A stretch of DNA of 64,000 nt from Verrucomicrobia bacterium IMCC26134. GTDB taxonomy: Bacteria > Verrucomicrobiota > Verrucomicrobiia > Opitutales > Opitutaceae. Every line of letters begins with the position of its first letter. Position 1 is the first letter of the stretch. The notes beneath the pieces were generated by a model. That model was not told where the DNA came from. It worked only from the letters and a program-made list of their open reading frames with translations, and made no database searches. Shown here one piece after another: positions 1 to 64,000 of the stretch. The position numbers were made by a program, and so were the translations under genes. Location: contig CP011265.1 of NCBI GenBank assembly GCA_000972765.1, positions 3,407,001-3,471,000 of the forward strand, read 5' to 3'.

Positions 1-286
1 CGGGTTTCAACGCGAGGGCAAAGGCCGTCATCGCCGGCGTGCAGGCCATCTCCAAGTTGATCCGCGTCTGCGCGACCTCGCGCAGACGATGCACATCACG
101 CTCCTGGATGTGGCGGCGATCCTCGCGCAGGTGGATGGTGATGCCGTCCGCGCCCGCGCGCTCGGCGAGCGTAGCCAGCAGCACCGGATCGGGCTCGACC
201 GGTCCGCCGACGGTCTCGGCATAGCCGCGATAGCGCGCCTGCCGGACGGTGGCGCAGTGATCAATATTTACCCCGAGAAGAATCAT
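1..286 (-). CDS. pdxJ: Pyridoxine 5'-phosphate synthase, 5' part only (cut by window start)
   Basis: Conceptual translation from the ATG at 286 gives an N-terminus [18 protein letters not shown], followed by [19 protein letters not shown] and [13 protein letters not shown]. These match the first beta-strands of PdxJ, the TIM-barrel enzyme that condenses 1-deoxy-xylulose 5-phosphate with 3-amino-2-oxopropyl phosphate in the DXP-dependent vitamin B6 route. The HLREDRRHI segment is the family hallmark. About 95 of the usual roughly 240 residues are inside the window and the frame stays open to base 1. A purine-rich AAAGGTG lies 6 bases before the ATG and supports the start. The gene is divergent from the membrane protein gene at 409. 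The identification is confident; the remainder cannot be seen. Confidence 0.93.
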
Positions 287-408
287 ACTTCACACCTTTG
301 CGCACGAAACGGGAAAACGCACGAAAAAGCCTGCTGTGACCGTGCGGCGCTTTTGTGCTTCCGGTGGGGTTCCTATCGCGGTCATCCTCCGCGCTTCGTT
401 TTTCTTCC

Positions 409-1125
409 ATGCCCACACCTGCAAAGCGCGAAAACATCTTCCTTAACCTCATCCTCAACATTGCGCTGCCCTCGCTGGTGCTGACGAAGCTGAGCACCCC
501 CGAGCGCCTCGGCCCGGAGGTCGCCCTCGTGCTCGCGCTGCTCTTCCCTCTCGGCTACGGAGTCTGGGACTACCTCCAACGTCGAAAAGTAAACTTCGTA
601 TCGGGACTGGGTTTCGTGAGCACCTTGCTCACCGGCGGCTTTGGCCTGGCGAAGCTCGACGGCCTCTGGTTCGCCGTGAAGGAGGCCTCGGTGCCCGCAG
701 TCATCGGCCTTGGCGTGTTGCTCTCGATGAAATCAAAACGCCCGCTCATCCGGGAGTTTCTCTATAACGACCAGGTGATAGACATCCCGAAGGTAGACGC
801 GGCACTGGCCGCGCGCGGCAACCAGACGGCGTTTGAGCGCCTCTTGGTCCAGGCGGGCTGGTTAGTGGCGTTTTCGTTCCTGGTTAGCGCGGTGCTAAAC
901 TTCGCACTTGCGCGCTGGCTGCTGACCGCAGCGGCGGGAACGCCGGAGTTTAACGCACAGCTCGGCAAAATGCAGTGGATGAGCTGGCCGGTCATCGTGG
1001 TGCCAAGCATGGGCATGATGATGTTTGCCCTCTGGCGGCTGCTCGGCGGCATCAAACAACTCACCGGGCTGGATCTGGAAGAAGTCTTCCACGCCCAAGC
1101 GGAAAAAGGGAAAGCCGCCTCGTAA
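409..1125 (+). CDS. VC0807-like integral membrane protein
   Basis: A 238-residue protein from the ATG at 409 (MPTPAKRENIFLN); an in-frame GTG at 355 would add 18 residues that look non-native. Hydrophobic segments near residues 12-45, 62-85, 90-105, 145-175 and 190-215 suggest four to six membrane spans. The RRKVNFVSGLGFVSTLLTGG stretch and the following acidic cluster (FLYNDQVIDIP) resemble the VC0807 family, which has no established function. It stands alone, divergent from pdxJ and convergent with citrate synthase. The stop codon lies inside a GC-rich hairpin that may end transcription. The family call is from recall of its conserved segment, so function is left open. Confidence 0.7.
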   Translation: MPTPAKRENIFLNLILNIALPSLVLTKLSTPERLGPEVALVLALLFPLGYGVWDYLQRRKVNFVSGLGFVSTLLTGGFGLAKLDGLWFAVKEASVPAVIGLGVLLSMKSKRPLIREFLYNDQVIDIPKVDAALAARGNQTAFERLLVQAGWLVAFSFLVSAVLNFALARWLLTAAAGTPEFNAQLGKMQWMSWPVIVVPSMGMMMFALWRLLGGIKQLTGLDLEEVFHAQAEKGKAAS

Positions 1126-1134
1126 GGCGGCTTT
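1111..1134 (+). terminator. Hairpin overlapping the stop of the VC0807-like gene
   Basis: A perfect 9-bp stem, AAAGCCGCC at 1111-1119 with GGCGGCTTT at 1126-1134, encloses a 6-base loop that contains the TAA stop codon. A terminator hairpin formed by the last codons is economical but lacks a long U tract (only TTTA follows), so termination efficiency is uncertain. Confidence 0.5.
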
Positions 1135-1156
1135 AGGAAGAACTCTGAGCTAGGTC

Positions 1157-1223
1157 CGATGTAGGCCCGGCCGATGGTCGGGCTGTTTAAATCGTAGTCT
1201 GACCGGAGGCCAGGCCTACATCG
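1157..1223. repeat. 67-bp quasi-palindromic element (REP-like)
   Basis: Outer arms CGATGTAGGCC (1157-1167) and GGCCTACATCG (1213-1223) are perfect 11-bp inverted repeats. Inside, each half forms its own GC-rich hairpin (GCCCGGCC...GGTCGGGC with one mismatch, and CTGACC...GGCCAG with one mismatch) around a central TTTAAA. It lies between the convergent ends of the VC0807-like gene and gltA, the classic place for a REP or MITE-type dispersed element. No second copy was noticed in this window. Confidence 0.6.
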
Positions 1224-1254
1224 AGCCGCTCCACCCGCAGGGCGAAACGCGCCA

Positions 1255-2556
1255 TCACTCCTTCCGCTGGCTGCTCGGCACGTAGTTGCGGAGCGGTTCG
1301 CCGACGTAGATCTGGCGGGGACGATAAATCTTGAGCTTGGGGTTGGCCGCGACCTCGCGCCATTGCGCGATCCAGCCTGGCATACGACCGATGGCGAACA
1401 TCACGGTAAACATGTTCTCGGGGATGCCGAGGGCGCGCATGATAAGACCGGAGTAGAAATCAACATTGGGATAGAGCTTGCGCTGGATGAAGTAGTCGTC
1501 GCTGAGGGCGCACTCTTCGAGCTTCATCGCGATATTGAGCAAGGGGTCATCCTTGATGCCCAGCGACGTGAGCGCCTTGTAGAACGAGGCCTTGATGATC
1601 TTCGCGCGCGGATCGTAGTTCTTATAAACACGGTGACCGAAGCCCATCAGGCGGTCGCCCTTGCCGGACTTGGCGGCGGCGATGAAACGGGTGCCATCGT
1701 CACCATCGGCGTGAATGTTTTTAAGCATCTCGATCACCGCCATGTTGGCTCCGCCATGAAGAGGACCCCAGAGCGCATTGATTCCGGCCGAGACCGAGGC
1801 GAACAGGTTAGCGCCCGCCGAGGCGACCATGCGCACGGTCGAGGTCGAGCAGTTTTGCTCGTGGTCGGCGTGGAGGAGCAGAAACAGATTCAGCGCAGAG
1901 GCGACCTCAGGAGTGGAAACATACTCCTCGTAAGGAGACGAGAACATCAGATGCAGGAAGTTCTCACAGTAACCAAGGGATGGCTTGGGGTAGTTGAAGG
2001 GCAGCCCGTTGCTCACACGGTAAGTATGCGCTGCGATCGTGCGGACCTTGGAGATAGCGATGGCGGCGGCCTCCTCAAAATGCTCGAGGTCGCGCTGGTG
2101 GTTATTGCTCGAAAGGTGCGGGTAATAGGCACCGAGCGCATTCATCGTCGCCGATAGAATTGCCATGGGATGCGCGTCACGGGGGAAACTCTGAATAAAA
2201 CGCGTCAACCCTTCTCGCAGCGGTGCGTTTTGGGTTAATAAGCCGGAGAACTGGTTGCGCTCCTTGGCCGTCGGCAACTCGCCATTCATCACGAGTAGTG
2301 AGCTCTCGATGAAATTGGAGTGCTCAGCCAACTGCTCGATCGGATAACCGCGAAACCGCAGTATGCCTGTTTCGCCATCAATAAAGGTGATTTTGCTCAG
2401 GCAGGATCCGGTGTTACCGAAGCCGTCATCGTAAGTGATATAGCCGGTGTCGGCGCGTAACCGATTGATGTCCACCGCTTTCTCCCCCTCCGACCCGGTG
2501 ATAACCGGCAGTTGGATTTCTTTGTCGTCGAGTTTGAGGGTAGCGGTATTGGCCAT
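1255..2556 (-). CDS. gltA: Citrate synthase (type II)
   Basis: Condenses oxaloacetate and acetyl-CoA to citrate in the TCA cycle. From the ATG at 2556 ([11 protein letters not shown]) the protein has 433 residues, close to the 427 of the E. coli hexameric enzyme. The catalytic triad is visible: His267 in GPLHGGAN, His308 in [15 protein letters not shown] and Asp366 in YPNVDFYSG. The N-terminal beta domain ([23 protein letters not shown]) is typical of the NADH-regulated type II group. An in-frame start at 2640 would add 28 residues without family similarity and was not used. No clear Shine-Dalgarno precedes either start. It lies downstream of hisH on the same strand, 136 bp away, and may have its own promoter. 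Confidence 0.95.
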
Positions 2557-2692
2557 ATGTGCGGACAGGAGAGCAAAATTGATACCGCTTGCAAAGCAAA
2601 GTCCGCCAAGCGGACGCAATTGAGTGCCAAGCATAAGCACGGCAATCGGCAGAGTTAGAAAAACCAGCGGATCTTCGACGAGAAATCCGCGC

Positions 2693-3337
2693 TTAACCGA
2701 CCTTAACCGATGCGGCGATCGTAGCGAAGTTGCGGTATATTCTCAACCCCTTGGACTGGCTTTTCTCAGGGTGAAACTGGGTGGCAAAGCACCTCCCGCG
2801 ACCAATCGCAGCGGTAAACACGCCACCATAGTCACACTCACCCAACACCAAAGCTGGATCAGCAGGCACGCAGTGAAAACTATGCACAAAATAAAAGGAC
2901 TCCCCGTCGAGGTCCAATCCGTCACGCAGCGGCGATTCCGGGTGGGTGAAGCGAACCGTATTCCAGCCCATGTGCGGTATTTTATACTCGGAGGCACGCT
3001 GAAATCGCACCACGCGGCCGGGGAAAATACCGAGACCGGCGGTGCCGCCCGCTGCCCCCTCTTCGGAGTGGTCGAACAAGGCCTGCATACCGAGGCAAAC
3101 CCCGAGAAACGGCCGATCGGCGGAGATCCAGTCGCGCACGCTCTCCGCCAGACCAGTCGCGCGCAGAGAAGCCACACAGTCACGCAACGCACCAACGCCG
3201 GGAAGCACGAGGCCTTGTGCGCCGGAGGAGGCGAGTTCGACGGGAGTCTGCACCACGCGGACCTGCGCGCCCACGGCCTCAAGGGCCTTGGTCACACTGC
3301 GGAGGTTACAAATACCATTGTCTATGACAGCGATCAT
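2693..3337 (-). CDS. hisH: Imidazole glycerol phosphate synthase, glutaminase subunit
   Basis: HisH hydrolyses glutamine and channels ammonia to HisF, which makes imidazole glycerol phosphate and AICAR in histidine synthesis. The 214-residue protein is a class I glutamine amidotransferase: oxyanion segment [10 protein letters not shown], nucleophile Cys in [12 protein letters not shown], and the His-Glu pair in TQFHPEKSQ near residue 195. It is the last gene of the his run, 10 bp downstream of hisB. No hisF or hisA is in the window, so the pathway genes are split over at least two loci. Confidence 0.96.
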
Positions 3338-3347
3338 CGCGGCGAAA

Positions 3348-3944
3348 TCAAATCACACCCTTGGTGCTCGGGATTTGTCCCGCGCTACGCGGGTCTATCG
3401 ACACGGCGACGTCGAGCGCACGGGCCAGCGACTTGAAAATCGCCTCGGCGACGTGGTGCGGCTCCTCGCCGTATTCGAGCTTCACGTGAAGATTGCAAGC
3501 GAGGGAGTTGCTAAAAGCGCGGGCGAATTCCTTCACAAGGATAAGGTTAAAATCGCGAACATACATGGTGGGCGAGACCACATCATAAACAAGGCAGGCA
3601 CGACCGCTGAGGTCGATCACCACGCGTGCGAGCGACTCGTCCATGGGAACGTAAAAAAAGCCGTAGCGGCGAATGCCTTTTTTATCACCCAAAGCCTGCT
3701 TAAAAGCCTCGCCCAGCACGAGCCCCACATCCTCGACGGTGTGATGGTAATCGACGTCCACGTCCCCCTTGCAGGTGACATCGAGATCGAAGTGCCCGTG
3801 CCGCGCGAAGAGAGTCAGCATGTGGTCGAAAAAGGGCACGCCGGTGGCGATGGTGGAGCGACCTGCGCCGTCAACGACAAGCGTGAGCTTGATATCGGTC
3901 TCGGCGGTCTTTCGGGCGATGGTGGCGGTGCGATGTGCGGACAT
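3348..3944 (-). CDS. hisB: Imidazoleglycerol-phosphate dehydratase
   Basis: Manganese-dependent dehydration of imidazole glycerol phosphate to imidazole acetol phosphate. From the ATG at 3944 ([16 protein letters not shown]) the product has 198 residues, the length of stand-alone bacterial HisB without the phosphatase domain found in E. coli. Metal-binding repeats are present: [33 protein letters not shown] and [22 protein letters not shown] four codons upstream could also serve as start. It is packed between hisC (48 bp) and hisH (10 bp), consistent with one transcript. Confidence 0.96.
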
Positions 3945-3992
3945 GATTAAAACCAAGAGGTAATCGGCGGGACGGCAAAGTCGAGACGGCGC

Positions 3993-5099
3993 TCAAGCAC
4001 CCAACCAGGCGTCTATGGCCGTGCTAACCGCCAGCATCTCCTCGTCGGTGCCGATACTGATGCGCAAAAAACTCGCGGTGAGCGGGTGGCTTGCAAAGGC
4101 GCGGACCAAGATGCGTCGCGAGACAAAGAAATCGTAGAGTGACTTGGCGACGGCGGGGCCGGTTTCACCTTTAGCGTTTTTAGGCTCGGTAAAGAGGAAG
4201 TTGGCCTGGCTCTCATAGGTAAACCAACCGCGCGTGCCAGAGAGTTCACTAAACCAATAATCCCGGGTGCGGATGATCTTCCCGATGATAGCATCGTAGT
4301 AAGCACCATCGGAGAGCGCAGCAAAGGCCCCTGCCTGGCTGAGGCGATTCACGTTGTAGCTATCGCGCACCCGGTCCAGCAGATCGATGACCTCGGGATG
4401 GGCGAGACAGTAACCCACACGCAAGCCGGCGAGCCCCTGAGCCTTGGAGAGCGAGCGGGTGATCACAAGGCGCGGATGCGCGGCAAGAAGGGCCACTGCA
4501 TTTTCACGCGCAAAGGGCGCGTAGGTCTCGTCCAGCACGAGCACACCGGGGAAACGGGCGAGCAGGGCGGCGATCTCCGTGTTTGAAAAACCGATACCAG
4601 TGGGGGCGTTGGGCGAGGTCAGGAAGCAGGCACGGGCAGGCGTGGCCGCGAGCGCCTCGACAGGCAGTTTCATCGAGCGGTCGAAGGGCACTGGCACGGA
4701 GCGACCGTCCTGGATAGCGATGAGCACGGGGTAGAGCGAATAGCTGGGGAGGGTGTAAGCGGTCGGCGCGGCGGGCCCTCCAAAAACGCGGACGAGAAGA
4801 TTAAGCGCATCGTCAGAGCCGTTGCCGATCAGGACATTTTGCTCCGTAAGACCGTGGCTGTGAAGACTGGCCACGAGCTGACGCAAAGGCGCGGCCTTGG
4901 GATTTGGGTAGAGGCGCAGTTTTTCACCGCCACCGGTCAACTCAGCCGTGATGGCGGCGGCGGCGCGAGGGCTGGGTGGATAAGGACACTCGTTGGTATT
5001 GAGCTTAACCCATCCAGGCTCAGTGGGTTGCAAGCCGGGGGTATAGGCTTGCATGGAAGCAACGTGCGGGCGGGCGAGGGACTGAAGTTCGGATGACAT
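3993..5099 (-). CDS. hisC: Histidinol-phosphate aminotransferase
   Basis: PLP enzyme of fold type I that transfers an amino group from glutamate to imidazole acetol phosphate. The 368-residue sequence shows the substrate loop KLNTNECPYPPSP (32-44), the phosphate-cup motif IGNGSDDALN (91-100), the N/D pair in TSPNAPTG and VLDETYAPF (about 161-195), and the Schiff-base lysine K219 in TRSLSKAQGLAGLRVGY. The C-terminal FLRISIGT is the usual arginine that binds the substrate phosphate. It follows hisD by 108 bp, a gap that holds a weak CCCCT...AGGGG hairpin which could modulate distal expression. Confidence 0.96.
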   Translation of the reverse strand: MSSELQSLARPHVASMQAYTPGLQPTEPGWVKLNTNECPYPPSPRAAAAITAELTGGGEKLRLYPNPKAAPLRQLVASLHSHGLTEQNVLIGNGSDDALNLLVRVFGGPAAPTAYTLPSYSLYPVLIAIQDGRSVPVPFDRSMKLPVEALAATPARACFLTSPNAPTGIGFSNTEIAALLARFPGVLVLDETYAPFARENAVALLAAHPRLVITRSLSKAQGLAGLRVGYCLAHPEVIDLLDRVRDSYNVNRLSQAGAFAALSDGAYYDAIIGKIIRTRDYWFSELSGTRGWFTYESQANFLFTEPKNAKGETGPAVAKSLYDFFVSRRILVRAFASHPLTASFLRISIGTDEEMLAVSTAIDAWLGA

Positions 5100-5207
5100 C
5101 GGTGTAATCGTGCTCGTTTATCTATAACAGTTCCATTCTCAGAAAGCCTAAATCCCCCTGAATAAATTAGGGGAATGAAAGCAAACCGAACTGAGCAGGG
5201 GAATGCG

Positions 5208-6503
5208 TCAGAGGGCGCGAATCTTCACACTGCGACCATGGGCATCGAGACGTTCCATTGCCGCAAAGGCGGCGACCACGGGGGCGGCCTTCTTGATGGA
5301 GGCTTTGTCGTATTTGATCAGACTCGTCCGACGCATGAAATCGGCGATCCGCAGGCCACTGAAGAAACGCCCAGCTCCACCGGTGGGCAGCACGTGACTG
5401 GGGCCGGCGGTAAAATCCCCGACGGCGGTAGGCGTGTAGTTGCCGAGCATAATCGCTCCGGCAGTGGTAACACTTTTAAGCAACGTCTTCTGCAGCGACT
5501 CTTTTACGAGCAGTTCCAGATGCTCGGGGGCGACGAAATTAGCGGTGTGCGCGATTTCCTCGGCGTTCTTGGCGACAATGCCAATCCAGCCCGCGGCGAG
5601 CACGCGATGTATTTTTTCCGCGCGAGTCACAAACTTGATTTGGTTTTGCACCTCGGCGCGAATGTCCTCGAGCAGCTCAGCGGAGGTGGCGACCAGATAG
5701 ATCTTCTCCCGTCCTGAACCGTGTTCAGCCTGGGCGATAAGATCAGAGGCGGCAAAGCTCAGGTCGGCGGATTCATCGCAAACCACCATGATCTCGCTGG
5801 GGCCGGGCAATGAATCGACACCGACCGTGCCGAAAACCTGCCGCTTGGCCTCGCAAACGTAGGCGTTGCCCGGACCAAAGATTTTATCGACCGGTAAAAT
5901 GCTCAAGGTGCCATAAGCGGCGGCGGCAATCGCCTGCACTCCACCAATGCAGTAGACCTCGTCTATCCCCACAAGATGAAGGGCCGCAAGAGTGCCGTCG
6001 GATACTTTTCCCGACGGATTGGAAGGGGTAAAAACCGCAATCTGCGGACAGCCAGCCAGCTTGGCCAAGGTGGCGGTCATAAGCACCGTCGAGACAAGCG
6101 GCACCTCACCACCCGGGACATAGAGCCCGACGCGGCGGATAGGATGATACAACTCGCCAACCGTCGCGCCGTGGGGATTCTTGGCCTGCCAATCCTTGGG
6201 CAGGCTCTTTTCATGAAATGCAACAATGCTATCATGCGCGGCCTTGAGCGCCTTCATGTCAGCAGCCGGCAGCTTCTTGGCTGCAGCCGCGATATCGCTC
6301 GCCTTGATACGGAAATCGCGCGCGCGAAGCTTGGCGCCGTCGAACTTGGCGGCATAGTATCCCACTGCTTCGTCACCCCTGTGGCGAACATCCGCCAAGA
6401 TGGCGGCCACACTGTCATGTATCTCCTTTGGAACCGTGGAACCGCGACAATAGACCGCTAGTTCAGACTCAAAGGTTTTGGAAGCAGACTGGAGAACACG
6501 CAC
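5208..6503 (-). CDS. hisD: Histidinol dehydrogenase
   Basis: Zinc- and NAD-dependent two-step oxidation of histidinol to histidine, the last step of the pathway. Family motifs: VGLYVPGGEVPLVSTVLM, PGNAYVCEAKRQVFG, GPSEIMVVCDE, the zinc and catalytic segments IAQAEHGSGREK, NFVAPEHLELLV and AGPSHVLPTGGAGRFFSGL. I chose the GTG at 6503, which gives 431 residues as usual for the family (about 430). An ATG at 6602 would add 33 residues beginning MCCHTF that show no similarity to HisD. It is the first gene of the local his run (hisD-hisC-hisB-hisH). The start is uncertain, the function is not. Confidence 0.95.
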   Translation of the reverse strand: MRVLQSASKTFESELAVYCRGSTVPKEIHDSVAAILADVRHRGDEAVGYYAAKFDGAKLRARDFRIKASDIAAAAKKLPAADMKALKAAHDSIVAFHEKSLPKDWQAKNPHGATVGELYHPIRRVGLYVPGGEVPLVSTVLMTATLAKLAGCPQIAVFTPSNPSGKVSDGTLAALHLVGIDEVYCIGGVQAIAAAAYGTLSILPVDKIFGPGNAYVCEAKRQVFGTVGVDSLPGPSEIMVVCDESADLSFAASDLIAQAEHGSGREKIYLVATSAELLEDIRAEVQNQIKFVTRAEKIHRVLAAGWIGIVAKNAEEIAHTANFVAPEHLELLVKESLQKTLLKSVTTAGAIMLGNYTPTAVGDFTAGPSHVLPTGGAGRFFSGLRIADFMRRTSLIKYDKASIKKAAPVVAAFAAMERLDAHGRSVKIRAL

Positions 6504-6677
6504 GGCAGTTGGGTTTTTAGACGAAAAGTCCAGGTGACAACAAAGTGTCAAAGCTAGCGAAGTTAGTCCTCCGTGCGAGCCGGAAAACGTGTGGCAGCAC
6601 AAAGATCACAACCGATGGCCCCCGATTGTAAGCAAGCGTGCGTATAAATCAGTCTCCATCTCCAACCGCTAAAGGAT

Positions 6678-7433
6678 TCAAGGCATCGCCAAACTCGGAA
6701 TCACAAAAAGCGTATCAGGCAACTTCGGATTAACGGTTATCTCGTTATAGGTAATAGTGATAATGCGTTTAGAGCCATTGGGCAATATGCTACTAGTGAC
6801 GATACGCTGGGGGAATCGGAGGCTACCTGCGCGGATCTCACCGTATTCGCGAATTTCACTTCCATTGTCGGTTTCAGTCAGAATCAGCCTGCCGGTTCTA
6901 CGATCGAAACTACGGACAAAGATCACATTGGACGCATGAATAAATGCGATCTTGATACAGTCTACGCCATCCACCTTGGCCTTCCCGCGATCTTCTATTC
7001 TACCGCCAACACTTGAGATGCCGCGATAAAATGAAATGTTTTCGAAGGTATTCGCCCTTAAACGCTTGATAGAGTCACGACCGAGCAGGCTGACACGGGG
7101 AGTAGATTTTTTATCCGTAACAGCCTCCACTTGCCAGGCTTCGTAACCATTGAGCGCAGTGGTTTCGATCTTTGCTGGAGTGGTTGCTATGATGAGTTGC
7201 CTATCAGGCTGTTGAAAAATGATTTCCAGTTTCGCTGTGATCGGAGCCAACGACTTTCCTTCGGCAACGGAAAGCTCCCCCCTGAAGCGCAAGGCGCGAA
7301 CCACCGCCAAATCAGCCTCAGAACCTAAGTATCCCCGCGCCTTATTTATAATAGCGTCATCTGCACGGGTCGAACTAATGGCCCAAAACAAAATCACAGG
7401 GGATACCAAAAGAATACGAAAGAAGAGTGCCAT
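6678..7433 (-). CDS. Exported protein of unknown function
   Basis: 251 residues with a clear Sec signal peptide (MALFFRILLVSPVILFWAISSTRA, cleavage near residue 24). The mature part is beta-rich with alternating hydrophobics: ITAKLEIIFQQPDRQLI, YEAWQV, KVDGVDCIKIAFIH, FDRRTGRLILTETDNGSEIREYGE and RIITITYNEITVNPKLPDTLFVIP. The series 'modified-by-field / Asp-Gly-X-X / D-x-x-T-G-x-L / Y-x-E' resembles periplasmic LolA-fold and outer-membrane lipoprotein-sorting-like proteins common in this phylum, but the match is by eye only. It lies between guaA and hisD on the same strand with about 100 and 170 bp spacing, so an operon is not obvious. Confidence 0.65.
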   Translation of the reverse strand: MALFFRILLVSPVILFWAISSTRADDAIINKARGYLGSEADLAVVRALRFRGELSVAEGKSLAPITAKLEIIFQQPDRQLIIATTPAKIETTALNGYEAWQVEAVTDKKSTPRVSLLGRDSIKRLRANTFENISFYRGISSVGGRIEDRGKAKVDGVDCIKIAFIHASNVIFVRSFDRRTGRLILTETDNGSEIREYGEIRAGSLRFPQRIVTSSILPNGSKRIITITYNEITVNPKLPDTLFVIPSLAMP

Positions 7434-7538
7434 AAACTACGGGGAGTTAAAGGCTATGAAAGCGCGAATCTAAAAGGGTTCCCGTGGCAACGGAACTCCT
7501 CAGCCTGTGCGACGGGGGCTCCCGAATCGGTCAGATGC

Positions 7539-9077
7539 CTACTCCCATTCGATTGTCGCGGGTGGCTTGGAGCTGATATCGAGGACGACACGGGACACGC
7601 CACGAACCTCATTGGTGATGCGGGAGGATATCTTCTGCAGTAAATCATACGGCATGCGGGTCCAGTCCGCAGTCATGGCATCATTCGACTCAACGATGCG
7701 AAGTGCGATGACGTCGGCATAATTACGTTCATCCCCGACCACTCCGACCGATTTAACCGGTAGGTAAACGGCAAAGGACTGCCATACTTTCCAATACCAG
7801 CCATTATCCATCATCTCCTGCTGCAGGATCGCATCGGCGGCGCGCAACACCCGTAAACGCTCCTCCGTGATGTCGCCAACGACACGCACGCCAAGTCCCG
7901 GGCCGGGGAATGGCTGCCGCCACACAACCTCTCGCGGCAAACCGCACGCTTCGCCAACGGCACGAACCTCGTCCTTGAATAACTCGCGCAACGGCTCGAG
8001 GAGCTTGAGTTTCATGCGCTCAGGCAAACCTCCGACATTATGATGGCTCTTAATGAGGGCGGCGGGATTGCCCGCGATGGCTACAGACTCGATGACATCG
8101 GGATAAAGCGTTCCCTGCGCGAGCCATTTTGCCCCGCCGATAGAGCGTAATGATTTTTCAAATACCTCAACAAAGGTGACGCCGATGATTTTGCGCTTTC
8201 GCTCCGGATCCGAAACGCCCTTAAGCCGCTTAAGGAATAGCTTGGAGGCATCGACCACCCGAAGGTCGATTTTGAAGTTACGGGCATAAAGCGATTCAAC
8301 TTGGGCGCGCTCGCCCTCGCGCAAAAGTCCATTGTCGACGAAGACACAGGTGAGCTGCTTGCCGATGGCCTTGTGCAGCAACGCGGCCGCCACGGAGCTG
8401 TCGACGCCACCGGACAAACCGAGCAGAACACGTTCCTTGCCTACCGCCGACCGGATCTGGGCGACGGAATGATCGATGAAATCCTGGGTCGTCCAGTCCT
8501 GTTTAGCACCGCAGATTCCGATCAGAAAGTTTTTGATGACCTCGGTGCCTCGCTCGGAGTGAAAAACCTCGGGATGAAACTGTATGCCGTAGAAGTTGCG
8601 CTTGCGGTCCTCGATCACGGCGAACTCGGAATTTTCGGTGGTGCCAATGGCCGAGTAGCCGGGCGGCAACGCGATGAGACGGTCGCCATGGGAATTCCAA
8701 ACCTTCAGTTTCTTGGGCAGGCCCTTGAAGAGGCGTCCGGGCTTTTGGAGAGTGAGTGTGCCGTGTCCATATTCACGATGCGTGCTCTTCGAGACCTTCC
8801 CTCCAAGGAGGTGCCCCTGCAACTGGATGCCGTAGCAAATACCAAGAACGGGCACGCCCAGCTCAAAGAGGGCGAGGTCCGGCATCGGCGCGTTTTTCGC
8901 GAACACACTACTGGGACCACCGGAGAGAATGATACCTATGACACCATCCGCCTTGAGCTGGGCGGCAGTGGTGGCGAACGGATAAATCTTCGAGAGCACC
9001 TGGCACTCGCGGATACGGCGCGCGATGACCTGAGTGTATTGAGAGCCGAAATCAAGGACTGCAATGGTCTGGGACAT
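7539..9077 (-). CDS. guaA: GMP synthase (glutamine-hydrolysing)
   Basis: Converts XMP to GMP using glutamine and ATP. From the ATG at 9077 ([16 protein letters not shown]) it has 512 residues in three parts: class I glutaminase (1-190; Cys81 in [10 protein letters not shown], His168 and Glu170 in FHPEVFHS), an ATP-pyrophosphatase domain with the PP-loop SGGVDS at 222-227, and a dimerisation domain ending [12 protein letters not shown]. The open frame runs 68 codons further upstream but those residues are unlike any GuaA. It lies 94 bp downstream of the zinc-ribbon gene; both may share a promoter beyond 9396. Confidence 0.97.
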
Positions 9078-9171
9078 GAGCTTAAAGTGTGAGCAAAGCG
9101 GAGTGCCCGCGAGCAGCGCAAGAGTGATTGCCGGAGACCGATTGAAAGCAATCTGCTCCGGGGAGAAACGG

Positions 9172-9396
9172 TCAGAAGCGCAGGCGGTCATTCTCCTGCC
9201 CGCAAAGCGCACAATTGGAACGATTGTGCTCGCCCTGCAATGCGTAGAGATGGCCACAGCGCACGCATTGAAACGAAACATGACGGCGCTCGGCCTCGAA
9301 TCGCGCGTGATCGCGGCGATCGTAATAAATCCACAGCCCGAGAAACAGGCCGGCGACGAGCAGACAGTAAGCCAAAGTGGCGACTACGATATCCAT
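9172..9396 (-). CDS. Small membrane-anchored zinc-ribbon protein
   Basis: 74 residues: a single membrane helix ([23 protein letters not shown], residues 3-25), a charged linker, then a CxxC...CxxC knuckle pair ([12 protein letters not shown] at about 42-52 and [11 protein letters not shown] at about 60-70) that should bind one zinc. The helix-plus-ribbon layout suggests a cytoplasmic ribbon tethered to the inner membrane. I do not recognise a named family. The coherent architecture, the normal spacing to guaA (94 bp) and the position between guaA and the rplQ terminator support a real gene. Confidence 0.7.
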
Positions 9397-9421
9397 TTAT
9401 TGGGAAAAGAATGCCGAAGAC

Positions 9422-9462
9422 ATTAAAACAAAAAGGCGCCGGATCCCGAGGGAACCGGCGCC
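9422..9462 (-). terminator. Intrinsic terminator of the ribosomal superoperon
   Basis: On the minus strand, 43 bp after the rplQ stop, GGCGCCGG (9462-9455) pairs with CCGGCGCC (9442-9435) around a 12-base loop, followed directly by TTTTTGTTTT. Perfect 8-bp GC stem plus U tract: a textbook rho-independent terminator closing the rpsL-to-rplQ unit. Confidence 0.92.
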
Positions 9463-9504
9463 AGGAGGTTTATCCGCCCGGTGAGGGGCGGAATTGATTC
9501 AGGC

Positions 9505-9972
9505 TCAGGCCTGAGGTGCAGCTTCTGCAGCGGTAGCCTTGGCAGCTTTGGCGGCGGAAGCTCGCTTGGCGGGCTTCTTGTAGCCCTGATCATCAGCCTT
9601 TACAAATTCGATGATAGCCATGTGAGCGGCGTCACCTTGACGGGGGCCGAGCTTATAGATGCGGGTGTAACCACCGACGCGATTGGTGAACTCCTTGTGT
9701 TTCTCGTTGAAAAGAGAGGTGATGGCATTCTCATCGCGCACGTCCTTGAGGGCCATACGACGGAGGTGAATGGCGTCCTTCTTCTCGGTGGCGAGAGCGG
9801 CCTTCTTAGCCTTGGTGATCACCTTCTCGACGAAGGGGCGAAGCGCCTTGGCCTTGGTGAGAGTGGTGGTGATACGTCCGTGCTCGATGAGCGAGGCGGC
9901 CATATTGGAAAGCATCGCGGCGCGGTGCTCTTTGGTGACGCCGAGGGAGGCGCGTTGTTTCTTGTGACGCAT
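9505..9972 (-). CDS. rplQ: Ribosomal protein L17
   Basis: Large-subunit protein that binds 23S rRNA near the peptide exit. The 155 residues open with MRHKKQRASLGVTKEHRAAM and continue with LIEHGRITTTLTKAKALRPFVE and NRVGGYTRIYKLGPRQGDAA, the L17 signatures. The core ends near residue 130 with MAIIEFV; a 25-residue Lys/Ala tail (KKPAKRASAAKAAK) extends it, compared with 127 residues in E. coli. It is the last gene of the alpha-type segment, separated from rpoA by 141 bp that hold two hairpins, and is followed by the strong terminator at 9435-9462. Confidence 0.97.
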   Translation of the reverse strand: MRHKKQRASLGVTKEHRAAMLSNMAASLIEHGRITTTLTKAKALRPFVEKVITKAKKAALATEKKDAIHLRRMALKDVRDENAITSLFNEKHKEFTNRVGGYTRIYKLGPRQGDAAHMAIIEFVKADDQGYKKPAKRASAAKAAKATAAEAAPQA

Positions 9973-10016
9973 GGTGTTTTTGTAGTCTGGTTTTGGTTAC
10001 ATCTCCCGATCGGCAA

Positions 10017-10042
10017 CCTTTTCGCAGCGTGGGGCGAAAAGG
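10017..10042 (-). promoter_or_regulatory. Hairpin in the rpoA-rplQ spacer
   Basis: CCTTTTCGC (10017-10025) and GCGAAAAGG (10034-10042) form a perfect 9-bp stem with an 8-base loop. A second GC hairpin, GCCGGC...GCCGGC, lies around 10063-10082. Neither has a proper U tract on the minus strand, so processing or attenuation between rpoA and rplQ is more likely than full termination. Confidence 0.4.
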
Positions 10043-10113
10043 CGGCGCGAGAGATAAAAATGAGCCGGCCCGCATGCCGGCCAGAAGGCGCGACGAACAG
10101 GCCGGCGGAATGA

Positions 10114-11115
10114 TTAGGCTTCCTTCTTGGCGTCGAGGAGACGCTCGTCGAATTTCATACCGAGGGAAAGGCCCAGCTGCTCGAGCTTGTCCTTGATCTC
10201 GTTGAGCGACTTTTTGCCGAAGTTGCGATATTTCAGCATCTCCTGCTCGGTCTTCATGGCGAGTTCGCCCACGGTGGTAATGTTGGCGTTGTTCAAGCAA
10301 TTGGCGGCGCGAACAGACAGCTCGATTTCGTTGACCGACATGTTGAGGAGCTTGCGGAGCTTGTTCTGCTCCTCGCTGACCTCAGACTGCTGGCTGTCGA
10401 ATTCGTAAGACTCGTCGGTGACGCGATCGAAAACATCAAGGTGATGCTTCAGAATCGACGCAGACTGCTTGAGCGCGGCATCGGGGTCGATGCGACCATC
10501 GGTCCAGATCTCGAGAATAAGTTTGTCGTAATCGGTAATCTGGCCGACACGGGTGGCCTCGACAGAATACTTCACCAAGCGAACAGGAGAAAACAAGGAG
10601 TCGATCGGAATGACTCCGATGGACTGCTCATCCTTCTTGTTTTGTTCGCCGGGGTAGTAGCCTCGACCGGTCTTGATCTCAACTTCGGCGTGGAAGGCAC
10701 GGGCCTTGTCGAGGGTGCAAATGACCTGATCGGGATTAACGATCTGGATGTTGGCGTCGGCTTGAATATCGCCGGCGGTGACCGCACCCTCTTTGTTAAC
10801 CTTGATCTGCAAGGTGATGGTCTCGCGTTTTTGGGAAACGATGAGAACCTTTTTAAGGTTGAGGACGATATCAGAGACGTCTTCGACAACGCCATCGATG
10901 CTTTGGAACTCGTGCTGCACGCCATCAATCTTGATGGACGAGATGGCAGAGCCCTCGATGGAGCTGAGGAGGACACGACGCAGGGAGTTGCCAACGGTAT
11001 GTCCATAACCGGCCTCGAAAGGCTCGGCGATGAACTTGGCGTAGGTCGGAGTGGCGCTATCCTCGACCTTGGTGAGCTTGCTGGGCAATTCGAACTTTCC
11101 GAGGCGTTTGGGCAT
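10114..11115 (-). CDS. rpoA: RNA polymerase alpha subunit
   Basis: Alpha nucleates polymerase assembly as a dimer and contacts promoters and activators. 333 residues. The N-terminal assembly domain (1-235) carries FIAEPFEAGYGHTVGNSLRRVLLSS and GRGYYPGEQNK, and the C-terminal domain (about 255-325) carries the helix-hairpin-helix LSVRAANCLNNANITTVGEL and YRNFGKKSLNEIKDKLEQLGLSLG that bind UP elements. Length is close to E. coli (329). It lies 54 bp after rpsD, as in most alpha operons. Confidence 0.98.
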   Translation of the reverse strand: MPKRLGKFELPSKLTKVEDSATPTYAKFIAEPFEAGYGHTVGNSLRRVLLSSIEGSAISSIKIDGVQHEFQSIDGVVEDVSDIVLNLKKVLIVSQKRETITLQIKVNKEGAVTAGDIQADANIQIVNPDQVICTLDKARAFHAEVEIKTGRGYYPGEQNKKDEQSIGVIPIDSLFSPVRLVKYSVEATRVGQITDYDKLILEIWTDGRIDPDAALKQSASILKHHLDVFDRVTDESYEFDSQQSEVSEEQNKLRKLLNMSVNEIELSVRAANCLNNANITTVGELAMKTEQEMLKYRNFGKKSLNEIKDKLEQLGLSLGMKFDERLLDAKKEA

Positions 11116-11169
11116 GACGGGCGTGAGATGTTGCGTGAATGAAAGAAGGGAACCGCTAAGGACAGATCC

Positions 11170-11781
11170 TTAGAAGCGCGAGTAAAACTCGACGATCAAC
11201 TGTTCGTTGATCTCAGGGGCCATTTCCTCACGAGTGGGGAGACGGTTGACGACGGCCTTGAAGGCCTCGGGATTGAGGGCGAGCCAGCCTGGGACCGCAC
11301 GGGAGCGGTTCTCTTCCAGATTACGTGTGGCGAGCTGACGGGAAGACGCATTATTGCGAATCTCAATCTCGTCGCCGATCTGGACGCTGTAGCTAGCGAT
11401 ATCGACCTTGTGGCCGTTGACGCGAACGTGACCGTGATTAACGATCTGACGGGACGCAGCACGGGAGCGTGCGAAACCGAGCAGATAAATCACGCTGTCG
11501 AGACGGGTCTCGAGGAGCTGGATGAAGCGTTCGCCGGTGACACCACGCTCTTTCTTGGCGGTCTCGAAGGTGCGACGGAATTGACGCTCGAGCAGACCGT
11601 AGATCATGCGAAGCTTCTGCTTCTCATTAAGACCGACAGCGTATTCGGAGAGTTTGCGGCGCAGCTTGGGACCATGCTGGCCGGGAGGATAGGGACGACG
11701 CTCAAACGCCTTGGTGACGCCGAAAAGGGGCGTGTTGAAGCGGCGGCTGAGGCGGGTGGTAGGACCGGTATAACGAGCCAT
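11170..11781 (-). CDS. rpsD: Ribosomal protein S4, zinc-free type
   Basis: Primary 16S rRNA-binding protein and, in many bacteria, translational repressor of the alpha operon. 203 residues. The start MARYTGPTTRLSRRFNTPLF lacks the four cysteines of the zinc-binding S4 form, so this is the C-minus version. KLRMIYGLLERQFRRTFETA precedes the S4 RNA-binding domain (about residues 94-155: RLDSVIYLLGFARSRAASRQ, then NHGHVRVNGHKVDI). The terminal EQLIVEFYSR is typical. Autogenous control by S4 is possible but no pseudoknot was worked out in this sequence. Confidence 0.98.
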   Translation of the reverse strand: MARYTGPTTRLSRRFNTPLFGVTKAFERRPYPPGQHGPKLRRKLSEYAVGLNEKQKLRMIYGLLERQFRRTFETAKKERGVTGERFIQLLETRLDSVIYLLGFARSRAASRQIVNHGHVRVNGHKVDIASYSVQIGDEIEIRNNASSRQLATRNLEENRSRAVPGWLALNPEAFKAVVNRLPTREEMAPEINEQLIVEFYSRF

Positions 11782-11835
11782 TGTAGTATGCCTTTAAGTG
11801 GGTTGAATCCGTTGTGTGGATACGTGCTTAGCTGA

Positions 11836-12435
11836 TTAGCAGCGGCGACGCTTGGGCGCACGGCAGCCGTTATGGGGAACGGGAGTGACGTCGATGATGG
11901 AGGAGATCTCCAAGCCGATGGCCTGGAGGGCGCGGATAGCGCTGTCACGGCCGAGGCCGGGACCGGAAACCTTGATAACAACATCACGCAGTCCATGCGA
12001 CATGGCATTGCGCGCTGCGTCTTGAGCCACGACCTGGGCGGCGTAGGCAGTGGACTTGCGCGAGCCGCGGAAGTTGCACTTGCCGGCGCTGGACCAGGCG
12101 ATGACCTGACCCTTGCCGTCGGTAATAGATACGATCGTGTTATTGAACGAAGCAAGAATGTTGGCGACGCCAGAGGTGACGTTCTTGGAGCCCTTCGCTT
12201 TACGGATCTTGATCGAACCAAGTTCCTCTTTGAGGAGTTCCTCAGCGGTAGGCTGACGAGCGACACCGCCGATAAGCTCGACTGGTTTATCTGAAGCTGC
12301 AGGAGCAGCGGTCGCAGGGGCATCCGTGGTCTCTTTAGGAGCTTTGGGAGCCTTTGCGGGTTTATCCGCAGCGGGGGCTGCGGAAGCCTTCTTGGGGGCT
12401 TTTTCTTTTTTGGATTCTGACTTATCTTCGGCCAT
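11836..12435 (-). CDS. rpsK: Ribosomal protein S11 with a long N-terminal extension
   Basis: S11 lies on the platform of the small subunit and shapes the mRNA exit channel. The canonical part starts near residue 85 ([20 protein letters not shown]) and ends [18 protein letters not shown], where E. coli S11 begins at residue 17. About 70 extra residues precede it: a Lys/Ala/Pro-rich low-complexity tail ([20 protein letters not shown] onwards) and a short conserved-looking [21 protein letters not shown]. coli S11 has 129 residues against 199 here. The ATG at 12435 is the only good start before the core, is 21 bp from rpsM, and the extension keeps an open frame, so it appears genuinely translated. 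Confidence 0.95.
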
Positions 12436-12456
12436 GAGGTGTATTCAGTTAAAGGG

Positions 12457-12834
12457 TTATTCCTTCGCTTTGGACACGCCGACGGTGCGACGGGGTCCTT
12501 TGCGAGTGCGGGCGTTTGTGGAGGTGCGCTGACCGCGAACCGGAAGGCTGCGGCGATGGCGGATACCGCGATAGCAACCGATGGCCTGAAGACGCTTCAG
12601 GTTGCCCATGTGCTCGCGGCGAAGATCACCCTCGACCACCCACTTATTCTCGGTGATCACATGGAGGATTTTATTAAGCTGCTCTTCGGTGAGCGCTTCT
12701 GCACGGGAGTCGGGATCAATACCGACCTCCTTGACAATAATGTCAGCCCGGATGGGACCGATTCCGTATATATAACGGAGGGAAAACGCGACTTTCTTCT
12801 TCGCGGGAATATCGACGCCGAGGATACGAGGCAT
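12457..12834 (-). CDS. rpsM: Ribosomal protein S13
   Basis: Head protein of the 30S subunit contacting P-site tRNA and forming inter-subunit bridges. 125 residues with [39 protein letters not shown] (helix-two-turn-helix), [19 protein letters not shown] and the basic tail [14 protein letters not shown]. It follows map by 63 bp; infA and rpmJ, which often occupy this junction, are absent. Confidence 0.98.
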
Positions 12835-12897
12835 AGGTATGGTGGTGGTTAAGAGTTAATACTGAAAACTAACAGGAAAGTGTTTATCGCGATGGCC

Positions 12898-13674
12898 TTA
12901 AAGAGCGCCAGAAGGCGGAACGGTCAGAATTTCGGGCCCTTCCTCGCGGGTAAGGACGGTGAATTCGAAATGAGCGGAAGGAGCAGAGTCAGCCGTAACG
13001 ATCGTCCAGCCATCGGAAAGCGTTTTCGTCTTGTGCGTGCCGAGGTTAACCATGGGCTCAATTGCAAGGGTCATACCGGGGTAAATTTTTGCCCCGGAAC
13101 CCTTGCGACCATAGTTGGGAATCTGAGGTTCCTCGTGCATCGCTACGCCAACGCCGTGGCCGACCATTTCTCGAACGATACCAAAGCCATGTTTTTCACA
13201 ATGGTGTTGAATCGCATAAGAAATATCGCCGATCCGGTTGCCGACGCGGGCCTGCGCAACTCCGAGATCCAAGGCCTGACGGGAAACGGTCAGGAGTTCC
13301 TGAACTCGGGGGGAGATAGCGCCGACGGGAACGGTGGTAGCGTTGTCGCCAATGTAACCGTTGTAGGAAACCACTACATCCAACGCGACTATATCGCCGT
13401 CTTGCAGGATGCGTTTGAGTGAACCTATTCCATGAACGACCTCTTCGTTAACCGAGATGCAAGCGTGACCGGGATAACGGCGATCACCTAGTTGATATCC
13501 AAAACAGGCGCTTTTCGCACCATGTTCGGTAATCAGTTGCTTTGCCAATTGATCCAAGTCGTAGGTAGTCACACCAGTCTTCACGTGCGCCTTCATTTGA
13601 TGAAGCACTGAAGCGGCAACCGCGCAGGCCTCGCGCATTCGCGCGATGCCGTATACATCTTTGATAGGGATCAT
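12898..13674 (-). CDS. map: Methionine aminopeptidase, type I
   Basis: Removes the initiator methionine from nascent proteins. 258 residues with the full pita-bread metal site: Asp99 (VALDVVV), Asp110 (YIGDNATT), His173 (VGHGVGVAMHEEPQIPNY), Glu206 (LAIEPMV) and Glu237 (AHFEFTV). His81 in EEVVHGIG is the substrate-binding histidine. It lacks the N-terminal zinc-finger extension of type Ib/Ic. The start ATG overlaps the stop of the adenylate-kinase relic by 4 bases (ATGA), implying translational coupling. Confidence 0.97.
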   Translation of the reverse strand: MIPIKDVYGIARMREACAVAASVLHQMKAHVKTGVTTYDLDQLAKQLITEHGAKSACFGYQLGDRRYPGHACISVNEEVVHGIGSLKRILQDGDIVALDVVVSYNGYIGDNATTVPVGAISPRVQELLTVSRQALDLGVAQARVGNRIGDISYAIQHHCEKHGFGIVREMVGHGVGVAMHEEPQIPNYGRKGSGAKIYPGMTLAIEPMVNLGTHKTKTLSDGWTIVTADSAPSAHFEFTVLTREEGPEILTVPPSGAL

Positions 13675-14141
13675 TGAAGCGGAGCGGTTAAAGGCTGCGC
13701 GTAAAGCAGCCCATAGGTGCGGTAATAGTCGACTAGCGCACTGTCAGTGACAGTAGATGCAGCAAGGACTGCGTTTAGACTTTCATCTCTGGCGTCCAGC
13801 CATTCGTCGAAAATACGAGCTTGGAGCAACGTAGCCGGGAATCCGCAAAGGGCGAATCCCGCATCGGGTTTGCGAGCGTGAAACCAGCGGCGCAAAAGCG
13901 CTACCAGAGTCTCGCCGGGGAGGTCGGTCCCCCGCTGCTGCGCTTGCTGGGCTGTGATGCCTAGCGGCGAGCGGCGACAAATCTCCTGCCTGAGTAAATG
14001 GGCGGGAGAGACGTGCTCAATGTGCAAAGAACGAATCCAATTCATCCAATCCTCAGATAGAGTATCGGCTTGATCTAGGAACAGAAGTTTTGTGGAACTA
14101 CCGACCGAGATCTGGAAAAGATTTGAAGACCAATCAGACAC
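13671..14141 (-). CDS. Degenerate adenylate kinase-like protein at the adk locus
   Basis: 156 residues at the place where adk usually stands (secY-adk-map). The sequence still follows adenylate kinase: AHLLRQEICRRSPLGITAQQ parallels GDMLRA..., LPGETLVALLRRWF parallels LVTDELVIALVKERI, and AGFALCGFPATLLQARIFDEWL parallels NGFLLDGFPRTIPQADAM. The catalytic apparatus is gone. The P-loop region reads KLLFLDQADTLSEDWMNW with no GxxGxGK, the DGFPRT aspartate and arginine are Cys and Ala (99-104), and the LID and second half of the enzyme (about 214 residues normally) are missing. The frame is open, starts 24 bp after secY and overlaps map by 4 bases, so it is translated as a non-enzymatic remnant or a repurposed protein. 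I infer descent from adk; a catalytic role is not supported. Confidence 0.72.
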   Translation of the reverse strand: MSDWSSNLFQISVGSSTKLLFLDQADTLSEDWMNWIRSLHIEHVSPAHLLRQEICRRSPLGITAQQAQQRGTDLPGETLVALLRRWFHARKPDAGFALCGFPATLLQARIFDEWLDARDESLNAVLAASTVTDSALVDYYRTYGLLYAQPLTAPLQ

Positions 14142-14165
14142 TTGGCGGCGTGTAAAGCCGAAATT

Positions 14166-15668
14166 TTAATTTCCCTGAAAATACTTGATAGCCCAAGCGG
14201 TAATGCCGATCAGGAAAATGGTGCCGAGCACAAGCCAGAGCTTGCCTACGGTCTGCATGTCAGCCGCCTCATTCATTGCAGAACCTACGTTGCTGTTCCG
14301 CGCACGGATGCGACCCTTCTTCAGGAAACCGTCATAATGGCGTTGCAGTAGAAAGGTCTCAACCTGCTTCATGGTGTCCAAGATCACACCTACCGTGATA
14401 AGCATACCGGTTCCACCGAAGAATATCGCGATACGATGAGGCACCTGAACGTAGTTCATCAACATATCAGGGAATACCGCAATAACCGTGAGGAATATCG
14501 CGCCGGCCAAGGTTAAGCGCGTCATCACGAAATCCAAAAACTGTGCGGTCGGAGCGCCAGGACGAACGCCCGGGATGTATCCACCATACTTTTTAAGATC
14601 ATCAGCGATCTGAACGGGTTTGAACATGACCGAGACCCAGAAATAGCTAAAGAAGAGAATTAGAAATGCCATCGTTACATAATAAACCCAGTGCCCTGGT
14701 GTAAGGTTGCTTGAGAACTCTACAAGGAACTTGAGGTCGAACGCTGAACCAAGCTGCGAAAGAATTTGCTGGGGGAACAACAGAATCGCACTGGCAAAAA
14801 TTACTGGCATCACACCTGAATAGTTAACCTTGAGTGGAAGGAACGAATTCTGGCCGCCCATAACCTTGTTACCAACCACGCGTTTGGCGTATTGGACCGG
14901 AATCTTACGTTGTCCCTGAACAACGGCAATAATGCCCATCGTGACGACAATAAACAAAACCAACATAATGATGAGCTCGGGTGCCCCGAGTGACTTAACC
15001 CCGACCGGAGCGAAAACGAGCTGCCAGAGCGCATGAGCTGCGCCGGGAATATCGGCCAAAATACCCACCGTGATCAACAGCGAAACACCATTGCCGATCC
15101 CGCGGGCGGTGATCTGTTCACCAAGCCACATAAGCAACATTGTTCCGGCGGTCAAAAAGACCATGGAGCTCAAAAGAAACAAGGTTTGGTCTGCGATAAC
15201 GATATGGCCATATTGGTTAACGTCATAGCCTTGAAACAAACGGGAAGGATTCTCCAGGGTGAGGATTAGCAAAGCTCCCTGCACCAAACAGATTACAACG
15301 GTAGCGTAGCGCGTGTATTGAGTGAGTTTCTGACGACCCACCTCCCCCTCTTGCTGCAAGCGACTGAGGGCGGGAACAACCGCACTCATCAACTGGAAAA
15401 TGATCGAGGCACTGATGTAAGGCATGATGCCCAATGCGAATACCGCACCCTTGAGTAGCGCTCCTCCCGTGAACATGTTGTATAGACCAATAACCGCACC
15501 GCCGGCACCGCCGGCTTGATCGGCGAAGAAGGTCTGCAAGGGCTTCGGGTCGAGGCCAGGCAACGGAATGTGGGCACCAACGCGGGCGACGAAAAGCAAC
15601 GCAAGGGTGTAGAAGATGCGCGAGCGGAGCTCGGGGATCTTAAGCGAATTGGTAAAGGCGGAGAACAC
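14166..15668 (-). CDS. secY: Protein translocase subunit SecY
   Basis: Ten-helix pore of the Sec translocon in the inner membrane. 500 residues, somewhat longer than E. coli (443). Visible: RIFYTLALLFVARVGAHIPLPG in helix 1, plug region near GLYNMFTGGALLKGAVFALGIMPYISASI, GIGNGVSLLITVGI, the cytoplasmic loop KIPVQYAKRVVGNKV, LPLKVNYSGVMPVIFASAIL, KKYGGYIPGVRPG and FFGGTGMLITVGVILDTMKQVE. Extra length lies in periplasmic loops and a C-terminal extra hydrophobic segment (LWLVLGTIFLIGITAWAIKY) that may be an additional helix. It follows rplO by about 115 bp. Confidence 0.98.
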   Translation of the reverse strand: MFSAFTNSLKIPELRSRIFYTLALLFVARVGAHIPLPGLDPKPLQTFFADQAGGAGGAVIGLYNMFTGGALLKGAVFALGIMPYISASIIFQLMSAVVPALSRLQQEGEVGRQKLTQYTRYATVVICLVQGALLILTLENPSRLFQGYDVNQYGHIVIADQTLFLLSSMVFLTAGTMLLMWLGEQITARGIGNGVSLLITVGILADIPGAAHALWQLVFAPVGVKSLGAPELIIMLVLFIVVTMGIIAVVQGQRKIPVQYAKRVVGNKVMGGQNSFLPLKVNYSGVMPVIFASAILLFPQQILSQLGSAFDLKFLVEFSSNLTPGHWVYYVTMAFLILFFSYFWVSVMFKPVQIADDLKKYGGYIPGVRPGAPTAQFLDFVMTRLTLAGAIFLTVIAVFPDMLMNYVQVPHRIAIFFGGTGMLITVGVILDTMKQVETFLLQRHYDGFLKKGRIRARNSNVGSAMNEAADMQTVGKLWLVLGTIFLIGITAWAIKYFQGN

Positions 15669-15784
15669 GGTGTAAAAATATCAGGGATAAAAACGAGAAT
15701 GGGCGGGGGTGCCGAATAGCACTCACCCGCCCGTATAAGGAGCTAAATCACCTCGGTGTGACCGTGGCGTGACATATCCGACAC

Positions 15785-16231
15785 TTAGCCAATGATTGCC
15801 TGACCGCCGGCAGCCTCGATCTTGGCCTTGGCAGACTCGGTAAACTTGGCGGCAGTGACTTTGAAGGCGCGGGTGATTTCACCTTCGCCAAGCACCTTGA
15901 CGGTGGTTACGCGGCCACGGATCAATCCGGCGGCAGCGAGAACGGAGGCGTTAATCTCAGTGACATCAACCGCAAGACGGGCGAAGTCACCAACATTGAT
16001 CACTGGGAGCTCAACGCGGAAAGAGGCTTGGTTGAAGCCGCGATGCGGGAGTTTACGGTAAAGGGGCATCTGGCCGCCTTCGAAGCCGGGACGGATAGAG
16101 CTACCGGAGCGGGCAGTCTGGCCTTTGCCGCCTCGACCTGAGGTCTTGCCATGGCCGCCGCCCTCGCCGCAGCCTACGCGCTTCTTGCGATGGATCGCGC
16201 CTTCGACGTTTTTAAGTTCGTGGAGTTTCAT
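15785..16231 (-). CDS. rplO: Ribosomal protein L15
   Basis: Late-assembly protein of the 50S subunit. 148 residues from the ATG at 16231 (MKLHELKNVEGAIHRKKRVG), followed by the glycine-rich arm GCGEGGGHGKTSGRGGKGQ, FEGGQMPLYRKLPHRGF and the C-terminal KVLGEGEITRAFKVTAAKFT. An upstream GTG/ATG extension of ten residues in the same frame is not family-like. rpmD (L30), which normally precedes rplO, is absent; the 82-bp spacer to rpsE holds no gene. Confidence 0.97.
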   Translation of the reverse strand: MKLHELKNVEGAIHRKKRVGCGEGGGHGKTSGRGGKGQTARSGSSIRPGFEGGQMPLYRKLPHRGFNQASFRVELPVINVGDFARLAVDVTEINASVLAAAGLIRGRVTTVKVLGEGEITRAFKVTAAKFTESAKAKIEAAGGQAIIG

Positions 16232-16313
16232 ATTCCTTGGGATGGTCGCCCCGTCGCGCAAAAAGCGGACGGGACTCGGATTGTTATCAGATGTGGTTTA
16301 TTGGATACGACGC

Positions 16314-16835
16314 TCAAGCCTTGCGGATGGCGGCGTATTGCTCGGCGGTCTTCAACTGAAGAAGGGCAGCGAGGGTGGCGTTCACAATGGCGATGTGGTT
16401 GCTGGAACCGGACGACTTCGTGAGCACGTTTTTGATGCCTGCGGCTTCGAGAACAGCGCGGACGCCGCCGCCTGCGATCAGACCGGTGCCGGGGGTGGCG
16501 GGGCGAAGGAGAACCTTGCCTCCGTCATAGGCCCCCGAAACTTCGTGAGGGATGGTATCGCCGCGAAGCTTGACGTTTACCAGGCGCTTCTTGGCGCCTT
16601 CGGTAGACTTCTTGATTGCCTCGGGAACCTCGTTGGCGCGGCCGTAACCGATGCCGACGTTGCCAGCGCGATCACCTACGACGCATAATGCGGCGAAGCT
16701 GAAGCGACGGCCACCCTTGACCACCTTGGCGCAGCGATTGATGAAGACGATCTTCTCGAACATCGAGGGACCATCGGACTCGGAGCCGCGATCACGATCG
16801 TTACGGCGGCTATTGTTGTTGCTGAAATTGCTCAT
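16314..16835 (-). CDS. rpsE: Ribosomal protein S5
   Basis: Small-subunit protein near the mRNA entry site, involved in decoding fidelity. 173 residues: a hydrophilic N-terminal tail ([20 protein letters not shown]), the double-stranded RNA-binding-like domain with [20 protein letters not shown] and [20 protein letters not shown], and a C-terminal domain with [20 protein letters not shown] and [16 protein letters not shown]. It lies 8 bp downstream of rplR. Confidence 0.98.
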
Positions 16836-16843
16836 GGTGGGGA

Positions 16844-17206
16844 TCAGAAGTTGAGACCGGACGCGCGGGCAGCTTCGGCAAATATCTTGACCTTGCCGTG
16901 GTAAGGAGCGCCGGAGCGATCAAACACGACTGACTCGATACCGGCGGCTTTGGCCTTGGCGGCAAAGGCCTCGCCTAGGAACTTGGCCCCGGCAATGTTG
17001 GCGGCGAGCTTCTTGGCGCGGAGATCGGCGTCGAGGCTGGAGAGGAATACCAAGGTAGTGCCGAGTTCGTCGTTCACTGCTTGGGCGTAAATGTGCTTGC
17101 CGCTGAATTTGACGGCAAGACGGGGGCGGAGGGCGGTGCCGTTCACCTTTTTGCGAATGCGCCAGCGGCGTTTCTGAAGGAGATTGGCTTTGCTTGATGT
17201 GCTCAT
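16844..17206 (-). CDS. rplR: Ribosomal protein L18
   Basis: 5S rRNA-binding protein of the central protuberance. 120 residues with the basic opening [39 protein letters not shown] and the C-terminal [22 protein letters not shown]. It lies between rplF (50 bp) and rpsE (8 bp), the canonical spc order. Confidence 0.98.
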
Positions 17207-17256
17207 GGCTTATGCGACCTTGTAATAAGTTGCGGTTGAGAAGGTGACGATCGTGA

Positions 17257-17793
17257 TTAAGCGACAGTCTTGCCTTCCTTGCGGCGGACGCGTTCGCCGA
17301 CGATACGGACGCCCTTGCCCTTGTATGGCTCGGGTGGATAGAAGGCACGGATGGCGGCGGTAACTTGGCCAACTGCCTGTTTGTCAGCGCCCTCGATCTT
17401 CAATTTAGTCTGATCGGTGACGGTGATTTTAATGCCCTCAGGGATATCAAAAAGGATGGGATGGGAGTATCCAAGGGCGAGGTCTAGCTGCTTGCCCTTG
17501 AGGGCAGCCTTGAAACCGACGCCTTGGATTTCTAGATCCTTGGAGTATCCTACGGAAGCTCCCTGAACCATGCCGGCAATGACCGAGCGAACGGTGCCGA
17601 ACATAGCGCGGGAAAAGCGACTGTCGTCAAGGGGAGCAACGGTGATCGTCTTGTCGGCAAGAACGATGGAAACAACCGGAGCGAAAGTGCGGCTGGTTTT
17701 ACCCTTGGGGCCTTCGACGGAGACGGTGGTCGCCTTGACGTCAACTTTGACCTTATCGGGTATGGGAACTGGAATTTTGCCTACGCGTGACAT
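17257..17793 (-). CDS. rplF: Ribosomal protein L6
   Basis: Two-domain protein at the base of the L7/L12 stalk contacting the sarcin-ricin loop. 178 residues from the ATG at 17793 (MSRVGKIPVPIPDKVKVDV), with VEGPKGKTSRTF, MVQGASVGYSKDLEIQGVGFKA and YPPEPYKGKGVRIVGERVRRKE. A GGAG lies about 9 bases before the ATG. The open frame extends 19 codons upstream over the rpsH stop and was trimmed. Confidence 0.98.
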   Translation of the reverse strand: MSRVGKIPVPIPDKVKVDVKATTVSVEGPKGKTSRTFAPVVSIVLADKTITVAPLDDSRFSRAMFGTVRSVIAGMVQGASVGYSKDLEIQGVGFKAALKGKQLDLALGYSHPILFDIPEGIKITVTDQTKLKIEGADKQAVGQVTAAIRAFYPPEPYKGKGVRIVGERVRRKEGKTVA

Positions 17794-17809
17794 GTGGGTT
17801 TTCTCCGGG

Positions 17810-18202
17810 TTACCAGACGTTAGCGACGAGCTCACCGCCGAGCTTCTCACGACGCGCCTGAGCGTTGGTCTTGAGGCCCTTGGAGGTGGAGAGAATGCTG
17901 ATACCGAGTCCGTTTAGGACGCGGGGAATCTCGGTGTAGCCGACATAGAGGCGGCGACCTGGCGTCGAGATACGGGATAGGTTGGTAAACGCGGGGGCGT
18001 TATCAACATACTTGAGGGTAACGACAAGGGTCTTGTGGCCCTGCGCGTCTGCTCCATTGGTGTAATTGACGATAAATCCCTCGTTTTTAAGAATGGCTGC
18101 GATGCTCTCCTTTAGTTTGGAGTGCGGCGCGCTCGTTTGGGCTTGGCCAGCGCGCGAAGCATTTCGCAGGCGGGTTAGGAAGTCACTGACTGGATCGGTC
18201 AT
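17810..18202 (-). CDS. rpsH: Ribosomal protein S8
   Basis: Central-domain 16S rRNA binder and, in E. coli, repressor of the spc operon. 130 residues: TDPVSDFLTRLRNASRAGQ, LKESIAAILKNEGFIVNY, and RVLNGLGISILSTSKGLKTN plus AQARREKLGGELVANVW, the C-terminal RNA-binding motif. It lies 86 bp downstream of rpsN. Confidence 0.98.
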   Translation of the reverse strand: MTDPVSDFLTRLRNASRAGQAQTSAPHSKLKESIAAILKNEGFIVNYTNGADAQGHKTLVVTLKYVDNAPAFTNLSRISTPGRRLYVGYTEIPRVLNGLGISILSTSKGLKTNAQARREKLGGELVANVW

Positions 18203-18288
18203 GGTGGTGGATGTTGTGGTTTTAGAGAGGTCGTCGGGTCATATCCGGCTGCCCTGCGGCGAGCGCTACTCCTGACGGCCGAAAAAAT

Positions 18289-18594
18289 TTACCAAGAAGA
18301 TTTGGTGACGCCGGGAATTTTGCCGTTCAATGCAAGTTCACGGAAAGTGATACGGGAAACTCCGTATTTACGAATGAAGGCGCGAGGACGACCGCTGAGG
18401 CTGCAGCGATTACGAACCCGGACCGGCGAGGAGTTGCGTGGCAGCTTCTGAAGCGCCTTGGAAGCAGCGAAGAATTCCTCGTTGGACAGGGCAGGATTGA
18501 TCAAGGCGGCCTTGAGTTCAGCGCGCTTCGCGGCGAACTTCACAACGAGGTTCTTGCGTTTCTCGTTACGTTTGATGGCAGATGTCTTAGGCAT
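18289..18594 (-). CDS. rpsN: Ribosomal protein S14, zinc-independent long form
   Basis: Head protein of the 30S subunit. 101 residues, the length of the E. coli zinc-free form. The segment [20 protein letters not shown] keeps one Cys but not the CxxC-CxxC set of the short zinc form, and [22 protein letters not shown] closes it. Flanked by rplE (11 bp) and rpsH (86 bp). Confidence 0.98.
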
Positions 18595-18605
18595 GGCGGT
18601 AAAGG

Positions 18606-19202
18606 TTAGGCGGCGTTAGACTTGGCGGCAGCATCGGCGGCAACTTGCGCATCGGTGCGACGGAAGGGCATTCCGAGAAGCTTGAGGAGCTCACGTCCCT
18701 CGTCATCAGTTTGAGCGGAAGTCACGATATTGATATCTAGACCCATGCTCTTTTTTACGTTCTCGACGACGATCTCGGGGAAAATTGTAAAGTCGGAGAT
18801 ACCGAGCGTGTAATTGCCCTGGCCGTCGAACTTAGAGTGGACTCCGCGGAAGTCGCGGATGGTGGGGAGAGCAACCGCGAGCAGACGGTAGAGGAAATCC
18901 CACATGGCATCACCACGGAGGGTAACATAGGCGCCTACGGTCTGACCTTGGCGTAGTTTGAAATTGGAAATAGCCTTCTTGGACTTGGCCAATACGGGCT
19001 TTTGGCCGGCAATGGCCGCGAGATCTCGCTGGATGTCAGCGATCTGATTTTTATCTGCCTCGGCATCGATGCCGGTATTCAAGCTGATCTTAACAAGACC
19101 AGGAACCTCGTATTTGTTTTTGTAGCTGCGACTCTTGACGAGGGCAGGAACAATTTGTTCGAGATATTGCTGTTTGAGGAAAGGAACGCGTTTGGTGCTC
19201 AT
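18606..19202 (-). CDS. rplE: Ribosomal protein L5
   Basis: 5S rRNA-binding protein contacting P-site tRNA and the 30S head. 198 residues, including [69 protein letters not shown] and [21 protein letters not shown] 19-residue Ala-rich tail extends it beyond the E. coli length of 179. It is separated from rplX by 127 bp, the longest gap in this part of the unit, where I see no gene. Confidence 0.98.
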
Positions 19203-19329
19203 GGATGGTTTAACCGTCGGATTGCCGAACCGACGACCGGTTGAGTGTTGGGTGGATTAGATGAGAGAGACGAAAAAGGGTGAGGTTACTGGTTGGAGCC
19301 CCACCCTAAGCAAGGATTATCGCGAGGAT

Positions 19330-19599
19330 TTACGCTTTGGAGGCCGCACGCTTCTTAGAAGCGTCGTAAATCGACTTCGACTGAAGATTGGAGACGTGCA
19401 CAGAACCCTCGCGTTCGACGATGGCGCCGTTCGGATTTTCCTGCGACTTCTTCAAGTGGCGCTTAACGAGGGCGACACCCTCGACACGCGCGCGCTGCTT
19501 GGCGCCAAGAAGCTCAAGCACCTTGCCGGATTTACCCTTGTGGGCGCCGGAGATAACGACGACTTCTTCGCCGCTTTTAACGTGAAATTTAAGAGCCAT
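19330..19599 (-). CDS. rplX: Ribosomal protein L24
   Basis: Assembly-initiating 50S protein near the exit tunnel. 89 residues containing the KOW motif (VKSGEEVVVISGAHKGKSGKV), RVEGVALVKRHLKKSQENPNG and VHVSNLQ. It lacks the last part of the E. coli protein (104 residues). It starts 1 bp after the rplN stop. Confidence 0.97.
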   Translation of the reverse strand: MALKFHVKSGEEVVVISGAHKGKSGKVLELLGAKQRARVEGVALVKRHLKKSQENPNGAIVEREGSVHVSNLQSKSIYDASKKRAASKA

Positions 19600-19600
19600 G

Positions 19601-19966
19601 TTAGAGAACCTCCGGAGCGAGCGAAATGATCTTCATGAAATTCTTGGCACGGAGCTCGCGGGCAACCGGGCCAAAGATACGGGTGCCCTTCGGATTACCA
19701 TCCGCGCCAATAATGACGACGGCGTTGGAATCGAAACGAAGGTAGGAGCCGTCGGAACGACGGACAGGAGCCTTGGTGCGAATCACCACGGCCTTAGCGA
19801 CCTCACCTTTTTTGACGGAGGCATCGGTGGCACTGTCCTTGATATGGATGGTGATGATGTCGCCGACGCCGGCGGTCGTGGTGTTTTGACCTTTTTTGCT
19901 GATCATCATGGCGCGACGGGCGCCAGTGTTGTCAGCAATATCGATGAAAGAGCGGAGTTGTAGCAT
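19601..19966 (-). CDS. rplN: Ribosomal protein L14
   Basis: Inter-subunit bridge protein. 121 residues with [71 protein letters not shown] and [11 protein letters not shown], all conserved. It is followed 1 bp later by rplX and preceded by rpsQ at 18 bp. Confidence 0.98.
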
Positions 19967-19984
19967 TTGATTATTCTCCTGAGG

Positions 19985-20302
19985 TTAGGCCTTGATGCTA
20001 GCGACCACGTCCTGTTCGGACACAGCGGCCACGTCGGCAGTGACGGCGACTTCAAGGATATTGACGATGCGCCAGCGCTTGAGACGGCTTAACGGACGAG
20101 TCTCTACGATCTCGACCTTGTCGCCTACCTTGGCTGCGTTTTGCTCGTCGTGAGCATGCACGACGGTCTTGCGATTGATGACCTTCTGGTAACGGGGATG
20201 CGGAACCTTGAAGGGAACGGTGACTTTGACGGACTTGTCACCGGAGCGGCTTGAAACAAAGCCGATTAGGGTCTTACGGGAATTGCGTTCGGGAGTGGAC
20301 AT
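19985..20302 (-). CDS. rpsQ: Ribosomal protein S17
   Basis: 16S rRNA-binding OB-fold protein. 105 residues: RKTLIGFVSSRSGDKSVKVTV, VPHPRYQKVINRKTVVHAHDE, GDKVEIVETRPLSRLKRWRI, then a 20-residue extension (VTADVAAVSEQDVV) beyond the E. coli length of 84. It lies between rpmC (27 bp) and rplN (18 bp). Confidence 0.97.
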   Translation of the reverse strand: MSTPERNSRKTLIGFVSSRSGDKSVKVTVPFKVPHPRYQKVINRKTVVHAHDEQNAAKVGDKVEIVETRPLSRLKRWRIVNILEVAVTADVAAVSEQDVVASIKA

Positions 20303-20329
20303 TATTATTCCTCTTTAGGATGTGGCGCC

Positions 20330-20524
20330 TCAGGCGGCCTTTTGCTTTTGGTTGCGGACGGTTTCGAGGCGGGCGATGTCCTTGCGGAGCGTGCGGAGCT
20401 CGTGGGTCTTCTCGACTTGACCGGTCTGCTTGCGCAGGCGGAGATGAAGAAGCTTTTCGCGGGTTTCGCGTAGCTTGGTGTCGATCTCAACCTGGGAGAG
20501 TTCTGTAATTTCCTTGGCTTTCAT
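20330..20524 (-). CDS. rpmC: Ribosomal protein L29
   Basis: Small two-helix 50S protein at the exit tunnel, part of the trigger-factor/SRP docking site. The 64 residues from the ATG at 20524 ([18 protein letters not shown]) include [19 protein letters not shown] and [16 protein letters not shown], the L29 signature. GGAG lies upstream of the ATG. The open frame continues upstream across rplP but only this last part is L29. Confidence 0.96.
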
Positions 20525-20549
20525 GGGTGTAGTTTCTCCAGGGGAGGGA

Positions 20550-20975
20550 TTAGGCGGCACTGCCTTCACGAACGATGAAGCGGCACTTGAAGGGCAGCTT
20601 GGCATCGGCGAGACGGAATGCTTCTTTAGCAATGGTGGATGGAACGCCACCGAGCTCAAAGAGCACGGCACCGGGTTTAATTTGAGCAACGTAGTATTCC
20701 ACGCCGCCTTTACCAGAGCCCATTCGGACTTCGGCGGGCTTCTTGGTGACGGGTTTGTGCGGGAATACACGGATCCAAAGCTTGCCCTTGCGCTTGAGAT
20801 GGCGGGCAATGCAGACACGAGCGGCCTCGATCTGACGGCCGGTCATGGGACCACGGGAAAGCGATTGAAGGCCGAACTCGCCAAAGGCGAGAGTGTTACC
20901 GCGCTTCGCATTGCCCTTAAGAGAGCCTTTTTGCGATTTACGGTATTTGGTGCGGGCGGGTGAGAGGGATGCCAT
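20550..20975 (-). CDS. rplP: Ribosomal protein L16
   Basis: 50S protein near the A-site tRNA elbow. 141 residues: [86 protein letters not shown]. It lies 43 bp after rpsC and 25 bp before rpmC. Confidence 0.98.
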
Positions 20976-21018
20976 TAGAGGATTCTCCTAGTTAGGTGTT
21001 GGGTTTAAAGAACCTGGC

Positions 21019-21651
21019 TTAAGCAGCGGGTTCTTCCTTTTTGCATATCCAGCACTTCACGCCGATTTTGCCGAAAAGGGTATGGGCCTCAAAGAAGCCA
21101 TAATCAATGTTCTCGCGGAGGGTATGCAGAGGCACTCGTCCTTTGCGCTGCCACTCGCGACGGGCGATGTCAGAACCACCCAGACGGCCAGAGCATTGGA
21201 TACGAATACCCTCGGCACCCAGGCTCATTGCGGTCTCAACAGCCTTCTTCATGGCACGGCGGAATGCGATACGACGCTCGAGCTGGAGCGCGACATTCTC
21301 GGCGACGAGCATAGCCTCGGTCTCGGGCTTTTTAACCTCTTGGATGTCGAGGAGGACTTCCTTACCGGTTAATTTGGAAAGCTCGGCCTTGATATTCTCA
21401 ACCTCGGCGCCCTTGCGACCGATCACAATACCGGGACGAGCGGTATAGATCTTTACGCGGACGCGATTGGAAGCGCGCTCAATGAAAATACGCGGCACGG
21501 AAGCCTGCTTAAGCTTCTCCATGAGTTTTTCACGGATAATCTGGTCTTCGTGAAGCAGCTTGGCGAAGTCCTTTTTAGGGGCATACCAACGCGATAGCCA
21601 GTTGCGGCGGACGGCGAGACGGAAGCCGGTGGGATTAGTTTTTTGGCCCAT
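21019..21651 (-). CDS. rpsC: Ribosomal protein S3
   Basis: mRNA entry-channel protein with helicase contribution. 210 residues: [20 protein letters not shown], the KH domain ([22 protein letters not shown]), [19 protein letters not shown], and the C-terminal domain with [20 protein letters not shown] and [22 protein letters not shown]. It starts 9 bp after rplV. Confidence 0.98.
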
Positions 21652-21660
21652 GGTAGTGTC

Positions 21661-22002
21661 TTAGTTTGAGTTGCCGTCGCTGAGGACGATAGTGATATGA
21701 GACATCTTCTTGCGGCGGGGCATCGCAGTTCCGCGAGCTCCAGCCTTAAAGCGCTTGAGAACTGGCCCCTGATCAACGATCGCGCTTTTAACCGTCAGGT
21801 TATCGGCCGAGAGGTTATTATTGTTTTCGGCGTTGGCGATTGCGCTTTTGAGCGTCTTATTGATGAGCTGAGCCGACTTGCGCGGAATCAGCGAAAGGAG
21901 ATCAACCGCCTCTGGAGCGGGACGACCTTGAATGGTAACAGCTACTTCACGCACCTTTTTAGGGGACATGCGCGCGTAGCGAGTGATTGCTTGGACTTCC
22001 AT
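21661..22002 (-). CDS. rplV: Ribosomal protein L22
   Basis: Exit-tunnel protein with a long beta-hairpin. 113 residues: AITRYARMSPKKVREVAVTI, SAIANAENNNNLSADNLTVKS and the hairpin KRFKAGARGTAMPRRKKMSH at about 83-102, the segment where macrolide-resistance changes occur in other species. It lies downstream of an unusual inserted exported ORF (65-bp gap) rather than directly after rpsS. Confidence 0.98.
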   Translation of the reverse strand: MEVQAITRYARMSPKKVREVAVTIQGRPAPEAVDLLSLIPRKSAQLINKTLKSAIANAENNNNLSADNLTVKSAIVDQGPVLKRFKAGARGTAMPRRKKMSHITIVLSDGNSN

Positions 22003-22067
22003 GGGATGAGATTCCTTTTTGAGGCGACAGTAATAGAGGAAAGAATCCCCTACCCTGTCCTTTAAGT

Positions 22068-22415
22068 TTAGTTATATCGTGTTGAAACGGTTTGAACGGC
22101 AACAGTGTCTCCGTTGTGCAGAGACCGGCCGGATGTGAGATTCAAAATCAGAGCGATTGAGGACTTCTGGCGAAGTTGGACTAACAAAAGCTTGCCGACA
22201 GATTCGCCCGAGCGGGACACTTGGCAAATCATGCTTTGGCGAAGGCCAGCCTCATAACCAGCATCAAGGACCACGAGGTCAGCGGAATGCATAACTTCGA
22301 TGTGGACGATGCGCGCTTCCCCAATGGATCGTTCCGTGACCCCACCGGCAAAGCCTTGTCCAACGCCGAAAAAAGCGGAGGAAAAAACCAGGCAAGATAG
22401 GGAACGGATTGACAC
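22068..22415 (-). CDS. Small exported protein inserted between rpsS and rplV
   Basis: 115 residues with a probable signal peptide (SLSCLVFSSAFFGVGQGFAGG, residues 5-25). The mature part reads ARIVHIEVMHSADLVVLDAG, EAGLRQSMICQVSRSGESVG, KLLLVQLRQKSSIALILNL and LHNGDTVAV, which resembles the small beta-barrel module in FlgT C-termini and many exported verrucomicrobial proteins (V-V-L-D-A-G / A-G-x-x-x-G-M / G-D-x-V). It sits inside the S10 operon in the same orientation, 25 bp after rpsS and 65 bp before rplV, where other bacteria have no gene. The pattern and spacing favour a real gene; its function is unknown. Confidence 0.65.
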   Translation of the reverse strand: MSIRSLSCLVFSSAFFGVGQGFAGGVTERSIGEARIVHIEVMHSADLVVLDAGYEAGLRQSMICQVSRSGESVGKLLLVQLRQKSSIALILNLTSGRSLHNGDTVAVQTVSTRYN

Positions 22416-22440
22416 GGGAGAAAGCAGCGAACGCTGTTAA

Positions 22441-22716
22441 TCACATTTCCTTACGGGTCATGCCACCGTGAGCCTTGAAGACTCGGGTGGGGGAGAACTC
22501 ACCGAGCTTATGGCCAACCATGTTCTCAGTGACATGGACGGCGATAAACGCCTTACCATTGTGCACATTGAAAGTGTGGCCGATGAAGTCAGGAGTGATG
22601 GTCGAGCGACGGGACCAGGTTTGGATGGGCTTCCTGGTCGGAGACTTGACCGCCTTCTCGATTTTTTCGAGGAGGTGGTAGTCAACAAAGAAGCCTTTTT
22701 TGATGGAACGAGCCAT
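22441..22716 (-). CDS. rpsS: Ribosomal protein S19
   Basis: 30S head protein forming bridges with L5. 91 residues: [42 protein letters not shown], and [22 protein letters not shown], all family hallmarks. It follows rplB by 18 bp. Confidence 0.98.
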
Positions 22717-22734
22717 GGTAGTTGGGCGATGGGA

Positions 22735-23601
22735 TTACTTCTTGCCACGTGGCTTGCGGCCGTTGTGGCGCACAAGGATCTGGCTGTTGGAGAGCTTGGA
22801 ACGCTTGCGGGTCGGGAAGCCCTTCGCGAGCTGACCCCAAGGAGATACTAAGTGCTGGCGACCGCCGCCGCCCTTGGATTTACCCTGACCACCACCGTTC
22901 GGGTGATCAACTGGGTTCATCGCGACACCACGCTGGCGGGGGCGCTTGCCAAGCCAGCGGTTGCGACCGGCTTTGCCGAGCGATTGGTTCATGTGGTCAC
23001 CGTTACCGACTTCACCAATGGTGGCGCGGCACTTAGGATTCACCAAACGAACTTCACCGGAAGGCATTTTCAGCTGGGCGGAGCCATTCTCAACGTTGAT
23101 GAGCTCAATATAGGTGCCGGCGGTGCGACCCATCTGGGCGCCACGACCGGGAACGAGCTCAACACAGTTTAACTTCGTAGAGGGTGGAATGAGTTCCAAC
23201 GGGAAGTTGTTACCAATAATGAAGTCATTGGTCGTGGCTTTGTTGGAGGTAACGATGGTATCACCAATCTTGAGGCCAAGGGGAGCAATGATATAACGCT
23301 TTTCGCCAGTCGCATAGGCGACGAGCGCCAAACGAGCCGAACGATTAGGATCATATTCGATAGCCTGGACCTTGGCGGGGATATCGATAAGGTTGCGCTT
23401 GAAGTCGACGATACGATTCAGACGTTTATGACCACCGCCACGACGGCGACTGGTGATGCGTCCATAGACGTTACGGCCACCGGACTTACTCTGGGAGTAA
23501 ACGAGGGCGCGTTCGGGACGCTTGGCGGTGATCGTCTCGTCCTTGTTTAGCGTTGTGAAACGCTGGGAGGGCGTGAGCGGGCGAAAACTTTTGAGAGCCA
23601 T
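22735..23601 (-). CDS. rplB: Ribosomal protein L2
   Basis: Universal 50S protein needed for peptidyl transferase activity and subunit joining. 288 residues with an extra N-terminal stretch: RPLTPSQRFTTLNKDETITA, RGGGHKRLNRIVDFKRN, EYDPNRSARLALVAYATGEKRYI, and the C-terminal VAMNPVDHPNGGGQGKSKGG containing the conserved histidine near residue 235. E. coli L2 has 273 residues. Confidence 0.98.
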   Translation of the reverse strand: MALKSFRPLTPSQRFTTLNKDETITAKRPERALVYSQSKSGGRNVYGRITSRRRGGGHKRLNRIVDFKRNLIDIPAKVQAIEYDPNRSARLALVAYATGEKRYIIAPLGLKIGDTIVTSNKATTNDFIIGNNFPLELIPPSTKLNCVELVPGRGAQMGRTAGTYIELINVENGSAQLKMPSGEVRLVNPKCRATIGEVGNGDHMNQSLGKAGRNRWLGKRPRQRGVAMNPVDHPNGGGQGKSKGGGGRQHLVSPWGQLAKGFPTRKRSKLSNSQILVRHNGRKPRGKK

Positions 23602-23631
23602 GTTGTAGGTTCCTGGTTAAGTGCGCGTTGA

Positions 23632-23913
23632 TTAGACGAGCTCGATTTTATCACCAGCCTTGAGCGTAACGATGGCCTTCTTGTAGGAAGAGGTGGTCAT
23701 CGGACGTCCCTTGCGGGTCTTCTTGGGTTTACCCACGATGTTCTGGGTGTTGACGCGTGTAACCTTGACCTTAAAGGTCTGCTCAATGGCCGTTGCAATG
23801 GTGTGCTTGGTGGCCTTGGGCGAAACCTCAAAGGTGTATTGGCCGAGCTCGGAAGAGAGTTTGTTAGACTTCTCGGTGAGCACGAGGTGATTAAGGACGT
23901 TAAGGGCGTTCAT
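23632..23913 (-). CDS. rplW: Ribosomal protein L23
   Basis: Exit-tunnel protein and docking site for trigger factor. 93 residues: LNHLVLTEKSNKLSSELGQYTF, SPKATKHTIATAIEQTFKVKV, VNTQNIVGKPKKTRKGRPM. Its ATG shares one base with the rplD stop (TAATG), a coupling arrangement. Confidence 0.97.
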   Translation of the reverse strand: MNALNVLNHLVLTEKSNKLSSELGQYTFEVSPKATKHTIATAIEQTFKVKVTRVNTQNIVGKPKKTRKGRPMTTSSYKKAIVTLKAGDKIELV

Positions 23914-24548
23914 TAGTTTTTACCTCCATTGACGCGAGCAATGATCTTCTCGAGTCCCTTGCTGCTCACAATGATGCGACGATATTGAGCCAGATCCTTG
24001 GAGTTGAGTTTAGCGGCCTCTTGAAGCGAGACGCGGGCAATGTTACGGGCGGCACGAGCGGCTTCCAGCGGGAAGGTATCATCAACGATGAGAATCTTAC
24101 CCTCGGGAGCGATGCGGCCAACCACTTCGTTGATCGATTTGGTTTTGGAGGCGGTTGCCACCCACTTCTCGATTACGTCGATTTCACCGGCGGCAGCGCG
24201 GTCAAAAAGAGCACGGGAGAAAGCCAATGCCTTAACCTGTGCGTTGATTTTTTTATCGTAATCCCGTGGTTTAGGACCGAAAACAACACCACCACCCACC
24301 CAGATGGGCGAGCGGATGGAGCCTGCACGGGCACGACCCGTGCCCTTTTGGCGCCAGGGTTTTTTGCCGCCACCGGATACCTCGCCACGAGTCTTCGTGG
24401 AGTGGGTGCCGAGACGGGCGTTAGCATTGATGGCGACGATCACTTCTTTCAAAGCTTGGACACCACGATCGCCCTCGAACACGGGGAGGTCGGTGAAATC
24501 CTTCTCTTGGGATGTTTTTCCGTCTGCGCTGTAAACTTTAAGTTTCAT
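23913..24548 (-). CDS. rplD: Ribosomal protein L4
   Basis: 50S protein with a loop reaching into the exit tunnel; in E. coli it also represses the S10 operon. 211 residues from the ATG at 24548 ([18 protein letters not shown]). Motifs: [65 protein letters not shown], and the C-terminal [17 protein letters not shown]. The frame is open 65 codons further upstream over rplC, but those residues are rplC shadow. Confidence 0.97.
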
Positions 24549-24562
24549 GGGTATGGTCCTCC

Positions 24563-25210
24563 TTAGCGGGCTTTGGGTTGACCCTTGATTGCGGTGCGAA
24601 CGATCACATCTTCTCCGTTGGCGCCAGGAATGGCACCTTTGACAAGAATGATGTTCTTGTCGGCAATAACCTTTATAACGGTAAGGTTTTGCATTGTGCG
24701 CTGGAGTTGTCCCATGTGACCAGGCATAGCCTGATTTTTCCAAGTGCGGCCAGGAGTCTGGCGCATGCCGATCGAACCGATACGGCGATGGAACATGGAA
24801 CCATGGGTGGCCGGACCGCCACCGACACGGAAGCGTTTAACAACGCCTTGGAAACCCTTGCCCTTCGTCACGCCTGTTACGTCGATGAGCTGGCCTTCCT
24901 TGAAAATTGCTACGGTGACAACATCACCGGCCTTCTGGGTGGGCTTTTCGTTTAGGCGAACTTCGCTGAGCACGCGGGGGGCGACTTCGAGGCCGGCCTT
25001 CTTCGCGTGAGCGAGCTCTGCTTTGGAGGAGTTCTTAACCTTTTGGGCCGAGAATCCGAGCTGGACGGCATTGTAACCGTCGATTTCTACGGTCTTAACT
25101 TGGACCACTGAGCAGGGTCCAGCTTCGACCACGGTAACCGGGACCAAGACGTTTTGTGCGTCGTAGACCTGGGTCATTCCGAGTTTTTTACCGATGAGGG
25201 TGTTGATCAT
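24563..25210 (-). CDS. rplC: Ribosomal protein L3
   Basis: Early-assembly 50S protein near the peptidyl-transferase centre. 215 residues: MINTLIGKKLGMTQVYDAQN, DVTGVTKGKGFQGVVKRFRVGG, THGSMFHRRIGSIGMRQTPGR and MPGHMGQLQRTMQNL, the L3 signature with the conserved glutamine that is methylated in E. coli. It lies 14 bp before rplD and 111 bp after rpsJ. Confidence 0.98.
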   Translation of the reverse strand: MINTLIGKKLGMTQVYDAQNVLVPVTVVEAGPCSVVQVKTVEIDGYNAVQLGFSAQKVKNSSKAELAHAKKAGLEVAPRVLSEVRLNEKPTQKAGDVVTVAIFKEGQLIDVTGVTKGKGFQGVVKRFRVGGGPATHGSMFHRRIGSIGMRQTPGRTWKNQAMPGHMGQLQRTMQNLTVIKVIADKNIILVKGAIPGANGEDVIVRTAIKGQPKAR

Positions 25211-25261
25211 GACTAAGTGGTAGGTGGAGGGTTTCCGTTTAGGTAAACCTACATTAGGGAT

Positions 25262-25280
25262 TCCAGCAAAGGCTGCTGGA
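25262..25280 (-). promoter_or_regulatory. Hairpin in the rpsJ-rplC spacer
   Basis: TCCAGCA (25262-25268) and TGCTGGA (25274-25280) give a perfect 7-bp stem with a 5-base loop in the 111-bp spacer before rplC. A second small palindrome, GTTTAGGTAAAC, lies near 25238-25249. The spacer is unusually long for this unit and may be a leader for L4-type feedback or a processing site; no U tract follows. Confidence 0.4.
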
Positions 25281-25321
25281 GGCCGCTAAACTGTTGGCTA
25301 AAAAAGGTCCGGGTGGTTAAC

Positions 25322-25630
25322 TCAAACCGTGATTGTGATATCAACGCCAGAGGGCAGGTTGAGCTTTTTGAGCTCATCTACCGTCTGTGCGGTGGGTTCG
25401 ATGATGTCGATGAGGCGCTTGTGAGTGCGCGACTCAAACTGCTCCATGGACTTCTTGTCGACGTGCGGGGAGCGGTTGACAGTCAGCTTCTCGATGCGAG
25501 TCGGAAGAGGAATGGGGCCGGAGACACGGGCGCCTGAGCGCTTTGCGGTCTCGACGATCTCGAGGGCAGACTGATCGATTACGCGATAGTCGTAGCCCTT
25601 GAGTTTGATGCGGATGCGTTGGCCTTTCAT
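25322..25630 (-). CDS. rpsJ: Ribosomal protein S10 / NusE
   Basis: 30S head protein and antitermination partner of NusB and NusG. 102 residues: [64 protein letters not shown] and LPSGVDITI. It lies 20 bp downstream of fusA, so the S10 genes appear to be continuous with the str genes; tuf is not at this junction. Confidence 0.98.
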
Positions 25631-25650
25631 GTAGTAAAAAGAACGAAGGT

Positions 25651-27834
25651 TTAGGTGCGAGCCGGAGCCCGGGAAGAGCTCTCGACAATCTTGGTGAGGA
25701 GCTGGTTGGGGACCTGCTCAAAGTGGGAAGGCGTGATCGAGGCAGAAGCACGACCCTTGGAGAGTGAACGAATATCGGTGACGTAGCCAAAAAGGTTCTC
25801 AAGGGGAACCGCAGCGGTGATGATACATGCGCCGTTTTTGTTCTCCATGCTTTGGATCTGACCACGACGACGGTTAATATCGCCAATGAGATCGCCTTGG
25901 TATTCCTCTGGGGTGGTAACTTCCACACCCATAATGGGCTCGAGAAGGATAGGCTTGGCGTTCTTCATTGCGTCCTTGAACGCAAAGATGCCTGCCATCT
26001 TGAATGCCATTTCGGAAGAGTCGACTTCATGGAAGGATCCGTCGAGAATACGAACAATCACGTCGACGACAGGATAACCTGCAACAACACCATTGTTTGA
26101 GGCCTCGTTGATGCCGTCCGTAGAGGGTTTGATAAACTCCTTGGGAATCGAACCACCGACAGTCTCATTGATGACCTCGATTCCCTTGCCCTTTTCATTG
26201 GGTTCAATTTTAACGACGACGTGTCCGTATTGGCCTTTACCGCCAGACTGGCGGACAAATTTACCTTCTCCATCTGCATGCATGGTGATGGTCTCGCGAT
26301 AAGCGATTTGAGGTTTACCTGAAGTTGCCTCGACCTTAAACTCGCGCTTCATACGATCAACGATGATCTCAAGATGTAGCTCACCCATACCCGAGAGGAT
26401 GGTTTGGCCGGTATCTTGGTCGGTCTTCACGCGGAGCGTAGGATCCTCGGCGACTAAACGCTGGAGTGCGGTTCCGAGTCTCTCTTGGTCAGCCTTAGTG
26501 TTGGGCTCGATTGACATCGAGATGACGGGCTCAGGGAAGGACGGGGGCTCGAGGCGGATATCGGCATCCTCATGGCAAAGGGTATCTCCGGTGATCACTT
26601 CCTTGACGCCGACCATTGCGCAAATGTCTCCGGAGTAGGCGATATCAATTTCCTCGCGATCCATGGCGCGCATCAAAACGAGGCGGGAAACGCGCTCGGA
26701 GCGACGGGTGCGTGGATTGTAAACCGGCGTTCCCTTATGCAGCGCTCCGGTGTAAACACGGAAGAATACGAGCTTACCAACGAAAGGATCGGTCCAAAGT
26801 TTAAAGGCGAGGCCCGCAAGCTTGGCGCTGTCGTTAGGGACGATGCCAACACTCTCGCCGTCGCTGTTCTGACCAACCATTGGAGGGAGGTCCAACGGAC
26901 ATGGCAAATAGTTGACAACACAATCCAAGAGACGCTGAACGCCCTTCTTTTTGAAGGCGGAACCGGGGATGACACCGGTGAACTTCATCGATACGGTCGC
27001 TTTGCGGACCGCAATCATGAGTTCACGGGCTTCGATCTTTTGGCCGTCGAGGTAACGCTCGGCGAGACCATCGTCAAAGTCCGAGACCGCTTCGATCAAC
27101 TTCTCGCGATACTCTTTGGCCTGCGCTACCATGTTCTCCGGAATGGGATGGAGAACCGGTGCCAGATCGAGATCAATTGGATCGATAAAAAGGTAGGCGA
27201 CCTCTTGGACGAGATCGACTACGCCAGTAAAGTTCTCTTCGTTGCCGATGGGGAGAAAAAGGGCGTGCGCGTTGGCCTTGAGTCTCTCGCGCATCTCATC
27301 AATGGCACGGAAGAAATTGGCACCGGTGCGGTCCATCTTATTGATGAACGCCACACGGGGAACATTGTATTTGTTGGCTTGACGCCACACTGTCTCTGAC
27401 TGGGGCTGAACGCCAGCAACAGCGCAGAACACAGCCACAGCTCCGTCAAGAACACGCATGGAGCGTTCCACCTCAGCGGTGAAGTCCACGTGGCCTGGCG
27501 TATCTATGATATTGATGCGCTGCTTAATACCCTGCCACGGACCGCACGAAGCGTTCCAAGCACATGAAATCGCGGCCGCCGTAATGGTAATACCACGCTC
27601 ACGCTCTTGCTCCATCCAATCGGTGACTGCGGTGCCTTCGTGCACTTCGCCCATTTTATGGACGGCACCAGAGTAGAATAGAATACGTTCTGAAGTAGTG
27701 GTTTTGCCGGCGTCAATGTGCGCGGCAATGCCGATATTTCGTGTCCACTCCAATGGAAAAGGACGATCCTTGGAGTTGGCCGGTGAAATCTTAGATTTCT
27801 CGGTAACGATGGTAATCTGAGGAGAGTCGGACAT
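25651..27834 (-). CDS. fusA: Elongation factor G
   Basis: Translocation GTPase. 727 residues with a 20-25 residue N-terminal extension ([18 protein letters not shown]) compared with E. coli. G1 [15 protein letters not shown], intact switch [17 protein letters not shown]3 [17 protein letters not shown]4 [11 protein letters not shown]. The lower domains show [18 protein letters not shown] (domain III), [19 protein letters not shown] (domain IV) and [22 protein letters not shown] (domain V). It lies 8 bp after rpsG. Confidence 0.98.
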
Positions 27835-27842
27835 GGTGATGA

Positions 27843-28316
27843 TTACCAGCGGAGGTGGGCGAAAGCACGGTTGGCTTGGGCCATCTTGTGCGTGTCTTCC
27901 TTCTTCTTAACGACACCACCGGTGTTGTTATAAGCATCGACGATCTCAGCGGCGAGAGCGTCCTTCATTGGCAGACCCTTGCGTGAACCTGCGGCTGAAA
28001 CGATCCAGCGAAGAGCAAGGCTCTCCTGGCGCTCGTATGAAATCTCGACTGGAACCTGATAAGTAGCACCACCGACGCGGCGGCTCTTCACTTCAAGGCG
28101 GGGGCGAGCGTTCTCGAGCGCGCCCATCAGCAGATCTACCGGATCTCCCTTTTCGAGTTTTTCCGAGACCTTTTCAAACGCACCGTAAACGATACGTTCT
28201 GCAAGATTCTTCTTTCCTGACTTCATTACGACATTGACGAGATGCGCTACCAGCGGGCTGGTGTAGCGAATATCCGGCTCAACGTGGCGCTTGGCTGCTC
28301 TGTGACGGCGTGACAT
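27843..28316 (-). CDS. rpsG: Ribosomal protein S7
   Basis: Initiates assembly of the 30S head and lines the E site. 157 residues: [63 protein letters not shown], and the C-terminal [21 protein letters not shown]. It follows rpsL by 22 bp. Confidence 0.98.
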
Positions 28317-28338
28317 GGTGCGTGAAAGGGTCTAGGGT

Positions 28339-28737
28339 TTACTTCTTAGCAGGAGCGGCCTTGGCGGCCTTAGGACGTTTGACACCGTATTTGGAACGGC
28401 TGCGACGACGCTTCTCAACGCCGGTGGCGTCAAGGGTGCCGCGAACGATATGGTAACGCACGCCAGGAAGGTCCTTCACGCGGCCACCACGAACGAGGAC
28501 GATTGAGTGCTCCTGAAGGTTATGGCCCTCGTCAGGAATGTAGGAAATGACCTCGCTACCGTTGGTGAGGCGAACCTTGGCCACCTTACGGATAGCGGAA
28601 TTCGGCTTCTTGGGCGTGCGGGTCATGACCTGCACGCAGACACCGCGACGGAAGGGATTGCTGTCCAAAGCGGGTGACTTGGACTTGGCGCGGATCTTGG
28701 TGCGACCCTTGCGCACGAGTTGATTGATGGTAGGCAT
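28339..28737 (-). CDS. rpsL: Ribosomal protein S12
   Basis: Decoding-centre protein and first gene of the 19-kb ribosomal unit. 132 residues: [41 protein letters not shown] (the lysine pair whose change gives streptomycin resistance elsewhere; wild-type here), [22 protein letters not shown] and [19 protein letters not shown], followed by a basic Ala/Lys tail. About 1 kb without a gene lies upstream and must hold the promoter. Confidence 0.98.
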
Positions 28738-28781
28738 GACGGCTTGAAAAGGCTTTGAAGAAGGGAAAAGACGACGAAACT

Positions 28782-28825
28782 GCGACTCGCGGAAATCTTG
28801 GGCAAGAAGATTTTCGAGAAATCGC
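28782..28825 (-). promoter_or_regulatory. Long hairpin in the rpsL leader
   Basis: 45-88 bp before the rpsL ATG, an extended stem can form: GCGA (28782-28785) with TCGC (28822-28825), CTCG (28786-28789) with CGAG (28815-28818), and AAATCTT (28793-28799) with AAGATTT (28807-28813), around a 7-base loop. Three stacked helices with small internal loops are unlikely by chance and point to a regulatory leader for the str/S10 unit. No transcription start was identified. Confidence 0.45.
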
Positions 28826-29753
28826 AGCTTTGGGAGAAAATCATTTCATCCCTGAGAGGGGAAATGACGAAAAACCAAGATTGGAAACTGTGCTACTTTC
28901 TGAGGGAAAGCGCGGAAGTTTCGCTGACAAAGGTGATCAAATTCCCGATAAACCTCCCAACGCAAGCGGATTCTCGAGGACTGTTCACGCTGGCCCTTTT
29001 TCCTTGTTAACTCGATAACATGGCAGCGATGTAATTGATTATTCAATACGCAATCCTGCGATTCACAGAATTTAAATTTCAACCAATGAGGCCACGCAGC
29101 CCATTCACGGAATTCAACCTGCTGTCCTAGGGCAATTCGGCAGGGATGGAACCAATTCAACCGGAACCCCATTTAATACACCTTTTAGGAGAGCACGGGC
29201 GACCCGACGAACGTCGCAGCCCCACCCAATGTCCGCCCCGCCACCGCCCGCTTCCGACACTGAGGCGTCCGCGCCTTGCCTCCGCCCCCGACGTCGAGCC
29301 AGTCTTTTGGCAGACGAACGCAAGCAACGAGCCCAGGGGTTAACCCGAAATGTCCCCTGCCTAAGACGCCTATCTAGCCAGCAACGAGGTGACCTGAGTG
29401 TTATCCATGGTCGGGCACTCATAGGGTTTCACTTAAACGCACGATCCTTGATTCACGCGCAAGCGGAGCGTTGCTTCCACAATTGAGACGACACCCGAAA
29501 ACCCTGCATTTTCGACTAGGAAACGCTCGTTCTGCGGGTGCCGGCCTCCATTTCACCCCGCTAGTGGCCTAGCTAGCCAGTTTCGCTCCGGCTGATGGCC
29601 CATTCGAGACCGCTTTATTGCCTTCTCTCCTCTTTAACCCCTTCCCGGCCCGATACCCGGCAAAATACAGTTTTCTATGTGCATAAAGAATAAAGACGCT
29701 GCGCACCTCGCACCCGCCTTCCAAAGCCGCCTACAGCCAACCGTATCATAATC
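28826..29753. other. About 0.93 kb with no convincing gene
   Basis: Several short open frames exist on both strands but none has family-like sequence, good spacing or a ribosome site. The first 150 bp next to rpsL are AT-richer and are the likely promoter region of the ribosomal unit on the minus strand, although I could not settle on a -35/-10 pair. The remainder (29.1-29.75 kb) looks like decayed sequence ahead of the pseudogene at 29754. No tRNA or obvious structured RNA was found. Confidence 0.5.
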
Positions 29754-31580
29754 ATGCGCCTACGCCTGCCCCTGCGCATGCGCCGCGCGGCGCGGTTTTT
29801 GACCCCGGATGGGTTCGCGCTAGCCCGGCTGCGGGTGCAACTGACCGCCATCTTCTCGACGAGCGCGGTGCTGATCCTTGCGTCGTCGTTGTTCATCGGC
29901 TCGGTTAGCCAGAGTTACCGCCTCTACAGCGATCCCTCGAGCTATGCCGACGCCGAGGGGTTTCGCCAGTTGTTCTTTGGCTTTTTCCAAGTCGGCTTCG
30001 GGCTGATCCTCTTTTCGTTCATCATCTCCGTGCTGTCCGCCGCGCTAGAACAGCTCATCGAGCGCATCCGCGGCGGCACGCGGCCCTGTAGCAACCGCGG
30101 ACACGTCCTGATAGGGAACCGCATCCGCAAGCTCACTCTGATCCTCGACGAGATCAACGAGCGCTACAGCCGCCGGTCGCTCGAATTGGATGTCATGTTG
30201 CTTCTGGGCCGACCACGCCGGCGGTCGAAGCGTTCTGTGACGGTCTGGACCTGACGCGCTGGCCGTTTCTCCACGTCTTCGTGCGGCAAGGCGATCTGCT
30301 AGCCTTCGAGACCTGCCAGCGCGTCTCGATCTTTGCAGCATCCGGCGTGGTTCTGCTCGCCGCGAACGGAGGCGAAACCGTTTTCAACAACGACAATTTA
30401 AACCTGAAAATCCTGACAACTCTGGTGAACGACGCGCCGTTCTGGCGGCATCTAGCAGAGCATCAGGAAAGCCACCGCCCCATCAAGTGCGCCATCGAAC
30501 TCTCTAGCGAAGTGCAGAGCAGCACTATCGCCCGCGCGCTCACCGCCCACAGTCGCGAGTCGCTCTTCACCGTCACGAAGCCTGGCGACGTTATCGGGAG
30601 CGTGCTATCGCGCTCGATTATCGATATTATCTACTGCCGCATTTATTATGAGATCTTTTTCGTTCGACGGACATGCGATCTACTTCCTCAACCCGGAGCG
30701 CTTCGCGGCCCAGGGCGTGGTGCCGGGCAATCAATTCGAGGAACTGAGCCGCGGCTTCACGCGTGGCGTGCTCATCGGCTTCTCGCGAGTAGACCAGGAG
30801 AAGTTCCAAATGCAGCTCGCGCCGGTGGGCCAAGCGCTGGCGCCCGGCGACCGACTCCTGTTTATCGCGCTCAACGCCGAGGAGATTTACTACACCGTCC
30901 CTCTGTCATCCCAACCGGTAAAAGCCACGGGCATCGTGCCTCCGAGCAAGCAGCGCCGGCGCAACCTGTGCGTGATCGGCGACGCGCGCTCCTTTGAGCG
31001 CCTCGACGCCTTCCTCCACGTCGAAAGCCGGACTGATCTAAGGGATTCGCACATGGTGTTTGGCCAGCCGGAGCATTATTTCGAACCTGCGGTCATCGAG
31101 CACATCCGGACAGGCCATTACGACAATATCGTCATCAACCTAGAGGACGAGGTCGGGTTTAGGTTCACGCTTTTCCTCCTCACCCAGTTTACGAGCGACG
31201 GCCCGATCCTAGACAAGATAATCACTGTTCTGGACGACTAGGTTATCGAGCGTTTGCTGAACCGGAACACCCGCTTCCGGAATACGATCCTATCCGAGAA
31301 GCTGGCGGCAAAATACATCACACAGCTCTCCTTCCAGAAAAACCTCGAAAAGGTCTACGACGAGCTTTCCGCGCCCGAAGGTTTCGAGTTCAATCTCCTG
31401 GAGGTCGGCGTGCACATGCCCCGCGCTCTCCTTACCAGCAAGGCGGAGCTGAAGGACCGGCTGCTCGCCCGCGGGCTGATCTACGCAGGGACCATCGACG
31501 CGCAAAAGAACGTCACGTTTGACGCCGACGTTTTCGATGGCGCGCAGCAGTTGGTCGTGATCTCGCTCGGCGACGCTTGA
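29754..31580 (+). pseudogene. CASTOR/POLLUX-type ion-channel homologue, broken by two frameshifts and one stop
   Basis: Joined across frames the locus encodes about 608 residues. The N-terminal part has two membrane helices (LTAIFSTSAVLILASSLFIG and VGFGLILFSFIISVLSAALE), then LIERIRGGTRPCSNRGHVLI and IRKLTLILDEINERY, matching the CASTOR/POLLUX/DMI1 family of channels with a regulatory NAD-binding-like domain. Reading passes from the 29754 frame into another near 30205-30212, back near 30650-30660 in a T run, and meets an in-frame TAG at 31239-31241 before continuing to a TGA at 31580. The similarity on both sides of each lesion continues the same protein. Three lesions argue for a dead gene rather than programmed recoding. 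Confidence 0.8.
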
Positions 31581-31729
31581 CCCGGCACTAGGAGGCGGGA
31601 GCGTTCCGCAACCGCTTTCCGCCGTCCATCCGTAACCGCTTCGCGCCACCCCTCGTCGCGTCGCCCGCTACTGCTGGCGCGAATGGATCAGACCGCTCAC
31701 GCTGCCGCAGCTCGACATCGTGGCCATGC

Positions 31730-31948
31730 CTGACCACTTTTTTCGAAGCTTACAGTGTTGATGAATTCGGCAACGTTGCCCACCTGATTTCCGGCGCATT
31801 TTCCGATGTGGAGAAAATGGATTGTGATGCGCAGATCGGGAGCGGTGTGTTCTGCATTTTTATGCGACCGGTCGAAAAGGGGGATGAGTGTATTCGTAAT
31901 CATGGCGTAGAGTATTTCGTCGACACTCTTTTAGGACGATCGAACTGA
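31730..31948 (+). pseudogene. Coding remnant of an unrecognised gene
   Basis: An open stretch on the plus strand ending at TGA 31946-31948 reads TTFFEAYSVDEFGNVAHLIS, then FSDVEKMDCDAQIGSGVFCI and FMRPVEKGDECIRNHGVEYF. It has protein-like composition but no usable start; an overlapping frame just upstream (WIRPLTLPQLDIVAMPDHFF) also looks like coding sequence and stops at 31780 region. Together they suggest a gene shortened and frameshifted between the channel pseudogene and the rpoC terminator. I do not recognise the family. The rest of 31581-32044 shows nothing else. Confidence 0.4.
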
Positions 31949-32044
31949 TAAGATTACCCCTAGAAGCAAAGGCCTGCATTTCTGCAAGCCCCGGACGTTT
32001 TCCCAAAAACGAGCCGCTTTTGCCGGCCGCAAGCCGCAGCGCCG

Positions 32045-32080
32045 CTCAATAAAAAAGCTGCCCGGTTTCCCGGGCAGCTT
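32045..32080 (-). terminator. Intrinsic terminator after rpoC
   Basis: On the minus strand, 28 bp beyond the rpoC stop, AAGCTGCCCGG (32080-32070) pairs with CCGGGCAGCTT (32065-32055) around a 4-base loop, followed by TTTTTT at the stem base. Perfect 11-bp stem with U tract; ends the tuf/secE-to-rpoC transcript. Confidence 0.93.
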
Positions 32081-32107
32081 TGAAATACTGAGTTTGATTT
32101 AACGCGC

Positions 32108-36241
<4,134 letters not shown>

Positions 36242-36263
36242 CGTGTGTTACCTTTAGATTAAA

Positions 36264-39200
36264 TTACAGGCTGGTGGCGCGGGGATTGCCGGAGGCAATC
36301 GTGGCGGCGGAGGGCGTGCGCGTCTCGACAAGATTGCCGAGGGCGTCGCGTTTGTTGAGGCGGATGTCGAGGCCGAGCGACTGGATCTCCTTGATGAGGA
36401 CGTTGAAGGACTCGGGCGTGCCGGCCTGCAGCGTGTTGTCGCCCTTGACGAGCGACTCGTAGATCTTGGTGCGGCCCTGAACGTCGTCGGACTTGACGGT
36501 GAGGAGTTCCTGGAGGGTGTGGGCGGCGCCGTAAGCTTCGAGGGCCCACACTTCCATTTCGCCGAAGCGCTGGCCGCCGTATTGGGCTTTGCCACCCAAG
36601 GGCTGCTGCGTGACGAGGGAGTAGGGACCAACGGCGCGGGCGTGAATCTTATGGGAGACCAAGTGATTCAGCTTCATCATGTAGATGTAGCCGACCACGA
36701 CCTCTTGATCGATCTTGTCACCGGTGCGTCCGTCGAAGAGCACGGATTTACCCGAGGTGGGCAGGCCGGCCTCCTTGAGGTATTCGCGGACCTTTTTCTC
36801 AGGAATACCGTCGAACACCGGGGTAGCGACCTTGATTCCGAGTTTCGAGCAGGCCCAACCAAGGTGCGTCTCAAGAACCTGGCCGACGTTCATGCGTGAG
36901 GGAACGCCGAGCGGGTTCAGACAGATTTGGATCGGTGTGCCGTCCGGAAGGAATGGCATGTCGGCCTCGGGGACGATCTTGGCGACCACACCCTTGTTAC
37001 CGTGACGACCGGCCATCTTGTCACCGACCTCTAGCTTCTGCTTGGTGGCGATGTAGACCTTGACCTGCTTGATCGAACCGTCGCCAGCGATGTCACCGGA
37101 CTCGATGCCGGAAACCTTGCGCTCGCGATCGCTCTCGAGTTCGTCGAAACGAGACTGGAAGGAGGCGATGATCTCCATGATCTTGATACGAACCGGGGAC
37201 GGATCGATCTCCACGTGCTTGGAGACGGCGGCGAGCTTGCGGAGGAGGGTCTTGGTGATCTTGCGATTGGCGGGAATGATAATCTCTCCGGTGGCGCCAT
37301 TGGTGACGTCGAGCGGGATTTTTTCGCCAAGGAGGATGTTCGACAATGCCTCGGTGAGGGACTCGCGCAGCTTGTCCATCTGAGTCTTGTATTCCTCTTG
37401 GATCTGCTTGATTTCACGACGGCGATCGGAGGGAGATAGCTTCTCCTTCTCGAAATCGACACGGCTGGAAACCTTCACATCCATGATAATACCGGTAACG
37501 CCGGAGGGAACGATGAGGGAGGTGTCCTTCACGTCCGCGGCCTTCTCGCCGAAGATGGCGCGAAGGAGTTTCTCTTCTGGGGCGAGCTCGGTCTCGGACT
37601 TCGGGGTGATTTTACCGACGAGGATATCGCCAGGCTTCACCTCTGCACCGATGCGGATGACACCGTTGTGGTCGAGGTTCTTGAGGGCCTCTTCGCCAAC
37701 GTTAGGAATGTCACGGGTGATTTCCTCCGGCCCGAGCTTGGTGTCACGAGCGGTGACCTCGAACTCTTGGATGTGGATGGAAGAGAAAATGTCCTCTTTG
37801 AGAACCTTCTCGGAGATCAGGATGGCGTCCTCGAAGTTATAGCCATTCCAAGGCATGAACGCGACGAGGATGTTACGGCCGAGAGCCATTTCGCCCTTGT
37901 CGGTGGAAGGACCGTCGGCGATGATCTCGTTGGCCTTGATCTTCTGGCCCTTCTTGACGATGGGCTTTTGATTGAAGTTGGTGCCGGCATTCGAGCGCAT
38001 GAATTTACGCAGCTCATATACCTGCACGCCCGTCTTGGAATCGGACTTGGGGTTCTTCTCGAAGTTACGAGGCAACTCGCCGTCCTTGCTGATCACGATG
38101 CGCTTGGCATCAACGGAGGCGACGTAACCGGATTCCTCGGCGACAACAACGATCTTGGAATCGCGAGCGACGCGCTCCTCGATGCCGGTGCCGACGTAGG
38201 GAGATTCGGTCTGAAGGAGCGGCACGCCTTGGCGTTGCATGTTCGCACCCATCAACGCGCGGTTGGCGTCGTCGTGCTCAAGGAACGGAATCATACCAGC
38301 AGCAATCGAAATCACCTGCTTGGGCGACACGTCCATGTAGTGAACCTCGGAAGCGCTGACCTCAAGGAACTCGCCGTCTTTACGAACGGTGACCTTTCCT
38401 ACGAAGTGGCCCTTCTCATCAATCTCTGCGTTAGCCTGGGCGATGACCTTGGCCTCTTCCTGGTTGGCGGTTAGGTATTCGATCTTATCGGACACCTTGC
38501 CATCTTTGACGAGACGGTAGGGTGCCTCGATGAAACCATACTCGTTGACGCGAGCGTAGGTGGAGAGGGAGTTGATCAGACCGATATTCGGACCTTCCGG
38601 AGTCTCGATGGGGCAGATACGGCCGTAGTGCGAAGGATGAACGTCGCGAACCTCGAAGCCGGCGCGATCGCGGTTGAGACCGCCAGGCCCGAGCGCGGAG
38701 AGACGACGCTTGTGCGTGACCTCGGCGAGAGGGTTGATCTGGTCCATGAACTGCGAGAGCTGACTGCGCGCGAAGAAGTCGCGGATGACCGTGGTCAGGG
38801 CCTTCGGGTTGATCAGCTTGTTGGGCGTGATCGAATCGACGGACTGGTCATACATGGTCATGCGCTCGCGGACGAGACGCTCGGTGCGGGCGAGGCCCTT
38901 GCGGCACTCGTTGGCAAGAAGCTCGCCGACAGTGCGGACGCGGCGACTGCCGAGGTGATCGATGTCGTCCACTACGCCTTCGCCGCGCTTGAGGCGCACG
39001 AGGTATTTGGTGGAGGCGATCATGTCCTCGGTGGTCACGATGCGCTGCTCGATCGGAGTCTCGAGGTGCAACTTCTGGTTGATCTTGTAGCGACCCACAG
39101 CGCCCAAGTCGTAACGCTTGGGATCGAAGAAGAGGCGCTTGAGCAAGGCCTTCGCGTTGGCGATGGTGGCAGGCTCTCCTGGACGGAGGCGCTTGTAGAT

Positions 39201-40115
39201 TTCCTTGAGGGCTTCCTCTTCGTTGATCGTGGGATCTTTCTTCAGGGCGCGAACGATTGCGCCATCATCAACGGCTGTGTCGAGTATCCGGACATTCGTA
39301 ATGTCATGCTTCTCGAAGGTGCGGATGGTCTGCTTGGTGACCTGCTCGAGAGCACGGGCAAGAACGACACCCTTATGGGCGTCAATCACATCATCAACAA
39401 ACACAAGGGTGGAGACGTTCTCCAAGTCGAGCAGCTTGTTGATCTTGACGTCCTTGACCTCGTAGAAGAGCTCAAGAATCTTCGCGTTATCGGAGTAACC
39501 GAGCGAACGGAAAAGAGTGGTGATGAGGAACTTGCGACGACGACGGCGACGGTCGAGGTAAACGTAAAGCAAGTCGTTCTGGTCAAACTGAACCTCAAGC
39601 CAAGTGCCACGGTCGGGGATGATGCGGAAAGCGAACAGCTCCTTGCCGGAGGTGTGGCGATCCTTCTCGAAGCAGAGGCCTGGGGAACGATGGAGCTGTG
39701 AAACGACGACGCGCTCGGCACCATTGATGATGAACGAACCGCGCTCGGTCACCATGGGGATCTCGCCCATGTAGATTTCCTCGTCCTTGATGAACTCTTC
39801 CTCGCGGAGGCGGAGTTTAACGTGGAGGGGAACCGAGTAGGTGATACCGTCCTTGATGCACTCGATCTCGGTATTGCGAGGATCGCCGAGCGTGTAGGAC
39901 ACGTATTCGAGAACGAGACGACCGTCGTAGGACTCGATGGGGAAAATCTCGCGGAAAACGGCCTCGAGGCCTTGGGCTTTGCGCTGTTTGTCAGGCACGC
40001 CCTTTTGGAGGAAATCGAGATACGAAGTGATCTGGATTTCGATCAGGTTGGGCGGCTGTATGACTTCACGAAGCTTACCGAAGTTAAGACGCTCGAATTG
40101 ATTGCGGTCGGCCAT
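36264..40115 (-). CDS. rpoB: RNA polymerase beta subunit
   Basis: 1283 residues. The rifampicin pocket reads [20 protein letters not shown] and [20 protein letters not shown], and the following [20 protein letters not shown] is canonical; the usual Asn of MDQNNP is Ile here. The C-terminal part includes [43 protein letters not shown] and [20 protein letters not shown]. It is transcribed from the rplJL side, with a hairpin in the 210-bp rplL-rpoB spacer that probably sets the polymerase-to-stalk-protein ratio. Confidence 0.98.
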
Positions 40116-40255
40116 GATGTTTCCCGTTGAATGAAGATGAAAAAGTGCGGAAGTGCGTTACCGGGCGAAAGATGCCAACGGCGCGCTCAGAACAACGTCG
40201 ACGCGGAAAACGCGACGCTGGGAACGAAAAAAGAACAGAGAGGAGAAAAGGCAAA

Positions 40256-40285
40256 GGACAGGCCGTGCAAACGCTCGGCCTGTCC
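40256..40285 (-). terminator. Attenuator-like hairpin between rplL and rpoB
   Basis: GGACAGGCCG (40256-40265) and CGGCCTGTCC (40276-40285) form a perfect 10-bp stem with a 10-base loop; on the minus strand TTTGCCTTTTCTCC follows. The interrupted U tract suggests partial termination. E. coli has a functional attenuator in the same spacer, which lowers rpoBC relative to rplJL. Confidence 0.7.
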
Positions 40286-40325
40286 CGTAGAAAAGAGAGA
40301 AGTTAAACCAGTGATCGCCAAGCGA

Positions 40326-40706
40326 TTACTTGAGTTCGACCTTGGCGCCAGCGGCCTCGAGCTTCTTCTTGATGTCTTCGGAGTCAGCCTTGGAGGCCGC
40401 CTCTTTGACGACCTTGGGGGCGCCTTCGACGAGGTCCTTGGCTTCCTTGAGGCCCAAGCCAGTGATGGCGCGGACTTCTTTGATGACACCGATCTTGTTC
40501 GCACCGGCCTCGACGAGGACGACGTTGAACTCGGTCTTCTCTTCGGCAGGAGCGGCGGCGGCGGCAGCGCCGGCGGGAGCAGCGGCTACAGCAGCGGCAG
40601 CGGAAACGCCCCACTTGCCTTCCAGCTCCTTAACGAGGCCGGCGAGGTCGAGAACGGTCTGCGCGGACAGCCATTCGATAACTTGATCTTTGGTGATATT
40701 GCTCAT
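40326..40706 (-). CDS. rplL: Ribosomal protein L7/L12
   Basis: Multi-copy stalk protein that recruits translation factors. 126 residues from the ATG at 40706 ([16 protein letters not shown]), preceded by AGGAG at 9 bases. Dimerisation domain to about 35, an Ala-rich hinge ([18 protein letters not shown]), then the C-terminal domain [20 protein letters not shown] and [21 protein letters not shown] with the factor-binding helix. Confidence 0.98.
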
Positions 40707-40844
40707 GGTAATGATCTCCTGTCCTAAGTTAGCGGCCACAGGAAGCGGGCGCGTTTAAGAGACGTATCTCCTAGCTTAAAACGGTTGATTGGGATTCCCG
40801 CCGAGCGTCGCGCCAGAGGCGCAGCGCATGACAGAGAAAGGGGA

Positions 40845-41330
40845 TTAGGCTGCGGACTCCTTCTTGACCTTCGCATCGACGAGACGCACGAAAGCGGCTG
40901 CATTCGAAGTAAGGATGCTGAGGAACTGCGAACGAAGCACGTCGAAGGGAGGAAGATCGGCAAGCTTGGCGAGTTCGACGGACGAGAATACCTTCTTGTC
41001 CAGGACGCCCACTTTGACTTCGAGCTTCTGCTTCTCGTCGAAGAACTTCTTCAGAACCTTGGCTACGCCGGCAGGGTTCTTGCCGCCAACGACGATTGCG
41101 GTGGGGCCGGTGAGGACGCTGTCAACCTCGGGTAAACCGAAGGCCTTGGCGGCAACGCGGAAGGAGCTGTTCTTAACAACATGGAACTCGGCCTTCTCGG
41201 CGGCGAGACGCTTGCGCAGTTCAGCGGTGTCGGCTACGGTGACCTTGGAGAAGTTCGCCAGGATGACGTAGTCCGACTTCTTGAGGTGAGTCTCAACTTC
41301 GGAGATAAGATATTTCTTTTCGGCTCTCAT
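40845..41330 (-). CDS. rplJ: Ribosomal protein L10
   Basis: Base of the L7/L12 stalk and translational repressor of rplJL in many bacteria. 161 residues: RAEKKYLISEVETHLKKSDY, ANFSKVTVADTAELRKRLA, VLTGPTAIVVGGKNPAGVAKVL, and a C-terminal helix FLSILTSNAAAFVRLVDAKV that binds L12 dimers. The 15-bp gap to rplA leaves little room for a large L10 leader upstream. Confidence 0.97.
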   Translation of the reverse strand: MRAEKKYLISEVETHLKKSDYVILANFSKVTVADTAELRKRLAAEKAEFHVVKNSSFRVAAKAFGLPEVDSVLTGPTAIVVGGKNPAGVAKVLKKFFDEKQKLEVKVGVLDKKVFSSVELAKLADLPPFDVLRSQFLSILTSNAAAFVRLVDAKVKKESAA

Positions 41331-41345
41331 GGATTTGACCTCGGA

Positions 41346-42044
<699 letters not shown>

Positions 42045-42121
42045 GTGTGACTCCTTGCGGTGCATGCGCCTCGGGTGAGGCTCCCGCGTTTGGGTGGTCT
42101 GGAAAGTGTGACGGTCGAAAC

Positions 42122-42547
42122 TTAGTCGACGACTTCGATACCCATGTTACGGGCGGTGCCTGCGATGATCTTAACCCCGGCCTCAACGCTGTTGGCGTTC
42201 ATGTCGGCCTTCTTGAGATTGTAGATCTCGGCGAGCTGCTTCTTGGTAACTTTGCCGACTTTGTCCATGTTCGGCTTGGCGGAACCGGAGGCGATGTTGG
42301 CGGCCTTCTTCAGCAGCACGGAAGCCGGAGGCGACTTCAGAATGAACGTGAAGCTCTTGTCGGAGTAAACAGTGATGACCACCGGCAAGATCATGCCGTT
42401 CTGGTCTTTGGTCTTGGCGTTGAATTCTTTGCAGAACGCCATGATGTTGACGCCTTGCGCACCGAGCGCGGGACCGACGGGGGGCGCGGGATTAGCGGCA
42501 CCGGCAGGCAATTGGAGGCGGATGTATCCTTGAATCTTCTTGGCCAT
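42122..42547 (-). CDS. rplK: Ribosomal protein L11
   Basis: GTPase-centre protein binding 23S helices 43-44. 141 residues: [40 protein letters not shown], and the C-terminal RNA-binding domain with [20 protein letters not shown] and [10 protein letters not shown]. It lies 77 bp downstream of nusG. Confidence 0.98.
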
Positions 42548-42624
42548 GGTAAAAAGTGTTTTGAGGGTCGGTTAATTGAGCGAAAGCGAACGGGATGTAT
42601 TTCGATTGCAGGTATATTGATCTC

Positions 42625-43203
42625 TTACTCGGTCATGCGCTGAACCTGCCAGTATTCGAGCTCGACAGGGGTGAAACGGCCGAAAATGGAAACAGAAATC
42701 TTGAGCTTGCCGCGCTCGGGATCGATTTCATCGATGCGGCCGGTCAAGTTGGCGAAGGCACCGTCGTTCACCTTGACCTCCTCGCCCACTTCGTAGCTGA
42801 CCTTGGGCACTTCCTTGCCATTGGCGGCCTCGATTCTTGCCTTGATCTCATCGATCTCGACCTGACGCAAAGCAGCGGGGTGATCGTTGCCCACAAAACC
42901 GATGACGCCTGCGACTTCTTTGACAAAATACCAAGGCTTGTTGATGACACGCTTTTCCTCGTCATACATTTTCATCTGAATGAAAACGTAACCGGGATAG
43001 AGCTTGCGTGTCTTGGTGCTTTTTTTGCCGTTCTTGACCTCTGAAACAACCTCGGTCGGAAGCAATATCTCAAAGATAAACTCGTCGAGTTCCTCAACGA
43101 TCTTAAACTTTTCGATATACTGCTTCACCTTACCCTCTTGGCCGGATAGGGTGTGAATGGCGAACCATTGGGCGCTGGCGGGCACTGTTGTCTGAGTGGA
43201 CAT
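42625..43203 (-). CDS. nusG: Transcription termination/antitermination factor NusG
   Basis: Binds RNA polymerase and couples it to Rho or to the ribosome through S10. 192 residues from the ATG at 43203 (MSTQTTVPASAQWFAIHTLS). NGN domain: GQEGKVKQYIEKF, YPGYVFIQMKMYDEEKRVI; KOW domain: VGEEVKVNDGAFANLTGRID and FGRFTPVELEYWQVQRM. A TTG seven codons upstream overlaps the secE stop; I prefer the ATG. Confidence 0.97.
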   Translation of the reverse strand: MSTQTTVPASAQWFAIHTLSGQEGKVKQYIEKFKIVEELDEFIFEILLPTEVVSEVKNGKKSTKTRKLYPGYVFIQMKMYDEEKRVINKPWYFVKEVAGVIGFVGNDHPAALRQVEIDEIKARIEAANGKEVPKVSYEVGEEVKVNDGAFANLTGRIDEIDPERGKLKISVSIFGRFTPVELEYWQVQRMTE

Positions 43204-43220
43204 GGAGCGAAAAGGTGAGA

Positions 43221-43424
43221 TCAACGCACCCAGGACGTGAACAAGTCAACGACTTGATAGAGGGAAAAATCGGAAATACTCGTGAAAACACCTAAAATCA
43301 AAGCGGCTACGATCACCACCAAGGTAGAGTCACGCAGCTCCGACCAAGTAGGCCACGAAGCTTTCTTGAGCTCGTCGACGATCTCGCCGAAGAAAATACG
43401 AATGCTGCGGAACGGGTTTTTCAT
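43221..43424 (-). CDS. secE: Preprotein translocase subunit SecE
   Basis: 67 residues, the short single-span SecE that clamps SecY. An amphipathic surface helix (FFGEIVDELKKASWPTWSEL) with the conserved KKxSWP is followed by one membrane helix (STLVVIVAALILGVFTSISD). It lies between tRNA-Trp (15 bp) and nusG (17 bp), the canonical context. Confidence 0.96.
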   Translation of the reverse strand: MKNPFRSIRIFFGEIVDELKKASWPTWSELRDSTLVVIVAALILGVFTSISDFSLYQVVDLFTSWVR

Positions 43425-43439
43425 TTAAAGTTAAAGTGG

Positions 43440-43512
43440 CAGGCGCGGAGGGAATCGAACCCCCAACCAACGGTTTTGGAGACCGCTACTCTACCAATTG
43501 AGCTACACGCCT
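43440..43512 (-). tRNA. trnW: tRNA-Trp (CCA anticodon)
   Basis: Minus-strand cloverleaf of 73 nt. The acceptor arm AGGCGTG pairs with CGCGCCT (one G-U), D arm TAGCTCAATTGGTAGAGTA, anticodon stem-loop CGGTCTCCAAAACCG with CCA, T arm GGGGGTTCGATTCCCTC; the 3' CCA is not encoded. It is placed between tuf and secE as in many bacteria and is probably processed from the same transcript. Confidence 0.96.
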
Positions 43513-43536
43513 GTGGAAAAGGACTTAGACGACGCA

Positions 43537-43562
43537 GCCGAGGCCCCGGTGGAGGCCTCGGC
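43537..43562 (-). promoter_or_regulatory. Hairpin between tuf and tRNA-Trp
   Basis: GCCGAGGCC (43537-43545) and GGCCTCGGC (43554-43562) form a perfect 9-bp stem with an 8-base loop, 29 bp after the tuf stop. There is no U tract on the minus strand, so it more likely protects the tuf mRNA 3' end or marks a processing site ahead of the tRNA than terminates transcription. Confidence 0.55.
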
Positions 43563-43590
43563 GGTCATATTTCGGAGAATCCAGCGAGTC

Positions 43591-44781
43591 TTATTCGAGG
43601 ATGTCGATGATGCGGCCGGCACCGATGGTGCGGCCACCTTCACGGATGGCGAAGCGCTGGGTCTTCTCCATGGCGATGGGAACGATGAGGTCGATCTCGA
43701 CGGTGATGTTGTCACCGGGCATGATCATCTCTACGCCCTTGGGCAGATTGACAATGCCAGTAACGTCCGTGGTGCGGAAGTAGAACTGGGGACGATAACC
43801 GTTGAAGAACGGGGTGTGACGGCCGCCCTCTTCTTTGGAGAGAACGTAGATCTCGGCGGTAGCCCGTTTGTGCGGGGTGATAGTCTTCTTCGCGGCAAGA
43901 ACCTGGCCACGCTCGATACCTTCTTTGTCGATACCACGCAGGAGGATACCAACGTTGTCACCCGCCATGCCGGAGTCCAGCAGCTTGCGGAACATCTCGA
44001 TACCGGTCACAACGGTCTCCTTGGTGTCGCGAAGGCCGACGATCTCGACAGTGTCGTTCACTTTGACGATGCCGCGCTCGATCTTTCCGGTGGCGACGGT
44101 GCCGCGTCCGGTGATGGAGAACACGTCTTCAACAGACATCAGGAAGGGCTTGTCGGTCTCGCGGATCGGCTCGGGGATCTCGGCGTCGATGGCGTCCATC
44201 AGGTCGCTGATGGCCTTGTTACCCTCGGGCTTGTTTTCGAGAGCGGCGGTGGCGGAGCCACGGATGATCACGGCCTTGTCGCCATCGAACTGATATTTGG
44301 AGAGGAGCTCGCGGATTTCCATCTCGACGAGGTCAAGGAGCTCGGGATCGTCGATGAGGTCGACCTTATTGAGCCAGACAACGATCTTGGGCACGCCGAC
44401 CTGACGGGCAAGGAGGATGTGCTCGCGGGTCTGGGGCATAGGACCGTCGGCGGCGGAAACCACGAGGATCGCGCCGTCCATCTGGGCGGCACCGGTGATC
44501 ATGTTCTTAACGAAGTCAGCGTGGCCGGGGCAGTCAACGTGCGCATAGTGGCGCTTGTCAGACTCATACTCAACGTGTGCCACGGAGATGGTAACGGTCT
44601 TGGTGGCGTCACGCACGGTGCCGCCCTTGGCGATATCTGCGTAGGCCTTCACTTCGGCCAGACCCTTGCGAGCCTGAACTGCGAGGATAGAAGCAGTGGT
44701 GGTGGTCTTGCCGTGGTCAACGTGGCCGATGGTGCCGACGTTTACGTGGGGTTTCTTGCGCTCGAATGTGCCTTTAGCCAT
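43591..44781 (-). CDS. tuf: Elongation factor Tu with divergent switch I
   Basis: Delivers aminoacyl-tRNA to the ribosome. 396 residues with normal G1 ([11 protein letters not shown], 19-29), G3 ([12 protein letters not shown], 83-94), G4 (NKVDLID) and complete domains 2 and 3 ([44 protein letters not shown]). The effector region is unusual. Where nearly all EF-Tu proteins have a PEEKxRGITI segment, this one reads [20 protein letters not shown] (50-69) and is two residues longer; the threonine corresponding to Thr61 may be kept in TVTI. It is the only tuf in the window, next to tRNA-Thr and tRNA-Trp. Confidence 0.97.
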
Positions 44782-44837
44782 GTGAGTTAGTGACGTTGAT
44801 GTTTGTGTGGATTAGGAAAATCCGATTTTTGACCTGG

Positions 44838-44910
44838 AGCCCAGAACCAGATTCGAACTGGCGACCTCGCCCTTACCAAGGGCGTGCTCTACCAACTGAG
44901 CTATCTGGGC
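44838..44910 (-). tRNA. trnT: tRNA-Thr (GGT anticodon)
   Basis: Minus-strand cloverleaf of 73 nt. Acceptor GCCCAGA with TCTGGGC, D arm TAGCTCAGTTGGTAGAGCA, anticodon stem-loop CGCCCTTGGTAAGGGCG with GGT, T arm CCAGTTCGAATCTGG, no encoded CCA. A Thr(GGU) tRNA ahead of tuf parallels thrT-tufB of E. coli. Confidence 0.96.
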
Positions 44911-44946
44911 GAACCGGAAAGTGGTCAAAAAACGAAAAGGGCGCGA

Positions 44947-44975
44947 ATCGTCTTTCGCGAGATTTCCCTCGTCAA
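44947..44975 (-). promoter_or_regulatory. Possible sigma70-type promoter for tRNA-Thr/tuf
   Basis: On the minus strand TTGACG (44975-44970) is followed after 17 bases by GACGAT (44952-44947); the start would fall about 30 bases before the tRNA-Thr 5' end. The -35 matches 5 of 6 consensus bases, the -10 only about half. The segment overlaps a CGCGAA...TTCGCG palindrome. Confidence 0.4.
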
Positions 44976-45003
44976 CTGAAAACTTCTAGAAATGTGTAGA
45001 TTC

Positions 45004-45768
45004 TCACGGACCCACCCATATTCGGTATAATCCGGGTCTTAATCCGATTCGAAGCACTGTATCCTCCGCGACCAGGGAGCGCACGCGTTGATCCATATCC
45101 TCGGTTCCACTCCCCGTTACGATCGCCGGTCTCGCCACCATCCCCGCCGGATTCACCACCAAACTGAGCTCCACCGGTCGCCAGCTTGCGGGCACCGTGC
45201 CACCCATGGTATCAATGTCGATTGCCGCAGTGGGTGAGCTTTCCCCCTCCCTGTATATTTCCATCCGGGCGACCCTGGGTCGGGGAACTGCCGTCGAGAC
45301 GCCCTCGTCCTTTCGCGCCAATCCTTCGAACCAGCGACCATGGCCTAGTATTTCCGCCGCCTGCTGCGCAGACTTTGGCACTGAGGGCGCGAGCACGGGC
45401 CTGCCTGCGCCCGAGTCAGGAAACACCAACGTGGACTCGAACAACTCTCCTACCCTACCTCCCGGTCTGGCCCCCATGGGAGCGGGTGCGTTAAAAGCAA
45501 CTGAATCACTGCCCGGCATAAACAACGGTGTCGGATCCAGTAACTCCAACCGATCGCGCGTTTCACTCGTGCGCGACATACGATCCACCCGGGTCACCAC
45601 CAATTCCGGCGCGGTGATCGCGAAGCCCGCTTTTCCCGCGGGCGCATTAATTCGAACCGATGCCGCCATCAGGAATACACATACTAGGGCCGCGGCAAAA
45701 CCCGCCAAAGGCAGCAAACGGAGCTGTTCACGCGCCGAGTTTAACGTGTTCTGCGGAGAGCGTCTCAT
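45004..45768 (-). CDS. TonB-like envelope protein, last gene of the ExbB/ExbD operon
   Basis: 254 residues: a short cytoplasmic basic start, one membrane helix (LLPLAGFAAALVCVFLMAAS, about 18-37), a Pro/Ala-rich periplasmic linker, and a C-terminal domain from about residue 195 with VELSLVVNPAGMVARPAIVT and VLRIGLRPGLYRIW. The layout (anchor, extended linker, small C-terminal domain) and position 5 bp after exbD suggest a TonB-type energy transducer. The C-terminal sequence is not a clear match to the TonB fold, and no YP-type motif is visible, so this is inference from architecture and context. Confidence 0.6.
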   Translation of the reverse strand: MRRSPQNTLNSAREQLRLLPLAGFAAALVCVFLMAASVRINAPAGKAGFAITAPELVVTRVDRMSRTSETRDRLELLDPTPLFMPGSDSVAFNAPAPMGARPGGRVGELFESTLVFPDSGAGRPVLAPSVPKSAQQAAEILGHGRWFEGLARKDEGVSTAVPRPRVARMEIYREGESSPTAAIDIDTMGGTVPASWRPVELSLVVNPAGMVARPAIVTGSGTEDMDQRVRSLVAEDTVLRIGLRPGLYRIWVGP

Positions 45769-45773
45769 CGAAC

Positions 45774-46214
45774 TCAGGGCGCTGATTTCGCCGATGGCTC
45801 GGTGGCGATCAACACGCCGGTGAAGCCCGCCTCCGCTGCGAGCGAATAAATCTCAGCCAAATCCCTGGCCGGCAAGCCCGCCGAGGCCTGCACCAGCAAT
45901 CGTTTCCGGCGTTCATCCCCGGCCTTTTCCCTAAGCCACCCCGCCAGTGACTTAAAGTCCAGAACCTGCCCCTCGACCAGCGCAATGCCCGCCGCGGGCA
46001 CCGCGATGACCACGTCCGTCGTGACCGCAGCCGTGCCGGCGGCTCCGGAGGCGGGCAGCGCGAAATCGACCGCCAGCCCCGGAGAGAGAACGAAACGCGA
46101 GCCGAATAAGACGAAGAACAACGCCAGCAGCCCGACGTTGACGTAAAACAACGAGGACCCGCCGCGCGGCGCCTCGCTCAACCTCGAAGCCAGATCGAGA
46201 GGACGGGTGATCAC
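45774..46214 (-). CDS. exbD: ExbD/TolR-like protein lacking the membrane aspartate
   Basis: 146 residues: short N-terminus, one membrane helix (LFYVNVGLLALFFVLFGSRF, about 22-41) and a periplasmic domain with TTDVVIAVPAAGIALVEGQV, WLREKAGDERRKRLLVQASA and the ExbD-like DLAEIYSLAAEAGFTGVLIA. In ExbD, TolR and MotB the helix begins with a protonatable Asp (P-x-I-D-V); here the aligned position is Asn (FYVNVGLL). It overlaps the ExbB gene by 4 bases. Its partner role with ExbB is supported by context; proton coupling is uncertain. Confidence 0.8.
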   Translation of the reverse strand: MITRPLDLASRLSEAPRGGSSLFYVNVGLLALFFVLFGSRFVLSPGLAVDFALPASGAAGTAAVTTDVVIAVPAAGIALVEGQVLDFKSLAGWLREKAGDERRKRLLVQASAGLPARDLAEIYSLAAEAGFTGVLIATEPSAKSAP

Positions 46215-46900
46215 GGCGTGGCCTTTTTTTCCTCGGTCGCGGTCCCGGACGGTCCGGCGGCTCCGTTGAGCGTCTTTTCCCTGTATTCAACAAGCAGATA
46301 CCGCATGATCTCGTTTCCAGCCCACTCCACGTCGCGGACGATGGCGCGCACCCGCCCCGAGAGGAGATGGTGCCCCAGGTGGCAGGGTATCGCGAGCGCC
46401 AGGGCGGTGCCGGCGGTGACCAGCGCCTGCCACATGCCGGCGGACAGCGCCTGCGCGGTGGCATATTGCCCGCCTTCCATGAAGGCACGGAAAGTCGTGG
46501 ACATGCCCAGCACGGTGCCCAGCAATCCAACCATGGGCGTAATTTGCGCAATGGCCGCGAGCGCGCCGAGCCGGCGCTCCAACGAAGGCAGCTCCACGAC
46601 CGCCGCATCCTGCACCGCATAGCGCATCCGCACCTCGTCCTCGCCGGCGTGCAGCAGGGCCGCCTTTACCACGGCAGGGACCGGACCGGGTGCTTCCTCG
46701 CACACCGTCACCGCCTCGACCATGCGGCGCTGGGCGAGGATGTTTTTAATGCCGTCCAAAAACTCGGTGGAGCGTATCTGCCCGCGATGAAGAAATAAAA
46801 TGCGCTCGACGAAAAGCACCAGGGCGAGCGCGCCGAGCGGCAAGAGCACCCACATGACCGGTCCGCCGCGGGTGAAGAGACTGAGATCAGTGAATTCCAT
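46211..46900 (-). CDS. exbB: ExbB/TolQ/MotA-family proton channel protein
   Basis: 229 residues with three membrane helices (GGPVMWVLLPLGALALVLFV at 12-31; AIAQITPMVGLLGTVLGMST at about 117-136; MWQALVTAGTALALAIPCHL at about 155-175). The conserved pore threonines (ITPMVGLLGT and LVTAGTA) are present. It works with ExbD at the inner membrane to energise an outer-membrane process through a TonB-like protein. The gene lies 28 bp after the TPR protein. Confidence 0.92.
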   Translation of the reverse strand: MEFTDLSLFTRGGPVMWVLLPLGALALVLFVERILFLHRGQIRSTEFLDGIKNILAQRRMVEAVTVCEEAPGPVPAVVKAALLHAGEDEVRMRYAVQDAAVVELPSLERRLGALAAIAQITPMVGLLGTVLGMSTTFRAFMEGGQYATAQALSAGMWQALVTAGTALALAIPCHLGHHLLSGRVRAIVRDVEWAGNEIMRYLLVEYREKTLNGAAGPSGTATEEKKATP

Positions 46901-46928
46901 GATTTAATGTAATTAAAAAATCGATACT

Positions 46929-49508
46929 TTATCGGTTGGCTGCCGGCGCGGGTGCTTCGAGCCGGGCACGGGCGATCGCCAGACCGGGAAGCCCCTTTGC
47001 AATGACAAGACGGTAAAGGTCCCCCGCCTCCTCGCGTCGGCCCGCCTCCTCGTGCACCCCGGCCATGCGCACCAGCAGGCGGCCGATCCAGTAACGCCCG
47101 CGGGCGCCGAGCCGTTCGGCGGCGGCGGGTTCCAGCAAGAGCCCTTGGGCTACAGGCCACCATACCGCCAGCGCGGCCTGCGGGTCGCGCACCGCCAGCA
47201 TGTCGCCGAGTTTAAAGCCCGCCTCGGCCCGTAAATCGACCGGCGCGCTCGTAAGATCACGCAACCTCTCCAGCACCGTGATCGCACTCTCGAAGTGCGA
47301 GGAATCCTGCGCGGCCTGAGCACGGTGGCAGTCGGCCAGAGCCATCTGGGCCTGCAGCACATCGGGATGCTGGGCGTAGCGATTCACCAGCAGTTCGTAG
47401 ATCTGCTGCGCGACGGGGAACTGGTTAAGGCGCCTGAGCAGGTCGCCCTGCTTCATTCGAGCCGGGAAAACCAGGGCGTTGCTCTCGTATGTCTTCACCA
47501 GCTCCTCGAGTAACACATAGGCTTGCTGGTAAGCGTCGTCTTGTCCGCGTCGTTCTGCGATGAGCGCCGCCTGGTAAAGCGCATAGGGCGCGTAATCGTG
47601 GGAGCTGAAATCCTTTGCGAACCGGGTCAGCAGTGCCTGGGCGTTTTCAAGTCCGCGGCCGCCCGTCGTCGCCTGAATATCGGCCTCGACCAGGAAGGTC
47701 TGCAACATTGCCTCGGTTCCGGTTTGGTTCGCGCGCACACGACGCAACTCGGTCAGGGCCTCATCCGTGCGCCCCGATTGGAATAGGGCCTCCGCCGCCA
47801 CCAATCCCGCCAAGCCGGACACTTCCCGCGCCAGCTCCGGCTGCACGCCCGCCAGCTCCGTTGGCACCGCTTGCGCCAGCCGCAGGGCGTCATCCGCATG
47901 TCCCGCCTCGATCGCCAGCCTGGCCTCAAGCCAGGCCAAACGCGCCCGCAGGTCAGGGGCTTGCGACGAGGCCGTGGCTTCGGCGCGCAGCCGGCTCACG
48001 CGCTTCAACGCCTCTTCGCGCCGCCCCGCAGCCTGCGCGGCACGGGCCAGATTCCACTCCACCTGCCAGCGGGTGACCGCGTCCACCGCCGGATCGGATA
48101 AAGCACGGTCGAGCAGTCCGGCCGCCGCCTCCAGCCGGCCGGCCGATATCTCGGCCATGCATTGTTGGAAAAACACCTGCGCGGTCGTCACTCCGGGGGG
48201 GAGGTCGCGCAAAACCAGTTCATAGGCGCCGGCCGAGGCCAGAAAATCCTGCGCCCGGTAAAGCGCTTCCGCGGTCAACAAGCGCAAGCTGGCCCTCGCA
48301 GGCGGATCATCCGTCGCCCCGGCCGCCTGCGCGGCAAAATCAGCCGACGTGCGGAAGCGTTTCAGCTCCCACGACACCGCCGCGAGCAGCGTGAAAGCCC
48401 GGGCGCGCAGCGCCGAGGCGGGATAGCGCGCGAGGTGCGCCTTCGCATCGGCATCGGCCTGCGGGTAGTCTTGCGAGGCCAGCGCGAGGTCGGCGCGCAC
48501 GAGCAGCATTTCCTCGTCCAGCGCGTGCGGCTGGGCACGCTGCAAAAGCTCGTCCAGCGTCTCGCGCAAACGGCGCCGTGACTCCGCGTTGCCGGCGGCC
48601 CCGGCGAGCAGGTAGAGCGCCATGCGCTGCTTGGCGGCGTCCACGCCGGCGATCAACAACTGCTCCAAAGCCACCCGCCCCGCCGCTTGAGCCGGTGTCG
48701 CCACCAGTCCGATCAACAAACGCAAATCATCCTGTCCCGGCGTGCCGGACGGCAGGGCCGCAAGTCGGGTCTGCAGATAGGTCACCGCGTCGGGGCGGCG
48801 CCCGAGTTGTGCGAGCGCCACCGCATATTGCAGGGCGTAGTCGTTGCCCACATTGCGCCCGGCGTAGCGCTCCGCGGCGTCCCGCAGGGAGTTCGCCTGG
48901 CTTTCCGTGACCTCCCCTTGGGCGATGCGCAGCCGTTCCCGGATCAGACCTATCCTCGCGCGCTGCCACTCCGAGGTCGCGGAGAGTGAGGCCTGATCAT
49001 ACGCCGCGGCAGCCTTCGATGTCTCGCGCGCCGCCTCCGCCAGTTGCCCTTGCAATAAAAACAGCCAGGCCCGCTCCTCAGCCGCGAGTTGCTCCGGGCG
49101 CAGCCCGTCCGCCTCGCTTTGCGCCGCCGACCACCTGCCTTGACGTGCCGCGATCAGCCCCGCCCTTAATCGATAGGCCGGGGGGCGTGTGCCGCCGTGT
49201 TTTGCGAGCGCGCGCTCCGCCGCGGCGAGCTCCCCCATCTCGAGACGCGCCGTCGCCAGAATCAAGGCCGCCGCATCCCGGGCCGCATCGCCCGCCGTCG
49301 TGCGGGCCAGCACCTGCTCAGCCTGCGCCGCCGCCGTCGCCGTCAAACCCAGCGCCAGCGCCCGCGCCGCCTTCTCGTTGCTGACGATCAGGTCGCCACC
49401 CGCCTCGGGTGTGGCCGCCAGAGGCACCGGGGCAAATAGGGTAGCTTCAGCCGCCCGCGCCAAAACCGGCGTCAGCAGACAGATAAGCAGGATGAGGCGG
49501 CGCACCAT
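46929..49508 (-). CDS. Periplasmic TPR-repeat protein of the Exb operon
   Basis: 859 residues with a signal peptide (VRRLILLICLLTPVLARAAE, cleavage near 20). The rest is Ala/Leu/Arg-rich helical pairs of TPR type throughout, for example LETAAAGLLDRALSDPAV-like pairs, AQALLTRFAKDFSSHDYAPY, YELLVNRYAQHPDVLQAQMA and LLEELVKTYESNALVFPARM, which resemble YbgF/BamD-like repeats. No catalytic motif is visible. It is the first gene of the operon TPR-exbB-exbD-TonB-like and is divergent from lemA. Such TPR proteins accompany ExbB/ExbD sets in Verrucomicrobiota and Planctomycetota; a role as periplasmic scaffold or cargo binder is inferred. Confidence 0.85.
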   Translation of the reverse strand: MVRRLILLICLLTPVLARAAEATLFAPVPLAATPEAGGDLIVSNEKAARALALGLTATAAAQAEQVLARTTAGDAARDAAALILATARLEMGELAAAERALAKHGGTRPPAYRLRAGLIAARQGRWSAAQSEADGLRPEQLAAEERAWLFLLQGQLAEAARETSKAAAAYDQASLSATSEWQRARIGLIRERLRIAQGEVTESQANSLRDAAERYAGRNVGNDYALQYAVALAQLGRRPDAVTYLQTRLAALPSGTPGQDDLRLLIGLVATPAQAAGRVALEQLLIAGVDAAKQRMALYLLAGAAGNAESRRRLRETLDELLQRAQPHALDEEMLLVRADLALASQDYPQADADAKAHLARYPASALRARAFTLLAAVSWELKRFRTSADFAAQAAGATDDPPARASLRLLTAEALYRAQDFLASAGAYELVLRDLPPGVTTAQVFFQQCMAEISAGRLEAAAGLLDRALSDPAVDAVTRWQVEWNLARAAQAAGRREEALKRVSRLRAEATASSQAPDLRARLAWLEARLAIEAGHADDALRLAQAVPTELAGVQPELAREVSGLAGLVAAEALFQSGRTDEALTELRRVRANQTGTEAMLQTFLVEADIQATTGGRGLENAQALLTRFAKDFSSHDYAPYALYQAALIAERRGQDDAYQQAYVLLEELVKTYESNALVFPARMKQGDLLRRLNQFPVAQQIYELLVNRYAQHPDVLQAQMALADCHRAQAAQDSSHFESAITVLERLRDLTSAPVDLRAEAGFKLGDMLAVRDPQAALAVWWPVAQGLLLEPAAAERLGARGRYWIGRLLVRMAGVHEEAGRREEAGDLYRLVIAKGLPGLAIARARLEAPAPAANR

Positions 49509-49669
49509 GAACTCGTAGTTGAGCGGATAAGATTGAAGGAGAGAGGGCTAAACTGCCCCGCGTTTCGTCCGCATGGCAACCGCGTTTCACGTGCATTCAG
49601 TCTCGCATGCCCGCCCCGCTGTTCTATGATCCGAATCGACGGATTACCCCCACCACCTCCTCCATCTCC

Positions 49670-50272
49670 ATGTCTATTCTACTCATCGCCCTCGGTGTGC
49701 TCGTCGTTCTCATCGTTATGCTCGGCCTCTGGATCGCCGGCATCTACAATAGCCTCATCACCCTTCGTAACCGTTTCAAAAACGCCTTTTCCCAGATCGA
49801 TGTGCAGTTGAAGCGCCGCTACGATCTCATCCCCAATCTCGTAGAGACCGCCAAGGGCTACCTCAAACACGAGAGCGGCACGCTCGAGGCCGTCATCAAG
49901 GCCCGCAACATCGCCGCCTCCGCCGCCCAGTCCGCCGCCGCCAATCCCGCCGACGCCAACGCGGTCAAAAACCTCATGGGGGCCGAAGCCGGCCTCTCCG
50001 GCGCGCTCTCCCGTCTCATGGTCGTCTCCGAGGCCTACCCCGACCTCAAGGCCAACCAAAACATGATGCAGCTCACCGAGGAGCTCACTTCGACCGAGAA
50101 TAAAATCTCCTTCGCCCGCCAGGCTTACAACGACTCCGTCATGACCTATAACACGCAGCGCGAGGTCTTCCCCAACGTCCTCTTCGCCGGCGCCTTCGGC
50201 TTCCTGCCCGCCGAACTTTTCAAAGTGGAAGACCCCACCGAGCGCAACGCACCCAAGGTCAGCTTCAACTGA
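49670..50272 (+). CDS. lemA: LemA-family membrane protein
   Basis: 200 residues from the ATG at 49670 (MSILLIALGVLVVLIVML); the frame is open 21 codons further upstream from 49607. An N-terminal membrane helix is followed by the LemA core: GIYNSLITLRNRFKNAFSQI, DVQLKRRYDLIPNLVETAKG, YLKHESGTLEAVIKARN, and FARQAYNDSVMTYNTQREVF with the C-terminal FPNVLFAGAFGF. LemA is a helical protein of unknown biochemical role often paired with M48 proteases, as here. It starts a plus-strand operon with 15-25 bp gaps. Confidence 0.93.
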   Translation: MSILLIALGVLVVLIVMLGLWIAGIYNSLITLRNRFKNAFSQIDVQLKRRYDLIPNLVETAKGYLKHESGTLEAVIKARNIAASAAQSAAANPADANAVKNLMGAEAGLSGALSRLMVVSEAYPDLKANQNMMQLTEELTSTENKISFARQAYNDSVMTYNTQREVFPNVLFAGAFGFLPAELFKVEDPTERNAPKVSFN

Positions 50273-50287
50273 ACCCGCCCCGCCTCC

Positions 50288-50623
50288 ATGCCCGCCCACC
50301 TGCAGATCCTCGCCCAGCTGGCCGGTCCGGCCGAGTCCATCTTTGGCGTGGGGTTGGGAGTGGCTGTGGGTATTTTCATGCTCTGCATGACCGTGGTCGG
50401 AGCAGGCCTCGCCCTGCTCGCCTTCTGGATCTGGATGCTCATCGACTGCGCCCAGGCCCCCGAAAACCCTTCCGAAAACCGGGTCGCCTGGATTCTCATC
50501 CTGGTGTTCACCCACTGGCTCGGTGCCTTGCTGTATTTCTTCATCGTGCGCCAGCCCCGGCAAGCCCGGCTCCGCGCCGCCACCGCCTCGACTTCGCCGC
50601 CTTTCCCTTCATCGGTTCGCTGA
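50288..50623 (+). CDS. PLDc_N-type small membrane protein
   Basis: 111 residues with two membrane helices (FMLCMTVVGAGLALLAFWIW and VAWILILVFTHWLGALLYFF). The WMLIDCAQAPENPSEN loop and LGALLYFFIVRQPR match the two-helix module found at the N-terminus of cardiolipin synthases and as free-standing proteins. It has no catalytic residues. It lies 15 bp after lemA and 22 bp before the M48 gene. Confidence 0.8.
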   Translation: MPAHLQILAQLAGPAESIFGVGLGVAVGIFMLCMTVVGAGLALLAFWIWMLIDCAQAPENPSENRVAWILILVFTHWLGALLYFFIVRQPRQARLRAATASTSPPFPSSVR

Positions 50624-50645
50624 GCATACGGCCCCGTCCCGTCGC

Positions 50646-52598
50646 ATGGATTTCTTCGAAGCCCAGGCCCACGCCCGCCGCCGCTCCGGCCGGCTCGTCG
50701 TTCTATTCCTCCTCGCCTTCCTGGGCACCATTACCGCGACTTATTTCGCCGCGCTGGCCATCGCGAGCTTCGCCCAGCCGGGCCTGCTTCACGACTCCGC
50801 CTTCGAGGTGGCCGGCGTCCCTCTCTGGCAACCGGACCTTCTTTCCGGCGTGGTCTTGTTCAACCTGCTCGTGGTCGGCGGCGCCTCGCTCTATAAATGG
50901 TCCCAGCTCCGCGCCGGCGGCTCCGCCATCGCCGAGCTCGTCGGCGGGCGCGAGGTCCGGCCCAACAGCCTCGATCTGCGCGAGCTCAAGCTGCTCAATG
51001 TCGTCGAGGAGATGGCCCTCGCCTCGGGCGTGCCGGTGCCGGCCGTTTACGTCCTGCCCGACGAGCCCGCCATCAACGCCTTCGCCGCCGGCTACGCCCC
51101 GGCCGACGCCGCCGTCGTCATCACCCGGGGCACTCTGGAGCGCCTCACCCGCGACGAGCTCCAGGGGGTCGTCGCCCACGAGTTCAGCCACATCCTCAAC
51201 GGCGACATGCGGACCAACACCCGCATCACCGCCCTCGTCTACGGCATTCTCGCCCTCGCCCTGCTCGGCGGCGCCATCCTGCGCGGCCTCTCGCGCACCC
51301 GCGTATCCAGTTCTTCGAGACGCGACGGCAAGGGCTCGGGCGGCTTCATCGTCGTGCTTCTCGCCATCGGCGTCGCCCTTCTGGTCATCGGCTACATCGG
51401 CTACTTCTTCGGCCGACTCATCCAGGCCGCCGTCTCGCGCCAGCGCGAGTTCCTCGCCGACGCCTCCGCCGTGCAGTTCACCCGCAACCCGGCCGGCATC
51501 GGCGGCGCCCTGCGCAAACTCGGCGGACTCGCGCTGCACGGCCATCTCACCCACGATCAGGCCGGCCAGGTCAGCCACTTTTGCTTCGCCCAGAGTTTCC
51601 ACAGCTCCTTCGGCGAACTCTTCGCCACCCACCCTCCCCTCGATGAGCGCATCCGCGCCATCGACCCCGCCTTCGACGGCACGTTCATCAGCCCGCCGAC
51701 CGTCGTGATCGACGAGACCCGGTTCGGCGCGCCGCCGCCCCTCCCGCCCCGCTCTGCAGCCTCCGCCGGACTCGCCCCCGCCGCCCTGCTCCAGTCCATC
51801 GGCACCCTGAGCGCCGCTTCCGTCGCCCAAGCCCGCGACACCATAGACGCCCTCCCCGCCTCCCTGCGCGACGCCACCCGCGACCCCGCCCAAGCCTCCG
51901 CCTTGCTCTGCGCCCTGCTGCTCACCCCCGCCGCCGACGCCGCCCAGCGCACCACCCAAGCGGAACTCATCGCCCGCCACACCGACGACCGCACCGCCGC
52001 TCTCGCCGTGTCCTTCGCCAGCGAGCTCGCCGCGCAACCCGGTTCGCTGCGCCTGTCTCTGCTTCAACTCAGCGCGCCCGCCCTGCGCAACCTTTCCGCC
52101 GCCGAGCTCGACCGCCTGCTCGAAGCCCTCGACGCCCTCGTCCACGCCGACGAGCGCATCACGCCCTTCGAATTTGCCCTCCAGAAAGTCATCGCCCGCA
52201 CCCTCGGTCTCGCCGCCCACCCGTTCTCCGCCCTTGGCACCGTGGCCCCCAGCCAGGTCGCAGCCGAGCTCTCCGTGCTGCTCTCCACCGCCGCCCAGCT
52301 CGACGCCGCCACCGCCGAGGCCGCCACCCGCGCCTTCAGCCGCGCCGCGCGCGATTTCAACGGTCTTAATCCCCCGCTCAGGTTGATCGCCGCCGACACC
52401 GCCACCCTCGCCCACCTCGACCACGCCCTCGACCGCCTCGCCCTGACTCCGGCGCCGTTCAAAAAACGCATCCTCGCCGCCGTCGCCACCGCCCTCACCG
52501 CCGACAACCACCTCACCCTTCCCGAAGCCGAACTTTTACGCGCCCTCTGCGCCGCGCTCGACTGCCCCATGCCCGCCGTGCCAGAACTAACTGCGTGA
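50646..52598 (+). CDS. M48-family membrane metallopeptidase with a C-terminal helical domain
   Basis: 650 residues from the ATG at 50646 (MDFFEAQAHARRRSG); an upstream extension in the same frame overlaps the previous gene and is a shadow. Helices lie near 16-40, 55-80, 195-215 and 230-260. The zinc site is HEFSH (about 178-182, in VVAHEFSHILNGDM) with the third ligand in EFLAD (about 267-271), the ExxAD motif. Residues about 390-650 form an Ala-rich helical part with LDALVHADERITPFEFALQK and VATALTADNHLTLPEAELLR, which resemble TerB-type repeats. It is probably an envelope-quality protease of HtpX type acting with LemA; GTGA overlap with the NERD gene. Confidence 0.9.
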   Translation: MDFFEAQAHARRRSGRLVVLFLLAFLGTITATYFAALAIASFAQPGLLHDSAFEVAGVPLWQPDLLSGVVLFNLLVVGGASLYKWSQLRAGGSAIAELVGGREVRPNSLDLRELKLLNVVEEMALASGVPVPAVYVLPDEPAINAFAAGYAPADAAVVITRGTLERLTRDELQGVVAHEFSHILNGDMRTNTRITALVYGILALALLGGAILRGLSRTRVSSSSRRDGKGSGGFIVVLLAIGVALLVIGYIGYFFGRLIQAAVSRQREFLADASAVQFTRNPAGIGGALRKLGGLALHGHLTHDQAGQVSHFCFAQSFHSSFGELFATHPPLDERIRAIDPAFDGTFISPPTVVIDETRFGAPPPLPPRSAASAGLAPAALLQSIGTLSAASVAQARDTIDALPASLRDATRDPAQASALLCALLLTPAADAAQRTTQAELIARHTDDRTAALAVSFASELAAQPGSLRLSLLQLSAPALRNLSAAELDRLLEALDALVHADERITPFEFALQKVIARTLGLAAHPFSALGTVAPSQVAAELSVLLSTAAQLDAATAEAATRAFSRAARDFNGLNPPLRLIAADTATLAHLDHALDRLALTPAPFKKRILAAVATALTADNHLTLPEAELLRALCAALDCPMPAVPELTA

Positions 52599-53488
52599 GT
52601 CCTCTACTTTACATCTTCGGCTTCCTCGCTCTCTTCACCGGCATCTGCGTAGTAGCGCTTTTCATCCGCCAACGCGGGCGCCAAGACCGCGCACCCTTTC
52701 CTGAAAACACCCGCCTTCTCCGCGCCCCGGGCGAGTCGGTCCGCCGCAAACTCGCCCAAATGGACGAGTCCTTCGATACCCTTTTCGCCGCCGCCTGCCT
52801 GCTTCCTCTGCTGCTCGCCTCGGGAACCGCCGCCTTGCTCACTCTCGTCTTTTCAGCTCAACACTGGCTTACGTTTGCCGCCGTCGCGATCGTTTGGATT
52901 TCGCCCGGCACCTATCTCAGCCGACGCCTGCTCGCCCTAGCCGACCGCCGCCGCAACACCGCCCTCGGCTACTTCGGAGAACTCGCCGTCGCCGAGGCGC
53001 TCGATCCGCTCAAGGCCACCGGCCACCGCGTTTTCCATGATGTCCCCGGCGACGGCCCCGCCGGCAAGGCCTTCAACCTCGACCACGTCGTCGTCGGCCC
53101 CGCCGGCGTCTTCGCCATCGAGACCAAGACCCGCCGCAAGGGCCGCGCCCGCACCGGCTTCATGGCCCACGAGATCATCTACGACGGTCGCGCCCTCTCC
53201 TACCCTTGGGGCGAAGACACCTTCGGCCTCGACCAGGCCCGCCGCCAATCCGAATGGCTCGCCGGTTTTCTCCAACAACAACTCGGCCGCACCGTGCCCG
53301 TCACCCCGCTGCTCGTCTTCCCCGGCTGGTTCATCATCCGCAAGGGCCTCGGCCCGGTCAACGTGCTCAACCCGCACGAACTCCCCGCCGCCATCGAGTC
53401 CCGCAACGCCGTCCCCGCCCTCGACCCCGCCGCCCTCGATCTCATCTCCCGCCAGCTCGAAGCCCGCTGCCGCGACGTGGAACTCTGA
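52595..53488 (+). CDS. NERD-domain membrane protein
   Basis: 297 residues, GTG start overlapping the previous stop by 4 bases. It has an N-terminal helix (LLYIFGFLALFTGICVVALF), a two-helix region (FAAACLLPLLLASGTAALLT and AAVAIVWISPGTYL), and then the nuclease-related NERD domain: LGYFGELAVAEAL (about 127-139), FNLDHVVVGPAGVFAIETKT (about 158-177) with the D/E-x-K pattern, and a later LLVFPGWFII. NERD domains resemble restriction-type nucleases but their function is unsettled. Last gene of the lemA operon, convergent with the restriction-like gene at 53530. Confidence 0.88.
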   Translation: MSPLLYIFGFLALFTGICVVALFIRQRGRQDRAPFPENTRLLRAPGESVRRKLAQMDESFDTLFAAACLLPLLLASGTAALLTLVFSAQHWLTFAAVAIVWISPGTYLSRRLLALADRRRNTALGYFGELAVAEALDPLKATGHRVFHDVPGDGPAGKAFNLDHVVVGPAGVFAIETKTRRKGRARTGFMAHEIIYDGRALSYPWGEDTFGLDQARRQSEWLAGFLQQQLGRTVPVTPLLVFPGWFIIRKGLGPVNVLNPHELPAAIESRNAVPALDPAALDLISRQLEARCRDVEL

Positions 53489-53529
53489 AGCGCAGCCGTG
53501 TGACCGCCCCTGCCGCCAAGGCGCCGTTT

Positions 53530-56070
53530 TCAGGTTTTCGCCACCACCGTATCATACAGCCCGTAATGCGTCAGCCCCTCGTGGCTCGCGATGCCCGTAT
53601 AGCTTAACGACGCATCTTCGTAACGCCGGAAGGCGAACACCGCCTGGTTCATCTGCTCGGTGTTAAAGACCCGCAGCCGCACCAGCAGGTGAAAATCCTT
53701 CACCGTCAACCCCGTCACCGTCTCAAACAGCTCCGGTTCGATCTTGGTGATCACGTCTTGCAGCGTGTTCTCCCGGAAATCGGTCAGATACATGAAGGCC
53801 GGGATGCGGGTCGCGAATTTGATGAGCTTTTCCTGCACCAGCTTTCGCTTGGATTTGAACTCTTTCTCCTCCGCGCTGAGCTCCTTTTTTTCCTTCGGCG
53901 ACAAGTCCTTGTCCTTCGCCTTGTTCTTCAGGTCTTTGACCGCCTCGCTCTTGTTGATGATGGTTTCGATGATGTTGTCGCCGAGCGCGCGCCACCCTTC
54001 GATGCGCTCCACCGCCGCCATCGCCTCGGGGTTATCCAGAATACGGCGCAGCGTGTCGTTGTCCACGTTCACCAGCAGAGCGCTCTCCCACTTGCGCGCG
54101 AGCAGCGTGGCCGAGGTGCCGGCGATCGCGATGTCGAGGATGCCGCCCGCATCGATCTGCGTCATGTTCGCCCCGTCGTAGGCCAGCACGGGCAAAAACG
54201 ACACGAGCTCCCGCACCGCGTTCTCCGGATTCGGTTCGTTGGGCGAGAGGCCGATCGCGTATTCCGACAACTGGCGCAGCGCGCGCGTGGGCGCGAAATC
54301 GAACACGAAACACACCGGCTTCAAAATCTCCTCTTCGTGCGGGTTGTCGCCGTTCGGGTTCTTGATCGACCATGGCGACTGCACCCGAAACGCCGCCTGA
54401 AAATACGTCTCCGGCGATTTTAGGTTTCGCAGCATCAAAATGGACGACCACTGCGGCACGGTGACGCCCGTGGTGAGTTTCCCGCACGAGAGCGTGATCG
54501 TCTTCGTGGCGAATCCGCCGCCGATCGCCCGGCGCACCGGGGGCAGGGCCTCCAGCCCGATGCCCGCGTCGGCCCCGGCCGCGACAATCACCGTGTAGTC
54601 GCGCCAGAAGACGTTGTGCTGCTCGGCCAGCAGATTCGCCATCGCGCGACACGCCGCCACGTCGGGCAAAAACCAGAACGCGTGCTGGAGATACGGCAGC
54701 AGGCGCACGTCGGAATACGGAAAGGGCGGCCGCGTGCCGGTCTTGAGCGATTCCACCGACTTGGACGCGTGATCGCCCCGGATGATTTCCAACCACTTTT
54801 GCACGTCGCTCTTGTGCTTGAACTGCGCCTTCGTGCCCACGCCCGCGGCCTCGAAAAACGCGTTCAGATCAAACTCTTCGAACTCGCCCGAACTCGCCAC
54901 CGCCACCAGTTCGTCCGGCATCTGGTAGGTGAGCAGCCGCATCTGCGGCATCGCCCCGTAGGGATTCCACTTGCCGGGATGCTGGGTCGCGAACGCCTCC
55001 TTGGCCCGCTGTTCGTCGGTGTAGGTCCAATTAAAAATCTGCTCCTCGATAAACTCTCCCGAAGCGAGCGCTTTGAAGGGCGTGCCGGAGAGGTAGAGGT
55101 AGGCCTTGGTCGTGATGGGCAGGAACTCCGCTTCCTTGGTCGAGAGTTCGCCCAAATCCTCGTTCACGTTTTCCAGACCGGGCGCGTATTCGAGCTTGGT
55201 CTCTTTTTTGGCGACCGCCTCCTCCTCGCCCTCGAACAACTCCTTGGCGGTGTCGCGCCACGCGCCGAAGTGGTATTCGTCAAACACCACCAAGTCCCAA
55301 TTCACTGCATGCAGCCATTCGTTCTTGGGCTTGATATTCCCGGCCGCGTCGCGCCCCAGCAAATCCTGAAAAGAACCGAAATAGACCACCGGTTTTTTGC
55401 GGTCGATCTGCGTGGGATCGCCGCCGGAGGCTTTTGACAGGTATTGCCACCCGTCAAAGTCCGCGTGCGACTCGAGATCCGTCTGCCACGCGTCTTCCAC
55501 CGCCGGCTTAAACGTCACCACCAGCACACGTTTGGCCCCGAGCTTTTTGGCCAGTTGGTAGCTGGTGAACGTTTTCCCGAAGCGCATCTTCGCGTTCCAG
55601 AGGAAGCGGGGCACCGCGTGCATGTTCTCCTTCCACAGGGAGTGGAAGTAAGCGTGCGTCTTATCTACCGCGACGCGCTGCTCGGCGCGCGGCGCGAAGG
55701 TTTCGTGGTGCGTGCCCGACAGCTTCTTGCCCGTTCGCAGCTCGATCAGGACGGACTTCACGTCTTTCACCGTGCAGCGCATCCACTCCAGCGATGCGTT
55801 TTTAAGCCCCTTCTTCGCCAGGGCCGCGCGCACCGCGTGGTCGCTGAAAATCGTGCCATCCTCACGCTCGGCGGATTCGTCGAGGACGATGGTGTAGTTC
55901 TGGATCGCCGCCGTCTTGAGCTGCTCGGCCACCCGTTGCTTTACGTCGCGCGTGGTCTGCCCGATTTTGAGCAACCCCGCGTGCGCCTTGTCCGCGATGG
56001 AGTAAGCGTAAATGCGCGGCCGAGCCTCCAGCTTCGGAGAGAGGATTTCGTCGATGGTTGGTTTACTCAT
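53530..56070 (-). CDS. GIY-YIG nuclease fused to superfamily 2 helicase (restriction-like subunit)
   Basis: 846 residues. Residues about 20-100 form a T5orf172/MUG113-like GIY-YIG domain: RIYAYSIADKAHAGLLKIGQ, then the conserved Arg region RDVKQRVAEQL and a later Glu-rich segment. The helicase follows: motif I KMRFGKT (161-167), motif II DEYH (264-267), motif III LSGTPFKA near 333, motif VI QAAFRVQSPW near 575. A charged coiled-coil stretch (LSPKEKKELSAEEKEFKSKR, about 745-775) precedes a C-terminal domain. It is the last gene of methylase-methylase-helicase order and overlaps the large methylase by 8 bp. By analogy to type III/ISP restriction subunits it would translocate and cut unmodified DNA; the nuclease at the N-terminus is unusual. 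Confidence 0.85.
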   Translation of the reverse strand: MSKPTIDEILSPKLEARPRIYAYSIADKAHAGLLKIGQTTRDVKQRVAEQLKTAAIQNYTIVLDESAEREDGTIFSDHAVRAALAKKGLKNASLEWMRCTVKDVKSVLIELRTGKKLSGTHHETFAPRAEQRVAVDKTHAYFHSLWKENMHAVPRFLWNAKMRFGKTFTSYQLAKKLGAKRVLVVTFKPAVEDAWQTDLESHADFDGWQYLSKASGGDPTQIDRKKPVVYFGSFQDLLGRDAAGNIKPKNEWLHAVNWDLVVFDEYHFGAWRDTAKELFEGEEEAVAKKETKLEYAPGLENVNEDLGELSTKEAEFLPITTKAYLYLSGTPFKALASGEFIEEQIFNWTYTDEQRAKEAFATQHPGKWNPYGAMPQMRLLTYQMPDELVAVASSGEFEEFDLNAFFEAAGVGTKAQFKHKSDVQKWLEIIRGDHASKSVESLKTGTRPPFPYSDVRLLPYLQHAFWFLPDVAACRAMANLLAEQHNVFWRDYTVIVAAGADAGIGLEALPPVRRAIGGGFATKTITLSCGKLTTGVTVPQWSSILMLRNLKSPETYFQAAFRVQSPWSIKNPNGDNPHEEEILKPVCFVFDFAPTRALRQLSEYAIGLSPNEPNPENAVRELVSFLPVLAYDGANMTQIDAGGILDIAIAGTSATLLARKWESALLVNVDNDTLRRILDNPEAMAAVERIEGWRALGDNIIETIINKSEAVKDLKNKAKDKDLSPKEKKELSAEEKEFKSKRKLVQEKLIKFATRIPAFMYLTDFRENTLQDVITKIEPELFETVTGLTVKDFHLLVRLRVFNTEQMNQAVFAFRRYEDASLSYTGIASHEGLTHYGLYDTVVAKT

Positions 56071-57688
56071 CGGCGGCAGCCCCGCTCAAGTCCATCGGGC
56101 GGACAACTTTTTCGATGAAGGTGATTTCTTCCTCGGTGATTCCGTATTTCCTGTAGAGATCTTCGTCCGTCCACCGCTTATTCCAATTCTGCGTTGGCAC
56201 GAACGTATAGACCTTGCGAGTCGTGTCCTGGGATGGCTTGTGCAGAAGAATTAGGAGGCGCGTCAGACGACACGAAAGATAGGACAAGGCGCTCTCCGCC
56301 TCGTTTTCGGAGTCGAACGGGCCAATGCATAGATAGGTCTCCGACGAGATGGTGCCCGGCTCACCGATGAATGGAGTGCTGATGATTCTGTGCGGATAGG
56401 TATCTCTGTTTCCGGTCCCCGGAGCTGCCCGGCCGACATATATCTTCCACTTGTCGATGAGATGCGCGCTCATCGAGATTTCGTTTCCGGCTATGTATGC
56501 CTTCCCGCCGTTCTGGTAGACCATCACGTCACCGGGCGACTTTGCCGTCTTCCCTTTGAATGTTGTTTCTAGCCCGAACGGCTTTCTTGAACTGACCAAT
56601 TGCTCGAAACGCTGAGCCTCAGGCAGAGATAACGAATCGGGTTGCCCACTTTCAACAGCGGCAACCTTTCTGAGAATCGACAGCCCTTCATTGAAGCGGA
56701 TGAATACGTCCACGCCCTCTTCAAGAAGCGAGCGACTGGCCGTTGAGTCAGGCCAGTCCTTGAAATGAGTGGTGACGCGGCATTGCCCAGAATGATCCCG
56801 GTCCCAGAGGAAGAAACAGACGCCGCCCTTAAGGCCCACTCCGGGAAAAACGTCCGCCGCACTGAGGTAGTCGTCAATCGAGCGCAGGCGATCATCAGCC
56901 AGCATCGATTCTCTAAATTCATCCAGACCCTTGCCGCCGGCGAACCACCGCGCGGGAATGACCATCGAAAGGTATCGCGGGCCTAACGCCTTTGCTTGCG
57001 CGACGAAGTTATGATAAATGGGCGCTGCGCTGGTTCCAAAACCATCATCGCTCAGTTGATACGGGGGGTTGCCGATGATAACGTCGAATTGCATATTTTT
57101 CCCGAAAAGTTCGGCCAGTCGGGCCTTGATGTTGTCGGCGTGAATGAACGCATAGGCGTGGGTCTCCAAATCTTTGCCCCGGTCAAAAACGGCACGTGCA
57201 GCGCCGCAGAATTTGCACCGGTCGCCGTCCCACGTGTGCTTGATACGCTTAAACCAAATATTGCCGGACTCGTTGGTGAAGATTTTGGCGATCGAATGCT
57301 GCCCGTTGGCGTGCTTGGAACAATACACGCTCCGGCGGGCGAGCAGGCTGGTGATCTGCGTGATCCCGATGCCGAACACCTGCTTCGTCAGGATGTGGTT
57401 CACCCGCTGCTCCAGATTCGGTATCGTTTTCTCTAACCCTTCGGTCAGACGGCGGGTGATCTCGCGCAGAAACACACCCGACTTCGTGCAGGGGTCGAGA
57501 AAGGTCACTTTCGGGTCGGCCCACAAATTCGCCCCCTGGTGATTCGCCGCCCACGCCTCCGAGAGTGTGTCGAGCATCCGGTTGGCGAACTCCGGCGGTG
57601 TGAACACCTCGTCGTTGGAGAGGTTGGCAATGCACGTCAGCACGTCCGGATTGCGCCGGCGCAGGGTAAAGCTGGCTTGTTCGCTCAC
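56063..57688 (-). CDS. Eco57I-type N6-adenine DNA methyltransferase
   Basis: 541 residues of gamma-class layout: SAM-binding motif I FLDPCTKSGVFL (63-74), catalytic motif IV GNPPYQL with NPPY at 207-210, VFTPPEFANRMLDTL before motif I, and a long C-terminal target-recognition part (GGKAYIAGNEISMSAHLIDK, AAPGTGNRDTYPHRII). A CxxC at 158-161 (DRCKFCGAA) with a nearby His suggests a small zinc knuckle. It overlaps the small methylase by 4 bp and the helicase by 8 bp, so the three are coupled. It should protect host DNA at the system's site. Confidence 0.9.
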   Translation of the reverse strand: MSEQASFTLRRRNPDVLTCIANLSNDEVFTPPEFANRMLDTLSEAWAANHQGANLWADPKVTFLDPCTKSGVFLREITRRLTEGLEKTIPNLEQRVNHILTKQVFGIGITQITSLLARRSVYCSKHANGQHSIAKIFTNESGNIWFKRIKHTWDGDRCKFCGAARAVFDRGKDLETHAYAFIHADNIKARLAELFGKNMQFDVIIGNPPYQLSDDGFGTSAAPIYHNFVAQAKALGPRYLSMVIPARWFAGGKGLDEFRESMLADDRLRSIDDYLSAADVFPGVGLKGGVCFFLWDRDHSGQCRVTTHFKDWPDSTASRSLLEEGVDVFIRFNEGLSILRKVAAVESGQPDSLSLPEAQRFEQLVSSRKPFGLETTFKGKTAKSPGDVMVYQNGGKAYIAGNEISMSAHLIDKWKIYVGRAAPGTGNRDTYPHRIISTPFIGEPGTISSETYLCIGPFDSENEAESALSYLSCRLTRLLILLHKPSQDTTRKVYTFVPTQNWNKRWTDEDLYRKYGITEEEITFIEKVVRPMDLSGAAADE

Positions 57689-58329
57689 GTGACCGCCTCC
57701 GGCGCGGCAGCGGCCAACTCGCCCACCGTCATCGGCGGGTAGGTTTTGGCCGCCGTAAAAATCTCGTGCATGCCAAGATTGGCGAAAAGCGAGTCCGCCG
57801 CACTAAAGGCCGAGGACTGGGTGAGGTTATCGAAACGGAAGTCGCGCCGCTGAAACCGGCCTTTGCCCAAGTAACCCCACTCAGCAAAAGTGATCGGCTC
57901 GGCGGCGTGGGTGCGCATGGTCAGCGCGTCGCCGTGGACGAGGTTTTGCGCCAGCACGTAAAACCCGGCGCGATACAGGTCGTCCGTGGGCGCCAGACCG
58001 AGATATTCGGCGAAAATCGCCAGCAAGTGGGCGCGACACTCGACGATGTTGTCCGGCAGCAGCTCGATGCCATAGACGCACATGAGCCCCAGCAGGGCGA
58101 AGTGCCGTTTCTCAAAGTCGGATTTGCCGTAATCCAGCTGCACGCGGGCGAGTTTGCGCCGTAGAATCTGCACCAGGAAGTTACCATCTCCGCAGGCCGG
58201 CTCGAGGAAACGTGAGTCGATACGCTCGGTCTCGCCCTTCACCAAATCGAGCATGGCCTCGACCATCCACGCGGGTGTGAAGACCTCCCCGTGATCGGCA
58301 ACGCGCTGCTTAGATTTCACTAAACTCAT
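57685..58329 (-). CDS. Small N6 methylase-like subunit lacking the catalytic motif
   Basis: 214 residues: VADHGEVFTPAWMVEAMLDL and motif I RFLEPACGDGNFLVQILRRK (40-58) place it in the N6-adenine methylase superfamily; VYGIELLPDNIVECRAHLL follows. No NPPY motif occurs, and the C-terminal third (FQRRDFRFDNLTQSSAFSAA) is not methylase-like. It would bind SAM but probably not transfer methyl groups alone; a structural or specificity partner of the next gene, or a shortened paralogue, are the options. It is the first gene of the operon, divergent from the XRE regulator. Confidence 0.82.
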   Translation of the reverse strand: MSLVKSKQRVADHGEVFTPAWMVEAMLDLVKGETERIDSRFLEPACGDGNFLVQILRRKLARVQLDYGKSDFEKRHFALLGLMCVYGIELLPDNIVECRAHLLAIFAEYLGLAPTDDLYRAGFYVLAQNLVHGDALTMRTHAAEPITFAEWGYLGKGRFQRRDFRFDNLTQSSAFSAADSLFANLGMHEIFTAAKTYPPMTVGELAAAAPEAVT

Positions 58330-58348
58330 TCAGCCAGCCACTACGCAC

Positions 58349-58398
58349 TACCGAAAGAGGGGTGTAAAGAACCCACTAACATTAGGGGGGTGTCGGTA
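58349..58398. promoter_or_regulatory. Candidate operator between the methylase operon and the XRE gene
   Basis: The 95-bp divergent spacer holds two direct GGGGTGT boxes 28 bp apart (58359-58365 and 58387-58393), framed by TACCG (58349-58353 region) and CGGTA (58394-58398) in inverted orientation. Repeated boxes upstream of a small XRE gene are what controller proteins of restriction systems bind; here this is inference from position. Confidence 0.45.
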
Positions 58399-58424
58399 AA
58401 ATCGGCCTGTCGCTATGATTACTC

Positions 58425-58733
58425 GTGGCAAACGACTTCACGAAGCGCCTCTTGGTGCGCATAAGAACACTCCGAGAGGCACAGGGCCTCAGTCAGGAGA
58501 CATTTGCCGAACTCGCAGGCCTGAAATATAAACACTATCAGGCAATCGAAGCCGGTCGAAAACCGAAGTTCCAGCTCCCAACCCTGATCAAGATCGCCGA
58601 AGCACTAGATTTGGAGCCTTGGGAGCTCCTCAACTTCGACGTCGAGCCCCCTGTCTTGGCCGATAAGGGTAAACCGAGCGGAGCGAAAAAAGGCCGGGCC
58701 GTTTCCAAGACCAATCATACCAATCGCCCGTAA
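58425..58733 (+). CDS. XRE-family regulator (controller-like)
   Basis: 102 residues from a GTG start. An HTH_XRE domain fills residues 7-70: LVRIRTLREAQGLSQETFAE, LAGLKYKHYQAIEAGRKPKF and LIKIAEALDLEPWELL. It is divergent from the methylase/helicase operon, the usual place of a C-protein that times methylase and nuclease expression. The last codons (THTNRP-like, ending TCGCCCGTAA) lie inside the first copy of the 150-bp repeat, so the present stop was supplied by the repeat. Confidence 0.88.
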   Translation: MANDFTKRLLVRIRTLREAQGLSQETFAELAGLKYKHYQAIEAGRKPKFQLPTLIKIAEALDLEPWELLNFDVEPPVLADKGKPSGAKKGRAVSKTNHTNRP

Positions 58734-58866
58734 CTTTTGAGACTTTAACGCAAACACGCAGAGGCGCGGAGATACGCAAAGATTCATTTTCTTGTCAGGT
58801 CGTTGCGCCCTTTGTGTCTTGGCGACTTTGCGTTAATGACGTCTGGATTATACGGGACGTTGGTAT
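58717..58866. repeat. 150-bp palindromic repeat, copy 1
   Basis: Begins ATACCAATCGCCCGTAA and ends TACGGGACGTTGGTAT, giving imperfect terminal inverted repeats of about 17 bp. Inside, TTAACGCAAA (58745-58754) and TTTGCGTTAA (58827-58836) are perfect inverted repeats. Copy 2 at 60215 differs by one inserted T and three substitutions. The short length, palindromic ends and lack of a transposase suggest a MITE-like or repeat family common in this phylum. Confidence 0.85.
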
Positions 58867-58951
58867 CAGATTCATCCGCTCAAACCTCAGCTCGTAGCGA
58901 CTCTAGCACGAAGTATTCGTCTCAGCCTTTCTCCTCTTGCCGGAGTTAGGC

Positions 58952-60136
58952 TTATTTCTCCAGCCAGCGGGCGGCGGGGGTGGAGAGGAACTCCTCCAAT
59001 GAAATGCCGTCGGCTCCCACGAGCAGCGTGCGGAGGGGGGCGAACTCGCGACGAAAGGCTTCCATGCCCTCCAGCGAGCCGCGCCGGCCGGCGCTCTTTA
59101 CCTCGATCGCGATGAGCGTCTTGCCGCGCTGGAGCACGAAATCGACCTCCGCATTGCGCTCCCGCCAGTAAGTCACCTCGATCGGCGTGCCGAGCGTGCT
59201 GCTCATCAGGTGCGCCCCCACGGCCGACTCCACCAAACGGCCCCAACGATCTGATTCCCGGCGGGTTTCCTCAAAACCCAGGCCGGAAGAGGTGCTCATG
59301 AGCGCGGTGTTTAAAACCTGCAGTTTGGGACTGGAGCCGCGTTGGCGAATCTTACCGCCGGCAAATTTAGACAGGCCCGCCACCATGCCCGCTCCTTGTA
59401 AAAGTTGCAGGTAATGGGCGAGCGTCACGGTGTTGCCGGCATCAGTGAGCTGGCCGGTCATTTTCTGGTAGGACAAAATCTGTCCCGAGTAGTCGCACGC
59501 GAGTTGAAAGAGGCGACGCAGGAGCGCGGGTTTGTCCACGCGGGTCATGAGCAAGATATCGCGGGAGATACTCGTCTCGATCAGCGAATCCACGACGTAG
59601 CGTTGCCATCGCTCGGGATCGGAGATCAGAGGGGCGGCACCGGGATAGGCTCCGTAGTAAATGAACTGCTCCACATCCCACCCAAAGGCTTCGTGAATCT
59701 CCGGGAACGACCAATGCGGCACCGGGATGATCTCGAACCGGCCCGCCAGGCTTTCGGTCAATCCGCTTTGGATGAGCAAGGGGGAGGAGCCAAGGAGCAC
59801 GACCCGCAAGGGGGTGTTGGCGTGGGTATCCGCGTCCCAAAGTTGCTTCACGGCCTCCGACCAGCCTTGGACCTTTTGAACTTCATCCAAGACAAGAAGA
59901 GCCTCGCCCCGGCGCGCGTTTAAGCGACCGAGTTCCCACTGCTGGGAGATCCATTCACGGCCTTTCAGCGCGGGCTCGTCGGCGGAGGCGTAGTGGGAGA
60001 TGGCGGTGACACTTGCCATGACTTGGCGGGCCAAGGTCGTTTTGCCCACCTGACGAGGACCGGCGAGCACTTGGATAAACCGTCTAGGCTCTTGTAAGCG
60101 ATTGAGCAACAGGAGGTGGAGGACTTTTCTAATCAT
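58952..60136 (-). CDS. AAA ATPase with DUF4143 domain
   Basis: 394 residues: Walker A AGPRQVGKTTLA (25-36), Walker B ALLVLDEVQKVQ (79-90), then the DUF4143 part with YLQLLQGAGMVAGLSKF (about 240-256) and a PD-(D/E)xK-like core NAEVDFVLQRGKTLIAIEVK (about 326-345). Such proteins are widespread, often mobile or toxin-linked, and biochemically uncharacterised. The gene is bracketed by the two 150-bp repeats and preceded by a palindromic operator 7 bp from its ATG, which suggests autoregulation. Confidence 0.9.
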   Translation of the reverse strand: MIRKVLHLLLLNRLQEPRRFIQVLAGPRQVGKTTLARQVMASVTAISHYASADEPALKGREWISQQWELGRLNARRGEALLVLDEVQKVQGWSEAVKQLWDADTHANTPLRVVLLGSSPLLIQSGLTESLAGRFEIIPVPHWSFPEIHEAFGWDVEQFIYYGAYPGAAPLISDPERWQRYVVDSLIETSISRDILLMTRVDKPALLRRLFQLACDYSGQILSYQKMTGQLTDAGNTVTLAHYLQLLQGAGMVAGLSKFAGGKIRQRGSSPKLQVLNTALMSTSSGLGFEETRRESDRWGRLVESAVGAHLMSSTLGTPIEVTYWRERNAEVDFVLQRGKTLIAIEVKSAGRRGSLEGMEAFRREFAPLRTLLVGADGISLEEFLSTPAARWLEK

Positions 60137-60143
60137 GAATTAC

Positions 60144-60169
60144 AATTTACTCATTATATTGAGTAAATT
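60144..60169. promoter_or_regulatory. Palindromic operator upstream of the AAA ATPase gene
   Basis: AATTTACTCA (60144-60153) and TGAGTAAATT (60160-60169) form a perfect 10-bp inverted repeat around TTATAT, 7 bp before the ATPase ATG on the minus strand. A third related half-site, CGAGTAATTTT, follows at about 60182-60192. The AT-rich symmetric site looks like a dimeric repressor target. Confidence 0.6.
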
Positions 60170-60214
60170 GACTCACAATTACGAGTAATTTTCGTTTTAG
60201 TGCTTAACTGAATG

Positions 60215-60363
60215 ATACCAATCGCCCGTAACTTTGAGACTTTAACGCAAACACGCAGAGGCGCGGAGATACGCAAAGATTCATTTCCTTGTCAGGTCGT
60301 TGCGCCCTTTGTGTCTTGGCGACTTTGCGTTAATCACGTCTAGATTATACGGGACGTTGGTAT
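60215..60363. repeat. 150-bp palindromic repeat, copy 2
   Basis: 149 bp, same orientation as copy 1 and about 97% identical (one missing T and three substitutions). Terminal inverted repeats and the TTAACGCAAA/TTTGCGTTAA arms are kept. Together the copies bracket a 1.35-kb segment carrying only the AAA ATPase gene and its operator, so recombination between them would delete exactly that gene. Confidence 0.85.
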
Positions 60364-60462
60364 GAGATCGGTCGCCTAAAACGGGGGCGTTACCGAGATA
60401 CATTTGGCGTCAGAGACGGCTAAACCTAAAACGCATCCCATCGCCGGGCCGCGCTCCGTCCC

Positions 60463-61620
60463 TCACAATCCCTGCACTGGATCGGCGGACGACGCCGGGG
60501 CGGAGTCGGTGTGCTCGCGGGCGTGGGTCGCCAGTTCGAGGCGGATGCTTTGCAGGTTCTCGCGCACCAGCGCGCCCATGGAGTCGCATTGGTGGTAGAC
60601 GTTGCGCTTGTAGTGCTCGGCCAGGGCCTCGCGCAGCTCGCGCACGTGCTCGGGCGGCGCGAGCGGGTCGCCTGACATGGCGGCGAGCAGCATGGCGAGG
60701 CGGTCCTCGATGATGGCCGCGCGCTGGAGCATAATGACCTGCTCCTCGCGCTGGTATTGGCGGGCGGTCTCGATGCGGAGGCTTTTCACGCAGTAGAGCG
60801 CGAGGGCCTGGTTCTCCTTGAAAAACTGCGGGCGGTAGAGGTTGAGGCGGCCCTCGTAGCTCTGCTGGTCGAAGTCCATCGCGCGCACGCGGATTTGGGC
60901 GTCCTCGAAGTCGGGCGTCACCACCACCACGAAGTTGTAGGAGCGCATGTCGCCGAGCAGGCGCACGAAGCAGCGCTCGTTGAATTTAACCAGCTCCTTG
61001 GCGAGGCGGATGGGGCGGATCTCGGGGTTGGTCAGCCAGCGGTCGATGAACTCGTTGCCGGGGATGCCGGCGATGTGCTCCTCGACGAGCGTGCCGCCGC
61101 AGGTGAGGTAGTTGAGGCGGTTGGGCGAGAGCAGATGCTCGAGCTCGAGGCCGTAAACGCGGGAGGCGTCGCCGCGCTTGATGTAGAAGTGGTCGGGATT
61201 GTCGTTGTAGGCGTTGACGATCCGGATGCGGAAGGGCGCGGAGTTGCCGAAGGAGCAGAAGTCGATGCGGTCGATGTAGAGGTGGCGCATCACCGAGAGA
61301 TCGCCGTCCACGCGCAGGATGGCGTAGACGCGTTTCAAGTCGTCGTGCAGCGACTGCATCTCGAGGCGGTCGTAGAAAACACTTTCCCAAAGCGTGGGGC
61401 GGCCGAGGCGGTCGGCGAGCGGCACGCTGTCCCTGAAACGCCTCAGTCGCTCGTAGTTGACCGGCAGCTCGCGGTCGCGCCGGTAGCGGCGAAGGTAGGC
61501 GCGCAGACCCTCACTAATCGGGAAGGCGGGCTTCTTGCGCTGCTGGCGCGGGGCATTTTCGCTTTCGATCTCCGTGGAGAGTGGCATCGTGCCGCCCAGC
61601 GTGCCCGGCGGCGGGCGCAT
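60463..61620 (-). CDS. Unrecognised protein with kinase/phosphotransferase-like motifs
   Basis: From the ATG at 61620 (MRPPPGTLGGTMPLSTEIES) about 385 residues; an ATG eleven codons in (61587) is an alternative. The frame runs further upstream but would overlap gnd. The middle reads FVRLLGDMRSYNFVVVV then IRVRAMDFDQQSYEGRLNLY, which resembles the catalytic loop and D-F-D of phosphotransferase/kinase-like folds. Other features: VYGLELEHLLSPNRLNYLTC, HIAGIPGNEFIDRWL and a helical C-terminus. No family was identified with confidence. It is divergent from gnd with a 124-bp spacer. Confidence 0.7.
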   Translation of the reverse strand: MRPPPGTLGGTMPLSTEIESENAPRQQRKKPAFPISEGLRAYLRRYRRDRELPVNYERLRRFRDSVPLADRLGRPTLWESVFYDRLEMQSLHDDLKRVYAILRVDGDLSVMRHLYIDRIDFCSFGNSAPFRIRIVNAYNDNPDHFYIKRGDASRVYGLELEHLLSPNRLNYLTCGGTLVEEHIAGIPGNEFIDRWLTNPEIRPIRLAKELVKFNERCFVRLLGDMRSYNFVVVVTPDFEDAQIRVRAMDFDQQSYEGRLNLYRPQFFKENQALALYCVKSLRIETARQYQREEQVIMLQRAAIIEDRLAMLLAAMSGDPLAPPEHVRELREALAEHYKRNVYHQCDSMGALVRENLQSIRLELATHAREHTDSAPASSADPVQGL

Positions 61621-61744
61621 GGCAACGACGGAGGCGCCCGCCGCCGGGCGCCGATCAGTCGGCTTTGTGCTGGTTATGAAAACGTGTCCATGCGTTTGAG
61701 ATTGGTTTCCCCCCGGCGAACACCTAGCAGTTTTCTTTCTCACC

Positions 61745-63253
61745 ATGCCAAAAACACACTCCGACATCGGACTCATCGGCCTCGCCGTCATGGGTCAGAA
61801 CCTCGCCCTCAACATCGCCGACCACGGCTTTAAAATCTCGGTCTACAACCGCACCGTCGAAAAGACCGAGAAGTTCGTCGCCGAAAACCCCTCCACCCCC
61901 GGCGGCCTCGTCGGCAGCAAGACCCTCGAGGAATTCGTCCAGTCCATCGGCCTTCCCCGCAAGATCGTCATCCTCGTCCAGGCCGGCAAGGCCACCGACG
62001 CCGTGATCGACGGCTTGATCCCCCTTCTCGCCCCCAACGACATCATCGTCGACGGCGGCAACGCCCTCTGGACCGACACCATCCGCCGCGAAAAATCCCT
62101 CAAGGAAAAGGGTCTCCGCTTCATCGGCTCCGGCGTCTCCGGCGGCGAAGAGGGTGCGCGTTTCGGTCCCTCCCTCATGCCCGGTGGCGACAAGGCCGCC
62201 TTCAAGGAGCTCGAGCCCATCTGGAAGGCCATCGCCGCCAAGGTCGATGCCAAGACCGGCAAGCCCCTCATGGGCGCCAAGCCCGGCAAGCCCGTCAAGG
62301 GCGGCGTGCCCTGCACCGTCTACATCGGTGAAAACGGCGCCGGCCACTACGTGAAGATGGTCCACAACGGCATCGAGTATGGCGACATGCAGATGATCTG
62401 TGAGGCCTACTCCCTCATGCAGGGCCTGCTCGGCCTCAAACCCGCCGAGATGGGCGAGATTTTCTCCACTTGGAACAAGGGTGCCCTCGACAGCTTCCTC
62501 ATCGAGATCACCGCCGACATCCTCAAGCAGAAGGACCCGATGACCAAGAAGCCCATCGTGGACGTCATCCTCGACACCGCCGGCCAGAAGGGCACGGGCA
62601 AGTGGACCTCCGTCAACGCCCTCGACATGGGTGTGCCCGCCCCGACCATCGCCGAGTCCGTCTTCGCCCGCTGCCTCTCCGCCATCAAGGAAGAGCGCGT
62701 CGCCGCCTCCAAGGTCCTCAAGGGCCCCAAGATCAAGAAGGTCGCCCCCGCCCAGAAGAAGGCCCTCATCAAGGCCATCCACGACGCCCTCTACTGCTCG
62801 AAGATCTGCTCCTACGCGCAGGGCTTCCAGCTCATGCGCACCGCCCAGGGCGAATACGGGTGGAAGCTCAACTTCGGCCAGATCGCCCAGATCTTCCGCG
62901 GCGGCTGCATCATCCGCGCGGCCTTCCTGCAAAAGATCACCGAGGCCTACGCCCGCGATCCGAAGCTCGCGAACCTCCTCCTCGACGCCTACTTCAACAA
63001 GACCATCCAGAAGGCCCAGGCCAACTGGCGCAAAGTCATCAGCCTCGCGGTGCAAAACGGCATCAGCATCCCGACCTTCGCGTCGGCCCTGAGCTACTAC
63101 GATGCCTACCGCTCCGCCCGTCTGCCGGCCAACCTGCTCCAGGCCCAGCGAGACTACTTCGGCGCCCACACCTACGAGCGCACCGACAAGCCCCGCGGCA
63201 AGTTCTTCCACATCGACTGGCCCGAGGCCGGCCGGCCCCAGCTGGAGGCCTAA
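61745..63253 (+). CDS. gnd: 6-phosphogluconate dehydrogenase, decarboxylating
   Basis: Oxidative pentose-phosphate enzyme producing ribulose 5-phosphate and NADPH. 502 residues, near the 468-480 of the long bacterial type. Rossmann motif [19 protein letters not shown] (11-29), substrate loop [20 protein letters not shown], catalytic [19 protein letters not shown] with Lys and His/Asn pair, and the C-terminal [19 protein letters not shown] lysine-rich insertion [18 protein letters not shown] lies around 178-195. The strong terminator just after the gene makes it monocistronic. Confidence 0.97.
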
Positions 63254-63272
63254 AGTCCTTCGGTTCTCTTCG

Positions 63273-63304
63273 AGCCGCGCCCTTCACCGGGCGCGGCTTT
63301 TTTT
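63273..63304 (+). terminator. Intrinsic terminator after gnd
   Basis: AGCCGCGCCC (63273-63282) pairs with GGGCGCGGCT (63289-63298) around a 6-base loop, followed by a run of seven T. Perfect 10-bp GC stem with U tract 20 bp after the gnd stop. Confidence 0.95.
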
Positions 63305-63317
63305 GGGTATTAGCAGA

Positions 63318-64000
63318 TCACTCGACGAAGGGGACGCCGTCCTTCCAGCCGATCTTCACTTTGGAGAGGAACCAGGACTTACCCTTGTCGGCATTTCCTT
63401 GGTAGAAGAGGTAGGTCTGCCCGTCGGTGTCGGTAAAGACTCCGGGATGGCCGGATTCGCTGGAGTTCCAGCTATCGGGCTGGCCGACGGCGAGAAGAGG
63501 AGTTTCGGAAACACGCTTCCAATTCACCGCGTCGGTGCTGACGGCGCAGCCGATTTGCTGGGGCATGTTGTTATAGGCGCCGGCGTAGAACATGTAGAGG
63601 GACCTGCCGCGGCGCACCAGCGTGGGCGCCTCCAGGCACTCTTGTTCCCAGGCGAGCTCGGGCTTCAGGATGGTGCGGTCGGCGAGCTGCGTCCATTTAT
63701 CGCGGGCCCAATCGGAATTCATCGGGGCGGAGGCCACACCGACGAGCTGGATTTTGTAGCCGGGATCGCGGCTGGCGAAGTAGAGCAGCAGGCGGTCGCC
63801 GTCGGGGATGACCTCGGCGTCGATGGCGCGGCCGCAAGTCCAGTCTCCGTGGGGGTGGAAAATGGGGTTGGTGGGCTCGCGGGTGAAAGTCACGCCGTCG
63901 TCGGACCAGGCGTGGCAGATGGCGTCTTTTTCGCGATTGCCGTAGGTCTGGTAGAAGAGGTGCACCTTACCGCCGAGCACGATGGCGCCGGGAGCGCAGA
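63318..64000 (-). CDS. Five-bladed beta-propeller glycosidase-like protein (GH43/32 type), 3' part
   Basis: About 227 residues visible; the frame is open through base 64000, so the 5' part lies outside. Repeated blade-like signatures: VHLFYQTYGNREKDAICHAW, TCGRAIDAEVIPDGDRLLLY, EQECLEAPTLVRRGRSLYMF and SSESGHPGVFTDTDGQTYLF. The Glu in CLEAPTL and the Asp in IDAEVI are placed like catalytic/modulator residues of clan GH-F/GH-J enzymes that act on arabinan, xylan or fructan. Signal peptide not visible. The fold call is firm, the exact family and substrate are not. Confidence 0.75.
   Translation of the reverse strand, partial: CAPGAIVLGGKVHLFYQTYGNREKDAICHAWSDDGVTFTREPTNPIFHPHGDWTCGRAIDAEVIPDGDRLLLYFASRDPGYKIQLVGVASAPMNSDWARDKWTQLADRTILKPELAWEQECLEAPTLVRRGRSLYMFYAGAYNNMPQQIGCAVSTDAVNWKRVSETPLLAVGQPDSWNSSESGHPGVFTDTDGQTYLFYQGNADKGKSWFLSKVKIGWKDGVPFVE

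What the first reader, a model, noticed from the sequence alone, without database searches (positions are those of the whole stretch)
53530..58733. Restriction-like island with an N-terminal GIY-YIG nuclease fused to a helicase and two methylase-like subunits
Seen: XRE regulator divergent from a coupled operon of a motif-I-only methylase-like protein, an NPPY-bearing Eco57I-type methylase, and a T5orf172/GIY-YIG plus SF2 helicase fusion. Type III Res proteins carry a C-terminal PD-(D/E)xK nuclease; here the nuclease-like domain is N-terminal and of another fold. Inferred: a host-defence system in which the small subunit may supply specificity or SAM sensing. The gene set is probably recurrent but the mechanism appears not to be established.
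Basis: partly seen in the sequence, partly recalled or inferred. Interest (0 to 1): 0.82.

Follow-up and report, generated by a model that had tools for sequence, protein, structure and literature searches.

The report
Restriction system with shuffled methylase halves
A widespread bacterial anti-DNA (probably anti-phage) operon couples a motor-plus-nuclease protein to a DNA-marking enzyme whose cofactor-binding half and catalytic half appear to lie on different proteins and are re-shuffled between genes in relatives.

Summary
The three-gene operon and its divergent XRE regulator are real and correctly placed. The idea that the small protein M1 sets specificity fails: the variable region is in M2 and does not follow M1. 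M1 never shows NPPY but keeps the SAM-contact motifs. M2 has NPPY, but in all 108 unique full-length copies counted its SAM motif has Lys for Gly and its motif II acid is gone. In distant relatives the parts are re-cut: M1 is followed by M2's catalytic half while M2's N-half sits at the end of R, or the catalytic half is a gene of its own. I read it as an ATP-dependent, Type I/ISP-like restriction-modification system whose working methylase is probably composite (M1 SAM half plus M2 catalytic/TRD half), with M2's N-half an adaptor to R. No activity was tested.

The parts
58425..58733 (+). XRE/HTH regulator, 102 aa, controller-protein-like, divergent from the operon
   Evidence: PADLOC Control_protein 3.5e-11; homologue in 3 of 167 loci at E 1e-8; a divergent HTH gene, not compared with this one, also lies beside M1 in Treponema pTS1
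58343..58393 (.). two 23-nt direct repeats, starts 28 nt apart, in the divergent promoter region: likely operators of the regulator
   Evidence: (74% alike; 28-nt spacing also in L033 and L034), alignment of four loci
57685..58329 (-). M1, 214 aa: methyltransferase N-half (motifs X, I, II, III), no motif IV (NPPY)
58174..58203 (-). M1 motif I, EPACGDGNFL (residues 43-52)
   Evidence: E43, G47, G49 in 102 of 102 unique sequences
56063..57688 (-). M2, 541 aa: Eco57I-type methylase; N-half (about 1-195), catalytic half with NPPY plus variable region
57467..57496 (-). M2 motif I variant DPCTKSGVFL (residues 65-74) with Lys69 where Gly is expected
   Evidence: K69 in 108 of 108 unique sequences over 300 aa; Lys in 121 of 124 rows with the N-terminus, no motif found in 2, one row reads EPACGDGNFL
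57059..57070 (-). M2 NPPY (residues 207-210), catalytic motif IV
   Evidence: N207, P208, P209 108 of 108; Y210 107 of 108
56219..56788 (-). M2 variable region (residues 301-490), inferred target-recognition domain
53530..56070 (-). R, 846 aa: N-terminal T5orf172/GIY-YIG domain, SF2 motor, C-terminal helical region
55732..56016 (-). R GIY-YIG/T5orf172 domain (residues 19-113)
   Evidence: residue conservation; model pLDDT 82-91 over the blocks from residue 21 to 120
54232..55710 (-). R SF2 translocase core (residues 121-613): KMRFGKT, DEYH, SGT and QxxFR motifs

Best explanation
An ATP-dependent restriction-modification system that works like a Type I/ISP enzyme split over three genes. M1 and M2 together methylate adenine at a site chosen by M2's C-terminal variable region. 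R, recruited at unmethylated sites, is a double-stranded-DNA motor that cuts with its N-terminal GIY-YIG domain. The working methylase is probably composite: M1 supplies the SAM-binding half (motifs X-III), M2's C-half supplies NPPY and target recognition, and M2's own N-half is a degenerate SAM domain that serves as adaptor or docking part for R. The XRE protein controls the operon through tandem operators. Shown here: gene order, motif conservation and loss, location of the variable region, domain re-cuttings, wide distribution. Inferred: methylation, translocation, cleavage, the trans active site, the docking role, regulation.
For: Gene set kept in 63 of 66 loci. M1: none of 118 homologues (four of them partial) has [DNS]PP[YFW]. 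Residues matching the SAM contacts of CamA (Asp60 motif I, Asp114 motif II, Asp149 motif III; PMC8187626, one section read) are kept in M1: E43 102/102, E/D89 102/102, D134 92/102 (Asn in 10), Gly47 and Gly49 102/102. M2: Lys69 replaces the motif I Gly in 108/108; the motif II acid is Gly/Ala/Ser in 108/108; NPP in 108/108. M1 and M2's N-half are homologous (hhalign 97.4%, E 1.1e-11 over 58 columns). Catalytic half as its own 344-aa gene with NPPY at residue 9 or 11, and the N-half on R, in Treponema saccharophilum pTS1 and Arthrobacter FW305-BF8; in Arthrobacter M1 still reads EPAAGDGNFL while the N-half motif has decayed to DLFSTAGLF. PADLOC has a 348-aa profile matching only that half (PDLC03375, M2 198-527 to 8-343). 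Specificity: L040 and L141 share 98% R and 99% M1 but 30% M2 301-490. Nuclease: Tyr21 153/155 (2 gaps), Lys35 and Gly37 155/155, Arg46 154/155, Asp77 154/155, Glu95 155/155. Motor: SF2 motif residues invariant in 39 sequences; model matches Type ISP LlaBIII (Z 15.2, 386 aligned, 4.5 A, rank 23 behind other SF2 translocases). M1 model matches CamA (Z 9.5).
Against: In the window's layout M2's two halves are fused in normal motif order and could bind SAM despite the Lys. No complex was modelled and no activity shown. Foldseek gave M1 no match at E <= 0.001; VIA Z 9.5 is only a little above the best Z of 7 to 8 typical of models without a clear match. In re-cut relatives M1's motif I is itself changed (E-I/V-T/A/S-CGEAP; second Gly lost). 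In layout C the catalytic half has its own ATG behind AGGA-type bases in four of five loci, so fusion to M1 may not be obligatory. The GIY-YIG acid is Asp, not Glu, assigned by spacing only. In Bacillus subtilis the analogous DnmA-YeeB-YeeC set gave no restriction (PMC7261158, PMC9973331, passages). Two of 66 loci lack M1 (L061, L086), one lacks a recognisable M2 (L058), and of 22 viral-contig M1 loci with room, three lack R (L119, L129, L138).
Confidence: 0.55

Rival explanations
1. M2 is a complete, self-sufficient methyltransferase (its Lys-bearing motif I still binds SAM); M1 is an accessory that senses SAM or methylation state and switches R on or off. The system is otherwise the same ATP-dependent restriction-modification enzyme.
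For: M2 has motif X, a motif I-like loop with conserved Asp65 and Gly71, and NPPY in normal order. R-M2 fusions exist as one polypeptide (PDLC03626). M1 keeps a SAM-type motif.
Against: All 108 unique M2 sequences counted lack the motif II acid and have Lys for Gly. Relatives detach M2's N-half from its catalytic half, and in Arthrobacter that N-half loses even the Lys while M1 stays canonical.
Confidence: 0.27
2. The operon is a methylation system whose restriction side is weak, conditional or defunct, as proposed for Bacillus subtilis DnmA-YeeB-YeeC; it persists for gene regulation or mobile-element maintenance.
For: The nearest tested three-gene analogue with helicase and T5orf172 genes showed no effect on plasmid uptake in natural transformation (PMC7261158 passages) or on three phages (PMC9973331 passages).
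Against: R is the best conserved protein (mean pairwise identity 0.84 among copies at 75% or more, against 0.57 for M2), its nuclease and motor residues are invariant or nearly so, and it is kept with M1 and M2 in records of many phyla; a defunct nuclease would decay. PMC9973331 cites Vibrio crassostreae homologues whose deletion raised sensitivity to some phages (passage).
Confidence: 0.13
3. One reading: M1 is the specificity subunit.
For: It is a small separate subunit beside a methylase, as HsdS is in Type I (analogy only).
Against: M1 is uniformly conserved and does not vary with M2's variable region; pairs with 97-99% identical M1 have 29-30% identical M2 301-490.
Confidence: 0.02

Closest known systems
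Type ISP restriction-modification enzymes (LlaGI, LlaBIII)
   Same: SF2 translocase plus gamma-class adenine methylase plus target recognition in one system; R's motor model matches LlaBIII 4xqk (Z 15.2) and LlaGI 5ffj (Z 14.8), though generic SF2 translocases score as well. Plasmid relatives in lactic acid bacteria and enterococci fuse R and M2 into about 1450 aa.
   Different: Nuclease is GIY-YIG family, not the Mrr-like PD-(D/E)xK recalled for ISP; the methylase is a separate gene here; an extra half-methylase M1 lies beside it.
DnmA-YeeB-YeeC of Bacillus subtilis (MmeI-like methylase, helicase, T5orf172 protein)
   Same: Methylase, SF2 helicase and T5orf172 domain in one operon; proposed Type I-like restriction-modification set (PMC7261158, PMC9973331, passages seen).
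   Different: There the helicase and nuclease are two genes, the methylase is a complete MmeI relative, and the passages seen name no M1-like gene; here helicase and nuclease are fused, the methylase is Eco57I-type with a Lys motif I, and M1 is present.
PADLOC 'Type IIG' PDLC03626 and 'Type II methyltransferase' PDLC03375
   Same: PDLC03626 aligns R 156-776 (E 1.1e-32) and M2 22-526 (2.9e-39) as one 1359-aa protein; PDLC03375 aligns M2 198-527 (1.1e-53).
   Different: These are labels; they do not name M1, the GIY-YIG domain, the translocase or the split methylase. A 'Type IIG' enzyme needs no ATP motor (recalled).
Type III (Mod-Res)
   Same: Separate methylase and motor-nuclease genes.
   Different: Res nuclease is C-terminal PD-(D/E)xK (recalled); here N-terminal GIY-YIG, plus M1.
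Two-polypeptide C5 methylases M.AquI and M.EcoHK31I
   Same: An active methylase whose conserved motifs are divided between two chains (PMC3404938, passages seen).
   Different: Cytosine enzymes, split at other motifs; the passages tell of no spare pseudo-half and no re-shuffling onto a motor protein.

Membership tests
Type ISP restriction-modification | single polypeptide with N-terminal Mrr-like PD-(D/E)xK nuclease, motor, methylase, TRD (recalled) | tested here: not met
   three genes; N-terminal domain is T5orf172/GIY-YIG
Type ISP restriction-modification | SF2 double-stranded-DNA translocase | tested here: met
   ResIII Pfam hit, invariant motor motif residues, fold match to LlaBIII and LlaGI among other SF2 translocases; activity not tested
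Type III (Mod-Res) | Res subunit with C-terminal PD-(D/E)xK nuclease (recalled) | tested here: inconclusive
   Pfam finds none and finds an N-terminal T5orf172, but R's C-terminal part (640-846) is modelled only in part with confidence
Type I | separate HsdS specificity subunit | tested here: not met
   no further methylase-side gene in the operon; the variable region lies in M2 301-490
DnmA-YeeB-YeeC | complete MmeI-type methylase with separate helicase and T5orf172 genes | tested here: not met
   T5orf172 and helicase fused in R; M2 is Eco57I Pfam; description of the B. subtilis set from passages; its sequences were not fetched
GIY-YIG nuclease superfamily (T5orf172) | Pfam T5orf172 domain and the motif Tyr, Arg and acidic residue | tested here: met
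   PF10544 35.1 bits against cutoff 20; Y21, R46, D77 in 153, 154 and 154 of 155; the acid is Asp and was placed by spacing, not by structure. PF10544 reached E 0.01 in 25 of 39 aligned relatives. A T5orf172 protein (Odn) is a proven nuclease (PMC8263062, passages)
gamma-class adenine methyltransferase (M1 alone) | motif I for SAM and motif IV (NPPY) for catalysis in one chain | tested here: not met
   motif I met, motif IV not found in 118 of 118
Type IIG | one polypeptide, cleavage independent of ATP (recalled) | not testable with these tools
   PADLOC label only; biochemistry needed. Here R and M2 are separate genes
controller (C) protein-regulated restriction-modification | small HTH protein with tandem operator repeats upstream | tested here: met
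   Control_protein 3.5e-11; 23-nt repeats 28 nt apart, same spacing in L033 and L034; regulation itself untested

The most novel reading that the evidence does not exclude
A modular adenine methylase in three exchangeable pieces: a SAM-binding half (M1), a catalytic/target-recognition half (M2C) and a pseudo-SAM half (M2N) that acts as adaptor to a GIY-YIG translocase. The active site is assembled across two polypeptides, and the pieces have been re-cut between genes in at least four layouts, so that self-marking depends on correct assembly of the whole machine.
Probability: 0.5. Interest if true: 0.78.

Novelty: new variant of a known kind. Interest (0 to 1): 0.64.

Why it matters
If right, a common restriction-modification family now filed under Type II/IIG labels is an ATP-driven motor with a non-PD-(D/E)xK nuclease and a methylase active site built from two proteins. 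That would change how such loci are counted and annotated (M1 and free M2C genes would not be solitary or broken methylases), give a natural example of a DNA methyltransferase taken apart and re-shuffled, and offer a simple test (M2 with and without M1) plus a swappable specificity region for engineering.

Tried and rejected
M1 as specificity subunit: rejected on the variation profile. M1 as a broken gene: rejected, since it is conserved (mean pairwise identity 0.72) and present in 64 of 66 loci with room. Loss of GIY-YIG residues: rejected. Sequence relatives of known structure: none useful for R or M2, and only weak methylase hits for M1. Foldseek with M1 gave no E <= 0.001; the CamA match rests on VIA-align Z 9.5 and on motifs. 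Base composition as a sign of recent gain: not clear, since the whole window is 58.5% GC, R and M1 61%, M2 56%, gnd 64%. A viral-contig scan with the Treponema R found no relative. A first motif regex for M2 missed every copy because it was wrongly written; done again. Defence-island enrichment was not measured; neighbours were only read (for example TIR, DUF262, TcmP and toxin-antitoxin genes beside relatives). Recognition motif: not predicted. Papers that might describe the system: searches gave only the DnmA-YeeB-YeeC work as a close case; Morgan 2009 on the MmeI family is not held. The Enterococcus faecalis pTEF3 copy is broken beside an insertion sequence and the Corynebacterium crudilactis pCRULAC2 copy has transposons with resistance genes between M2 and R; these were described only.
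Full report
WHAT IS THERE. The window lies in a 4.0-Mb one-contig genome with one copy of R; its closest R relatives are Opitutae/Opitutaceae. On the minus strand, M1 (214 aa), M2 (541 aa) and R (846 aa) overlap by 4 and 8 nt; a 102-aa XRE gene is divergent. Pfam calls R a T5orf172 domain plus ResIII helicase and M2 an Eco57I methylase; M1 falls below every Pfam cutoff. The next gene, 58952-60136(-), is an AAA_14-DUF4143 ATPase.

ACQUIRED LOCUS. Beside gnd, in one same-genus and two same-family genomes, the 442-aa hypothetical gene is still found (in L188 with a 1404-aa open frame between), but tblastn at E 1e-5 finds no R, M2, M1, XRE, DUF4143, NERD or M48 gene in the 17.6-18.4 kb read (L188, L189, L191; a fourth stretch, L190, is only 2.3 kb). 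R is also absent from both same-genus and the 18 listed same-family genomes of a 288-genome sample of the phylum, in which 36 genomes, the window's own included, had a match at E <= 1e-10. Base composition is not a clear sign (window 58.5% GC, M2 56%, R and M1 61%, gnd 64%).

DISTRIBUTION. In a tree of 79 R sequences (window included) the labels include Pseudomonadota, Verrucomicrobiota, Acidobacteriota, Planctomycetota, Actinomycetota, Chloroflexota and Cyanobacteriota, and 18 phylum labels need 32 changes where 17 is the least possible; half of the inner branches are weak. Many records are binned MAGs, so single labels may be wrong. Plasmids of named bacteria agree: Sphingopyxis (83%), Rhizobium phaseoli (81%), Deinococcus wulumuqiensis (77%), Corynebacterium crudilactis (71%). 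Of 80 loci, 66 have at least 2.4 kb upstream of R; 63 have M1-M2-R on one strand, one lacks a recognisable M2 (L058) and two lack M1 (L061, L086); 15 of 15 viral-contig R loci with room have both. Starting from M1 in viral contigs, 22 of 28 loci have at least 4.5 kb downstream; 19 of the 22 have M2 and R, L129 has M2 without R, L119 has neither, and the M2 hit in L138 overlaps its own M1. In 14 of the 63 a gap over 300 bp separates two of the genes; in L097 this is a broken M2, in others it holds ORFs that look like DUF1016, KilA-N, RhuM, Fic and GxxExxY proteins (names from my reading of the sequences, not from a profile search).

R. In 155 locus sequences (29-100% identical, duplicates kept) the GIY-YIG-type positions are Tyr21 153 (2 gaps), Lys35 155, Gly37 155, Arg46 154, Asp77 154, Glu95 155, Trp96 154; among the 42 below 60% identity Arg46, Asp77 and Glu95 are 42 of 42. 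The YIG tyrosine is Lys and the metal acid appears to be Asp77. The Pfam T5orf172 model reaches E 0.01 in 25 of 39 relatives and ResIII in 38 of 39. The T5orf172 domain is a proven nuclease in Odn, where an E180A mutant does not cut (PMC8263062, passages). Motor motifs KMRFGKT, DEYH, SGT and QxxFR lie in invariant or nearly invariant columns of 39 sequences. The model of R is moderate (pLDDT 66). Its motor matches many SF2 translocases, among them LlaBIII over model residues 100-764 (Z 15.2, 386 aligned, 4.5 A).

SPECIFICITY LIES IN M2. Mean pairwise identity is 0.84 for R, 0.73 for M1, 0.71 for M2 1-300 and 0.42 for M2 301-490 over 75 loci (2775 pairs). Distances in M2 301-490 correlate with M2 1-300 (0.73) but not with R (0.00) or M1 (0.05). 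L040 and L141: R 98%, M1 99%, M2 1-300 72%, M2 301-490 30%; the window and L031: 94, 92, 78 and 32%. The methylase thus looks exchanged as a specificity cassette while M1 and R stay.

THE METHYLASE IS DIVIDED. M1 holds motif X (EVFTP), I (EPACGxGNFL), II (YGIE) and III (GDA), and NPPY was found in 0 of 118. Its model (pLDDT 86) is a half Rossmann fold with strands 1-3 and a hairpin. It aligns to SAH-bound CamA 7lt5 residues 10-160 (Z 9.5, 3.3 A, 134 aligned; in 7rfk the last aligned residue is 206); CamA's NPPY is at 165-168 (PMC8187626, passages). CamA's three SAM-binding acids, in motifs I, II and III (section read), correspond by motif to M1 E43 (102/102), E/D89 (102/102) and D134 (92/102, Asn in 10). 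M2 keeps D65 (108/108) and NPP (108/108) but has Lys69 for the first Gly (108/108) and Gly, Ala or Ser (69, 38 and 1) at the motif II acid. In the looser count, Lys stands in 121 of 124 rows, no motif was found in two, and one reads EPACGDGNFL, probably an M1 picked up as M2. M1 and M2's N-half are homologous (hhalign probability 97.4%, E 1.1e-11, 58 columns). M2 also has a conserved C123-H151-C158-C161 set that looks zinc-binding (105, 108, 106 and 107 of 108).

NATURAL RE-CUTTINGS. Profiles of R, M1 and M2 were run over distant loci (sequences read). Layout A (window): M1 | M2N-M2C | R. Layout B, the commonest distant form seen: M1 | R-M2N-M2C in one chain or open frame of about 1250-1600 aa (for example Lactococcus pUC047G, Enterococcus faecium p211b-a, Pediococcus pRS5); in L204 the M1 position is beyond the contig end and in L208 the end of M2C is in another frame. 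In Levilactobacillus brevis plasmid 2 M1 follows instead, as it does in the Lactobacillus amylolyticus copy, whose R-M2 frame is broken. Layout C: M1 then M2C in one open frame and R carrying M2N at its end (L193, L194, L196, L198, L248), or M1 | M2C | R-M2N as separate genes (Treponema saccharophilum pTS1; L192 with a 1.9-kb gap between M1 and M2C); L195 is like layout C but with M2C cut over two frames. Layout D: M1 | R-M2N | M2C (Arthrobacter FW305-BF8, with 8-nt overlaps; Lactiplantibacillus plantarum A8, which could be a mutated layout B). The free M2C begins 8 or 10 residues before NPPY. In layout C the internal ATG of M2C follows AGGA-type bases in four of five loci, so M2C may also be made on its own there. 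Outside layout A the Lys of M2N was seen in L162, L163, L192-L196, L198, L203-L205, L207, L210-L215, L248-L253 and L255; it is replaced (DLFSTAGLF) in Arthrobacter L254; L197, L199-L202, L206, L208 and L209 were not read for it.

READING. The re-cuttings put M1 next to the catalytic half and leave the Lys-bearing half with the motor. Together with the loss of SAM contacts in M2N and their retention in M1, they favour a composite active site M1+M2C, with M2N as adaptor to R. This is inference: no complex was modelled and no enzyme assayed. The rival, a self-sufficient M2 with M1 as a sensor, remains possible for layout A.

KNOWN OR NEW. PADLOC profiles already cover pieces under Type II/IIG names. 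The nearest described system in the held library is B. subtilis DnmA-YeeB-YeeC, which has different gene cuts, no M1 in the passages seen, and no detected restriction. The ten paper searches showed no account of this gene set or of its methylase layout; most subscription papers and REBASE were not searchable. I rate it a new variant of ATP-dependent restriction-modification.

Noticed in passing
window 58952-60136 (-): AAA_14-DUF4143 ATPase next to the operon, matching the PADLOC candidate defence family PDC-S01 at E 1e-173; not found beside gnd in three relatives.
   Followed up: partly
window 50523-53488 (+): M48 peptidase followed by a NERD (nuclease-related) domain protein, 67-71% GC, also not found beside gnd in three relatives.
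   Followed up: no
window 58343-58393: Two 23-nt direct repeats 28 nt apart between XRE and M1; 28-nt spacing also in L033 and L034, so likely controller-protein operators.
   Followed up: partly
L037, L049, L063, L064, L067, L072, L074-L076, L078, L091, L093, L101, L147 and others: Cargo ORFs (DUF1016-, KilA-N-, RhuM-, Fic- and GxxExxY-like by eye in several) inserted between M1, M2 and R, as I recall is usual in Type I loci.
   Followed up: partly
M2, window 57206-57322 (residues 123-161): Conserved C-H-C-C set between motifs II and IV of M2, probably a zinc site.
   Followed up: no
L119: M1 homologue (46%) in a viral contig with 6 kb downstream but no M2 or R found.
   Followed up: no
L253 (Enterococcus faecalis V583 pTEF3) 5053-6891: A copy of the R-M2 fusion with only a C-terminal 612 aa left downstream of an IS256 element; annotated simply as an Eco57I methylase.
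   Followed up: partly
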